DNA of 46,081 bases from Actinomycetota bacterium (GTDB lineage: Bacteria > Actinomycetota > Geothermincolia > Geothermincolales > RBG-13-55-18). The stretch is taken from NCBI GenBank assembly GCA_014360655.1, contig JACIXC010000020.1, forward strand, positions 1-46,081, given 5' to 3'. This document shows, piece after piece, positions 1-46,081 of the stretch (the stretch's first letter is position 1; the number at the start of each line of letters is the position of its first letter). Below the pieces are notes generated by a model, which saw only the letters and a list, made by a program, of their open reading frames with translations, had not been told where the DNA came from and did no database searches. The position numbers and the translations under genes were made by a program.

Positions 1-1
1 G

Positions 2-142
2 CTCAACGAGATCCTTTGCAGATGGAATTACGTGTACAATTACGTGAGACCACACCAGAGCCTGGGTTATCTCACCCCCATGGAGTTCCTGAAGGCGTGG
101 ATGGAGGAGAGCAAGGATAGGGATGATGTGTTCACCATGTAG
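2..142 (+). pseudogene. C-terminal end of an IS481/IS3-like DDE transposase (cut by window edge)
   Basis: The open frame entering from the left edge encodes the last 46 residues of an integrase-core transposase. The segment YNYVRPHQSLGYLTPMEF is the typical end of the rve domain in IS481/IS3-type elements, where the short tail follows the catalytic Glu. The DDE residues themselves lie outside the window. The stop codon TAG falls inside the terminal inverted repeat of the element (128-154). The gene may be intact upstream; only its 3' end is seen. The same IS type begins at the other end of the window (45681). Confidence 0.85.
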
Positions 143-154
143 TGAACCAGGACA
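128..154 (+). repeat. Right terminal inverted repeat of the IS element
   Basis: The reverse complement of this stretch begins TGTCCTGGTTCA and aligns, with one gap and a few mismatches, to the stretch at 45603-45630, which begins TGCCCAGGTTCA and lies upstream of the second transposase. Both then carry ACATGGTG followed by RACAC. TG...CA ends are usual for IS3/IS481 elements. The outer end is placed at 154. Confidence 0.75.
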
Positions 155-450
155 CGTTGTTGACGTGTATTTCAGGTTGATGTAGATTTAATCCCGAACG
201 CGATACACAGTGAGGACTTCGGAAAAGGGAAACAGTCCGGATAAGCATCGGGAAGACGGTGAGTTCAGACAAATATTGGACTGAAGAAAGCAACTCAGTT
301 CAAAGGGGCCACAAGAAGAATTATCGAGGATGGAAGGTTTTCGGCAGGATCCGCGTCAAGAAGCGGGAGAGGCCACGGGATTGCGCCATGTAACCCGAGG
401 CTTCAGAAAATACGCCGCACATGTCATTCGGATGAAGGGCTAAGTGTTAT
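155..450. other. Intergenic stretch next to the IS, no gene seen
   Basis: About 300 bases of lower-GC sequence between the IS right end and the first Asp-box gene. No open frame with a ribosome binding site and no convincing promoter or hairpin was found. Confidence 0.5.
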
Positions 451-1830
451 ATGCAAGGGCGCGAGGCAGTTCCTTACGCCGCTGGAAGAGAGGAGAGCCG
501 ACCCCTCCGGATAGAGCCGGAACAGGGCAAACCTCCAGTGGCTGACTGCATAATGACTGGTTATGGGGCTGCAGAACCTTCCTTGGCTATCGCCAGCGAT
601 GGAACCATATTCTATGCCCCGGTGTTCACCCCGAAGGGCAACGGGCTGATCCGCTCACGGGATAAGGGTAAGACATGGGATCTTATCATCCCCCGCTTCG
701 GCAACACGGAATGCCACAGCCGGGTTCAGACTTACCTTTACCTGGATCCGGCCACCGACCGCGTCTTCTTTCACTCCTCGCTCCTGAGAATGTTTCCGCC
801 TCGCCTGAAAAGGGGCTTCAATCTCACCTGGAGCGACGACCAGGGAGATACCTGGCATCACGTTAAGCTGGAAATCGAGGCCCTGGACTGGCTCAAGGTA
901 TACGCTGGACCCCCGGCGAGAAGCGAAACCAGTGACTACCCCAACATTGTCTACATGTCCGCTCCCACCCCTATCTCCACCCGATGCTGGCCTGTTCTCT
1001 TCCCCAAACTGCAGCAGGTATGGCGTTCGCTTGATGGGGGAAATACCTGGGAAAATGCGGGCTGCATAAGCCTGGTGCCCCACGACCACGGCTTGCCAAG
1101 GCATGAATGGATCATCTTCGGTTCCGGGGTGGTGGCGAAGGACGGCACGGTTTACCTGGGCTTCCGCCGCGGTCCTCGTCTGGGCCTGGCCGTGAGCCGC
1201 GACGAGGGGAAGACCTGGGAGGTGAAGGATGTGCCCGGTTCCCGGCTCCTTCGCTATTTCAACATCCTCCAGATCGGGATCATCAACGGGAACTACGTTT
1301 TCAGCGAACCACTGGCCTTGGACGGGGAGGGAAATCTTTACGCCATCTGGCCGGACGACAAGGACGTCCTCCGTATGGCGTATTCCCGTGACGGAGGTCA
1401 TACCTGGAGCGCCCCGGTAGTAGTCTCGGCCCCAGAAGTCAAACATGTCCGTTACCATGCTATGACGGTGCGGGAGCCGGGACGTGTGGCAATAGCCTAC
1501 TATGGGAGCCCTAACGGACTCCACTATCACGGCTACATCGCGGAATCGAGCGATGCCTTCAAGGAAGAGCCCATTTTCTGGTCGGCCACGGTGAACGACC
1601 CTTCTGATCCCCTCTACCGATACGGGTTCAACGTGGGTTACCTGGAGATGTGGTTCGGAGGCGACCTTAACGAGATCGTGCACATCCGTTACTCCCCGGA
1701 TGGGGACATCTGGGCATCTTTCTGCAAGAGGATGCCGCCCCTCATCCTGGACCGGAGTTGGAAACGCGGGGAGCACGCATACTCAAAACTGCAGGGGGTG
1801 ATCGGAAGGATGCGTTGGTTCAAGTCTTGA
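451..1830 (+). CDS. Asp-box (BNR/sialidase-fold) repeat protein 1
   Basis: A 459-residue protein with five Asp-box motifs (S-x-D-x-G-x-T-W) at about residues 69-76, 128-135, 193-200, 249-256 and 312-319, marking a sialidase-like beta-propeller. The N-terminus shows no signal peptide and no transmembrane segment, so export is not apparent. The sialidase catalytic Arg triad and FRIP motif were not recognised, so the substrate is unknown; the fold is also used by photosystem-assembly and carbohydrate-binding proteins. The start ATG is the only one in frame after a stop at 433-435, with a weak GGG-rich site before it. A paralogue with the same repeat layout follows 125 bp downstream, which implies a tandem duplication. 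The gene sits next to an IS and is less GC-rich than most of the window. Confidence 0.75.
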   Translation: MQGREAVPYAAGREESRPLRIEPEQGKPPVADCIMTGYGAAEPSLAIASDGTIFYAPVFTPKGNGLIRSRDKGKTWDLIIPRFGNTECHSRVQTYLYLDPATDRVFFHSSLLRMFPPRLKRGFNLTWSDDQGDTWHHVKLEIEALDWLKVYAGPPARSETSDYPNIVYMSAPTPISTRCWPVLFPKLQQVWRSLDGGNTWENAGCISLVPHDHGLPRHEWIIFGSGVVAKDGTVYLGFRRGPRLGLAVSRDEGKTWEVKDVPGSRLLRYFNILQIGIINGNYVFSEPLALDGEGNLYAIWPDDKDVLRMAYSRDGGHTWSAPVVVSAPEVKHVRYHAMTVREPGRVAIAYYGSPNGLHYHGYIAESSDAFKEEPIFWSATVNDPSDPLYRYGFNVGYLEMWFGGDLNEIVHIRYSPDGDIWASFCKRMPPLILDRSWKRGEHAYSKLQGVIGRMRWFKS

Positions 1831-1955
1831 ATCTCCTATGCACGGCTTTTGGATCCCCGCTTAACGCATTAGAACCTGGCGTCCCTGAATAGTCGTTTTT
1901 TCGGGAATTCAAAACGCAAGAATTCAAGGCCTGATCAATTTAAAGGAGGCGGACG

Positions 1956-3380
1956 TTGATAGAGAAGTTCATACCTTATTTTTCCAGGTTCCAGGTCCCT
2001 CCGCCAGGCAGCATTTTCGAGGCGACAGTGGACGGCCCGCATTCCAGCGTGGCCCATTATGCGGGAGCGCGACCCCTGAATCCCCAACCGAAGGTTAAGC
2101 CCCAAGCTTTGGGTTTGAGTACGGGGATCATGACCACCACCCCCACCCTGGCCATCACCAGCAAGGGGACGATATTCGCCGCTTTGCGTAACCGCGGGGT
2201 GGCACGTTCCCTAGACAACGGCCGTACCTGGGAGATTATAAAACCTCCCGACAGTCACGGTGACACCCACGAGAACGGGGAACACGGGTTCGTATACGTA
2301 GACCGGGTCACCGACCGGGTATTCTACGTGACATGGATGACGGTGAATTCCTTCGGTGTGCGACGCCGACACTGGACGCGCCGAACAAGCGGCAGCTATA
2401 TCTCCTGGAGTGACGACGAGGGCGAAACCTGGGAGCATGCCTCGGTGGGTCCGGACACATGGGATTGGCCCAAGATGCTCACCGGCCCAGCCGTTTACAG
2501 CAAAACGGAGGGATATCCCAACGTCGTCTACTTCCGGGCTATGTATCCCAAGATCCTGGGACCCTTGGCTAAATATTATAAATCTCTCGACGGGGGAAAG
2601 ACTTGGACGCCCACCGCCCGGTTCGCCTGCGACGGGTTCGAGCCTGGCTACGGCATGGTGGGTCCGGATGGAACCATCTACCTGGACGAGATCTACACCC
2701 TGGGATGGAAGTCGGGATGGCGGGGTTCTCCCTATCCCTATCGCTGGAGGGAACAGGGTAAGCTTCGCGTGGTCATCAGCCGGGACGAGGGGGACACCTG
2801 GGAACAACGCCCGGTCACCGGGGCCTTCTGTCCCCTGGCCTTCTACGGCATACAGAGGGTGGCCGTAGACCAGGGAGGGAACCTTTACGCTGTCTGGGAG
2901 GACAACCGGGATGGCCTCCCCTACCTAAGCATATCCAGGGATGGAGGTCATACGTGGTCGCCACGCATGATGGTGGCCGCGCCGGGAGTCAGGCATGTCC
3001 AGTACCAGGTGAACGTGGTGGCCCTCGAGGAGGGCCACATAGCCATATCTTACCTGGGAAGTCCCCGGCGCCTCGGGTTCATCAACCTGCCCTACACACC
3101 GGACGCCCGCCCTTATAGCGGTTATATATGCGAATGCTTTAATGCCCTGGATCCGGAACCGGTCTTCTGGAGCGCCCCGGTCAACGATCCCTCTCGCCCC
3201 ATCGTGCCCTGGGCCAGGTTCTGCGACGCGCTGGGTGAGGGCATGCACGTCACTTTTGGGCCGGATGGAACGCCCTGGGCGGCCTTCACCAGGGTGGTTA
3301 ACCCCTGGTTTCCCATAGGTCCTGCGGTCTTTTACAGAACGCTTCCCACCGAGCTTTACGTGGGGTTTTATACCAGATGA
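1956..3380 (+). CDS. Asp-box (BNR/sialidase-fold) repeat protein 2
   Basis: A 474-residue paralogue of the gene at 451-1830, again with five Asp boxes (SLDNGRTW, SDDEGETW, SLDGGKTW, SRDEGDTW, SRDGGHTW). Shared segments include a Y-P-N-x-V-Y block and a final E-x-x-F-W-S-A-x-V-N-D-P block. The start is TTG, chosen because a very good Shine-Dalgarno site (AAAGGAGGCGG) lies 5-6 nt upstream. No signal peptide or membrane helix is seen. Function and substrate are unknown; the propeller fold is clear. The pair could be co-transcribed. Confidence 0.75.
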   Translation: MIEKFIPYFSRFQVPPPGSIFEATVDGPHSSVAHYAGARPLNPQPKVKPQALGLSTGIMTTTPTLAITSKGTIFAALRNRGVARSLDNGRTWEIIKPPDSHGDTHENGEHGFVYVDRVTDRVFYVTWMTVNSFGVRRRHWTRRTSGSYISWSDDEGETWEHASVGPDTWDWPKMLTGPAVYSKTEGYPNVVYFRAMYPKILGPLAKYYKSLDGGKTWTPTARFACDGFEPGYGMVGPDGTIYLDEIYTLGWKSGWRGSPYPYRWREQGKLRVVISRDEGDTWEQRPVTGAFCPLAFYGIQRVAVDQGGNLYAVWEDNRDGLPYLSISRDGGHTWSPRMMVAAPGVRHVQYQVNVVALEEGHIAISYLGSPRRLGFINLPYTPDARPYSGYICECFNALDPEPVFWSAPVNDPSRPIVPWARFCDALGEGMHVTFGPDGTPWAAFTRVVNPWFPIGPAVFYRTLPTELYVGFYTR

Positions 3381-3664
3381 CAAACCAAGCTCACCTTAAA
3401 GGGTCGGCCCGATCCCTGGACATGAGGGGGACGCGCCTTGACTCTATGCACTTACCTGGAGAAAGCCCGGAATTTACATGCTTGTTTGAACACAGAATAA
3501 CGCGCCGCCTTAAAGGCACTCGGAGGGAAAACCGGGCTAGGCATCATGAACCGGGATGCAGTATCCACCGGGTTGCAGTTCATAATGCCTGCGGAGTTTA
3601 ATAATTTTATATCTTGATCAAAGCCTTTTTTATCGATTCCGGAAAGCAATGCGGACATGGCATC

Positions 3665-4289
3665 ATGAGCAACAAGACCACGGTCAAGGACAAGAGGGTT
3701 TCCGCAGCGGAACGCAGAGAGATCATACTGGAAGCGGCCCTGAGCGTTTTCGCTGATCACGGATACGAGGGGGCCAGAGTGAATGAGATCGCAAGCCGCG
3801 CCGACGTCACCCGACCCATCCTCTATCGGCACTTTCCGAGCAAGCTCAGCATGCTCATCGCCCTCGTGGACCGAGCCGGGGAAAGCCTGGTGCAGGCCAT
3901 GTCCGAGGCACCGTCCGAGGACCTGAACTGGAGGGATTCCATTCGTCACGATGTCCGTGCCTATCTGGATTTCGTGGAGAGATATGGGAAAGGATATAAC
4001 CTCCTGTACTTTGGCGGGGCTGTGCCTGGACCAGGAGGTCTCCAGGCGCATCTTGGATGTCCGTAAGAGGATAACCCGCATTGTGGAAAATCGTATCCGT
4101 TTCTTCACCGACACGCGTAAGACCTCGGGCAAAGAGGTGGAGATGATAGCGGTGATGTTAGTGGGTATGGTGGAAGAAGGCGCCAATCACTGGATGAAAG
4201 ATAAGAAGGTCTCTCGCAAGGTATGCGAGGAATACCTGGTACGTGCGGTTTCCGGCGTACTTGCCCACCTCCCTCCCCGCGGACGTTGA
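3665..4289 (+). pseudogene. TetR-family regulator, frameshifted
   Basis: The first frame, from ATG 3665, encodes a standard TetR helix-turn-helix (start of helix 1 about ERREIILEAALSVFADHGYE, then SRADVTRPILYRHFPSK) and the start of the ligand domain. It loses sense after about 4015 and ends at 4066. The ligand domain continues in the next frame (LCLDQEVSRRILDVRKRITR onward) to the stop at 4289. Joining the frames near 4005-4025, in a run of G and C residues, gives a normal TetR of about 205 residues. This is either a real inactivating frameshift or a sequencing error. It may once have controlled the Asp-box pair upstream. A TTG at 3614 would add 17 residues but has no better ribosome binding site. 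Confidence 0.75.
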
Positions 4290-4337
4290 ACCTGTTGGGG
4301 TTGACCCAATAACACTATCTGGCCACTTCGTGGTGGT

Positions 4338-4703
4338 CTACCCATGTCCATGATGTTGGATCAGCGCTATGCGGACGCCATTCGGGTCCCCCACGAAGGC
4401 CAGGGTCCCCACGGTTATGGGGGTGGGCTCCATGGTAATGGTGGCCCCCTTGGCCTTGAGCTCGTTCACGGTGGCCTCGATGTTTTCCACTTCCATGCCC
4501 ACCGAGTAAAGGCCCGGTTCTTGGGGGTTGCTCTCATCCCTGATGAGCTCTATTAAGGTGTCTCCCTTTCCCCTCAGGAGCACGATCCTCAGCCCCGGCT
4601 TGGGGTCATGGCGACTTTCGATCTCGAAACCCATGACCTCGGTGTAGAACCTGATGGATTCCTCGATGTCCGCGACCATGATGGTGGCATACCTGATCCT
4701 CAT
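4338..4703 (-). CDS. VOC (glyoxalase/bleomycin resistance) family protein
   Basis: A 121-residue single-domain VOC protein with two beta-alpha-beta-beta-beta modules. It opens with [20 protein letters not shown] and has an LIELI strand in the first module and [12 protein letters not shown] in the second. In glyoxalase I the first-strand His and the last-strand Glu bind the metal; here they appear as Thr/Ala and Ala, so at least two usual metal ligands are missing and lactoylglutathione lyase activity is doubtful. ATG 4703 was chosen over the TTG three bases upstream because the AAGGGGTGA site is better spaced for it. It faces the broken TetR gene tail to tail. Confidence 0.8.
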
Positions 4704-5154
4704 CAATGATCACCCCTTCGTTTAAGCTTTATCGCCGCGTCCCTCCCTCCAGAGAACCCAGGAGGATTCAAACCGGGTTTGTCGCCACCGGCCGATAAAA
4801 TAATAACCGTTATCAAGGATCTTACAATGCCGATACGAGGTTAGTGCAACAAAAAGTGTGTAAATCCATAATATGCCATAGTTCCCTCATGTGATTCATG
4901 CTCCGGTCGTTTTCACCTCCTGCGATCTCTGTACGAGCTCCTCGAGTAGAAGATCTATGTCCATCCTGCCAGTTTCACGGTAATGTGCCGTACATCTTTG
5001 AAGAGCCCCATGTCCTGCCCGACGAAAAGTTTGAAGCACGTTCGGGGGCGCCTGCGCCCGGAAGTGGAAGCAGGGCACCCCGGGTGATAAGTTAGAAAGT
5101 GGCACGGCCCAGTGAGCTACGGAGGGGCTCCGGGAAAACCGGGGAGGTGAGGGA
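4704..5154. other. Long intergenic region, possible coding relic
   Basis: About 450 bases between the VOC gene and the Mth938-like gene, AT-rich around 4795-4880. On the minus strand, near 5040-4896, a short stretch reads as the plausible C-terminus of a protein (MDIDLLLEELVQRSQEV before a stop at about 4896), with more sensible sequence just upstream in a neighbouring frame. It may be a decayed gene; nothing firm can be said. Confidence 0.25.
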
Positions 5155-5520
5155 ATGCGCATAGATTCCTTCCGTTTCGGGTCCATCGAGGTGGACGGGA
5201 AGAAGTACGGAAAGGACGTGGTCATCGACGGCGGGGGAAACGTAAGGCGGCGCAAGGGCGGTTTCCTCAAGTTCGGTTCCCACCGCATCACCGTGGAGGA
5301 GCTCAGGGATATCGCCGCGGCGACGGAGAAACCCGACCTGCTCATAGTGGGGCTGGGCACCGCTGGCGCCGCGCGGCTGGACCCGGAAGCCGAAGCCTGG
5401 GCCGCCGGGGAAGGGGTGGAGCTCTTCGCGGTCGTGTCCCCGGGGGCGGTGGAGCGGTTCAACCGGGAACAGGAAAAGGGGGAAAGAAGGGTGGCCGCCC
5501 TCATCCACGTCACCTGTTGA
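5155..5520 (+). CDS. Mth938-like (DUF498) domain protein
   Basis: A 121-residue protein matching the Mth938/NDUFAF3-like fold: an N-terminal 'FRFGSIEVDGKKYGKDVVI' block, the central LLIVGLGTAG phosphate-loop-like turn and a C-terminal 'FAVVSPGAVERFN' segment in which the family usually has T-x-x-A. Archaeal and bacterial members are uncharacterised; the mitochondrial relative NDUFAF3 assists complex I assembly. The start ATG has GGGGAGGTGAGGG just before it. A tautomerase gene follows 57 bp downstream on the same strand and is probably co-transcribed. Confidence 0.8.
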   Translation: MRIDSFRFGSIEVDGKKYGKDVVIDGGGNVRRRKGGFLKFGSHRITVEELRDIAAATEKPDLLIVGLGTAGAARLDPEAEAWAAGEGVELFAVVSPGAVERFNREQEKGERRVAALIHVTC

Positions 5521-5577
5521 GGTTTTACGCGGGAATACGCGGAATCCGCGTGGCGGAGGCGGAAAAGGAGGTGCAGG

Positions 5578-5805
5578 ATGCCCACGGTCACGGTGGAGGG
5601 TCCACCCCTCAAGGACCTGGACCGCAAGCGCGCGCTGACCAGGGAGATCACCGATGCCCTGGAGAGGGCCTACGGGCTGCCGCGGGAGGTTTACGTCGTG
5701 GTCATCAAGGAAAACCTGCCCGAGAACGTCTGCGTGGGAGGAGAGCTCATCTGCGACCGCGTCGCCCGCCGGGGAGGGGAAAGAGGGAAGACCGAGGAAC
5801 CTTGA
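5578..5805 (+). CDS. 4-oxalocrotonate tautomerase family protein
   Basis: A 75-residue small tautomerase. After removal of Met the N-terminal residue is Pro (MPTVTVEGPP), the catalytic base of the 4-OT superfamily. The usual helix (ALTREITDALERAYGL) and second strand (VYVVVIKENLPENVCVGGEL) follow. The family isomerises 2-hydroxymuconate-type enols or related keto-enol substrates as small-subunit oligomers. The basic and acidic tail of about 12 residues exceeds the usual length. The site GGAGGTGCAGG lies before the ATG. The true substrate is unknown; no aromatic degradation genes are nearby. Confidence 0.85.
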   Translation: MPTVTVEGPPLKDLDRKRALTREITDALERAYGLPREVYVVVIKENLPENVCVGGELICDRVARRGGERGKTEEP

Positions 5806-5979
5806 CGCGGCAGGCACGGCGGGGGGTCTGCTCCCCGGGCTGCCGGCGGCGCTTCTGGTTGGGAGACCTCAGCCGGAAAGGAAGGGTCGCGTGCTTGTGG
5901 CCCTTGGAGGTATGCCCTGCCTTTGCTTTCGCCGGTTTCCCGCGCGGGGCGGCGTATTCCTCCCTCCGGGGGTATCCCT

Positions 5980-5985
5980 TATAAT
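5980..5985 (+). promoter_or_regulatory. -10 box of the tRNA-Ser promoter
   Basis: A perfect TATAAT 35 nt before the mature tRNA 5' end. The -35 region (about 5957-5963) is weak. It lies in an otherwise GC-rich 215-bp gap after the tautomerase gene. Confidence 0.5.
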
Positions 5986-6020
5986 AGACGCACGGGTAGG
6001 CGACTACGAGGGCATGACGC

Positions 6021-6113
6021 GGAAGGGTGACCGAGCTGGCCTAAGGTGATCGCCTGCTAAGCGATTGTGTGGGTAAAACCGCACCGTGGGTTCAAATCCC
6101 ACCCCTTCCGCCA
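6021..6113 (+). tRNA. tRNA-Ser (anticodon GCT)
   Basis: A full class II tRNA folds by eye: acceptor stem GGAAGGG with CCCTTCC, anticodon stem ATCGC/GCGAT around the loop CTGCTAA (anticodon GCT at 6056-6058), a long variable arm with stem TGTGG/CCGCA as in Ser tRNAs, and T-arm GTGGG-TTCAAAT-CCCAC. The discriminator is G and the 3' CCA is encoded (6111-6113). It reads AGC/AGU codons. Confidence 0.97.
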
Positions 6114-6334
6114 GCCATAAGCCGGGAGTACGCAAGAGGTCCTCCCGGTTTGCTTATCGGTAAGGCGGGGGGCGGGAGCGCCGTTCCTGCGAGTCGCGGG
6201 GGAGAAAAGGTCGCGGGGCAGGAAAGCAGCCGGGCGCGCCGGGCGTTCACGCAGGCCGGAGAGCCGGCGCGGAAGCACGGAGGCGCCGAAGCGGGGCCCC
6301 GGCCGCGGCTCCATCGCAAGGGAAGGAGGTTGCG

Positions 6335-7063
6335 TTGAGCAGGAGGCGGCTGAAGAAGATAATCGCCAGGTACGGAGGGAAAGGGAAGCGCGTCCGTGCC
6401 GCGAAGGGGGACGGGCGGCAGGAAGCTGGACGATCCGGAAGGCGAAGGAGAAGGCCGCCGGGGAAAGGGGCCCTGAAGCCGGCCGTGAGACAGGGGAAGA
6501 AGCCGGCCGTGAAAAGGGAGAGGATGCGGGAGAGGAGACGCGAAAAGAGGCGCTGGGGACGCAAGCTGTTCTTCCTGGGCGCCCTGGCGGGAGGGGGAGC
6601 CCTCATGGCGAGGGCTTACCTGGAGGAGCCGGGACCGGGCAGGGGCACGGTCACCATGGGGGACGAACAGCCGGGTCCGCTTGCCGCCATGATGGGGAAG
6701 CTGCTGGAAGACCTGCTGAGGGACCCCCAGAAGAAGGCTCTGGCCGACAGGCTCCGGCTCTCCGTGGCCGTCCAGGACATCGACCACCCGGAGCTCGCGG
6801 CCACCATGAGCTTCCGGGGCAGCGACGTGACGGTCAGCGACGGTGTCGCCGCGGGAAGCGATGTCTATATAGGTTGCGAGCTGGCCCTGTTGCTGAGCCT
6901 CGCCCAGGCGGGGAAAGGCTTGCAGGCGATCAGGTGGCTGCAGTCACCGGAGGGGCGGAAGGTCGTGGACGCCGTCAGGAGCGGCCGCCTCAAGATGCGC
7001 GGGATAGCCGGCAAACCCGCGCAGATGATCCTCTTCCAGAAGTTCCTGACGCCATCAGGGTGA
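6335..7063 (+). CDS. Membrane-anchored protein with SCP2-like domain
   Basis: A 242-residue protein. Residues 1-76 are extremely rich in Arg and Lys; residues 78-93 form one hydrophobic segment (KLFFLGALAGGGALMA), so the basic part should be cytoplasmic or nucleic-acid facing. Residues 115-240 resemble a sterol-carrier-protein-2 fold: a beta strand pair with a VSDGVAAGSDVYIGCELALL stretch and a helical end. SCP2 domains bind lipids, but this assignment rests on pattern only. The start is TTG with GGAAGGAGG 5 nt upstream. It is convergent with the receiver gene at 7199. Confidence 0.6.
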   Translation: MSRRRLKKIIARYGGKGKRVRAAKGDGRQEAGRSGRRRRRPPGKGALKPAVRQGKKPAVKRERMRERRREKRRWGRKLFFLGALAGGGALMARAYLEEPGPGRGTVTMGDEQPGPLAAMMGKLLEDLLRDPQKKALADRLRLSVAVQDIDHPELAATMSFRGSDVTVSDGVAAGSDVYIGCELALLLSLAQAGKGLQAIRWLQSPEGRKVVDAVRSGRLKMRGIAGKPAQMILFQKFLTPSG

Positions 7064-7198
7064 GGCCCCATACAAAGCCGGGGAAAGGGAGCGCCGGTAG
7101 CTCGCCGGGATCTCGGAGGCGCCCACGCACGCAGGCATGGTGACAATGGCGGACGTTTGCCGACCCTCTCCCCCTGTTGCCCGATGGACCGCAGTGCT

Positions 7199-7585
7199 TT
7201 AACGCCCGTTGTCCTGCGGCGGAAAGATTATCCTCCGCACCGTTTCGCGCAGCTCCTCGAGCTTGAACGGCTTGGTGATGTAGGCGGTGATGCCCATCTC
7301 CGCGCACCTCTCCTGGTCCTCGCGGGCCGACTTCGCCGTGAGCATGACGATGGGGATGTCGCGGGTATCCGTGTTCTCCTTCAACTGCCGCAGGACCTCG
7401 TAGCCGTCCATGACCGGCATCATGATGTCCAGGAGGATGATGTCGGGCCTCGCGGAGCTGGCAATACGGACCGCTTCCCTGCCACTGTCCGCAAGCAGTA
7501 CCTTGATGCCTAATTTTGCCAGGTTTAATTCGACCAGCCGCAGGAAGAGCCGGTCGTCGTCGACCACCAGCGCGCAGGCTTCCAT
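7199..7585 (-). CDS. Stand-alone response regulator receiver domain
   Basis: A 128-residue single REC domain (CheY-like). The acidic pocket is D9-D11, the phosphoacceptor is Asp53 (in LLDIMMPVMDG), with Thr83 and Lys105 (ITKPF) completing the active site. No output domain is present, so it should act by protein contact. No kinase is adjacent. The start ATG has a GGGGGTGAAGG site. The upstream leader on this strand is long (see 7586-8262). Confidence 0.9.
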   Translation of the reverse strand: MEACALVVDDDRLFLRLVELNLAKLGIKVLLADSGREAVRIASSARPDIILLDIMMPVMDGYEVLRQLKENTDTRDIPIVMLTAKSAREDQERCAEMGITAYITKPFKLEELRETVRRIIFPPQDNGR

Positions 7586-7647
7586 CCTTCACCCCCCCGC
7601 TACCATCACGCTGTTATATATTCCCATGGGGGTCCCTTTTAAACCGG

Positions 7648-7666
7648 TTGCCCGCCTTGCGGGCAA
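7648..7666. repeat. Perfect 8-bp hairpin in the receiver-gene leader
   Basis: TTGCCCGC, loop CTT, then GCGGGCAA. A related but imperfect copy, with CGCCTTGCGG then KCAAGRGG, lies about 70 bp further on near 7721. No T-run follows on either strand, so it is not a classical terminator. Confidence 0.5.
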
Positions 7667-7776
7667 GGGGCATCCCCCGTCCGGATGGACTCCGGCTGCG
7701 TTTTCAAGGACCTGTTGCTCGCCTTGCGGTCAAGAGGAAGGGCGGGAACGGGGGGGATGGCGATGCTCCACCAGAA

Positions 7777-7808
7777 GGAATCGCCGCGAATAGGAATCGC
7801 CGCAAATA
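7777..7808. repeat. 16-bp tandem duplication
   Basis: Two adjacent copies of GGAATCGCCGCRAATA (7777-7792 and 7793-7808) with one difference. It is one of many short tandem duplications in the intergenic DNA of this window. Confidence 0.8.
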
Positions 7809-7811
7809 GAG

Positions 7812-7995
7812 GACCCCGGTTTCCGGCAAACCGGGGTCAGCAGGGAGGGAGGTGCTCCGGTAGGGGTACCAGAGCACGGATGAGGTCGATATCAAGACGC
7901 CATATGCAAATCTCCACCTCGCTTGCGGCCTCTCCTCTTCGCGCGGGAAAAGCCGCCCTGAACGCCGTTAATAAGTCATGCTACTTTCAGGTAGC
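7812..7995 (+). ncRNA. Candidate structured RNA / leader with five consecutive stems
   Basis: The stretch shows: an 11-bp perfect hairpin (7812-7822 with 7828-7838, loop CCGGC); a hairpin GTGCTC / GAGCAC with an inner GGTA / TACC pair (7852-7877); GAGGT/ACCTC (7884-7888, 7916-7920); GCGGC/GCCGC (7925-7929, 7952-7956); and GCTAC/GTAGC (7980-7984, 7991-7995) followed by an A/T-rich run. The last stem could end a plus-strand transcript. No promoter with both boxes was found, and the stems are equally possible on the minus strand as leader of the receiver gene. No known riboswitch class was recognised; a molybdenum/tungsten-cofactor riboswitch was considered because of the AOR gene downstream but its motifs were not seen. 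Confidence 0.3.
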
Positions 7996-8142
7996 TTTAT
8001 ATATATACCTTTTGGGGAAAATAATCAACCCCGTTTTTGTCTACATTCCCGCTGCCCCCGCCTCGTAGAGCCGACCCTGCACGATCGCCTTAAGGATGAG
8101 AGGTGAACGTCACCCTGCCCCGGGTCGCTTGTCTGTCTTGAT

Positions 8143-8206
8143 GATGATACGGCCTTGCGAACTCTTTCAACCCGTAGAGCGCCCGCCGGGACGATGCAGC
8201 TCTTGC
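8143..8206 (+). repeat. Dispersed intergenic repeat, copy A
   Basis: Contains TTTCAACCCG, then AGCGCCCGCCG, then ACGATGCAGC, in the same order and spacing as copy B (21728-21795) and, on the other strand, copy C (36014-36078). The similarity extends left to a GATGATA block. The copy lies directly upstream of the AOR promoter. Confidence 0.65.
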
Positions 8207-8262
8207 ACTTTCCCCGCCAGCCCTCCATGCATCTCCCGTCTCCGCCCGTACCCCATCTGTTA

Positions 8263-8268
8263 TATAAT
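8263..8268 (+). promoter_or_regulatory. -10 box of the AOR operon promoter
   Basis: TATAAT within TTATATAATG; no good -35 box. A start near 8275 would give a 5' leader of about 147 nt before the AOR start codon. Confidence 0.45.
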
Positions 8269-8327
8269 GTGCTTGGTCGCTCTCGAGGTCGAGCATGGCG
8301 CGTAAACAGGGATTTCCCCGCTCAACC

Positions 8328-8356
8328 GCGGTCAGCCCGGAGGTCCGGGCAGCCGC
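8328..8356 (+). promoter_or_regulatory. GC-rich hairpin in the AOR leader
   Basis: GCCCGG (8335-8340), loop AGGT, CCGGGC (8345-8350), extended by GCGG (8328-8331) pairing with CCGC (8353-8356). It stands 14 nt before a tandem duplication that runs up to the ribosome binding site. It could affect translation of the AOR gene; this is inference. Confidence 0.4.
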
Positions 8357-8369
8357 TTCGTCGGCAAGT

Positions 8370-8403
8370 GATGTTTTCCGGGCAGGGATGTTTTCCGGAC
8401 AGG
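8370..8403 (+). repeat. 17-bp tandem duplication just before the AOR ribosome binding site
   Basis: Two adjacent copies of GATGTTTTCCGGRCAGG (8370-8386, 8387-8403) with one difference, followed directly by the AAGGAGGG site. Confidence 0.8.
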
Positions 8404-8421
8404 GAAGGAGGGAGAGGTCTG

Positions 8422-10488
8422 ATGATGGGCGGAAACTGGGGCAAGGTACTGTTGGTGGACCTGACCTCGGGCACCATCGGCACGGAGGAGATACCCGAGG
8501 AGCATTACCGCGATTTCCTGGGCGGCAGCGGCCTGGCCGCCAAGTGGTTCTTCGATCACCGCGGCTGGGAGGCGGACCCGCTTTCGCCGGAGAACCCGCT
8601 CATGATCATGAACGGGCCCCTCTCGGGCACCAGCCTGCCGGGGGTGTCCCGCCTGGAGATATGCGCCCGCTCTCCCCTCACCGGCATCTGGGGGGAGTCC
8701 TCCATGGGCGGCCATTTCTCCCCCCAGCTGAAGCGGACCGGCTACGACGGCGTCATCGTGACGGGCGCCTCACAGAAGCCGGTCTACCTCTACGTGAGCG
8801 ACGAGACGGCGGAGATACGCGACGCGTCGCACCTCTGGGGCAAGGACACCTACGAGACGGAGGAGCTGCTCAAGGAGGAGATCGGCGATAAGCGGGCGCA
8901 GGTCATATGCATAGGCCCGGCCGGCGAGAACCTGGTAAAGTTTGCCAACGTGATGAACGACCGGGGCTCCACCGCTGGACGCTGCGGCATGGGCGCGGTC
9001 ATGGGGTACAAGCGCCTCAAGGCGGTGGTAGCGCGGGGCAACAAGAAGGCCCCCATCGCCGACGAGGAGGGCTTCAGGGCCGCGCGGGAGAGGATGTCCG
9101 AGATACTCAAGTTCAGCATGGTGGCGGAGGCCTTCCGCGCCTTCGGCTCCAACGTGCACATGGAGTACGGCATGGCCATAGGCGACGTGCCCGTCAAGAA
9201 CTGGCGCGAGGCCTACTGGGCGGAGGGGCCCGAGAAACTGGGCGGCACCGCGGTGGCCGAGAAGATACTGGTGAGGACGCACTCCTGCTTCGCCTGCCCC
9301 ATCTCCTGCAAGCGTATCGTGGAGGTCAAGGAAGGCCCTTACGCCCTCGCGGAGGGGCCGGGCTCGGAGTACGAGGCGGCCGCCGCCCTCGGCACCCTGC
9401 AGAGGATGGACTCCATGGAGGCCAACCACAAGGCCAACGAGCTGTGCAACCGTTACGGGATGGACGTCATATCCTGCGGCAGCGCGATCGCCTACGCCAC
9501 GGAGGCCTTTGAGGCCGGCCTCATCAAGGAGGAGGACACGGGGGGCCTGAAGCTGGGGTGGAACAAGCCGGACGTGCTCCTGGAGCTCATACGAAAGACG
9601 GCCTACCGGGAGGGCATCGGGGACGAGCTGGCCGAGGGAGTGCGCGCCATGTCCGAGAAGTTCGGGGGCGAGGAGTTCGCCATCCACGTCAAGGGGCTGG
9701 AGTGCCCCATGCACGACCCACGCGCCCTGTGGGGCATGGCTCTCACCTACGCCACCTCCATACGCGGCGCCTGCCACTGCGCGGACTCGAACCTCTACGT
9801 GGACCTTGGTCTCACGAACCACGGCGACCTCGGGGTGAAGAGGACCTGGCCTTACCGCGCCGCGGGCAAGGCGGCGCAGACCGTGGCCTCGCAGAAGAAG
9901 GGGGTCATCGCCAATTCCGCCGTCATATGCGAGTACGCCTGGAACGCGACGGGGGGCGCCCTGCCCGAGATGGTCATGATGCTCAACCCGGTGACGGGGT
10001 TCCGCTACACGGTGGACGAGCTGGCGAAGGTGGGTGACCGCATCTGGTACATCAAGCGGGCCCTGGGAAACCTCTGCGGGGCCACGCGCGAGGACGACCG
10101 GCTGCCCAGGCGCATCCTGGAGCCCCATCCCGAGGGCGTGACCTCCAGCCTGCACCTGGCGGTCTACCCGCAGTTCATGTCCATCGGCCCCATGGGCAAG
10201 CTGCGCGTGGAAGGGTTGAAGAACGCCACCGTGGGCTTCATGAACAAATTCGTGTACCCCAACATGGACAGGCTGCTCACCACCATGAACAAGCTTCCCC
10301 TCTTTTCCCTGCGCAGGAAAAAACTGGAAAGAGGCGACCCCGAGGAGGTCAGGCGCAAGACGGTGGCCTTCGAGGAGATGCTCGAGGAGTTCTACCGCCT
10401 GCGCGACCTGGACGGGCAGGGAAGGCCGAGCAGGCGGCGCCTGGAGGAGCTGGGCCTCAAGGACGTGGCGGACGTCTTGCACGGCTGA
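8422..10488 (+). CDS. Aldehyde:ferredoxin oxidoreductase family protein (W/Mo-pterin)
   Basis: A 688-residue cytoplasmic enzyme of the AOR family, which oxidises aldehydes (or related substrates) with ferredoxin at a tungsto- or molybdo-bispterin site beside a [4Fe-4S] cluster. It begins with the family signature (NWGKVLLVDLTSG, then FLGGSGLAAKW). The cluster ligands are Cys289, Cys292 and Cys296 (C-x2-C-x3-C in SCFACPISC) and most likely Cys503. ATG 8422 is chosen because the homologous N-terminus begins here and AAGGAGGG lies about 9 nt before it; the frame is open further upstream. It is somewhat longer than the archaeal enzymes (about 600 residues), with extra C-terminal residues. A MoaD-like gene follows 48 bp later, as is usual for AOR loci. 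Its substrate cannot be read from sequence. Confidence 0.92.
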   Translation: MMGGNWGKVLLVDLTSGTIGTEEIPEEHYRDFLGGSGLAAKWFFDHRGWEADPLSPENPLMIMNGPLSGTSLPGVSRLEICARSPLTGIWGESSMGGHFSPQLKRTGYDGVIVTGASQKPVYLYVSDETAEIRDASHLWGKDTYETEELLKEEIGDKRAQVICIGPAGENLVKFANVMNDRGSTAGRCGMGAVMGYKRLKAVVARGNKKAPIADEEGFRAARERMSEILKFSMVAEAFRAFGSNVHMEYGMAIGDVPVKNWREAYWAEGPEKLGGTAVAEKILVRTHSCFACPISCKRIVEVKEGPYALAEGPGSEYEAAAALGTLQRMDSMEANHKANELCNRYGMDVISCGSAIAYATEAFEAGLIKEEDTGGLKLGWNKPDVLLELIRKTAYREGIGDELAEGVRAMSEKFGGEEFAIHVKGLECPMHDPRALWGMALTYATSIRGACHCADSNLYVDLGLTNHGDLGVKRTWPYRAAGKAAQTVASQKKGVIANSAVICEYAWNATGGALPEMVMMLNPVTGFRYTVDELAKVGDRIWYIKRALGNLCGATREDDRLPRRILEPHPEGVTSSLHLAVYPQFMSIGPMGKLRVEGLKNATVGFMNKFVYPNMDRLLTTMNKLPLFSLRRKKLERGDPEEVRRKTVAFEEMLEEFYRLRDLDGQGRPSRRRLEELGLKDVADVLHG

Positions 10489-10536
10489 AAGAGGTTGCCG
10501 TCGCCCGCAAGGGCTCGCGAGGAGGGTAGTGACAGC

Positions 10537-10785
10537 ATGCCCACCGTGAAGTTCTTCGCCACCCTGCGCAAGGCGGCCGGCGAGGCGGGCTACCGGAGCT
10601 CGGCCCGCAACGTGGCGGAGGTCCTCAAGGAAGTGGAGAGGAGATACGGGGACGGCGTTTCACGCTACCTGCGCAACGTCACCGTGCTGGTCAACGGGCG
10701 GCACATCGGGTATTTAAAGGGGAAGAGGACGCGCCTGGAGCCGGACGACGAGGTCTCGCTTTTCCCGCCCGTGGCTGGAGGATGA
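10537..10785 (+). CDS. MoaD/ThiS-family sulfur carrier protein
   Basis: An 82-residue ubiquitin-fold protein ending in Gly-Gly (PPVAGG), the C-terminus that an E1-like enzyme adenylates and converts to a thiocarboxylate for sulfur insertion into molybdopterin. The N-terminal strand VKFFATLRKAAG and LFPPVAGG end are typical of MoaD. ATG 10537 is preferred over an upstream ATG at 10495 because GGAGGG stands before it. Its position behind an AOR gene suggests supply of the pterin dithiolene for that enzyme. The ThiF-like gene at 15364-16194 is a possible activating partner. Confidence 0.88.
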   Translation: MPTVKFFATLRKAAGEAGYRSSARNVAEVLKEVERRYGDGVSRYLRNVTVLVNGRHIGYLKGKRTRLEPDDEVSLFPPVAGG

Positions 10786-10886
10786 CCCCCGAAGCACTTC
10801 ACGGCCTTCCCCCACGGTGACGGCGACGCACTGGGGACGCGGGTACGCTGCGCACCATTGCGTGCTGTCGAAAACCCGCGGGCCTC

Positions 10887-11153
10887 TCACATGGGGGTGA
10901 TCGTCACCCCGCCCCCTCCCGGGGGGCCGCCCACCTGCATGGAGGCCAGCTCGCGCACGCACGCGTCCAGCAGCTCGCCGCCGGAAGCGATGTTCTCGCA
11001 GGCCTCGGCCGCGCGGGCGGAAACTCCCGCCAGGTTGGCGTTGGAGGCCAGGGCCGTCCACTGGCGCAGGTGGTCCACCTCCTTCTGCAGCCTCTCGGCG
11101 CTGTGCCTGAGGGCCACCTTCAGGGTGACCAGGTCTATGCCTTCACGGCACAT
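10887..11153 (-). CDS. Small helical protein of unknown function
   Basis: An 88-residue protein, mostly alpha-helical by composition (DLVTLKVALRHSAERLQKEV ... AAEACENIASGGELLDACVR), ending in a Gly-Pro-rich tail. No family was recognised and no membrane segment is present. ATG 11153 is chosen because GGGAGGTG lies 6 nt before it; a GTG nine bases upstream overlaps that site. It lies upstream of no co-directional gene closer than MoaD's end and converges with moaD. Confidence 0.6.
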   Translation of the reverse strand: MCREGIDLVTLKVALRHSAERLQKEVDHLRQWTALASNANLAGVSARAAEACENIASGGELLDACVRELASMQVGGPPGGGGVTITPM

Positions 11154-11324
11154 GCGGTTCACCTCCCATGTACTTTTCCCGGAGACTCGACCAGGAGGCC
11201 CGCGCGGAAGCCTCCCCCATCCAGTATGGGAGAAGCGGGAAGGGGGCGCAACCGCGGATGGGGATGCACGGGGTATCGCGTGCGGACCTTGACGGCTATC
11301 GATCTTATGCTCGGACCGGGGCGA

Positions 11325-12242
11325 TCACACGCAGTTCTCGGCCGGCGCTTTCCCCAGCTCAACCATGGCGCGCCGCAGCGTTTCCTTCCCCTTCTCGCTC
11401 ATGCCCGAGAGCGGCAGGCGGACCCCGCCGACGCCCACGCCCATCCAGTTTAGGGCCTGCTTGATGGCCGTCGGGTTGGGCTCGCAGAAGAGGGCCCTTA
11501 CCAGGGGCAACACGCGGAAGTGTATCTCGCGGGCCTCCTCCAGGTTACCCTCCCAGACCAGGCGGCACATGCGGCTGAACTCCGCTCCCAGTACGTGCCC
11601 CACTGCGGCGACGCAACCCGCGCCTCCAAGGCAGAGCACCAGGAAGGTCACCGCGTCCTCGCCGCAATAGACGTGGAAGTCGCCGCCGTTCCCGCGCGTG
11701 TTTTCGATGATGGAGCTCACCTGGAGGATATCCCCCGAAGCCTCCTTTATGCCGACGACGTTCTCGAGCTCCGCCAGGCGCAGCACCGTTTCCACGTCGA
11801 TGTTGCGCCCGGTGCGGAAAGGGATGTTATAGAGGATGAGGGGAAGCGAGGTGCTTTCCGCCACGGCCTTGAAGTGCTGGTAGATGCCCTCCTGGCTGGG
11901 ACGGTTGTAGTAGGGGCTGACCTGGAGGCTGCCGTTGACCCCCAGCCTCTCCGCCGCCTGCGTCATCTCGACAGCCTCCCGCGTGCTGTTGCTTCCGGTG
12001 CCGGCGATGACCGGCACCCTTCCCGCGGTCTCCTCCTGCACTATCTCTATCACCTTAAGGTGTTCCTCGTGGCTCAGGGTGGGGGATTCCCCGGTGGTGC
12101 CGCATGGTATGAGGGCGTCCGCGGCCTGTTCCTCGATGAGGTAGTTCACCAGGCGGCGCAGGGCGGGCTCGTCAACGCGGCCCCTCTCGTCGAAGGGAGT
12201 GACCAGGGGGATCAGGCACCCTTTCACGTTCCAGTCCACCAC
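11325..12242 (-). CDS. dapA: 4-hydroxy-tetrahydrodipicolinate synthase
   Basis: A 305-residue (beta/alpha)8 enzyme that condenses pyruvate with aspartate semialdehyde, the first specific step to diaminopimelate and lysine. It has the pyruvate-site TTGE (49-52), catalytic Tyr138, Arg143 of the semialdehyde site (PFRTG) and the Schiff-base Lys166 in GIKEASGD. Length and motifs are standard. The start is GTG with AAAAGGAGG 6 nt upstream. It is not in an operon with other lysine genes; lysA lies about 31 kb away in this window. Confidence 0.93.
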   Translation of the reverse strand: MVDWNVKGCLIPLVTPFDERGRVDEPALRRLVNYLIEEQAADALIPCGTTGESPTLSHEEHLKVIEIVQEETAGRVPVIAGTGSNSTREAVEMTQAAERLGVNGSLQVSPYYNRPSQEGIYQHFKAVAESTSLPLILYNIPFRTGRNIDVETVLRLAELENVVGIKEASGDILQVSSIIENTRGNGGDFHVYCGEDAVTFLVLCLGGAGCVAAVGHVLGAEFSRMCRLVWEGNLEEAREIHFRVLPLVRALFCEPNPTAIKQALNWMGVGVGGVRLPLSGMSEKGKETLRRAMVELGKAPAENCV

Positions 12243-12316
12243 GCTGCCTCCTTTTCTCCACCGTTATGACCGGACACCAGCAGGAACGGTTTAAGTGTAA
12301 TGATAGCAGACGGCAC

Positions 12317-12425
12317 GCGCGCAAAGAAGGAGGATAGATGAGGCGTCCGCGCGCAAGGAAGGAGGACGGAGGATGCGCCTGCCGAAACGACACGGCATCC
12401 CGCGCGCAGGGAAGGAGGCGTCCCC
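12317..12425 (+). repeat. Degenerate repeat of a CGCGCGCA-(A/G)-GAAGGAGG unit
   Basis: Three copies of a CGCGCGCA then A- or G-rich GAAGGAGG motif start near 12317, 12348 and 12403 in non-coding DNA. The middle part carries CGCCTGCCGAAACGACACGG, resembling the right half of the dispersed repeat (copies A-C). The GGAGG runs look like ribosome binding sites, but no plausible gene follows them. Confidence 0.5.
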
Positions 12426-12610
12426 GGCCGAAGAGAAGAAGACGGTTCCCGGGCGGAAGGCGCGCGCGGAGCGCAAGTTTTTCGGGCGATCGTGTCACGG
12501 TTGCAGGAATGGATGCGTTTCAGCATGAAGAGGCGATGTTACTGACATAAAGTCATATATGGTTATATATGGAAATTGAAGATCGGCGCTAAAAATTACC
12601 CCCTACCCTA

Positions 12611-12638
12611 TTGACAGCGGGAGAGGTGATGATATGAT
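12611..12638 (+). promoter_or_regulatory. Near-consensus orphan promoter
   Basis: TTGACA (12611-12616), a 16-nt spacer, TATGAT (12633-12638), with an A/T-rich stretch (AAAAATTA) just upstream. It is the closest match to a housekeeping sigma-70-type promoter found in the window, yet no plus-strand gene follows; the next gene (12902-14371) is on the other strand. Transcription should start at about 12645, at the first base of a stem. Confidence 0.7.
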
Positions 12639-12643
12639 GGATT

Positions 12644-12795
12644 CGTTCCGGCTGAGCTTGGGGAAAACTAAGGATTTAAGCGGGTTTCCGCTTGTGTGTC
12701 CGGAACGTAGGTAGGAACCCAGGATGCCGAGTAGAAAACGTCTTGGCCCCGGCCTCGACGGTCCCAAAGGTATCTTGGGTTTCTACTTTCCGGCG
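12644..12795 (+). ncRNA. Candidate orphan structured non-coding RNA
   Basis: Downstream of the strong promoter, the sequence folds by eye into two domains. Domain 1: CGTTCCGG (12644-12651) with CCGGAACG (12700-12707), enclosing hairpin AAGCGG-GTTT-CCGCTT (12678-12693). Domain 2: GCCG (12726-12729) plus AGTAGAAA (12730-12737) with TTTCTACT (12780-12787) and CGGC (12791-12794) form the closing helix of a three-way junction. Its arms are CGTC/GACG (12739-12742, 12757-12760) and CCCAA/TTGGG (12763-12767, 12775-12779). Known RNAs (6S, SRP, RNase P, tmRNA, common riboswitches) were not recognised. The 3' end is unknown; no U-run is seen. It runs towards, and would be antisense to, the GGDEF gene if transcription continues. 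Confidence 0.5.
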
Positions 12796-12807
12796 CGCCC
12801 CGCTTCC

Positions 12808-12922
12808 GTGGCGGCGCGACCGTCTCATGAACGGAAACGCACGCGCTTTATCGAAACAAGTCCAGTCGAAACAAGCATGTTCAAGTGGCGGCGTGACCGT
12901 CTCATGAACGGAAACGCACGCA
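12808..12922. repeat. Direct repeat copying the 3' end of the GGDEF gene
   Basis: Copy 1 (12808-12845) and copy 2 (12885-12922) share about 37 of 38 bases, centred on ACCGTCTCATGAACGGAAAC, 77 bp apart. Copy 2 covers the last codons and stop of the diguanylate cyclase gene; copy 1 lies downstream of it in non-coding DNA. Between them the 10-mer TCGAAACAAG occurs twice (12851, 12867). Confidence 0.8.
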
Positions 12923-14371
12923 GTTGCGCCCCGCTTCCTTCGCCTCGTAGAGCGCGGCATCGGCCTTGGCCACGATATCCGAGCGGTCCTCGACCCCCGC
13001 GCAGGGATAAGCGGTCACTCCCTGGCTAACGGTGACCTGTACCGGCTCCCCCTCCGGCCCGGCGAAATCGTGTCCCTCCACCGCCGCGCGGATGCGCTCG
13101 GCGGTCTTGAGCGCGTTTTCCAGCTCCGTCTCGGGAAGGAGGATGGCGAACTCCTCGCCGCCGTAGCGGGCCAGGATGTCCATGGTGCGCAGGCAGCCCT
13201 TGATGATGGAGGCCGTTTCCTTGAGGACCTCGTCGCCGTAGAGGTGCCCGTAGGTGTCGTTTATCTTCTTGAAGAAGTCGATGTCCAGCATGATGAGGGA
13301 GAAGACGGTGCCGTAGCGCATGGAGCGCTTGAACTCCTTTTCAAAGAGCTCCTGGAAGAAGCGGTGGTTATATATCTTGGTCAGTCCGTCGGTGATGGCC
13401 ATGCGCTTGGCGTCCTCGTAGAGGCGGGCGTTGTCCACGATCATCACCAGCTGGTTGCTCACCAGGTTGAGGATGGCCTGGGCGTCGCGGCGGAAGGCTG
13501 GGGTGGGAGGGCCGGCCAGCAGCAGGAGCCCGATGGGCGCGCGGTGGGCGATCAGGGGGATGTGGATGTATACCGGCTCCGGCATGTCGCCGTCGGGGGA
13601 GGTCACCAGGTTGCCCTCTCCCAGGATGACGCGGCCTATCGTCCGGGGGTCCCTCACCCGCCACGCGTAGCCGGTGGCGATGTCCAGGGACTCTTGCACG
13701 GCGCCCTCCAGGGCCTCCGTCGCGGTGGGCTGGTTGACGTACAGGTGCATCTCCATCTCCTCGAAGAGGAGCAGCAAGCCCAGCTGGTAGTTGAATAACT
13801 TGTCCAGGATCTCGAAGATCGAACACACCGTTTCGTTGAAGTCCTGCAGCGAGCCGGCAAGGGATGCGATATCGTTGAGGATGGTGGTCTCGTAGAGCTT
13901 GCGGTCCAGGAGGTCGGTGATCTTGTTGATGATGTAATCCTCGCTGACGTCCTTTCTCCGCTTGCGGGAGAGTTCCTTGCTCTCACGGTACTGCGAGGTG
14001 TCGGCGAGCAGCTCATCCACCTTTTCCAGGAGGTGCTCGGGCTTGAATCCCTTGGTGATGTAAGCGTCGGCTCCCGTCTTCAGGCCCCAGAACATGTCGC
14101 TCTGGTGTTCACGTCCCGTGAGCATGATGATGGGCATCCAGGAGGTCATGGGATCCTCCTTGAGGAGGCGGCACACCTGGTAGCCCTTTATCTTGGGCAT
14201 CTCGATGTCCAGGATGAGGAGGTCGGGGAGGAGGGAGAAGGCCTTCAACGCCGCCTCTATGCCGTCCCAGGCCACGTCGACCCTGTAACCGGCCTGTTCG
14301 AGTATGGAGCCGGTCACCTTGACCACCAGCTTGTTGTCGTCGGCCAACAACACGTGCTTCTTTTCGGCCAT
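12902..14371 (-). CDS. Response regulator diguanylate cyclase (REC-GAF-GGDEF)
   Basis: A 489-residue soluble protein that should make cyclic di-GMP. REC domain 1-122 has phosphoacceptor Asp55 (LILDIEMP); the conserved Lys is followed by Gly (TKGF) instead of the usual Pro. A GAF-like sensor fold covers about 165-325. The GGDEF domain (330-489) has the active motif GGEEF at 404-408, the metal Asp in LIMLDIDFFKKIND, and an inhibitory I-site RTMD at 395-398, five residues before the active motif. It is therefore probably catalytically active and product-inhibited. No kinase is adjacent. Its 3' end is duplicated downstream. Confidence 0.9.
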   Translation of the reverse strand: MAEKKHVLLADDNKLVVKVTGSILEQAGYRVDVAWDGIEAALKAFSLLPDLLILDIEMPKIKGYQVCRLLKEDPMTSWMPIIMLTGREHQSDMFWGLKTGADAYITKGFKPEHLLEKVDELLADTSQYRESKELSRKRRKDVSEDYIINKITDLLDRKLYETTILNDIASLAGSLQDFNETVCSIFEILDKLFNYQLGLLLLFEEMEMHLYVNQPTATEALEGAVQESLDIATGYAWRVRDPRTIGRVILGEGNLVTSPDGDMPEPVYIHIPLIAHRAPIGLLLLAGPPTPAFRRDAQAILNLVSNQLVMIVDNARLYEDAKRMAITDGLTKIYNHRFFQELFEKEFKRSMRYGTVFSLIMLDIDFFKKINDTYGHLYGDEVLKETASIIKGCLRTMDILARYGGEEFAILLPETELENALKTAERIRAAVEGHDFAGPEGEPVQVTVSQGVTAYPCAGVEDRSDIVAKADAALYEAKEAGRNCVRFRS

Positions 14372-14470
14372 GGCGCTCTTCTCCCCGTTCCTTATCGCTT
14401 ATGATTTATCGGCTTGCGCGCTTCCGGGGTTAACCCGGGCGGCCGGGAGGTTCCGGCGCTTCCCGCGCGC

Positions 14471-15169
14471 TCATGGGCGGTAGGGTTCCGGCCCTTCCCG
14501 CGCGGGGCGCAGGACGAGCTCCACCCTCCCGTTCTCCAGGGCGGCCGCGAGCTCGCAGGCCTCGTCGGGGGTGACCTCGAGGAGAACGCAGCCGTTCGAC
14601 GTCCATCCCGTTAAGTCGCCTGAAAGCGCTTCCTCCCCGGAAGCGTCGTGGTGCGGGGAGGAGGCGGGATCGCATACCTCCAGGACGCCCACGTTCTCCA
14701 TGGCCAGGCGCGAGAAACCGCCGCTCGTGCAGATGATGTCCACACGGCTACCCGGGGCCAGCCGGGAGGGCGGGAAGGCCACCGCCTCGCACGGCAGTGG
14801 AAAGGCGCGCAGCCCGGCGTCGAGCCCACCCGTCGCCCACTCCCCGTCCCGTGATGAAACGGCGCCTTCCAGCAGGGGTTCTCCCTGCCGCACGGGATAG
14901 CGCAGCACCCGGCCGCTTACCTCCGCGGCATCCGTGAAGGTGCCTGGGAGGAGGTACCTGTCGGGAAAAGGAACCAGGTCGAGGGAGGAGGCGTCGAGCG
15001 TCTCGCCCGCGCGCAGGTCCCGTGCGGCGACCACCAGCTTCACCAGGTTCCCGCTCGCGGCGACGCGCGACTGCAGGCTGCGCAGGTAGGCGAAGACGCC
15101 GAAGGCGGCGAGGACGGCGGCGGCGAGGGAGGCCGCCAGGTAGAGGCGTGAGGAACGGAACCTGAGCAT
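14471..15169 (-). CDS. CpaB-like protein with SAF domain
   Basis: A 232-residue protein with an N-terminal membrane helix (about 10-27, LYLAASLAAAVLAAFGVFAY) followed by a SAF domain (about 42-105: VKLVVAARDLRAGETL ... GRVLRYPVRQGEPLL) and a C-terminal beta-rich part with SRVDIICT. This is the layout of CpaB/RcpC, the periplasmic Flp (Tad) pilus assembly factor. No other tad genes are nearby. ATG 15169 was preferred to the GTG at 15181, which abuts the AAAGGAG site. Confidence 0.75.
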   Translation of the reverse strand: MLRFRSSRLYLAASLAAAVLAAFGVFAYLRSLQSRVAASGNLVKLVVAARDLRAGETLDASSLDLVPFPDRYLLPGTFTDAAEVSGRVLRYPVRQGEPLLEGAVSSRDGEWATGGLDAGLRAFPLPCEAVAFPPSRLAPGSRVDIICTSGGFSRLAMENVGVLEVCDPASSPHHDASGEEALSGDLTGWTSNGCVLLEVTPDEACELAAALENGRVELVLRPAREGPEPYRP

Positions 15170-15363
15170 GTGCGCTACCACTCCTTTCTAGGTTATTGCC
15201 ATGCCCGTCTTTGCCGGCCCGGCGCCCGCGTTTCCCCCGTTCTGCGCGGCCTTTTCGCGGGGAGTCACCTTGCGCGCGGGAGCATGACCGTCATGTGCGC
15301 GGCAGCATGGCCGCTTTTCCCGCCTGCGCGGTGCCGCCCCGCTGCCCGACACGGCGGGACCGC

Positions 15364-16194
15364 CTAGCGCAGCGGGATGAACTGGAAAAGGTTGCAGGAG
15401 GTGTCAAGGAAGAGGAAGCCGCTGCGGATGGCCTCTCCCCCGCACAGCACCTTCGCCACCTCCTGTGCCTGCAGCGCGGCGACGAGGGCCGGGGTGGTGG
15501 GGGGATTCCCCTCCACCAGCTCTATGCCCCGGTCCTCCCCCGGCGCGTAAAGCGAGCGCAGGCCGGGGTCGCCCGGGTAGATGGTCATGACCTGGCCGGC
15601 GTTGCCCGCGATGGCGCCGTGCACCATGGGGATGCCCAGCCGCGCGCACCCTTCCTCCAGGGCCAGTCGCGAGGAGACGGTGTCCAGGGCATCCACCACC
15701 ACCTGGGCTTCCCCGAAGACCTCGTCGAAATTGTCGGCGGTGACGAAGCACCGGTGAGCGGAGACCTCGAGGTCGGGGTCGATCTCCGCCACCCTTTCCC
15801 GGGCGCGCAATGCCTTGGGGCGGCCGATGTCGCACTCCCGGCACAGCAGCTGGCGGTTGAGGTTGTTCTCCTCGAAAACGTCGGGGTCGGCGAGGATGAG
15901 GCGGCCCACGCCGTAACGGGCGAGAAACTCGGTCACGCAACCCCCGAGCCCGCCCAGCCCGCAGACCCCCACGCAGGAGCGGAGGAGGCGCAGCTGGCCC
16001 TCCATGCCCAGGGTCCCGATGTTGCGCTGGTAGCGCGCCGGGACGATCCCGAGCTCGAGGGCGCGTACAGCCACCTGCAGGCCGGATAGGCGGAAACGAG
16101 CGGCCAGTTCCCTGGCCCGCTGCAATGGCAGAACCAGCGAACCCTCCTCCCGCACGGCCGCGGCCGTCAACGCATCGCGCAGCTCCCGCTCCAT
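15364..16194 (-). CDS. ThiF/MoeB/HesA-family E1-like protein, leaderless
   Basis: A 276-residue ATP-dependent activating enzyme fold. Residues 1-50 form an extra helical N-terminal part. The nucleotide loop GLGGLG is at 79-84, followed by the acidic end of the second strand (LADPD, Asp103), and NLNRQ at 111-115 includes the catalytic Arg. It lacks the two C-x2-C zinc pairs of classical MoeB/ThiF, so the activated partner is uncertain; the MoaD-like protein at 10537 is a candidate. ATG 16194 is chosen because a TTGTAT-N17-TATAAT promoter ends 6 nt before it, which makes the A of ATG the expected transcription start. No ribosome binding site is present. Confidence 0.8.
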   Translation of the reverse strand: MERELRDALTAAAVREEGSLVLPLQRARELAARFRLSGLQVAVRALELGIVPARYQRNIGTLGMEGQLRLLRSCVGVCGLGGLGGCVTEFLARYGVGRLILADPDVFEENNLNRQLLCRECDIGRPKALRARERVAEIDPDLEVSAHRCFVTADNFDEVFGEAQVVVDALDTVSSRLALEEGCARLGIPMVHGAIAGNAGQVMTIYPGDPGLRSLYAPGEDRGIELVEGNPPTTPALVAALQAQEVAKVLCGGEAIRSGFLFLDTSCNLFQFIPLR

Positions 16195-16200
16195 ACCCAA

Positions 16201-16229
16201 ATTATATAACATGTCTAACTTATATACAA
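16201..16229 (-). promoter_or_regulatory. Promoter of the leaderless ThiF-like gene
   Basis: On the minus strand: -35 TTGTAT (16229-16224), 17-nt spacer, -10 TATAAT (16206-16201). The start codon ATG follows after 6 nt, at the expected +1. Confidence 0.7.
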
Positions 16230-16465
16230 GGTTTTTGCCGGGCGCCGTCCCCATGCCCCCTCGAGGCGTCCTTTCCGCCCCGCGTCGCCCGACGCCCTGC
16301 GGCGGGACGGGGGAACGACAGAGGGGGGCACGTAGGGGGTAAGGCGCGCGGCCCGGTCGTCACGAGGGTCACCCCGTGCTTCGCCTCGCGGGACACCAGG
16401 AGGCAGGGCCAGCAAATATTCCGGGGATCTCCGCCACGGAAGCGAGGCCACCCCGGCCTCCTTTC

Positions 16466-17602
16466 TCAGGCGCGCAGCCTCTCGCGGGCATGGCGCCTTA
16501 CGTCCTCCCGCAAGAGCACGCCCAGCAGCCGCCCCTCCTCCGTGACCCAGAGAAAATCCCTACCGCTCCTCTCCATGAGGGCCATGACCTCAAAAAGCGG
16601 GTGCCGCGACGAACAGGTATCTTCCGGCCGCAGGGGGCGGGCCACCGCGGCAACGGGGGTCTCCTCCCAGGCGGACTTTGCCGCCTTTTTCAGATCCGCC
16701 ATGCTCACCGTGCCCGCGAGCTTTCCCTGGCGCAGCACGGGTATCACGGCGCCGGGCGTTCTTTCCAGGTGAACGCGGTACACCTCCTCCAGGGTGGCGG
16801 AAAGGTCGACGGCCGGAACGCCGGGCCGCAGGAGGTCATAGGCGGTCGCGTCCGCGAGCGCAAGCCGCAGGCGAAGCTGGCGGAAGCTGTTCTCCGCCGC
16901 CTGCACGAGGAAGGTGCCTATGAGTATGAACCATACCCCGGCGAGTATATAGTCGCCGCGGTTGCGCAGGAGGTCGGCCAGGAGCATGGAGATGCCGGCC
17001 GTAACCATGAGCGCCCCGAAGACCTCGCCCAGGCGGCTGGCTGCGCGCGTGCTTCTTTCCATATCGTGCCAGTGATGCCAGAGGAGGGAGCGGAGTATCC
17101 TGCCGCCGTCCAGGGGGAAGCCGGGGACGAGGTTGAAGGTCCCCAGGCCGAAGTTCACCGTGGCGAGGAGCATCAGCCCGAAGGAGACGGTCTCCGCGCC
17201 CAGCTGGTGGGCGAGGTAGGAAAAGGCGCCGAAGAGGAGGCAGAGGAGGTAGGAGCAGAGGGGGCCGGCCACCGCCATCTTGAACTCAACGCCAGGGGAG
17301 GTGACGTCCTTTCCCATCTGGGCCACCCCCCCGAAGACGAAGAGCGTGATGCGGTTGATGGGGACGCCGTTGCGGGTGGCTACCAGGGAGTGCGAGAGCT
17401 CGTGCAGGAGGACGGAGGCGAAGAAGAGAAGGGTGGTCAGCAGGGCCACGGGCACGTAGATGGCGGGGCCCGAGGAGACGTTGACCTGGAAGAACTGCAG
17501 GACCACCCAGAGGAGCAGCGCGAAGACGATGAACCAGCTCCAGTGGATGAAGACGTCGATACCCCGGAAAGCTCCGACGCGCAGGCCTTTCCTGGGGATC
17601 AC
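16466..17602 (-). CDS. Site-2-type M50 zinc metalloprotease with two CBS domains
   Basis: A 378-residue polytopic membrane protein. Zinc motif HELSH is at 67-71 in a transmembrane helix, with the third ligand Asp165 in NLVPGFPLDGGR. About six hydrophobic segments cover 18-245. Two CBS domains follow (about 255-310 and 320-378), which usually sense adenine nucleotides. This is the SpoIVFB/Rip3-like group that cuts membrane-bound regulators. It starts 13 nt after the mtnP stop, so the two genes probably share a transcript with the FmdB-like gene. The target is unknown. Confidence 0.9.
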   Translation of the reverse strand: MIPRKGLRVGAFRGIDVFIHWSWFIVFALLLWVVLQFFQVNVSSGPAIYVPVALLTTLLFFASVLLHELSHSLVATRNGVPINRITLFVFGGVAQMGKDVTSPGVEFKMAVAGPLCSYLLCLLFGAFSYLAHQLGAETVSFGLMLLATVNFGLGTFNLVPGFPLDGGRILRSLLWHHWHDMERSTRAASRLGEVFGALMVTAGISMLLADLLRNRGDYILAGVWFILIGTFLVQAAENSFRQLRLRLALADATAYDLLRPGVPAVDLSATLEEVYRVHLERTPGAVIPVLRQGKLAGTVSMADLKKAAKSAWEETPVAAVARPLRPEDTCSSRHPLFEVMALMERSGRDFLWVTEEGRLLGVLLREDVRRHARERLRA

Positions 17603-17615
17603 GGTCCCGTTCTCT

Positions 17616-18446
17616 TTACGCTTCTTCCTGGATCTCGAGGGGGCTGATGGTGGCCTCGTCGAGCATGGAGGAGCACTCGCAGGAACGCTCCCCGGCGACG
17701 GCGGGCACCAGCTTCTCCAGGAGCAGAAGCAGCTTCTCGTTGTTCTCCCGGAAGACGCGCCCGACCTCCTCCGCGGTCACCGATTTCACGCCCTCCTCGT
17801 CGGCTATCCAGACGTCCCAGTCCGTGACCAGCGAGATGTTGAGGTAGCACATGCCCAGCTCTCGTACGAGGACCACTTCCGGGTACTGCGTCATGTTGAT
17901 GACGTCCCATCCCTGGGCGTGGTACCACTTGCTCTCCGCCCGCGTGCTGAAGCGGGGCCCCTGGATGATGACCGCCGTGCCGCCGTTGCGGCAGGGGATG
18001 CCCATGCGCGTGGCCACGTCGTGGCATATCCCCCTCATCTCGGGGCAGTAGGGTTCCGCGCAGCTTATGTGCACGGCGGCGGGGCCGTCGTAGAAGGTGC
18101 ATTCCGAGCGCGCGGTGCGGTCGATGAACTGGTCGCAGAGGACGAAGGTGCCCGGCGGGATCTCCCGCTGCAGGGAACCGCAGGCGCCGGGGGAGATGAT
18201 GCGCTCCACCCCGAATTCCCGCATCCCGAAGACGTTGGCGCGGTAATTGATGCGGTGCGGTGGATACTGGTGGAAGCGGCCGTGCCGGGGGAGGAAGACC
18301 ACCGGGACGCCGGCCAGTTCCCCCACCGTGAAGCGGTCGCTGGGCGCCCCGTAGGGGGTGTGGACGGCGTAGCTCTTCGCCCCCTGCAGCAGGGAATAGA
18401 AGCCGGATCCCCCGAACACGCCGATCTTCGCCTGGGGCAGTCTCAT
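17616..18446 (-). CDS. mtnP: S-methyl-5'-thioadenosine phosphorylase family protein
   Basis: A 276-residue trimeric purine nucleoside phosphorylase fold. The phosphate loop GVFGGSGFY opens the protein, followed by PRHGRFHQYPPHRINYRAN and SPGACGSLQ. The base and sugar site is INMTQYPE with a later SLVTDWD. It cleaves methylthioadenosine with phosphate in methionine salvage; some relatives prefer methylthioinosine or inosine, and the difference cannot be settled here. ATG 18446 has GAAGGAG 7 nt upstream. It lies between the FmdB-like gene (36 bp upstream) and the M50 protease gene. Confidence 0.9.
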   Translation of the reverse strand: MRLPQAKIGVFGGSGFYSLLQGAKSYAVHTPYGAPSDRFTVGELAGVPVVFLPRHGRFHQYPPHRINYRANVFGMREFGVERIISPGACGSLQREIPPGTFVLCDQFIDRTARSECTFYDGPAAVHISCAEPYCPEMRGICHDVATRMGIPCRNGGTAVIIQGPRFSTRAESKWYHAQGWDVINMTQYPEVVLVRELGMCYLNISLVTDWDVWIADEEGVKSVTAEEVGRVFRENNEKLLLLLEKLVPAVAGERSCECSSMLDEATISPLEIQEEA

Positions 18447-18482
18447 GTCACGCTCCTTCGCGTTTCGGCGTGGCGGCCGCAC

Positions 18483-18776
18483 TCAGGCGCCGGTGCCGCC
18501 ACTGGAAGGTATTTCCTCCTTTTCTCCGCTTCCCTTCCCGCCCGCTTCCCCGGAATCCTTTTCCGCCTTCTCCGGGCGGGACTTGCCGCCGTTGTCCGAG
18601 GCGGCGCGGGAGTCCGTCTTGTAGAAGCCGGAGCCCTTGAAGATGATGCCCACGGGACGGAAGAGGCGCCTCACCCTGCCGCCGCAGCGGGGGCAGCTTT
18701 CCACCGTATCGTTCATCCCGTGCGTAACCTCGAAGACGTCGTCGCACTCGATGCACTTGTAGTCGTATGTCGGCAT
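18483..18776 (-). CDS. FmdB-type zinc ribbon regulatory protein
   Basis: A 97-residue protein starting with the typical PTYDYKCIECDDVFEV and holding a four-Cys ribbon (Cys8, Cys11, Cys28, Cys31). The GIIFKGSGFYKTD segment is the family hallmark. The tail from residue 60 is Gly/Glu/Lys/Ser-rich and probably disordered. Members are annotated as formamidase/amidase regulators but their function is largely unknown. The start has GAGGTGAG just upstream. It heads a three-gene minus-strand cluster with mtnP and the M50 gene. Confidence 0.9.
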   Translation of the reverse strand: MPTYDYKCIECDDVFEVTHGMNDTVESCPRCGGRVRRLFRPVGIIFKGSGFYKTDSRAASDNGGKSRPEKAEKDSGEAGGKGSGEKEEIPSSGGTGA

Positions 18777-19123
18777 ATCGGCTCACCTCTGGCAACGTGT
18801 TCGCAGTTGAAAATATACCCATTATCCGCCATCCGTTCAACTCTAACACCTCCTTTCGCAAGGCGGGTTGCGGCTTCTCATGTCCTGCCGTCCTCCGCGC
18901 CGCCTGCCGCGCCGCACCCCGCGCCTTTGGGTTATCATTGAGAGGTGTCGGCGGGACACGTATCGGCGGGAAAGGTGCCGGCGGGAGGAGCGAGGGATGC
19001 GCGGAGGGCGGGTTCGCGAGAGCGGAGAGGGCCGCGGGTTGGCGCCCCCGCGCAGGGCGTGGTGGCGCCGGGACCGCCGTGATGGCATCATTGACCGGGG
19101 GAGTGACGGATACGGAGGTGGAC
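18777..19123. other. Divergent intergenic region with 15-bp repeats
   Basis: Separates the FmdB-like gene from the PfkB gene. A 15-bp unit (core YCGGCGGGA at 18948, 18963 and 18978) is repeated three times between 18944 and 18988. A TTATCATT stretch at about 18932-18939 may be a -10 box for the kinase gene. Nothing else was identified. Confidence 0.5.
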
Positions 19124-20023
19124 ATGAGCATACTGGTCGTGGGTTCGGTGGCCCTTGATTCGGTGCGCACCCCCTTCGGGGAGGTGGAGGAGGTGCTGGG
19201 AGGGTCGGCCACCTATTTCAGCGTGGCGGCCTCCTTTTTCAGCCCCGTGAGGGTGGTGGCCGTGGTGGGGGAGGACTTCCCCGCGGAACACCTGGATTTC
19301 CTGGCCTCGCGCGGCGTGGACGTGGGCGGGTTGCGGATGGTGCCGGGGCGGACCTTCCGCTGGCGGGGCTTCTACGATTACGACCTCAACCAGGCTCATA
19401 CCCTGGACACCCAGCTCAACGTCTTCGAGGATTTCGACCCGGAGATACCCGGGGAATACCGCGACTCGCAGTTCGTCTTCCTGGCCAACATCGACCCCGT
19501 CCTGCAGTTGAAGGTGCTCGAGCAGGTGCCCTCCCCGCGGCTTACCGTCTGCGACACCATGAACTTCTGGATAGAGAACAGGCGCAGGGAGCTGGAGGAG
19601 CTGATCACGAGGGTGGATTGCCTGCTGCTCAACGATTCCGAGGCGCGGCAGCTGGCCGGGGAACCCAATCTCATCGCCGCCGGTCGCAAACTGCAGTCCA
19701 TGGGGCCGCGGCGGGTGATCATCAAGAAGGGGGAGCACGGGGTGATCATGCTGGGAGAGAACTCCTATTTTTCCCTTCCCGCCTACCCGCTGGAGACGGT
19801 CTTCGACCCCACGGGCGCGGGTGATTCCTTCGGCGGGGGGTTCCTGGGGGCGCTCTCGCGCGAGCGGGACATTTCCGAGGAGGCGGTGCGACGGGCCGTC
19901 GTCTACGGGAGCGTGGTCGCCTCCTTCGCGGTGGAGTCCTTTTCCTGCGAGCGCCTGCGCAGCCTGAGCGAGGAGGAGATACGGGCGCGTTACGACGAGT
20001 TCATGGAGATCACCTGTTTCTGA
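19124..20023 (+). CDS. PfkB/ribokinase-family sugar or nucleoside kinase
   Basis: A 299-residue kinase. It opens with SILVVGSVALDSV and the substrate-side GGSATYFSVAA, and carries the C-terminal PfkB signature DPTGAGDSFGGGF, with Asp234 as catalytic base. ATG 19124 is chosen because CGGAGGTG precedes it and the homologous N-terminus begins here. The substrate is not clear; close family members act on ribose, adenosine or fructose derivatives. The PH-domain gene follows 52 bp later. Confidence 0.88.
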   Translation: MSILVVGSVALDSVRTPFGEVEEVLGGSATYFSVAASFFSPVRVVAVVGEDFPAEHLDFLASRGVDVGGLRMVPGRTFRWRGFYDYDLNQAHTLDTQLNVFEDFDPEIPGEYRDSQFVFLANIDPVLQLKVLEQVPSPRLTVCDTMNFWIENRRRELEELITRVDCLLLNDSEARQLAGEPNLIAAGRKLQSMGPRRVIIKKGEHGVIMLGENSYFSLPAYPLETVFDPTGAGDSFGGGFLGALSRERDISEEAVRRAVVYGSVVASFAVESFSCERLRSLSEEEIRARYDEFMEITCF

Positions 20024-20075
20024 CGTTCGAAAGGGGACGGTACGCGGTCACGGGAGGGCGCGGAAAGGAGGAGAG

Positions 20076-21008
20076 ATGAGCGATGCGGCTTCGGAGATGC
20101 TGGAAACGGGGGAGAAGGTCATCTTCGACAAGAGGCATTCCCTGTGGGAGATCTGGAGGAACTTCCTCATAGGGGCGGTCGCCGTAGTCGCGCTGGTCCT
20201 GCTGCTGACCAGGTTCAAGCCCGGGCCGTCGGCGACGCCGGACGAGACCAACTGGGGTTACATAGCCTTGGTGAGCCTGCTGGCCCTGGTCGCCCTGGTC
20301 TATTACACCCTGTGGCCGCTCCTGAAACAGCGCAAGCTGCAGGAAAAGAAGGTCTTCCTGCCCGCCCTGGGCGGGGTTCTGGCCGCCGCGGGCTGGGGCG
20401 CGTTGATGTGGTTCCGCAACAGCCGGGGATTCGCGGACATCTGGGAAACGGTGGCCTGGATAGCCTTCGTGGTGGTCATCGTGGGATGGCTCGCATACCC
20501 CGTCCTGCGCTGGTTCTTCACCCATTTCATCCTCACCGACCGCAAGCTTATACTCAGCTCGGGGATACTGAACAAGAGCTTCAAGGTCATCCCCCTGGAC
20601 CAGGTCAACGACATCTCCGGCAGCCAGAACGTGTGGGAGAGGGTCTTCAACTACGGCGACCTGGTCATCGAGTCGGCGGGAGAGTTCGGGCAGCAGCCGT
20701 TCACCAACATCGGCGATCCCAGGAAGGTGCGGGCGCAGATCCTGGAGCAGAGGAGGATCTTCCTCGAGGAGAGGGCAGGCGGCCGTCCTTACGGGACGGG
20801 AACGCCCTATTCAGCCCCGGCGGGGACCGGCATACCCCGGGTGGCGCAGGAGGGGGGACGCGCGGCGGGAGGGCGCACCGCGGCCGAAGAACTTGAGCTG
20901 GTGGAGGGCATAAGCAAGCTGGACGAGCTGCGACGCAGCGGCGCCCTCAGCGAGGAGGAGTTCCAGAGGGCGAAGCAGGAACTCCTGGACAGGCTGGGGG
21001 GAGACTGA
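20076..21008 (+). CDS. Membrane protein with bacterial PH domain and SHOCT motif
   Basis: A 310-residue protein with four hydrophobic segments (about 30-47, 60-82, 93-113, 122-148). A bacterial PH (bPH2/DUF304-type) domain follows at 149-235 (FILTDRKLILSSGILNKSFK, then IPLDQVNDISGSQNVWERVF). After a flexible Gly/Ala-rich linker comes a C-terminal SHOCT module (LDELRRSGALSEEEFQRAKQ). Such proteins are thought to bind other proteins at the membrane; the role is unknown. The GGAAAGGAGGAG site precedes the ATG. Confidence 0.8.
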   Translation: MSDAASEMLETGEKVIFDKRHSLWEIWRNFLIGAVAVVALVLLLTRFKPGPSATPDETNWGYIALVSLLALVALVYYTLWPLLKQRKLQEKKVFLPALGGVLAAAGWGALMWFRNSRGFADIWETVAWIAFVVVIVGWLAYPVLRWFFTHFILTDRKLILSSGILNKSFKVIPLDQVNDISGSQNVWERVFNYGDLVIESAGEFGQQPFTNIGDPRKVRAQILEQRRIFLEERAGGRPYGTGTPYSAPAGTGIPRVAQEGGRAAGGRTAAEELELVEGISKLDELRRSGALSEEEFQRAKQELLDRLGGD

Positions 21009-21274
21009 AAGCCCGCTTGCGGGGGCATGAACCACGCACGGCAAGGGACCGTGCTCCCGTGTCGAAGCCGACGGGGCCTACCATGGCGGGGACCCGTGCC
21101 GGCCGTACATGCGCGTGGGACCCGGCGATCTTGACGACGGGCACGGGGATGCCCAGCCTCGCCTGTACCATGCCGGGCGCCCGTGCGGGGCGTGACGTCC
21201 GGGCAGGGATGCGCGCTTCGCCGCCGCGGCGCGAAGGATGCGGAAAGGGGAGGCGGGAAAAAGATGCGGAAAAG

Positions 21275-21298
21275 AAAGGCCGGGCACGGCCGGCCTTT
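21275..21298 (-). terminator. Rho-independent terminator of the two small minus-strand genes
   Basis: Perfect 9-bp stem AAAGGCCGG / CCGGCCTTT with a 6-nt loop, 21 bp after the stop of the gene at 21320. On the minus strand it is followed by CTTTTCC and a further T-rich stretch. The 270 bp between here and the PH-domain gene hold nothing else recognisable. Confidence 0.7.
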
Positions 21299-21319
21299 GC
21301 CGGGGACGGCGGAAACGGC

Positions 21320-21475
21320 TCATCCTTCTAGTTTCTTGCTGAGCTTGTCCGCCTTCTTCTGCAGCTTGGCCTCGGCTTTCTCGATCTTTCCCAGCTTCTT
21401 CTGAAGCTTGTTCTTCTCCTTCTCCATCTTTCCCAGGCGCTTCTCCGCCTTGGATAGCTTGCGAGCCTTGCCCAT
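21320..21475 (-). CDS. Small lysine-rich coiled-coil protein
   Basis: A 51-residue protein, MGKARKLSKAEKRLGKMEKE in its first part, with about 20 lysines and repeated L-x-K-x-x-K-x blocks (KLQKKLGKIE, KLQKKADKL). It should form one long amphipathic helix and is strongly basic, like small histone-like or nucleoid-associated tails. A strong site (AGGAGGATGAGG) stands before the ATG and a terminator follows the stop. No family was recognised. Codon use fits its neighbours, which supports a real gene. Confidence 0.7.
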   Translation of the reverse strand: MGKARKLSKAEKRLGKMEKEKNKLQKKLGKIEKAEAKLQKKADKLSKKLEG

Positions 21476-21534
21476 GGCCTCATCCTCCTTTCCGGGGGTT
21501 TGCCTTTATAGCCGTACAATGAAGAAGTATACCA

Positions 21535-21687
21535 TCAACCGGCGGAGGCCACCAAGCCGAACGCGAAGACCGTCTCGAGCATCCACCGCCCCGGCTCAAA
21601 CACGAGCCTTGCGATCTTCTCCTCGATCTCTTCGATGCCCTTCGCTTCGGAGACCAGACGCAGTACCACGTTTGTCAGGTTGAACAT
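21535..21687 (-). CDS. Small hydrophobic-ended protein, unknown
   Basis: A 50-residue frame: MFNLTNVVLRLVSEAKGIEE begins it, followed by an acidic helix (IEEIEEKIA) and a hydrophobic end (MLETVFAFGLVASAG) that could sit in or on the membrane. AAAGGGGTGATA stands just before the ATG. It lies 59 bp upstream of the lysine-rich small gene on the same strand, so the two may form one transcript ended by the terminator at 21275. No family recognised. Confidence 0.55.
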   Translation of the reverse strand: MFNLTNVVLRLVSEAKGIEEIEEKIARLVFEPGRWMLETVFAFGLVASAG

Positions 21688-21727
21688 TTATCACCCCTTT
21701 CCTCCTTGTTTAGTGGTTTTGGCAGGA

Positions 21728-21795
21728 TGATAGGGTGGTCTCCCAACCCTTTTCAACCCGGAAAGCGCCCGCCGAAACGATACAGCTTCCCGGAA
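21728..21795 (+). repeat. Dispersed intergenic repeat, copy B
   Basis: GATGATAGGGTGGTC, then TTTTCAACCCGGAAAGCGCC, then CGCCGAAACGATACAGC. It matches copy A (8143-8206) and copy C (36014-36078, other strand) in order and spacing. Confidence 0.7.
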
Positions 21796-21850
21796 CGGCG
21801 CGGCATCGTCGGAACGGCGCGGCATAGCCGGGACGGCGCGGCATACTCGG
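21791..21850 (+). repeat. Three tandem 19-bp repeats
   Basis: Unit CGGRACGGCGCGGCATNNN starts at 21791, 21810 and 21829, with a partial fourth. It continues directly from dispersed repeat copy B. Confidence 0.85.
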
Positions 21851-22030
21851 AGGTAAGGGTCGACGGCGTTCGCGCGGCGCGGGGCCCCTTATCACGGCGG
21901 ACAGCCGCGTTTCCCGCGTTGCCGCACGCAGGCAGCCCCGGTCCCGGCCTGGCCCCGGAACGGAAAGCTCCCGCACGGAAAGCGGGCGCCTCCGCTGTCC
22001 CCTTTCGCATACCCCGGGGACGGCATCTGC

Positions 22031-22036
22031 TATGCT
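22031..22036 (+). promoter_or_regulatory. Extended -10 box of the leaderless PHP gene
   Basis: TGC followed by TATGCT, with the ATG 7 nt after it. The -35 region is weak, as is common for extended -10 promoters. Confidence 0.5.
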
Positions 22037-22043
22037 CTTGTCT

Positions 22044-22880
22044 ATGAAGACGGGGAAAACGCTCGTAGGCTTGGTGGATTACCACCTGCACACCGCCCGC
22101 TGCGGCCACGCCGAGGGCGGGCCTGAGGATTACGTCTCGCGTGCGTTGGAGCTCGGCCTTGCGGAGATAGGCTTCTCCGACCACTTCCCCCTCCTGCACC
22201 TGCGCGACCCATCCCTGAGCATGGCCCTGGAGGAGCTGCCGGAGTACGTGCGGGAGATCGGCGAATTGGCGGAGCGCACCACGGGGTTGACCGTGAGGAT
22301 GGGCATCGAGGTGGATTACGTGGACGGTTACGTCGACCGCCTGGCGGAACTGCTGCGGCCCTATCCCTTCGACTACGTGCTCGGTTCCGTGCACTACCTT
22401 GACGGCTGGGGTTTCGACGACCCCCGATACGTGGACGGATACCGCGGGAGGGACATCCACGCCCTCTGGGAGCGGTATTTCCAGGTTCTGGGAGACGCCG
22501 CGGAATGCGGCCTGTTCGACGTCCTGGCCCACCCCGACCTCATCAAGAAATTCGGGTGGCGGCCGGGGGGCGACGTGCGCCGCCTCTACGAGGAATGCCT
22601 GGACCGGGTGGCGGAGAGCGGCCTGGTGGTGGAGGTGAGCACGGCGGGCCTGCGCAAGCCCGTGGGGGAGGTCTACCCCGGGGAGGATTTCCTGCGCCTG
22701 TGCAGGGAAAGGGAGATACCGGTCACCCTGGGCTCGGACGCCCACGCTCCCGGGGAGGTGGGGTGGCGCTTCGAGAGTGCGTTGGCCCTCCTGCGCCGCG
22801 CCGGCTACCGGGATATCGTCCGCTTCCGGAAACGCGAGAGGTCTCTCCTGCCGCTCCCCGCTGCGGGTAGCGGGACATAG
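22044..22880 (+). CDS. PHP-domain phosphoesterase, histidinol-phosphatase-like (HisK type)
   Basis: A 278-residue PHP-family enzyme with a multi-metal site: DYHLHTARCGH at 12-22 (His14, His16, His22), SDHFPL, GIEVDY, GSVHYLDG, LAHPD and SDAH at the C-terminal end. This is the arrangement of the HisK/HisJ-type histidinol phosphatase, which makes histidinol from its phosphate; other PHP phosphatases look alike, and no his genes are nearby. ATG 22044 was chosen over ATG 22032 because an extended -10 box ends 7 nt before it and no ribosome binding site exists, so the mRNA is probably leaderless. Confidence 0.85.
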   Translation: MKTGKTLVGLVDYHLHTARCGHAEGGPEDYVSRALELGLAEIGFSDHFPLLHLRDPSLSMALEELPEYVREIGELAERTTGLTVRMGIEVDYVDGYVDRLAELLRPYPFDYVLGSVHYLDGWGFDDPRYVDGYRGRDIHALWERYFQVLGDAAECGLFDVLAHPDLIKKFGWRPGGDVRRLYEECLDRVAESGLVVEVSTAGLRKPVGEVYPGEDFLRLCREREIPVTLGSDAHAPGEVGWRFESALALLRRAGYRDIVRFRKRERSLLPLPAAGSGT

Positions 22881-23039
22881 TGGAGGGCGGATACCGCGCG
22901 GCGACGCGCGTCGGACGGATATGAACCTCCGCGAGGAGGCCGGTGTCGTCGGCATCACGCGGGTGGAGGCGCGGCGCACGGCGGGGCGGCGCATCCTTTG
23001 CGGCTCCCGCATCGCGGCTCACGCGCCCGGGCCCCGGGC

Positions 23040-23417
23040 TCAATCCCCGGCTATCACGTCCGTGGCGATCTTTTCCACCTGGTCCTTGGTGAAGGGCTTC
23101 TCCAGGTAGTCGTCCACGCCCTCTCGGCGTGCCTGGGCTATGGTCTGCGGCGAGGAATACGCCGTCATGAGGATGATCTTGACGTGCGGGTACTCGCTCT
23201 TCACGACGCGCGCCAGCTCGATGCCGTCCATCTTGGGCATGCGGATGTCGGCGAGGATGACGTCGGGCGGGTTCCTCCTCACCATGGCCACGGCCTCGGC
23301 GCCGTCCCTGGCTTCCTCCACCGCGAAGCCCGCTCGCTCCAGCCAGCGCGATACGAGGTGGCGCACCCCCTCGTTGTCGTCCACGATGAGCAGCTTGGCC
23401 TTACTGGGCTTTTCCAA
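23040..23417 (-). CDS. Single-domain response regulator (CheY-like)
   Basis: A REC domain of about 125 residues. The acidic pair is in LLIVDDNEG, the phosphoacceptor Asp is in VILADIRMPKMDG, the conserved Thr in ILMTAYSS and the Lys in LEKPF. The frame is open to GTG 23426, but that codon abuts the AAGAGG site; TTG 23417 has normal spacing. It overlaps the end of the kinase gene and is co-transcribed with it, so the pair should form one phosphorelay. No output domain. Confidence 0.9.
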   Translation of the reverse strand: MEKPSKAKLLIVDDNEGVRHLVSRWLERAGFAVEEARDGAEAVAMVRRNPPDVILADIRMPKMDGIELARVVKSEYPHVKIILMTAYSSPQTIAQARREGVDDYLEKPFTKDQVEKIATDVIAGD

Positions 23418-25266
23418 TGCCGGCACCTCTTGTCGGAAGCCTGAGGATGAAGGTCGTTCCCGTATCCTGCTGCGAGATTACCTCTATGTCTCCGCCGCTG
23501 TCCAGCAGGATCTTCTGCACGATTGAGAGGCCCAGACCGGTGCCCCCCTCCTTGGTGGTGAAGAACGGCTCGAAGATGGAGGGAAGGATCTCGGGGGCGA
23601 TGCCCGTGCCGGTATCCTCCACGCGCATCTCGACGAAGCCGTCGCCCGCGTCGTGCGCCCTCACGGTCACCAGGCCGCCCCCGGGCATGGCCTGCAGCGC
23701 GTTCTCCAGCAGGTTGACCACCACGTGTCTCAGGTTGTCGCGGGAGAGCATCACCGGCGGCAGGCCCTCCTGCACGTCGCGCACCACCCTCACCTCCTCC
23801 TTGCCGTTTCCCCTCAGGAAATCGGAGATGAGGGAGGGGAGCTCCTCGCCCAGGGAGACGGAGGGTTCCTCTCCCGCGGGGAAGGGCGAGCGGCTGAAGG
23901 TCAGCATGCCGGATATCCACTGGTTGCTGAGGGCGGCCTCACTCCGGATGGTGGCCAGCAGCTCCCTGCGGTCGGGATCCTCTTCTTCCTCCATGAGCTC
24001 GTCGGCGAGGCCGATGATGGCGAAGAGCGGGTTCTTGACCTCGTGGGCTATCTTGGCCGCCATCTGCCCCAGGATGGAGAGGTGGTCCTGCTGCCTCAGG
24101 CGCGACTCCATCTCCTTCACCGCGCTCACGTCCATGAAGACTATGGCGGCCCCCAGGCTGCCCCCCTTCGCGCTGTGCAGGGGGAAGGCGTTGAAGCTCA
24201 CCGTCATGCGCTTCCCGCCGGGGCCCTCCACCACCATCTCGTGGCGCCGGAAGACGCGGTCCTCCTCCAGGCAGAGTCGGAGCACGGGCTGGAAGAAGGA
24301 GAGGGAGCGGAATTTTTCCCTTTCCTCCTCCAGGTCGCGGTAGTTCACGCCGATGACCTCCTTCGCGTCTATCCCCATGATCTCCGATGCCTCGCGGTTG
24401 AAGTAGATGACGTCTCCCTCGGCGTCGATGACCAGCACGCCGGCGAGCATCTCCTGGATGAAATGCTCGGTGTATTCGCGGGTGTCGGACAGCCACTCCA
24501 GGGTCTTCTGGCTTTTCTTGTAGAGGTCCACGTTGATCATGGCCACGGCGAGCTCGTGGCAGAGGCTGGAGAGCAGGGAGACCTCCTCGGGCTTGTATTC
24601 GTGCTCCTCGTAGGTGGCGGTGACCGCCAGCCCGACCACCTGTCCCTTGGCCTTCAGGGGGATGATGATCTGGGAGCGCGGGCTCCTTCCCTCCGCGTAG
24701 GTTTCCGCGGCCCTGGGGTCGACGGGGAGCTCGCTGCGTATCACCACCTGCCCGCTGAGAAACGCCCTTCCCACCGTGCCGTGACCGACGGGGATCTTCA
24801 GGCCGCGCACCGCCTTTTCCTGGAAGCCGCGGTGGGAAAGTACCTGGAGGTTCTTGCGGTCCTCGTCCGGGACCAGCACCACCCCGATGCTCGAATTGGT
24901 CAGCGTGAGCATGACTCCCAGGATGTTCGCCACCAGCTCCTCCAGCTCCAGGGTGGAGCTGACGGCGCTTACCGCGTCGGCGAGGATGCCGAAACGCAGG
25001 TTGAGGTCGGTTATCTCGTCTATGTATTCCTTGTTCTGCTCGCGGAAGCGCCACCACTCCAGGGCCAGGTAGAGAACAAGGCCCAGGAGGCAGAGCCCGA
25101 GGAACCCGCCCACGAAGAAACGGATGGGGGAACCGAGCACCACGGTCACCGCCATGATGCCCGCGGCGAGGACCGCGATCACCGCCACCAGGAGGACCAT
25201 GAGGTATCCCTGGGGTTTGCGTGTTTCCTTCCGGCTCCCCTCGGAGCCCTCCTTTACCGCCCTCAT
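23401..25266 (-). CDS. Membrane sensor histidine kinase (2 TM, GAF, PAS)
   Basis: A 621-residue kinase. Two membrane helices lie at about 21-45 and 50-70 with almost no loop between them, so sensing is cytoplasmic. A GAF domain follows (about 98-250), then a PAS domain (about 262-385). The dimerisation domain carries His408 in HEVKNPL, and the HATPase domain has N, G1 and G2 boxes (NLLENALQA, DTGTGI, GTGLGLSI). ATG 25266 has GAAGGGG upstream; a GTG at 25287 is the alternative. Its partner is the receiver gene that overlaps its 3' end. Confidence 0.92.
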   Translation of the reverse strand: MRAVKEGSEGSRKETRKPQGYLMVLLVAVIAVLAAGIMAVTVVLGSPIRFFVGGFLGLCLLGLVLYLALEWWRFREQNKEYIDEITDLNLRFGILADAVSAVSSTLELEELVANILGVMLTLTNSSIGVVLVPDEDRKNLQVLSHRGFQEKAVRGLKIPVGHGTVGRAFLSGQVVIRSELPVDPRAAETYAEGRSPRSQIIIPLKAKGQVVGLAVTATYEEHEYKPEEVSLLSSLCHELAVAMINVDLYKKSQKTLEWLSDTREYTEHFIQEMLAGVLVIDAEGDVIYFNREASEIMGIDAKEVIGVNYRDLEEEREKFRSLSFFQPVLRLCLEEDRVFRRHEMVVEGPGGKRMTVSFNAFPLHSAKGGSLGAAIVFMDVSAVKEMESRLRQQDHLSILGQMAAKIAHEVKNPLFAIIGLADELMEEEEDPDRRELLATIRSEAALSNQWISGMLTFSRSPFPAGEEPSVSLGEELPSLISDFLRGNGKEEVRVVRDVQEGLPPVMLSRDNLRHVVVNLLENALQAMPGGGLVTVRAHDAGDGFVEMRVEDTGTGIAPEILPSIFEPFFTTKEGGTGLGLSIVQKILLDSGGDIEVISQQDTGTTFILRLPTRGAGIGKAQ

Positions 25267-25488
25267 GACTACCCCTTCGATTTCCACCCCTCTTTATCGG
25301 CAGAAGTGCATCCATACTTTGGGGTTTGTCGTGAATGGTTTTTCCTCTCGACGAGGTTGCTGCGACCCCGCGGGGAGATGGTCTTCCGCCTCGCGTGATG
25401 GGGGATTGCCGGCGTGCCCGTGAAGGAGCGCCCGGGATGCGCATACAGGAAAGCCCTGTCGTTGGCCGGGATGGGTCAGGGCACACGG

Positions 25489-27486
25489 TCAGAGATGGGT
25501 CCCCAACCTGTCCAGCATCTCCTCCGGTTGCAGCGTGGATAGGTGGTAGTACGCCGCGCCCATGGCGTCCGCGATGCGCCGCGCCTGGGTGGCGGCGTTC
25601 CTGCCCAGGATGAAGCGCGGGTTGGAGGTGTCGAAGACCACGCCGTGCAGCCCCTCTTCCCTTATCCTGCCGGCGATCTCCAGTCCTTCCCGCACGGGGT
25701 CCCCGGAGGCCAGGCCGACGTTGCCGTGACCGTCCGTGATGAGGACCAGCAGGGGGAAGAGATCGGGATCGCGCCGCAGCTCCCTGCGGGCCACCAGCAG
25801 GCCCATGGCCAGGCCGTGGTTGAGGGGGGTGGCTCCGCCGGTGGCGAGGTCCTTTATGCGCAGGTTGGCCAGCTGGATGCTGGAAGTCGGATTGAGCACC
25901 AACTGCGCGCTTTCGTCCCGGAAGGTTATCAGCCCCACGCGGTCCCTTTTCTGGTAGGCGTCCGTGAGCAGCCTCCGCACCACCTGCTTGGTCGCCTCGA
26001 TGCGTTCCGCGCATCCCATGGAGGCGCTGGCGTCGAGGATGAAGAGGATGAGGCTCCCCGCCCTGCGCCTCTTGATGGCGGCGCGGAGGTCCTCGCGCTG
26101 TATGGCCAGCGGCTGCTCCTTCCCCAGCGACCTGCCGGCGGCCGCGCGGAGGGTGGCTTCCAGGGCCAGGTTGCCGGCCTTGGGGGTCTCGTCGGGACGG
26201 AGAACGCGGTGTCCTATGCGCTTGCCGTTCCCCTCGTCGGTGACCGCGCTGTTCCTCCTGCCGTTCGCGGTGAGGATCTTTTTCGCCGCCAGGGGTTGCA
26301 GCGGCGGGACCTCGACTTCCGGGGCCTCGGGACCGGGGGGTCTTTCCGCCGCCGGCGCGCTCGGCTCGCGCTCCGATTCCTCCTGCGACGGGACGGCTTC
26401 CCGGGGGAGCGGCGCCGCCTCGCACGGTTCCTGCAGCGGAAGGTCGAGCGACCTTCCCTCGCGCATGATGATGCGCTCGAGGCGCTCCATGTCCTTGATC
26501 TGCCCGTCGAGGGGGGAGCGGCGCAGGCGGTGCGGCAGGGCCATCTCCGCCGCCTCGCGCACGTCGTCCCTGTCCACGCAGGCCTTGCCGTCCAGGGCGG
26601 CGAGCGCCCGCGCGGCCTGGCAGGTGGCGATGTCGGCGCGGTGTCCGCCGGCCCCGAGCTCCACGCAGACGCGCGCGATCAGCTCGAGGACGGCGTCCGG
26701 GACCTCGACCTCGGGGAGCAGGCTCCGCGCCCGCAGGATCCTGCGGCGCAGCTCCTCCTGCAGGGGATGGAAGCGAGCCTGCAGCAGCCGGGGGTCCTCC
26801 AGGAAGAGGCGTCGCCGCCGCATGACCTCCACGCGGGCCCCGGTGTCACGCTCGCCGGCCACCTCCACGCAGAGGCCGAAGCGGTCCTCCAGCTGCGGGC
26901 GCAGCTCGCCTTCCTCGGGGTTCATGGTCCCCACCATGATGAAGGAAGCGGGATGGGAGAAGGACACCCCCTCGCGCTCCACCACGTTGACGCCCATGGC
27001 CGCCGCGTCGAGCAGTAGGTCCACGATGTGGTCCTCCAGCAGGTTGACCTCGTCCACGTAGAGGAGGGCGCGGTTGGCCTCGGCCAGGATGCCCGGCTCG
27101 AACTCCTTCACCCCCTCCTTCAGCGCTTTCTCGAGGTCCAGGGTGCCCACCACGCGGTCCTCGCTGGCGTTCAGGGGGAGGGTCACGAAGCGCATGGGCC
27201 TGGTCACCACGGGGAGGGGCTCGCCCCTGCTCCAGCGGGAGAGACACTCGTCGCACATCTCCTCCTCGCTGTGGGGGTTGCAGGAGAAGGGGCAGTCCGC
27301 CACCACGTCTATGGGGGGAAGGAGGTCCGCGAGGGCGCGCGCCGCGGTTGACTTGCCGGTGCCCCGCTCCCCCCTGATGAGCAGGCCGCCGATACGGGGG
27401 TCCACCGCGTTCACCAGCAGGGCGCGCTTCAGCCTATCCTGCCCCACCAGGGCGGAGAAAGGATAGAGGAAGTATTCCCGACCCAT
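25489..27486 (-). CDS. Magnesium/cobalt-chelatase-like AAA+ and VWA fusion protein
   Basis: A 665-residue protein joining a BchI/ChlI-type AAA+ ATPase (1-340; Walker A GERGTGKST, Walker B LLYVDEVNLL) to a BchD/ChlD-type von Willebrand A domain (about 470-665; MIDAS DASASMG). An acidic and Pro-rich linker (about 355-400) joins them, as in ChlD. A Cys cluster (CPFSC ... CDEC, about 64-80) inside the AAA domain could bind metal; it is seen in several short-type chelatase proteins. Such fusions work with a CobN/BchH-type large subunit for metal insertion into a tetrapyrrole, but no such gene is in the window. GAAGGAG precedes the ATG. Confidence 0.85.
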   Translation of the reverse strand: MGREYFLYPFSALVGQDRLKRALLVNAVDPRIGGLLIRGERGTGKSTAARALADLLPPIDVVADCPFSCNPHSEEEMCDECLSRWSRGEPLPVVTRPMRFVTLPLNASEDRVVGTLDLEKALKEGVKEFEPGILAEANRALLYVDEVNLLEDHIVDLLLDAAAMGVNVVEREGVSFSHPASFIMVGTMNPEEGELRPQLEDRFGLCVEVAGERDTGARVEVMRRRRLFLEDPRLLQARFHPLQEELRRRILRARSLLPEVEVPDAVLELIARVCVELGAGGHRADIATCQAARALAALDGKACVDRDDVREAAEMALPHRLRRSPLDGQIKDMERLERIIMREGRSLDLPLQEPCEAAPLPREAVPSQEESEREPSAPAAERPPGPEAPEVEVPPLQPLAAKKILTANGRRNSAVTDEGNGKRIGHRVLRPDETPKAGNLALEATLRAAAGRSLGKEQPLAIQREDLRAAIKRRRAGSLILFILDASASMGCAERIEATKQVVRRLLTDAYQKRDRVGLITFRDESAQLVLNPTSSIQLANLRIKDLATGGATPLNHGLAMGLLVARRELRRDPDLFPLLVLITDGHGNVGLASGDPVREGLEIAGRIREEGLHGVVFDTSNPRFILGRNAATQARRIADAMGAAYYHLSTLQPEEMLDRLGTHL

Positions 27487-27510
27487 GACGCCACCACTCC
27501 TTCTTTCGTT

Positions 27511-27554
27511 ACAATATATAGTAATTTCATCCCTTGTTCAATACTATATATTGT
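27511..27554. promoter_or_regulatory. 13-bp perfect inverted repeat over the chelatase-gene promoter
   Basis: ACAATATATAGTA (27511-27523) and TACTATATATTGT (27542-27554) are exact reverse complements, 18 nt apart. On the minus strand a promoter TTGAAC-N17-TATATT (27541-27536 and 27518-27513) is nested in it, with the start codon of the chelatase-like gene 27 nt after the -10 box. The repeat is a candidate operator in the divergent gap between this gene and the STAS gene. Confidence 0.65.
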
Positions 27555-27718
27555 ATTTATGCTTCCGCCCCGGGAGCATCCCGGTGACGCTCCCGTCCTC
27601 GCCGCCCCCCACTCGCGGTCGCCGTCCCCCCGCGGGACGCGGCCGGTTTAAACAGCGGGGTGCTTATGCCGATATCTTCACTGGCAGAAACGTAGGGATC
27701 GCGAGAGGAGGTAGGTAG

Positions 27719-28063
27719 ATGGAGATATCGGTATCCCGCACCGGTGATATGGAAGAAATTGCCATGATAAACGTCTCCGGAGTGGTGGACTCCGAGACGG
27801 TGGAGCGGTTCGGGGAGACCCTGGAAGGGGTCTTCGAGGAGGGCTGTTACAACATCATCCTTAACATAAAGGGCCTTACGTACATAAACACCGCCGGACT
27901 CAGCATCATCGCCGACGCCTACAAGAAGGCGAGCCAGAACCGTGGAAGCCTCAAGATACTCAATGCGGGGGACGCCATCAGGGAGCTCCTGGACGTGGTC
28001 CGCTTCACCAAGATCATCGAGATCTACGAGGACGAAGAGGAGGCCGTGGCGAGTTTCAAGTGA
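27719..28063 (+). CDS. STAS-domain anti-sigma factor antagonist
   Basis: A 114-residue single STAS domain. In SpoIIAA-type antagonists the phosphorylated Ser lies in a D-S-S-G motif; here the motif reads INTAGLS, with Thr at the phosphorylation position, so regulation may be by Thr phosphorylation. Its stop overlaps the GTG start of the GAF-PP2C-HATPase gene by 4 nt (GTGA), so translation is coupled and the two proteins are likely partners. GAGGAGGTAGGTAG stands before the ATG. Confidence 0.9.
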   Translation: MEISVSRTGDMEEIAMINVSGVVDSETVERFGETLEGVFEEGCYNIILNIKGLTYINTAGLSIIADAYKKASQNRGSLKILNAGDAIRELLDVVRFTKIIEIYEDEEEAVASFK

Positions 28064-29820
28064 GCGTGCGGAAGAACGAGGGCGCCCAGGGCTGGCGGGA
28101 GGAAAACGCGGGGGATGATGTTTCCGGGCAGGACCTGATGCGCCTGGGAAGGCTGCTGGCTTCCACGCTCGACCTCAACAATCGCCTGGACCGCGTGCTG
28201 GACCAGGCCATGGAGTTGTTGCGGGCGGAGCGGGGGAGCATCATGCTCCTCGACGAGGGGTCGAGCGAGCTGGTGGTGAGGGCTGCGCGCGGCCTGGGCG
28301 GGTCACGGGAGTTCCGCGTTCCCCTGGGAGAGGGAATATCCGGCTGGGTGGCCCAGCACGGCGAACCCCTCATCCTGCAGGACGTTGTGGCCGACCGCCG
28401 CTTCCGGGGAAGCGACGACAGCGTGAAGAGCGCCCTCGCCGTCCCCCTGCGCGTGCAGGACAGGGTGATCGGCGTGCTCAACGTCTCCACCGCCACCCAT
28501 CGCAGGCGCTTCGACCGCCGTGACCTGGAACACCTGCTCTCCTTCGCCGACATGGCGGCGGTGGCCCTCGAGAACGCCCGCCTCTACCAGGCCCTGAAGA
28601 AGGACCGGGACAAGGTGGAGCGGGAGCTGCGCATGGCCAACCGCATCCAGCGTTCCATCGTCTCCACCCACGTGCCCTGCGCCTCCGTGCGCATGGTCTC
28701 CCGCCTCATGCCCGCCTCGGCGGTGGGGGGAGACTTCTTCAGCGTCATACCCCTGGACAGGGATTCCCGTTTCTGTTTCTACTGCTCCGCGGATATGCAG
28801 GACCGCTGCCAGAGACTGCGCACCGAGTTCTGTCCCCAGAAGTTCGGTCTCATGATCGGCGACGTGGCCAACAAGGGGATGCCCGCCGCTCTCATCATGT
28901 CCGTGCTCACCTCCGTTCTCTACGAGCTGGGGCGGCGCCACGTCTCGCCGCGATCCGTGCTCAACGAGGCCAACGCGGCCTTTCGCCGTTTCTTCTCCGA
29001 GTCCCAGTACGGTTTCGCCACCCTCTTCTACGCCTTTTACGACAACAACGACAACAGCCTCACCTATGCGCGGGCGGGACACGAGCCGCCCATGCTGTGG
29101 AGGAAGGGCGACGGTTCCCTCGAGTTCCTGGAGGGGGAGGGTTTCCCGGTCGGTCTCATGGAGGACGGCCAGTACCAGGAGAAGACGGTGAGGTTGCGTA
29201 AGGGAGACCGCTTGCTCCTCTACACCGACGGTCTGACCGGAGCCCTCAACGCGCGGGGGGAATTGCTGGGGAGGAAGAGGCTGGCGAAGCTGGTGCACGA
29301 GCATGCCCGCGCGGACCTGGAGTCCTTCCTGGACGTCCTGGCCGACGAGATCATGCTCTTCACCGGCGACGCGCCGCAGCCGGACGACATCGCCGTCATG
29401 GTCCTCGAGCTGGAGGAGGTCTACGACCTCACCATGACGGTGGGGACTGACGTGCGCCAGATAAGGCACGTCATAGACAGCGTGCTGGAGACCCTGCGGG
29501 ACTTCGAGGGCCTCAAGGACCCCGTGACCCTGCGCCTGTGCCTGGAGGAGCTGCTGCACAACGCCATGGAGCACGGCAACAGGTGCGACCGCACCAAGAA
29601 GGTCTACATCACGGTGAAGGCGGAGCCGCGCCGCGCGACCATCCGCGTGCGCGACGAGGGGGAGGGGTTCGATTTCCGGAAGGTGGTGCGGGAGCGCGAT
29701 GAGGATCCCCAGGTCCTCTCCGAGAGGGGCCGCGGCCTGCTCATCGTGAACCACTACGCGGACGAGCTGCGCTTCAACCGGGAGGGCAACGAGGCCACCC
29801 TGGTCTTCAGATGCAAATAG
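28060..29820 (+). CDS. GAF - PP2C (SpoIIE-type phosphatase) - HATPase partner-switching protein
   Basis: A 586-residue soluble fusion. GAF domain about 25-178; a coiled linker; PP2C domain about 205-450 with metal Asp residues in AVGGDFF (Asp225), LMIGDVANKG (Asp268) and QPDDIAV; then an RsbW-like HATPase domain 455-586 (N box EELLHNAMEHG, Asn501; G1 DEGEGF; G2 RGRGL). It carries both the kinase and the phosphatase for an anti-sigma antagonist, presumably the STAS protein upstream. Between the first two PP2C motifs sits an insertion with four Cys (239, 242, 250, 258; CFYC ... C ... C) not found in ordinary SpoIIE domains; it may bind zinc or sense redox state. Confidence 0.9.
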   Translation: MSVRKNEGAQGWREENAGDDVSGQDLMRLGRLLASTLDLNNRLDRVLDQAMELLRAERGSIMLLDEGSSELVVRAARGLGGSREFRVPLGEGISGWVAQHGEPLILQDVVADRRFRGSDDSVKSALAVPLRVQDRVIGVLNVSTATHRRRFDRRDLEHLLSFADMAAVALENARLYQALKKDRDKVERELRMANRIQRSIVSTHVPCASVRMVSRLMPASAVGGDFFSVIPLDRDSRFCFYCSADMQDRCQRLRTEFCPQKFGLMIGDVANKGMPAALIMSVLTSVLYELGRRHVSPRSVLNEANAAFRRFFSESQYGFATLFYAFYDNNDNSLTYARAGHEPPMLWRKGDGSLEFLEGEGFPVGLMEDGQYQEKTVRLRKGDRLLLYTDGLTGALNARGELLGRKRLAKLVHEHARADLESFLDVLADEIMLFTGDAPQPDDIAVMVLELEEVYDLTMTVGTDVRQIRHVIDSVLETLRDFEGLKDPVTLRLCLEELLHNAMEHGNRCDRTKKVYITVKAEPRRATIRVRDEGEGFDFRKVVRERDEDPQVLSERGRGLLIVNHYADELRFNREGNEATLVFRCK

Positions 29821-29890
29821 GGACCCGCGCAAGGGTTTCACGGTCCGCGCAAGGGTTCCGCGCAAGCGTTTCCCGGTCCGCGCGTGAAAG
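29821..29890 (+). repeat. Tandem repeats after the phosphatase gene
   Basis: A unit CCGCGCAAGGGTTTCACGGT (20 bp) is followed by a shortened copy of about 13 bp (CCGCGCAAGGGTT), another 20-bp copy with three changes and a final partial copy. The long-short-long layout resembles the repeat at 45405-45474. The remainder of the gap (29891-30169) shows no gene. Confidence 0.7.
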
Positions 29891-30169
29891 TGCGTCGCGG
29901 ACGGGCGGATACGGTTACCCCTAACCCGGCACCGGCATGCATCCGGGAGGCATACGCTGAGTCCAGCGGCCCCGCGCGCCCCTGCCGCCGCGGGTCCCGG
30001 CCCTGCGGGAGCACGGTGCCGACGCCCCACCGGGCCCGACGTCCTTGTCCGCACGGGGAGAGGGGCGACATTCCCCTTGGGAACCGGTGAGGGCGCGGGA
30101 AGCGTCCTGATAGCGTTGTCCGTCGGCGCCGTGCCGCGCGGCGGTTAACGGCGCACCGGAAGGGTATGC

Positions 30170-30175
30170 TATCAT
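30170..30175 (+). promoter_or_regulatory. Extended -10 box of the NlpC/P60 gene
   Basis: TGC then TATCAT; a weak -35 TTAACG lies 19 nt upstream. The expected leader is about 65 nt. A c-di-AMP riboswitch, common before cell-wall hydrolases, was looked for and not seen. Confidence 0.35.
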
Positions 30176-30244
30176 TAAGCCTGAATTATTCTTAGAGGAG
30201 AGCGTCTGCACGGAAGTCGCAGAAGGAGGAACGAGCGGGAAACC

Positions 30245-31303
30245 ATGAGCGGTAGAACCGTTATCGGGAAAGCGACAGCCGCCGGGGTCGCAGCCCTGCT
30301 GGCCGCCGCGGCGGTGCTGATGGGCAGCATGGCGGCGCCCGCTGATCCCGTGCAGCAGAAGAAGGAGGAGCTGGAACGGATAAAGAGCGAGGTCCAGCGC
30401 ATAGACGCGCGGCTGGAGACCATCACCGAACAGTACAACCTCACCAACTACCGCATCCGGCAGGCCAGGAAGGCCATCGCCGAGAAGGAAGCGCAGATAG
30501 CCGCCCTCACCGCCGAGCTGGAGTTCCGCAAGGACGTGCTGGGACAGCGCATGAGGGAGCTGTACAAGTCCGGCAACGCCGACGTCCTCGAGGTGCTAAC
30601 CGAGAGCCGCACCGTGGATGACCTCTACACCAACCTCGACCGCGCGCAGCGCATAAGCGGCAACGACGTTTCGGCCATCGCTTCCGTCATCGGGTCGCGC
30701 CAGCAGGTGGAGGCGGCAAGGGCGGAGCTGGAGGCGCGCAAGGCGGAGCTGGATGCTTCCCTGGCGCAGTTGGGGGCTCAGAAGAGCCAGATAGAGGCGG
30801 AGCTCCAGAGGAGAAGGGAACTGGTGGCCGGCGTGGAGGCGGAGGTCAACCGCCTCATCGCAGAGGAGGAGGCTCGGCAGGCGGAGGCCCGGCGGGCGGC
30901 GACGACGGTCCGCCAGACGGTGAGCGCACCGAGAGTGCCCCCTCCCCCGCCCCCTCCCTATGCTCCGGACGTGATAAAGGTGGCCTACGCGCAACTGGGC
31001 AAGCCCTATCGCTACGCCGGTTCGGGCCCGGACGTCTTCGATTGTTCGGGGCTGGTCATGTACTGCTACGCCCAGGTGGGCGTGAGCCTCCCGCACAGCT
31101 CATACATGCAGGCGAGGTGCGGGGTACCCGTTTCCTATTCCGAGCTGCAGCCCGGGGACCTGGTCTTCTTCCACGGGTACGGTCACGTGGGGCTCTACAT
31201 CGGGAACGGGCAGTACATACACGCTCCCCGCACCGGTGACGTGGTGCGCATCGCGGACCTCGGACGCAGGGGGGACTTCTGCGGGGCCGTGCGCATAAGG
31301 TGA
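30245..31303 (+). CDS. Secreted coiled-coil NlpC/P60 peptidoglycan endopeptidase
   Basis: A 352-residue exported hydrolase. Residues 1-33 form a signal peptide with cleavage near AAPADP; 35-220 is a long coiled coil with two helical hairpins; a Pro-run (232-238) links to the NlpC/P60 domain (240-352). Catalytic Cys267 is in DCSGL, His314 in GHVGLYIG, His326 in YIHAP. This is the RipA/CwlO-type layout, a DL-endopeptidase that cuts peptide stems of the cell wall and is usually controlled through the coiled coil. The AAGGAGG site is about 15 nt from the ATG, which is longer than usual; no better start is seen. Confidence 0.92.
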   Translation: MSGRTVIGKATAAGVAALLAAAAVLMGSMAAPADPVQQKKEELERIKSEVQRIDARLETITEQYNLTNYRIRQARKAIAEKEAQIAALTAELEFRKDVLGQRMRELYKSGNADVLEVLTESRTVDDLYTNLDRAQRISGNDVSAIASVIGSRQQVEAARAELEARKAELDASLAQLGAQKSQIEAELQRRRELVAGVEAEVNRLIAEEEARQAEARRAATTVRQTVSAPRVPPPPPPPYAPDVIKVAYAQLGKPYRYAGSGPDVFDCSGLVMYCYAQVGVSLPHSSYMQARCGVPVSYSELQPGDLVFFHGYGHVGLYIGNGQYIHAPRTGDVVRIADLGRRGDFCGAVRIR

Positions 31304-31404
31304 CGGGATGGCGGCGGTGAGCCGCGCACCCGGGAACCTCCGGGAAAGGCGGGAGAGACGGGCGACCTGCCGGCAAGCCGCCGTGAACGCGAGGGGGAGG
31401 AAAA

Positions 31405-32457
31405 ATGAGCAGTACCGCCGTATTCTTCGATCCCCTTTACCTCGAACACGACAACGGGTTCGGCCACCCGGAACGCGCCGAGAGGCTGGAAGCGGCCATG
31501 CGGGTGCTGCGCAGCACGGGGCTCGCCGACAGGGTGAGCATCCTCTCGCCGCGTGACGCCGCGGTGGAGGAGATCGAGCTGGTGCACCCGAAGCGCTACA
31601 TCGACGTGGTGAGGGAGGCGGCGGCGGCCGGCGGCGCCTGGCTGGACGCCGACACCCACGTCAGCCCGCGCTCCTACGACGCGGCCCTGCGCTCGGCCGG
31701 GGCGGCCCTGGAGGGACTGGAGCGCATCTTCGCCGGGGAGATCGACAACGCCTTCTGCCTGGCGCGGCCGCCCGGCCACCATGCCACCGCCACGCGGGGC
31801 ATGGGCTTCTGTCTCTTCAACAACAACGCGGTGGCCAGCCGTTTTGCCATGGAAAAATATGGGATAGAGCGCATCTTCATACTGGACTGGGACGCCCATC
31901 ACGGCAACGGCATCCAGGACATCTTCTACGAGGACGACCGCGTCCTCTACGTCTCCCTCCACCAGTACCCCCATTACCCGGGTTCCGGGGGCTACCACGA
32001 GACGGGAAGGGGAAGGGGGGAGGGGTACACGGTCAACTTCCCCCTCCCGGCGCGCAGCGGCGAGGACGTCTACCTGGCCGCCTTCGACGAGGTCATCATC
32101 CCCCTGGCCCGCAAGTACCGACCCCAGCTGGTGCTCATCTCGGCGGGTTACGACGCGCATTTCAACGACCCCCTCTGTTCCATGCTCCTCAAGGCCACCA
32201 CTTACGCGGAGATGGCGGCGCGACTGAAGTCCCTGGCGGAGGAGTGCTGCGAGGGGAGGATGATGGCCGTCCTGGAGGGCGGTTACGACCTCGACGGCAT
32301 CTCGCGCTCCATCGCCAACACCATAGCCGTTTTCGCGGGGGAGGACCTGCGCGTCGAGGACGAGGGGGTGCTGGGGGGCGGGATGCCTACCTCGGCGAGG
32401 GGGAAGGACATCGTGGAGGCGACGCGGAAGGCCATCTCGCCCTACTGGGAAATATAA
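31405..32457 (+). CDS. Histone-deacetylase-superfamily amidohydrolase (AcuC-like)
   Basis: A 350-residue arginase/deacetylase-fold zinc hydrolase. The motifs RPPGHHA (catalytic His125, His126), LDWDAHHGNG (zinc ligands Asp163, His165), AGYDAHFNDPL (third ligand) and EGGYDLDG (catalytic Tyr) are all intact. Bacterial members deacetylate polyamines, acetyl-CoA synthetase or other acyl-lysines; the substrate is not evident. GAGGGGGAGG precedes the ATG. It lies 101 bp after the NlpC/P60 gene. Confidence 0.92.
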   Translation: MSSTAVFFDPLYLEHDNGFGHPERAERLEAAMRVLRSTGLADRVSILSPRDAAVEEIELVHPKRYIDVVREAAAAGGAWLDADTHVSPRSYDAALRSAGAALEGLERIFAGEIDNAFCLARPPGHHATATRGMGFCLFNNNAVASRFAMEKYGIERIFILDWDAHHGNGIQDIFYEDDRVLYVSLHQYPHYPGSGGYHETGRGRGEGYTVNFPLPARSGEDVYLAAFDEVIIPLARKYRPQLVLISAGYDAHFNDPLCSMLLKATTYAEMAARLKSLAEECCEGRMMAVLEGGYDLDGISRSIANTIAVFAGEDLRVEDEGVLGGGMPTSARGKDIVEATRKAISPYWEI

Positions 32458-32654
32458 ATATCACCCCGAAAACCTCGCCGACCGCGGCTTCACCGGACGC
32501 GTTTCCCTAGTGCTCGCCTTCCCCCGTGGTTCGGGAACGCCGCGAACGCCAGCGGCGGGCTTCAAGACCGCGGCTACCCCCGCTCACGAGCCGACCCTCG
32601 CGCGCGAAACCCGTCCCTCCCGGCAGGGGTGACCGCAGCTGCAGGGCAGCGGCG

Positions 32655-32681
32655 TTGTGTGCCGTGCCGTTGTGCTATATT
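32655..32681 (+). promoter_or_regulatory. Promoter of the PilT-like gene
   Basis: TTGTGT (32655-32660), 15-nt spacer, TATATT (32676-32681) with a TGC extension before the -10 box. The expected leader is about 52 nt. Confidence 0.4.
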
Positions 32682-32739
32682 AGTTTTGTCGGGTGAAGCG
32701 AGAGGAGGAAGGGAAGACCGCGCGCGTTTAGGGGGTAAG

Positions 32740-33837
32740 ATGGACGTCCAGACTCTCCTGCAGTACATGGTGGACAAGCAGGCCTCGGACCTGCATATCA
32801 AGGCGGGGGGACCGCCCTATTTCCGTGTCGACGGGCAGTTGATAAAGTCTGATTTTCCGAGACTTTCGCCCACCGACACGGTGGAGGCCGCCTACGCCCT
32901 GATGAACGAGAAGCAGGCAAAGAAATTCGCCGAGCGCAACGAGGTGGATTTCGCTTACAGCATCGCGGGCCTGGGGAGGTTCCGCGCCAACATCTTCAAG
33001 CAGAGGGGCACGGTGGGGATCGCCATCCGCCGCGTCCTCACCACCTCGGTGCCCTCCTTCGAGGAGCTCGGGTTGCCTCCCGTCCTGCGCCGCCTCTCCC
33101 TGGAGAGGCGCGGCCTCATCCTGGTGACGGGGCCGGCGGGAGCCGGGAAGACCACCACCCTGGCCGCCATCATCGACTACATCAACAGCAACGAGCAGAT
33201 GAACATCATCACCATCGAGGACCCCATCGAGGTCCTGCACGTGGACAAGAAGAGCATCATCCACCAGAGGGAGATAGGCACGGACACCGAGAGCTACGCG
33301 GAGGCCCTGAAGTACATCACCCGGCAGGACCCTGACGTCATCCTCATAGGCGAGATGCGCGACCCCGAGACGGTGACCGCGGCCATGAGCGTGGCCATGA
33401 CGGGACACCTGGTGCTCTCCACCTTCCATACCATCGACACCACGGAGACGGTCAACCGCATCATAGACTTCTTCCCGCCCCAGCAGCAGAAGCAGATCCG
33501 GCTCACCCTGGCCAGCGTGCTCAAGGGGGTCATCTCGCAGCGGCTGCTCCCCCTGAAGGACCACAGCGGAAGGGTGCCCGCGGTGGAGGTGCTGGTGATG
33601 ACGGGGCGCATGGCCGAAGCGCTCATCAACGAGGAGCCGACCACCGTGATGCGGGAGATCATCGCCGAGGGGGAGTTCTACGGCATGCAGACCTTCGACC
33701 AGTCCCTGGTGGACCTCTACCGATACGGGCTGGTGGATTTCAAGACGGCGCTCTCCGCCTCCACCACGCCGCATGACTTCGCCCTGGCGGTGAAGCAACT
33801 GGGCCTGGAGGTGGAGGAGGATCTGCTCAGCAAGTAA
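32740..33837 (+). CDS. PilT-like type IV pilus retraction ATPase
   Basis: A 365-residue hexameric secretion ATPase. N-terminal PAS-like domain (ASDLHIKAGGPPYFRVDG), Walker A GPAGAGKTTT (Lys137), Asp box IITIEDPIE, Walker B VILIGEMRDPET, and a His box LSTFHTIDT. The AIRNLIRE motif that marks classical PilT is replaced by AEALINEE, so it is a variant of PilT or closer to PilU/accessory ATPases. No pilin or pilus assembly genes are adjacent; the CpaB-like gene at 14471 belongs to a different pilus type. ATG 32740 has AGGGGGTAAG before it. Confidence 0.88.
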   Translation: MDVQTLLQYMVDKQASDLHIKAGGPPYFRVDGQLIKSDFPRLSPTDTVEAAYALMNEKQAKKFAERNEVDFAYSIAGLGRFRANIFKQRGTVGIAIRRVLTTSVPSFEELGLPPVLRRLSLERRGLILVTGPAGAGKTTTLAAIIDYINSNEQMNIITIEDPIEVLHVDKKSIIHQREIGTDTESYAEALKYITRQDPDVILIGEMRDPETVTAAMSVAMTGHLVLSTFHTIDTTETVNRIIDFFPPQQQKQIRLTLASVLKGVISQRLLPLKDHSGRVPAVEVLVMTGRMAEALINEEPTTVMREIIAEGEFYGMQTFDQSLVDLYRYGLVDFKTALSASTTPHDFALAVKQLGLEVEEDLLSK

Positions 33838-33888
33838 GCCCGGGAAGGATAAAGCGGCCCCCTTTCGGCGGAGAGGTATCGCCCGGGC
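33838..33888 (+). terminator. Possible terminator stem after the PilT-like gene
   Basis: GCCCGGG (33838-33844) pairs with CCCGGGC (33882-33888) around a 37-nt loop. A TTATTTTCC run follows about 12 nt later. The shape is not classical. The rest of the gap to 34186 holds no recognised feature. Confidence 0.3.
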
Positions 33889-34174
33889 CCGCATCCGCGC
33901 TTATTTTCCATAAAATACCATGTGATGCCGTGCGGCACCGCCCTCGCGCGTTGAGGACGCGCGGAGGGGGCGGAAGCGAGGCCGCCGCTCCGCGGGCGCG
34001 GGAGGCCTCTTCCCGCCGCGCAGGTCCTCACGGCCTGGGGGGGTTCTCCGCGGAGGGGGTGCAGGCGGGCGGGAGCGCAGACGGCCGGGCGGGCATGATG
34101 GCCGAGCCGGAGCCGTGGTCCTGCCGGCGGGGATGCAGGGGGGCGGCGACGATAACCGGTCAAGAATCCTGGTC

Positions 34175-34180
34175 TATAAT
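34175..34180 (+). promoter_or_regulatory. -10 box of a leaderless small membrane protein gene
   Basis: TATAAT with the ATG (34187) 6 nt after it; no clear -35 box. Confidence 0.45.
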
Positions 34181-34186
34181 TGATGC

Positions 34187-34357
34187 ATGTCGTCGCGGGG
34201 GATGTCTTTGCGTGGAGTCCGCGCCGTGTGTCTCGCCCTGCTGGTCACGGCGTTCTTCCTGGCGGTCGCGCTTGCGCGCCGTGGCGGCGGCGGGGAGCGG
34301 CCGGGGTCCTCTTCCCTCCTGGCCTGGGAGGAGATCGAGCCGGCGAGGCTGTTCTGA
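34187..34357 (+). CDS. Small single-pass membrane protein, leaderless
   Basis: A 56-residue frame, MSSRGMSLRGVRAVCLALLV at its start, with one membrane helix (about 10-26) and a short Gly/Arg-rich and acidic tail (SLLAWEEIEPARLF). The N-terminus is basic, so the tail should face outward. ATG 34187 falls on the expected +1 of a TATAAT box and lacks a ribosome binding site, like the ThiF-like gene. An internal ATG at 34202 is the alternative. No family recognised; it could also be a lipid-free signal peptide remnant. Confidence 0.5.
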   Translation: MSSRGMSLRGVRAVCLALLVTAFFLAVALARRGGGGERPGSSSLLAWEEIEPARLF

Positions 34358-34572
34358 GCGCACCTGCCGGGAAGGATGGTGAGGGGCGTCGTGGAGCCGT
34401 TGGGGAACCCGGCGGGAAAGGCGGTTAACGGCGCGGGAGGCGCCCGGGACCCCGCAGGGGCCGGCGCCGCCGCGCCCGGTGACCCGGAGTCGTGCATGAT
34501 GTCGGTACGGGTGGCATGCATATGCGGTTGCGCGCGCCCGCCGCGTCCCTTGCATGCGCGGGAGTCGCGGGG

Positions 34573-35739
34573 ATGAAGGTCGTCATCCTGGGAGCGGCAG
34601 GGAGATCGGGGCAGGCGGTGCGCGCCGCCCTCCTTTCCCTGCCCGGTATCGACGGTGTCATCCTGGCGGACCGCGAGGCGGAGATGTTGAACAGGCTGGC
34701 CGCCCTGCCGGCCCCCTTTCCCGTTTCCCCCCGCTTCCTGGACGCGGAGGACGCGAGGAGCCTGCGCGAGCGCATCGCCGAGGCCGACGTGGCGATCGGG
34801 TGTCTCGGGCCGGCCTACCGCTGCGAGGAGAAGGTGGTGGAGGCCGTGCTGGAAACGGGACGGGATTACATCTCGCTCGGCGACGATACCCGTGCCTACC
34901 GGGAGTCGCTCTCGCGGGATGAGGAGGCCCGCCGCAGGGGGGTGAGGATCTTCCTCGCATGCGGCGTTGCGCCGGGACTTTCCGGCCTGCTTTCCCGCCG
35001 GGCCTGCGCCCTCGTGGAGCGGGTCCGCGGCGTGGCGTTTTACTGGTCCCTGCAGGGACTGCTCTCCATGGGGGACGCGGCGGTGGCGCAGATGGCGCAC
35101 TCCTTCACGGGAAAGGCGGCCGTGCTGCGGGCGCGGAGGGAGGAGACGGTGAGGGCCGGCGGCTGGGCGGAAGCGGTGGAGTTCCCGCCCCCGGCGGGAA
35201 GGCGCCTCTTGCGCTACCTGGACCACCCGGAGCCGCTCACGGTGCCGCGTTTCGCGCCCGAGGCCGAGGACGCCTGGTTCAAGGCGGGAGCGGGAGACGG
35301 CGGCGATGAGCTCATCCTCCACACCCTTGCCTGGTTGGAGGAGGGATACCGCGATCTCTGCTGGCACGCCGTGCGCCTGGCGGCCGCAAGGGGAAGGCGC
35401 ACGGGAGAGCCCTGCCCTTTCTCGCTGCGGGTCGCCGTGGAGGGGGTGAGGCGGGGGGAGCCGCGACGCGTGAGCCTGGGGGTGAACGGGGATTACTACC
35501 GCTTGAGCGGAACGGCGGCGGCGGAGGCGGTGCGCCGCATGGCGGGAGGCGGGTTGCCGGGACCCGGCGTGCACGCCCTGGACGAGTGCCTGGACGACCG
35601 CGTTTTCCTGGAAAGCCTGCACCGCGCCGGGGCGCGTTTTTTTCTCGCGGAGGAGAGACCATCGCGCGGAGATGCGTACGGCCCGCACGGCGGAGACGTC
35701 GCGTGGCGGGAGGAGGATGAGGGACCGGGAAGGAGATGA
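34573..35739 (+). CDS. Saccharopine-dehydrogenase-like oxidoreductase
   Basis: A 388-residue protein with an N-terminal Rossmann fold (KVVILGAAGRSGQAVRAALL) and the saccharopine-dehydrogenase family pattern (VAIGCLGPAYRCEEKVVEAV, YISLGDD, CGVAPGLSGLL). The family includes lysine-pathway and uncharacterised NAD(P)-binding enzymes; the substrate here is unknown. The C-terminal part is Arg/Glu-rich and poorly conserved. ATG 34573 starts the Rossmann fold directly, but its ribosome binding site is weak. It runs without a break into purine-rich repeated DNA. Confidence 0.75.
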   Translation: MKVVILGAAGRSGQAVRAALLSLPGIDGVILADREAEMLNRLAALPAPFPVSPRFLDAEDARSLRERIAEADVAIGCLGPAYRCEEKVVEAVLETGRDYISLGDDTRAYRESLSRDEEARRRGVRIFLACGVAPGLSGLLSRRACALVERVRGVAFYWSLQGLLSMGDAAVAQMAHSFTGKAAVLRARREETVRAGGWAEAVEFPPPAGRRLLRYLDHPEPLTVPRFAPEAEDAWFKAGAGDGGDELILHTLAWLEEGYRDLCWHAVRLAAARGRRTGEPCPFSLRVAVEGVRRGEPRRVSLGVNGDYYRLSGTAAAEAVRRMAGGGLPGPGVHALDECLDDRVFLESLHRAGARFFLAEERPSRGDAYGPHGGDVAWREEDEGPGRR

Positions 35740-35830
35740 GGGACCGGGAAGAGGACGGGACACGGGGAAGAGGATAAGGCCCGGGAAATGGAGTGGGACC
35801 AAGGGAAGGAGGACGGGGTCCGGGGGAACG
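35735..35830 (+). repeat. Purine-rich degenerate tandem repeat
   Basis: Several imperfect copies of a unit of about 20 bases with GAGGGACCGGGAAG (clear at 35741 and 35722) that decay rightwards. The first copies overlap the 3' end of the gene at 34573, so its last residues come from the repeat. Confidence 0.55.
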
Positions 35831-36013
35831 GACGAGGGCCCTGCGTAGGGTGGCGGCGCGCTCGGGAAACGGGCGGGGGCGGGGACACGCTCCCTGCAGT
35901 TGGGAGAAGCGACCCGGCGGATGTCGCATGGTTACGGCACACGCTTACGGGCCCCGTCAGGCGTCACTCCTCTCGGCGGTGCACGCGGGCGCCGTCACGC
36001 TTCCCGGCAAGAG

Positions 36014-36078
36014 GCGGTATCTATCCGGCAGGCGCTTGCCGGGTTGAAGAAGGCCAAGGGACCACCCCGGTATCCTTA
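36014..36078 (-). repeat. Dispersed intergenic repeat, copy C (reverse strand)
   Basis: On the minus strand: GGATACCGGGGTGGTCCC, then CTTCAACCCGGCAAGCGCC, then TGCCGG and AGATACCGCC. The layout equals copies A and B. Here the AAGCGCC core is the loop of a perfect 6-bp hairpin, CCGGCA/TGCCGG. Confidence 0.65.
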
Positions 36079-36153
36079 CACCCCGGGCTGAATCGACACG
36101 AGGAAAGGGGTGGCCTTCCGGCCGATGCTGTAACGGGGCTTACGGGGTACTGA

Positions 36154-36159
36154 TATAAT
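36154..36159 (+). promoter_or_regulatory. Extended -10 box before the SDR gene
   Basis: TGA then TATAAT. Expected start near 36166 and a leader of about 145 nt, in which no known regulatory RNA was recognised. The 572-bp gap before the SDR gene holds this box, repeat copy C and the purine-rich repeat. Confidence 0.45.
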
Positions 36160-36311
36160 TTATTATCCGCTTGTTTGAGAAGGCGGTGCTTGCAGGCGAG
36201 GACGGCGCGGGCGCGGCGACGGCCGGCCCCGGGTCGCGGACGGAGGCAGCAGCCCGGCGTAGCGGCGCCGTGAAAGGCGAGGAGGCAGCTCGTGAGAGGG
36301 AGGGCGGCAAG

Positions 36312-37257
<946 letters not shown>

Positions 37258-37268
<11 letters not shown>

Positions 37269-37680
37269 GGAGGAACGGTACCGGGACATATTGCGGGCGC
37301 GTTCCGACCCCTCCACCTATTACGCGCTGCTGGGGATGAAGGTCATCGAGCTGGAGGAGGGGAGGTCCCGTCTCTCCATGGATGTCCGCAGGGAACTGCT
37401 CAACGCCGGTGGCATCGTGCACGGCGGGGCGCTGGCCTCCCTCGCCGACGCCTCCATCGCCGCGGCGCTGGCCACCACCGTCGATCACGCCAGGGAGAGG
37501 ATGTCCACCGTGGAGATGAAGATAAACTACCTCTCGCCGGTGCGGGACGGGCGCATCACCTGCAGCGGCCGGGTCATCCAGAGGGGAAGGTCGATCGCCG
37601 TGGGAGAGGCCTGCGTGTACGACGGCGAGGAGAGGATGGTGGCGAAGGCCACGGCGACCTTCATGATAAGGGAGAAGTAG
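37258..37680 (+). CDS. PaaI-type hotdog thioesterase
   Basis: A 140-residue acyl-CoA thioesterase fold. The core motif is GGIVHGGALASLADASIAAA (active-site Gly-Gly and following acid), then MKINYLSPVRDGRITC and GRSIAVGEACVYDGEE, as in PaaI/YdiI. It should cleave small or aromatic acyl-CoA thioesters. The start is GTG, overlapping the end of the SDR gene by 11 nt, with AAGGAGGTG upstream, so the two are translationally linked. Confidence 0.88.
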
Positions 37681-37797
37681 GGGAAGAAACCACCGCAGGA
37701 GAATACCCGTAGGGGTTGTATCCGCAGGGGATGGACAGTATCTTCCCGCAACCGCCCGGCCCGCTTGTTCCGGGCCCTGCACCGGACCGCATTCGGC

Positions 37798-38094
37798 CTA
37801 CGGGCCGCCCAGCCGGTATATGCGGTGCAGCATCCAGGCGTCGTTTCCCTGGTCGTAGCTCAAGAGATAGAGGTCACCGTCGTCCGCACGCACCCGGAAA
37901 CAGGCCCGCCTCTCGCGGCTGGTCTCGTCCTCCTCGAACCAGCTCCCCTCGATGTCCATGACCGAGAACTCCCTTCCGTAGAGGGTGAAACTCAAGGGGC
38001 GCTCGTTGCTGCGGAAACCGGAGTAGCATTTCACCTGCACGGGGAAGTTCGCTTCCTCGGCACGTGGGATCCAGGATCGTCCCGCCTCGCTCAA
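37798..38094 (-). CDS. Small conserved protein, DUF6504-like
   Basis: A 98-residue protein with few hydrophobic runs: VQVKCYSGFRSNERPLSFTL, then an aromatic block SWFEEDE, then FRVRADDGDLYLLSYD. The pattern (RP-x-x-F-x-x-x-G-x-x, then a W block, then FRV) recalls the actinobacterial DUF6504 group, of unknown function. TTG 38094 is chosen because CAGGAGGAG stands 7 nt before it; a GTG at 38133 is in frame but has none. It converges with the thioesterase gene. Confidence 0.6.
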   Translation of the reverse strand: MSEAGRSWIPRAEEANFPVQVKCYSGFRSNERPLSFTLYGREFSVMDIEGSWFEEDETSRERRACFRVRADDGDLYLLSYDQGNDAWMLHRIYRLGGP

Positions 38095-38257
38095 CCTTCG
38101 CTCCTCCTGAATATAAAGAACCCCAATGTTCACTCACGCTAATATATCACAGGGGTGGCGGGAATCAACCCCTTTTACGCGGACTTTGCACGAAAGTCAC
38201 ACGGGATCCACACGGGGTCTACGGGTATGGCCGGTGCGCGAGAGGCCGCTTTTCGCG

Positions 38258-38290
38258 CCGCCGCATCACGCCGTTGCAACGTGACGGCGG
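38258..38290 (-). terminator. Possible terminator of ino1 (GC-rich hairpin)
   Basis: CCGCCG (38258-38263) with CGGCGG (38285-38290), and inside it CACG/CGTG, lie about 65 bp after the ino1 stop. There is no T-run. The arm shares CGCATCACG with repeats at 41308 and 41380, so it may instead be a dispersed palindrome. Confidence 0.35.
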
Positions 38291-38354
38291 ACTCTCCGAA
38301 AGCGGTTGCGGCCAGGGATCCGGCCCTCGCCGCACGGGAGGCTCGGAAGGCGGG

Positions 38355-39521
38355 TCAGGCCTCTTCCGCCAGCGGCCTGGCCGGTAGCAGTTTCTCCTCG
38401 CGTTCCAGGTCCTTGCCGTTGCCGAAGTCCGCGGTGGTGAGCGTGCCGCCCGGCTTGCCCGCTATGAAGTCCTCCACCATCTGCCGGGCGGCGTCGTCGG
38501 AATATTGCACCGGAGGCGACTTCATGAAGTAGGCGGAGGGTCCGATTAGGGCTCCCGACAGCCCGCGGTCCATGGCCAGCTTGCAGCAGCGCACGGCGTC
38601 TATCACGATGCCCGCCGAGTTGGGAGAGTCCCACACCTCCAGCTTGAACTCGATGGTGACGGGCACGTCGCCGAACTCCCTCCCCTCCAGCCGTATGTAA
38701 GCCCACTTGCGGTCGTCGAGCCAGGCCACATAATCACTCGGCCCGATGTGCACGTTATCCTTGTCTATGCCGTGATTGAGCTGTGAGACCACGGCGTCCG
38801 TCTTCGAGACCTTCTTCGACTCCAGCCTCTCCCGCTCCAGCATGTTCATGAAGTCCATGTTGCCGCCGATGTTCAACTGCGCCGTGCGGTCGAGGACCAC
38901 GCCGCGGTCGTTGAAGAGCTTGGCCAGCACGCGGTGCACTATGGTCGCCCCCACCTGGGACTTGATGTCGTCGCCCACGATGGGGAGGCCGTGCCTGCGG
39001 AATTTCCCCTGCCACATCTCTTCCCTGGCCACGAAGACCGGGATGCAGTTGACGACGCCGCAGCCCGCCCGCAGGGCCTCCTCGATGTAGAAGTGGGTTG
39101 CCTTCTCGCTTCCCACCGGGAGGTAGTTGATGAGCACGTCCACCCGGTGACGCGCCAGCACCTCTGCGACGTTCACCGGCTGCGAGGGGTGCTCCTGGGC
39201 GACCATGCTGTAGTACTTGCCGAAGCCGTCCAGGGTGGGTCCCCGGTAAACGGTGGCCCCCAGGCGCGGCACGTCGCATATCTTGATCGTGTTGTTGTGC
39301 CCGGAGAATATCGCCTCGGAGACATCCTTTCCCACCTTGTCGGCGTCGACGTCGAAGGCGCACACGATCTCTATGTCACGGATGTGGTAAGGGCCTACGG
39401 ACACGTGCATGAGCCCGGGTATCAGGTCTCCCTCCTTCGCGTCGCGGTAATACTCGATCCCCTGTACGAGGGAGGAGGCGCAGTTCCCCACGCCCACGAT
39501 GGCCGTTCTTACCTTTCTCAT
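38355..39521 (-). CDS. ino1: myo-inositol-1-phosphate synthase
   Basis: A 388-residue NAD-dependent enzyme that turns glucose-6-phosphate into inositol-1-phosphate, the source of phosphatidylinositol and mycothiol-type compounds. The Rossmann start is [20 protein letters not shown], with [43 protein letters not shown] and the LNIGGNMDF block, as in the actinobacterial/archaeal type. ATG 39521 has GGGAGGTTGAGG upstream; the frame is open to 39554. It lies 99 bp behind a PadR gene on the same strand, the arrangement known from mycobacteria (Rv0046c/Rv0047c). Confidence 0.95.
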
Positions 39522-39620
39522 ATCCTCAACCTCCCGTCGACTTTCTATCACCATCCCCCGATGGGGTCATCTCCTTGCTTCGTATTGCCATGAGGCCCGC
39601 CTTCCTGTTGCGCATGAAGG

Positions 39621-40250
39621 TCAGGCCTGCAGGGGTGTCATCTTCTCCAGCGGTTCTCCCTCGACAGTCAATCGCTCACCCCCCCTCTTCTCCTTGCGCT
39701 GGGGGCCACGCCCCTTATCGCGCTCTTTCGCCTGCTTCCTTTCCTGTTCGATCATGCCGTCCAACCACGCTATGTCGCTCTGCAGCAGTTCCTGGCGGTG
39801 GCGGTAAAGGCCCAGGCGGTAGCTGTCCGATTCCTTGAAACGGGCCTTCCCGCTCCCCATCATCTCCTTCAACCTGTCCGCGAGGTAGCTGCGCCTTCGC
39901 TCGAGGAGCCAGAGCCGCATCTCCGGTTCCATGTACCGGAAGAAGGCCAGGCGCAGGCTGAACTTGTCGGAATCGGTGATCTCCGAGCTCTTACGCATGT
40001 CCACCAGCAGTTGCCGGAAGAGTTCCTCGCCCTGGGGCGTGATGCGGTACACGTAACGGTTGCGCGTCTTCTCCTTGACCGTGTAGGCCCGCTCCACGGC
40101 GTTGCGCGCCTCCAGCCTCTTGAGTGCCGGGTAAAGGGAGCCGAAGCTGATCTTCCACAGGTGCCCCAGGAGGTAGGAGAGCCGCTTCTTGAGCTCGTAG
40201 CCGTGCATGGGCTTTTCCTTCAGGGCACCGAGTATGGCCAGTTCCAGCAT
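39621..40250 (-). CDS. PadR-family transcriptional regulator
   Basis: A 209-residue regulator. Winged helix-turn-helix at 1-75 (LELAILGALKEKPMHGYELK, then SFGSLYPALKRLEARNAV), a helical C-terminal dimer domain (about 100-170, PadR C-terminal type) and a Lys/Arg/Glu-rich tail. It is in the same direction as ino1 and probably controls it and itself. The three-fold 8-mer at 40313-40346 upstream is its likely operator. GGAGGAG lies before the ATG. Confidence 0.9.
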   Translation of the reverse strand: MLELAILGALKEKPMHGYELKKRLSYLLGHLWKISFGSLYPALKRLEARNAVERAYTVKEKTRNRYVYRITPQGEELFRQLLVDMRKSSEITDSDKFSLRLAFFRYMEPEMRLWLLERRRSYLADRLKEMMGSGKARFKESDSYRLGLYRHRQELLQSDIAWLDGMIEQERKQAKERDKGRGPQRKEKRGGERLTVEGEPLEKMTPLQA

Positions 40251-40312
40251 CTTTACCTTCTCCTCCTACGTGGTTATAATGAGCACGTTGATCTCACCGG
40301 CGATCTTTCGGT

Positions 40313-40346
40313 AATATATCATACCGATATATCATTTCGATATATT
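40313..40346. promoter_or_regulatory. Candidate PadR operator: three 8-mers spaced 13 bp
   Basis: AATATATC (40313), GATATATC (40326) and GATATATT (40339) start exactly 13 bp apart; the outer two are reverse complements and the middle one is a palindrome. The array lies 63 bp upstream of the padR start. Such A/T dyads are typical of PadR-type sites. The rest of the 313-bp gap to 40563 shows no gene. Confidence 0.6.
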
Positions 40347-40563
40347 AACCCACTTTCCCTGCCATGGCAAGCTTTCGAAGCCGGCTGCCCTCGGGGCTCG
40401 ATCCTTGGGAGCAGCCCTCGTGGTCGACGTAAGGTCACGTCGTCTGGGTCGCATCTCCGGGGCCCACGCCGGGGGTCACATACCCGGCCATGCGACGAAA
40501 GGATAGGAAGGGATAACGCCGGGAAAGCGCGAGGGTGTGAACACGTGCGCAAGGCGCGTTCCC

Positions 40564-41244
40564 TCAGGAGCGGCCGTAACTGCGCAGGTAATCCTGTATG
40601 TACCGCCTTACCTCGGAAGCGGGGCGCACGATGCCGAAATGCCCCTCGCACAGGATGTCCGCGTTTAGGTCCAGCAGACGGTGCATGGATATTTCCCAGG
40701 CGTCCATGTCGGAGCCGAAGGAAGCGTAGAAGGGACCGTGGATGTCCTGTCCGAAGAGGACGGTGTATAGCCCGTTGTACACGTAAAGGGAGATGGAGCC
40801 GGGGGTGTGGCCGGGGGTGTGCAGCCATCTCAGGGGGGCTCCGGCATCCCACTCCCCTTCCGCGCCCCGCAGTCGGTGCTTGATGGTGAGGGGGCGCAGG
40901 TCTGCCCCGTACCAGCTGGCGGCGGTGCGCCTTGCGTCGCCCTCCTCCAGCGGGGGGGCGTCGAGCTCGTGCACGGCCAGGGGCAGGCCGTATCTCTCCG
41001 CCAGGTAGGAAGCCCCGCCCACGTGGTCTATGTGGCAGTGGGTCAGGACGACGAGCGAGATGTCGCGCGGGGAATATCCGAGGGCCCCGAGGTTTTCGAG
41101 CAGCTTTTTCAACCCTCTTCCGGCGCCCGTGTCGACGAGCACGGGCTTTCCCAGGTCCACCAGGTATATGCAGCAATCGTCGGGCGCGGTGAGTTCCGGC
41201 CCCCCGACCTGGTACACGCCTTCCGTGACGGCAAGAGGCTTCAT
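40564..41244 (-). CDS. Metallo-beta-lactamase-fold hydrolase
   Basis: A 226-residue MBL-fold protein with an intact two-metal site: HCHIDH (His69, His71, Asp73, His74), HTPGHTPGS, the bridging Asp in FGQDIHG and the last His in CEGHFG. It resembles glyoxalase II-type and general MBL hydrolases; no specific substrate is evident. It has AGGAGGGTGAAGGG before the ATG and is separated from padR by 313 bp. Confidence 0.85.
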   Translation of the reverse strand: MKPLAVTEGVYQVGGPELTAPDDCCIYLVDLGKPVLVDTGAGRGLKKLLENLGALGYSPRDISLVVLTHCHIDHVGGASYLAERYGLPLAVHELDAPPLEEGDARRTAASWYGADLRPLTIKHRLRGAEGEWDAGAPLRWLHTPGHTPGSISLYVYNGLYTVLFGQDIHGPFYASFGSDMDAWEISMHRLLDLNADILCEGHFGIVRPASEVRRYIQDYLRSYGRS

Positions 41245-41305
41245 CCCTTCACCCTCCTCACATCACATTATATCCGAAAGGAAGCACGCGAACGGCCGCC
41301 GCCGC

Positions 41306-41415
41306 ACCGTCGCATCACGACAACGGAAACGGAGCGTGCGCCGGGTTCGGGTCGGAGGTGATGTTGTTGCGCGAGACGACCGTCGCATCACGACTAGGGA
41401 AACGGGGCGGGCACC
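41306..41415. repeat. Direct repeat, 73 bp apart, in a gene-free region
   Basis: ACCGTCGCATCACGAC occurs at 41306-41321 and 41379-41394; the similarity goes on for about 20 more bases (GGAAACGG then RGCG and CCGGG). The CGTC-x-CAT and GGAAACG parts also occur in the repeat at 12808-12922, which suggests one dispersed family. The 530-bp gap between the MBL gene and the endonuclease gene holds no other feature. Confidence 0.65.
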
Positions 41416-41774
41416 GGGGAGGGTGGTGAAGGAAGCGAAGCGGAAGGCCGTGCGCGCGGGCGCGGACAGGACCTTCCTGCATGCGGGTTCCCGTGGAGTA
41501 CGGGCGGCCGGTAAGGACGGGAGACGGGTACGAGGAAGTCCCGTATCGTTTGCGCGGGCGCCTCCCGGGTGGAGATGGTACGAGAGCCCGCCCCTACGCC
41601 CCGGCGGAACCGGCGAGTGCGACAGGGGGGCGAGAGTGGGACTCCCCCGGGCCATATGCAATAGAATGATCACGTGGTGGAATGATCGCGAGGTGGAAAA
41701 GGATGGGAACCCGTGGGTGCGGGACCTTCGCCGGCCCCCGCGGGTCGCGTCGCCGTCATGGGAGGGCGGTGGAC

Positions 41775-42641
41775 ATGAGGGTAGGATGCCATGTCCGGAT
41801 AAGTGGAGGCCTGCACAGGGCGGTGGAGCGCGCCGTGGAGCGCGGCTGCGAAACCGTGCAGATTTTCGTGTCCAACCCCCGGGGCTGGAAGCAGTCCGAG
41901 ATCGTGCCGCGCGACATCGAGGCCTTCCGCAACGGTTGCCGCGAGGCCGGCCTGGAGCCGGTTTTCGTGCATACCATATACCTCATCAACCTGGCCTCGC
42001 CGGTGGAGGAAACCTGGAAGAGGTCCCTCGACGCCCTGGTCATGAACATGGAGGCGGCGTCCCGGCTGGCCTCCTCCGCCGTGGTGACCCACCTGGGGAG
42101 CCACGGGGGGGAGGGCGAGGCGGCGGGGATGGAACGGGTCATCCGCGCGCTGCGGGAGGCCTTCCGGCGCTGTCCGCGCCCCGTGCCCGTCCTCCTGGAG
42201 ACCACGGCCGGTTCCGGAAGCGGCGTGGGTCACGATTTCGCCCAGCTCGGCGCCATAACCGGGGCATTTCACGGCGAGGAGAGGCTGGGAATATGCCTCG
42301 ACACCTGCCATGCCTTCGCTGCGGGATACGAGCTGCGCACCCCCGAGGGGATCGAGGAGACGCTCGCCGCCCTCGACCGCGAGGTGGGACTAGAGCGCCT
42401 GCGGCTGGTGCACGCCAACGACAGCAAGGGCGACCTGGGTTCGCGTGTCGACAGGCACGAGCACATAGGCGAGGGAAAGATCGGCATGGAAGGATTTGCG
42501 TTGCTGGCGCGGCACCCGGTCCTGGGCGGCCTGCCCTGGATACTCGAGACGCCGGAGATGAGCGTGGAGAAGGATCGCGAGAACATCAGGCGCATCCGCG
42601 AGGCGGCGGGCGGCCCGCAGCCCGCGCCCAAAAAGTGGTAA
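41775..42641 (+). CDS. nfo: Endonuclease IV-like AP endonuclease
   Basis: A 288-residue TIM-barrel protein with the endonuclease IV family pattern: VGCHVRISGGLHRAVERA, QIFVSNPRGW, THLGSHGGEGE, VLLETTAGSGSGVGH, GICLDTCHAFAAGY, VHANDSKGDLGSRVDRHEHI, ILETPE. The three-zinc ligands (His, Glu and Asp residues in these blocks) are all present. It nicks DNA 5' of abasic sites in base-excision repair. ATG 41775 is chosen because GGGAGGGCGG precedes it and the fold starts here; the frame is open upstream to 41682. Confidence 0.93.
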   Translation: MRVGCHVRISGGLHRAVERAVERGCETVQIFVSNPRGWKQSEIVPRDIEAFRNGCREAGLEPVFVHTIYLINLASPVEETWKRSLDALVMNMEAASRLASSAVVTHLGSHGGEGEAAGMERVIRALREAFRRCPRPVPVLLETTAGSGSGVGHDFAQLGAITGAFHGEERLGICLDTCHAFAAGYELRTPEGIEETLAALDREVGLERLRLVHANDSKGDLGSRVDRHEHIGEGKIGMEGFALLARHPVLGGLPWILETPEMSVEKDRENIRRIREAAGGPQPAPKKW

Positions 42642-42679
42642 TATGGGCAAAGAGAGCAAGCGGGGGCGCACGAGGCGCA

Positions 42680-42685
42680 TATAAT
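42680..42685 (+). promoter_or_regulatory. -10 box of the yjbQ-like gene
   Basis: TATAAT 27 nt before the start codon; no clear -35 box. Confidence 0.4.
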
Positions 42686-42712
42686 AAAGTTAGAAGCGGA
42701 AAGGATCGTGCC

Positions 42713-43132
42713 ATGGCCATCATTCACGAGCGGCTGGAATTCGAGACCGAGGGGAACGCGCACATCGTGGAGATCACTGACGAGATAGCCGCCATGCTCG
42801 CAGGGACGGGCCTGCGGGACGGCATCGCCAACGTCTTCGTGCCCGGAGCCACGGGAGCGGTGACCACCCTCGAGCACGAGCCTGGGGTCTGCCGGGACTT
42901 CCAGGAGCTCTTCGAGTTCATAGCCCCCCAGGGGCGCGATTACCATCACAACCGCAGGGGGGTGGACAGCAACGGCCACTCGCACGTCAGGGCGGGCCTG
43001 CTCGGCCCCTCGCTCACGGTGCCCTTCGAGCAGGGTCGCCTGCAGCTGGGAAGGTGGCAGCAGGTGGTCTTCATCGATTTCGACGAGGTGGCGCGCTCGC
43101 GCACCCTCATCGTGACCTTCATAGGCGAGTAG
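42713..43132 (+). CDS. YjbQ/UPF0047 family protein
   Basis: A 139-residue beta-barrel protein with the family signature: NVFVPGATGAVTTLEHEPGV, the His-rich YHHNRRGVDSNGHSHVRAGL and GRWQQVVFIDFD. The family has been reported to have thiamine-phosphate-synthase-like side activity, but its true function is unsettled. GGAAAGGATCG stands before the ATG. The lysA start follows 17 nt after its stop. Confidence 0.92.
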   Translation: MAIIHERLEFETEGNAHIVEITDEIAAMLAGTGLRDGIANVFVPGATGAVTTLEHEPGVCRDFQELFEFIAPQGRDYHHNRRGVDSNGHSHVRAGLLGPSLTVPFEQGRLQLGRWQQVVFIDFDEVARSRTLIVTFIGE

Positions 43133-43149
43133 GGCGGTGGGTAAGTCAT

Positions 43150-44397
43150 ATGCACGATTTCAGGTACGTGGATGGTGTGCTGTACTGCGAGGAGGTGCCG
43201 CTGGAACGCATCGCGGAGACGGTGGGCACCCCGACCTACGTCTACAGCAGGCGCACGCTGCGGGAACACTACAAACGGCTTGACGAGGCTTTTTCCGGAA
43301 TACCCCACCTGATCTGCTACTCGGTGAAGGCCAACTCCAACCTGGCCGTGCTGGATGCCCTCGCCGCCATGGGTTCGGGTGCGGACGTCGTCTCCGGCGG
43401 CGAGCTCTACCGGGCGCTGCATGCGGGCATCCCGGCGGAGAAGATAGTCTATGCGGGCATAGGCAAGACGGAGGAGGAGATGGCCTACGCCTTGCAGCAG
43501 GACATCCTCATGTTCAACGTGGAGTCGGAAACCGAGCTCCTTGCCCTGGACCGCGTGGCGGGAGGGCTGGGAAAGCGGGCGCGCATAGCGCTGCGCATCA
43601 ACCCGGACGTCGATCCCCTGACCCATCCCTACATCGCCACCGGCCTGAAGGAGGCCAAGTTCGGGATAGACGTGGAGAAGGCGCTGGCTGTTTACCGGAA
43701 GGCCGCCTCGCTAGCCAACGTGGAGGTGCTGGGGGTGCACCAGCATATCGGTTCCCAGATCACCCGCGTGGAGCCTTTCCGTGACAGCCTGGAGAAGACC
43801 GGGATGTTCGTGCGCCGTCTGCGCGAGAACGGTATCGAGGTGAGATTCATCAACATCGGGGGCGGTTTCGGCATCCCCTACGGGGGGGAGGAGGTACCCT
43901 ACCCCGTGGATTACGCGCGCGTCATGGAGCCGGTGCTGCGCGAGCACCGCTGCACGGTCATCCTGGAGATCGGGCGCATGATCGTGGGGAACGCGGGGGT
44001 GTTGCTGACGAGGGTTCTCTATCGCAAGAGCGGCGGCGCGAAGAATTTCGTCGTGGTGGACGCGGCCATGAACGATCTTATACGGCCCAGTCTCTACGGC
44101 TCCTACCACGAGATCCTCCCCGTGGAGGAGGGGAAGCGGGAGGTCGAGACGGTTGACGTGGTGGGACCGGTCTGCGAAACGGGCGATTTCCTGGCCAAGG
44201 ACCGCACCATGCCGCGGGTGAGGGAGGGGGAGCTGCTGGCGGTGATGAGCGCGGGCGCCTACGGCTTCGTCATGTCCTCCAACTACAATTCCCGTCGTCG
44301 TGCCGCCGAGGTCATGGTGGACGGCGGGGATTTCGCGGTGGTCAGGGAGAGGGAGAGCCTGGAAGACCTGGTGCGGGGAGAAAGGGTCTTCCGTTGA
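43150..44397 (+). CDS. lysA: Diaminopimelate decarboxylase
   Basis: A 415-residue PLP enzyme that makes L-lysine from meso-diaminopimelate. Schiff-base Lys60 (CYSVKAN), HIGSQI with the stacking His, phosphate-binding GGGFGIPY, EIGRMIVGNAG, and the active-site Cys in CETGDFLAKDR are all seen. Length and order match the LysA type rather than ornithine decarboxylase. ATG 43150 has GGTGGGTAAG before it. It follows the YjbQ-like gene closely, and a PP2C-like gene begins 48 nt after its stop. Confidence 0.95.
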   Translation: MHDFRYVDGVLYCEEVPLERIAETVGTPTYVYSRRTLREHYKRLDEAFSGIPHLICYSVKANSNLAVLDALAAMGSGADVVSGGELYRALHAGIPAEKIVYAGIGKTEEEMAYALQQDILMFNVESETELLALDRVAGGLGKRARIALRINPDVDPLTHPYIATGLKEAKFGIDVEKALAVYRKAASLANVEVLGVHQHIGSQITRVEPFRDSLEKTGMFVRRLRENGIEVRFINIGGGFGIPYGGEEVPYPVDYARVMEPVLREHRCTVILEIGRMIVGNAGVLLTRVLYRKSGGAKNFVVVDAAMNDLIRPSLYGSYHEILPVEEGKREVETVDVVGPVCETGDFLAKDRTMPRVREGELLAVMSAGAYGFVMSSNYNSRRRAAEVMVDGGDFAVVRERESLEDLVRGERVFR

Positions 44398-44445
44398 GCG
44401 CCGCTCCGCCGCGGCACTGCTTGGGCCGTCGGGAGGTGAACTGAC

Positions 44446-45294
44446 ATAGACGGGGAGTACACGGGCATCGGGATCGTCAACACGGGGGAGAGGAAGCATC
44501 CGCCCGACGCCCCGTACTTCTTCCTCGAGCTGGAGCGTGACGCGTCGCGGGGCCTGGTGTTCGCGGCCGGAGTGTGCTCCGAGGGGGAGGACGCGGAGGC
44601 GGTGGAGGTGCGTCGTTACGTCATGGCCCTCCTGGAGGGCTTCTTCCGCCACAAGGGCCCCGGCCTGAACGTCTCCGACCACCGCCTGCTGCTCGGCAGC
44701 ATCTTCCGCCACCTGCACCGAAGGATCGTGAAGAGGTGGCCGGAGAGCAGGCCGGTAACGGACCTCGCCCTCATGGTGGCCACCTCGCAGCGCCTCTACG
44801 CTGCGCGCAGCGGGCGGGGGGCCCTGTTCGTCTTTCGGGCGGAGAAGGCCGCGGCGCTTTTCGGCGGCGGTGCCGGCAACGACGACCTCCTGGGAGCCCC
44901 CTCCGGCGGCGGGGTGGAAACGGCGGAGGCGCCCCTGCAGGCGGGTGACATGGTGGTACTGTGCAACCCGGCGCTCGCCCGGGTGATCAGCCCGCGCGAC
45001 GTATCCGTCATCCTCGGAAGAGCTCGGGAACCCGGCAAGGCATCGCTCTTCCTTTCCGCCATCGCGGAGAGAAAGGGCGCCGAAGGCGTTCTCACTGCGC
45101 TTGTCTGGGAGGTGCCCAACTACCAGGGTGCGGCGCTGCTCACCGGTGATAGCCCGCCCACCGGCGGGGAGGCGGGAGAGGAGGAAGGCGCCGGTCTGGA
45201 GGCGGAGCGGGAGGAAGGCGCTGCGGAGGACCACGCGGAAAGGGCCAAGAGGCAGTGGCTGAGCAAGTGGCGCCGTCACCGGGAAGAACCCTGA
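44446..45294 (+). CDS. Degenerate PP2C-like protein, probable ATA start
   Basis: A 282-residue frame. The only strong ribosome binding site (GGAGGTG, 44432-44438) is 7 nt before an ATA codon, and the protein-like sequence (DGEYTGIGIVNTGERKHPPD) begins directly there; the next usual start codon, GTG 44557, would lose 37 residues. The overall layout (an internal LIVATSQRLYAARSGRG-like strand pair, LQAGDMVVLCNPALARVI and a final block DVSVILGRAREPGKASLFLS) recalls a PP2C phosphatase fold, but the metal-binding Asp residues are missing, so it is probably a pseudo-phosphatase. The last 60 residues are Glu/Gly-rich. Family assignment is tentative. Confidence 0.6.
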   Translation: MDGEYTGIGIVNTGERKHPPDAPYFFLELERDASRGLVFAAGVCSEGEDAEAVEVRRYVMALLEGFFRHKGPGLNVSDHRLLLGSIFRHLHRRIVKRWPESRPVTDLALMVATSQRLYAARSGRGALFVFRAEKAAALFGGGAGNDDLLGAPSGGGVETAEAPLQAGDMVVLCNPALARVISPRDVSVILGRAREPGKASLFLSAIAERKGAEGVLTALVWEVPNYQGAALLTGDSPPTGGEAGEEEGAGLEAEREEGAAEDHAERAKRQWLSKWRRHREEP

Positions 45295-45404
45295 ACCCGC
45301 CGCCTTTCACCGCATCCCCGGCATCCCGCATGCGCAGGATAAGCGAACATACCCTGTTTTTTATTGCATTGCTGAAAATACGCGTTGGTGTGTATATCTC
45401 GTGG

Positions 45405-45474
45405 CCCGTGCGACAGGACCCAAGTGGCCGGACCCGTGTGACAGGACCCGTGCGACAGGACCCAAGTGGCCGGC
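45405..45474 (+). repeat. Tandem repeat, 28-14-28 layout
   Basis: A 28-bp unit (CCCGTGCGACAGGA then CCAAGTGGCCGG with one base more) at 45405-45432, its first 14 bases alone at 45433-45446 with one change, then the full unit again at 45447-45474. It lies in the 386-bp gene-free region between the PP2C-like gene and the IS element, followed by a CGCATCAC block. Confidence 0.85.
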
Positions 45475-45602
45475 GCATCACCTTTCCGGAACGGGTTTTC
45501 GGGGAACCAGCCCTTGCGATATCCGTGCCGTCGCTCGTCCGCGCGGGTCGATGCCGTGCCGTTGCGGTAGGCTCCTTCCGGGTTCGTTCCGGGTCGCGTT
45601 GA

Positions 45603-45630
45603 TGCCCAGGTTCATAAACATGGTGGACAC
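45603..45630 (+). repeat. Left terminal inverted repeat of the second IS copy
   Basis: Begins TGCCCAGGTTCA and contains ACATGGTG. It matches the reverse complement of 128-154 (22 or so of 27 positions) and lies 50 bp upstream of the transposase start. Confidence 0.75.
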
Positions 45631-45680
45631 CCCCTATACTTGCTTTGTGTAAAAAAGAAGCAGAGCAAGGAGGTGTCCAA

Positions 45681-46081
45681 ATGAAGGGTTCAGTTGGAAC
45701 CACTACTAGTATCTACCACACCAGGCTTCCCCATCAATGGGAGTTGGAGAGAATGATGGGCGAGGTCCTCTCCAGGGAGGCCAGAAGGAGGCTGCGCTGG
45801 ATAGAGCACTTTCGCCGCTGCGGAAATGCCAGGATGACCTGCCGCCACTTCGCCATCTCCCCCACCACCTTCTACAAGTGGCTGAAGAGGTACCTGAAAC
45901 GGGGCCTCAGGGGACTGGAGGACCTCCCCCGCACCCCGAAAAGGAAAAGGGTCTCGGAGATCCCCTGGCAGACGATCCAGCTCATCTGCGACTTAAGGAG
46001 AGAGCACCCCGCCTGGTCCAAGCACAAGATAGCGGTGATCCTCAAGAGGGACTACGGCATCCGCCTTTCTTCCTCCAGCGT
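45681..46081 (+). CDS. IS481/IS3-like transposase, N-terminal part (cut by window edge)
   Basis: The first 133 codons of a transposase. A helix-turn-helix at about 40-70 (FRRCGNARMTCRHFAISPTT, then FYKWLKRYLKRGLRGLEDL) is followed by PRTPKRKR and a second helical DNA-binding part (IQLICDLRREHPAWSKHKIA) ahead of the integrase core, which lies outside the window. This is typical of IS481-type enzymes. AAGGAGGTG stands before the ATG. Together with the C-terminal end at 2-142 it shows two copies of one IS family flanking the window. Confidence 0.9.
   Translation, partial: MKGSVGTTTSIYHTRLPHQWELERMMGEVLSREARRRLRWIEHFRRCGNARMTCRHFAISPTTFYKWLKRYLKRGLRGLEDLPRTPKRKRVSEIPWQTIQLICDLRREHPAWSKHKIAVILKRDYGIRLSSSS

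Follow-up and report, generated by a model that had tools for sequence, protein, structure and literature searches.

A promoter without a gene

The question raised by this locus is what is transcribed from a strong promoter that has no gene behind it on its own strand. In the window, by which we mean the whole stretch of 46,081 nt analysed here, a scan of both strands returned a single 11/12 match to a sigma-70 promoter, at 12611-12638, and two others at 10/12, in agreement with the first-pass annotation, which had called this site the best of its kind in the window. The -35 hexamer TTGACA (12611-12616) and the -10 hexamer TATGAT (12633-12638) are separated by 16 nt, with an extended -10 TG at 12630-12631, one base 5' of the -10, and in the 800 bp surrounding the site one promoter-like sequence was found against 0.3 expected. 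It had also been stated that no plus-strand gene lies downstream, and this is the case: the next gene, for a response-regulator GGDEF protein, is on the minus strand at 12902-14371, while the gene 5' of the promoter is divergent and belongs to the dihydrodipicolinate synthase family (dapA-like). The only RNA gene of the window recognised by Rfam and ARAGORN is a tRNA-Ser(GCT) at 6021-6113.

The elements at the 5' end of the locus are:

12596-12609, + strand: conserved block TTACCCCCTACCCT just 5' of the -35, kept in nearly all members of the window's family and partly in the other families of the order
12611-12638, + strand: sigma-70 promoter TTGACA-N16-TATGAT with extended -10 TG
12644-12707, + strand: 5' domain closed by pairing of 12644-12651 with 12700-12707, predicted +1 near 12645, found in the window's family only

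BLASTN against related genomes, a check that the first-pass annotation had proposed, found the region once in its own genome and in 16 relatives, and showed that promoter and RNA are kept together in the order Ca. Geothermincolales. Covariance models (R1, R2 and R3) were then built and run inside one phylum, on a sample of 396 Actinomycetota genomes. With R1 the RNA was present in 17 of the 18 genomes of the order, the sole genome lacking it being only 62% complete, and this model detected it in none of the 13 genomes of the class outside the order. In the alignment of relatives the promoter hexamers are kept and the spacer is variable; the 5' domain is kept within one family and is missing from the other families of the order; the 3' hairpin is near-invariant and in most relatives ends in a U run. 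We regard the existence of an RNA gene in the window as nearly certain. Conservation of the TTACCCCCYACCC block 5' of the -35, at 12596-12609 in the window and at the matching positions in relatives, equals that of the promoter; the block is a possible activator or regulator site, or a possible upstream or special promoter contact. Downstream of the RNA in one relative (L009, about 1330-1365) there is a partial second copy of the 3' half of the hairpin (GGGGTACCAAAAGCGTCTTGGGTTTCTACT).

The RNA folds into a 5' domain and one long hairpin

The RNA is more stable than its own shuffles (z = -3.7, 0/200). The 8-bp stem first proposed for its 5' end (12644-12651 with 12700-12707) is present and retained in 12-13 of the 13 family sequences, among which it shows zero covariation because its sequence hardly varies. 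The second domain had been drawn as a three-way junction closed by 12726-12737 with 12780-12794, and here the relatives show one long hairpin instead. In 16 relatives the proposed helix is paired in 82.3% of cells against 81.6% after shuffling, its covariation does not exceed that of the shuffles, and its lower four pairs are formed in only 56% of cells; the junction is rejected as the conserved fold, since its helix behaves as its shuffles do. In contrast, the competing hairpin (12711-12728 with 12769-12786, plus an inner stem of 12739-12742 with 12757-12760) is paired in 97.7% of cells in the same relatives, and double changes occur at 9 of its pairs, where shuffles give 2.3. Thus, when covariation was examined for both of the outer helices first proposed, the 5' stem proved invariant and the second helix gave none, while the single hairpin, which is also the minimum-free-energy fold of the window RNA, does covary. 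Its parts are:

12711-12728, + strand: outer stem of the core hairpin, 5' strand, with massive covariation across the phylum
12729-12738, + strand: internal loop, 5' side, GAGUAGAAAA, holding the AGUA-G core of a proposed bulged-G module
12739-12760, + strand: inner stem, which covaries, and variable apical loop, which differs by clade
12761-12768, + strand: internal loop, 3' side, GUCCCAAA, with an edge pair (G.A, Y.C or C-G) that changes in concert
12769-12786, + strand: outer stem of the core hairpin, 3' strand, on the same basis as 12711-12728
12787-12797, + strand: probable 3' end, where the hairpin is followed by a short U run that is weak in the window (UUU) and reaches UUUUUUU in relatives

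Together, hairpin and U run probably double as a terminator at the 3' end of the RNA.

The hairpin belongs to a family spread over Actinomycetota

Matches to R1 are spread across Actinomycetota. R2 found the hairpin in 69 of the 396 genomes and exposed divergent members, in which the G.A at the loop edge is replaced by Y.C; R3, built with these included, found it in 87/396 (56/301 among the good genomes), with only one or two copies per genome. The window, which was itself within the model alignments, scores 63.8-100.6 bits against the three models; it has the outer stem, the AGUAGANAA / GNNCCAA loop and the inner stem of the family, and the distant members found by the later models share all of these. 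Thus the RNA is not special to the window's lineage and belongs to a family spread over the phylum. When a degenerate loop pattern was sought in GTDB genomes, all named organisms among the matches listed were actinobacterial, two records being titled only 'bacterium'; among the matches listed were Actinomadura, Streptosporangium, Microbispora, Nonomuraea, Microtetraspora, Serinicoccus, Ornithinimicrobium, Acidimicrobiia and many MAGs. A class built around genome G070 comprises 3 genomes only and has the RNA in 3/3.

The stems of the family covary strongly. When 45 non-redundant hairpins were aligned with MAFFT, 215 double-change cells were counted in the inner stem and the 13-bp outer stem, against 66.8 in shuffles (0/500). 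For 88 distinct R3 members, 92.3% of cells are paired and 378 double-change cells are found where 112 are expected (0/500 shuffles); this alignment was fitted to R3 and leans to the model, and independent MAFFT alignments, likewise at 0/500, agree with it. In slid controls of the test pairing falls to 27-49%. G-U cells outnumber A-C cells in the family stems by 157 to 28, and selection therefore acts on the plus-strand RNA.

The family also reaches a genus of 6-10 Mb genomes, in which the gene order is RNA, ppm1-like glycosyltransferase gene, FxsA-like gene and rbpA. We take this genus to be Streptomyces by context, as the order is that of the Streptomyces locus. At the Streptomyces-like loci L235-L240 the RNA lies between a gene of the amidohydrolase region and ppm1, two genes from rbpA. 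In S. coelicolor, ppm1 is SCO1423 (PMC5882110).

Promoters and neighbours change from clade to clade

Over 106 family loci the promoter-like score upstream of the hairpin is 7.05, against 5.3-5.8 in controls (p about 1e-13 to 1e-17, values overstated, as the loci include relatives and are not independent). Within a clade the distance from the -10 to the loop is nearly constant, at about 90, 49, 24 or 58 nt; at some loci no promoter is recognisable beside the hairpin, as in the polA-linked long forms, in which it lies further upstream. The neighbours differ as well: polA (42 loci) and a thioesterase gene (28), mainly in Streptosporangiales; the order amidohydrolase, RNA and DUF4193, lnt or ppm1 in several other groups; and a FAD-dependent oxidoreductase or GGDEF gene in Geothermincolales. 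Promoters at clade-specific distances combined with changing neighbours argue that the RNA is an independent transcription unit and not the leader of one gene, as far as genomic arrangement can tell. Of 72 loci, 19 are followed by a predicted gene on the opposite strand and 53 by one on the same strand, so that the RNA may act in cis in some clades.

The domains outside the hairpin are also clade-dependent. In the window's family the 5' domain measures about 64 nt; f14 has a short GC-rich hairpin in its place, and Actinomadura has almost no such domain. A stem GGAUCACC of Actinomadura resembles the 3' end of 16S rRNA; we judged this a coincidence, as other clades differ. Several families have polA-linked copies in which a longer RNA, measuring 216-288 nt from its closing helix to the hairpin end, carries the hairpin as its 3' domain. 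The closing helix reads GGUCCCRAGCGG / YYGCUYGGGRCC, and one of its pairs changes from A-U to G-C. This long form, with a second domain upstream of the hairpin, was seen at L048, L072, L077, L105, L107, L160, L185 and L189, and the f8 loci L226, L248 and L250 seem to share its layout.

The internal loop resembles a bulged-G module

Across the 88 members the core of the internal loop is near-invariant, with AGUAGANAA on the 5' side and GNNC(C/G)AA on the 3' side, an invariance that owes something to the models and to a search pattern based on the loop. The edge pair is G.A in 56 members, Y.C in 23 and C-G in 7. AGUA stands opposite GAA in 7/88 and opposite CAA in 77/88, and the next G-C pair is invariant. 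AGUA/GAA is the textbook bulged-G sequence and belongs to the members with the C-G edge pair. The internal loop may thus be a bulged-G (sarcin-ricin / loop-E-like) module, exact in 7/88 and mostly a CAA variant. It has in common with these modules an AGUA opposite GAA or CAA and the flanking pairs, a likeness of sequence alone, and the bulged-G, which occurs as a structural module in many RNAs, does not define a family. Such modules are common docking sites for protein or RNA. In contrast to the internal loop, the apical loop depends on the clade in both length and sequence, being CCCCGG in f14 and GGUAA or GNRA in Actinomadura; a purine-rich GGGGAAGG loop recurs in several clades.

The family has no counterpart among the known RNAs compared

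The window, 18 distant members, 15 divergent members and 15 Streptomyces-like or other loci, searched against Rfam 15 (4227 families) at gathering thresholds, gave tRNAs or nothing, and the sub-threshold matches of the window are weak and chance-like. The first-pass annotation had recognised no known RNA family, and this survives the comparison with curated thresholds. The largely open-access literature covered on the Streptomyces loci and on ncRNA, supplementary sRNA lists aside, contained no description of the RNA; individual members may already have been seen in RNA-seq. The family is in none of the RNA databases searched; the novelty claimed is that of the family and does not extend to a mechanism.

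Two classes of protein-bound RNA were considered and rejected. The targets of ANTAR proteins are likewise widespread protein-binding stem-loops of Actinobacteria, and consist of two stems with hexanucleotide loops carrying A1 and G4 (PMC8164766), whereas the conserved hairpin has a single stem, interrupted by a large internal loop and capped by a variable apical loop. A Y RNA, the partner of Ro60/TROVE proteins, does not fit, PF05731 occurring in just 1 of the 17 RNA-bearing genomes of the class. A TROVE (Ro60-like) protein is encoded at G014:C105:4567-5481, in one genome of the window's family, and its relatives are without it.

A stand-alone RNA that may dock a partner

The locus had been read at first as a possible regulatory or housekeeping RNA of this lineage. 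An orphan-promoter structured RNA of unrecognised class is what we find, because the RNA is conserved along with its promoter, its stems covary, the G-U excess is strand-specific and Rfam gives no match; the restriction to one lineage falls, as the family is phylum-wide. Taking into consideration all of the above, we favour, at a probability of about 0.6, the reading that 12644 to about 12797 on the plus strand is a stand-alone ncRNA gene of about 150 nt, a member of an uncatalogued phylum-wide family that would act in trans by docking a partner. In the mechanism that we propose, the internal loop would fold into a bulged-G (sarcin-ricin / loop-E-like) module, this module would dock a conserved protein or another RNA, and the RNA would work in trans as a small ribonucleoprotein or a decoy, the lineage-specific 5' domains being accessory. 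For trans-acting docking as such we consider the odds about even.

The alternative of a cis-regulatory leader, a riboswitch or protein-responsive attenuator in which hairpin and U run form a switchable terminator for the downstream gene, draws on the 53/72 loci with a same-strand gene next, on the frequent FAD-dependent oxidoreductase gene (window's family) or lnt/ppm1 downstream and on the U run ending the hairpin in relatives. We think it unlikely: the window, L003, L014 and L016 have no downstream gene on the RNA strand, the genes found downstream in different clades (polA/liv region, lnt, FAD oxidoreductase) bear no relation to each other, and in divergent f16 members the hairpin is directly followed by a separate strong terminator hairpin. 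The nearest known case is the livJ motif, a riboswitch candidate of Streptomyces and a leader with a Shine-Dalgarno sequence in a P1 bulge (PMC11109978). It is also actinobacterial, and some Streptosporangiales copies of our RNA lie upstream of liv transporter genes; by description, our RNA is set apart by its own promoter, by unrelated downstream genes in most clades and by having no liv tie elsewhere. Just as unlikely is an antisense-type RNA regulating mRNAs through a seed, as classical trans-encoded sRNAs do, since the conserved element is an internal loop within a long stem with no exposed seed, and the apical loop is variable or absent (CCCCGG in f14, GGUAA or GNRA in Actinomadura), even though an own promoter, a terminator-like end, a length of 80-160 nt and the purine-rich GGGGAAGG loop of several clades would all suit it.

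An RNA polymerase-binding RNA of the 6S or Ms1 type is less probable again. Such RNAs are diverse in the phylum (PMC11077062), the Streptomyces-like copies lie near rbpA, and Ms1 / scr3559 and 6S are also stand-alone structured actinobacterial RNAs that keep their structure while their sequence varies. However, our RNA lies at other loci and is a shorter rod whose internal loop is small and invariant, and the large promoter-like central bubble is missing. No Rfam 6S or Ms1 match was obtained, and 6S and Ms1 themselves were rejected. Ms1 is about 300 nt and adjoins a HAD-hydrolase gene (PMC9130861), whereas the neighbours here are dapA, GGDEF, FAD oxidoreductase, polA/thioesterase and amidohydrolase/lnt/ppm1 genes. 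CoRP of Corynebacterium glutamicum, another recently found stand-alone actinobacterial RNA, was rejected by its different synteny; it is described as 516 nt, tRNA-flanked and RNAP-bound, unlike our RNA in locus and size. Least probable is a repeat that makes no RNA, whether DNA-level, mobile or due to chance: the locus is indeed an inverted repeat within intergenic DNA, but G-U cells are 5.6 times as frequent as A-C cells, the promoter stands at a fixed distance, the stems covary and there are one or two copies per genome.

A bolder form of the stand-alone, partner-docking reading is an ancient Actinomycetota housekeeping-type ribonucleoprotein RNA, kept in Streptomyces and relatives, with long polA-linked (about 220-290 nt) and short forms within the same genomes, and captured as a decoy or mimic by at least one phage; this we offer tentatively, at less than even odds. 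On this account the family was overlooked because its stems vary freely. A family with a near-invariant loop and no Rfam counterpart points to a conserved RNA interaction that has apparently never been studied, in a phylum that is medically and industrially central. The family occurs in genera that can be cultivated (Actinomadura, Nonomuraea, Serinicoccus and, by context, Streptomyces), so that a probably conserved, unexplained part of actinobacterial biology becomes testable.

A copy in a phage-like contig

The divergent loop pattern had four matches in viral sequence (L255-L258), which were dismissed as chance, as they span phage coding sequence and have no covariance-model score, and the Streptomyces-type loop pattern had no match in viral contigs. 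The phage-like contig L207 (IMGVR_UViG_3300044808_000042) carries a 74-bit copy of the hairpin at 9214-9289, and a search for this hairpin in sequenced phages gave no match. The copy lies just downstream of a DnaB-like helicase gene, with an exonuclease gene on the same contig. This single case would suit a decoy or hijacking role, and a phage-borne copy provides an independent handle on function.
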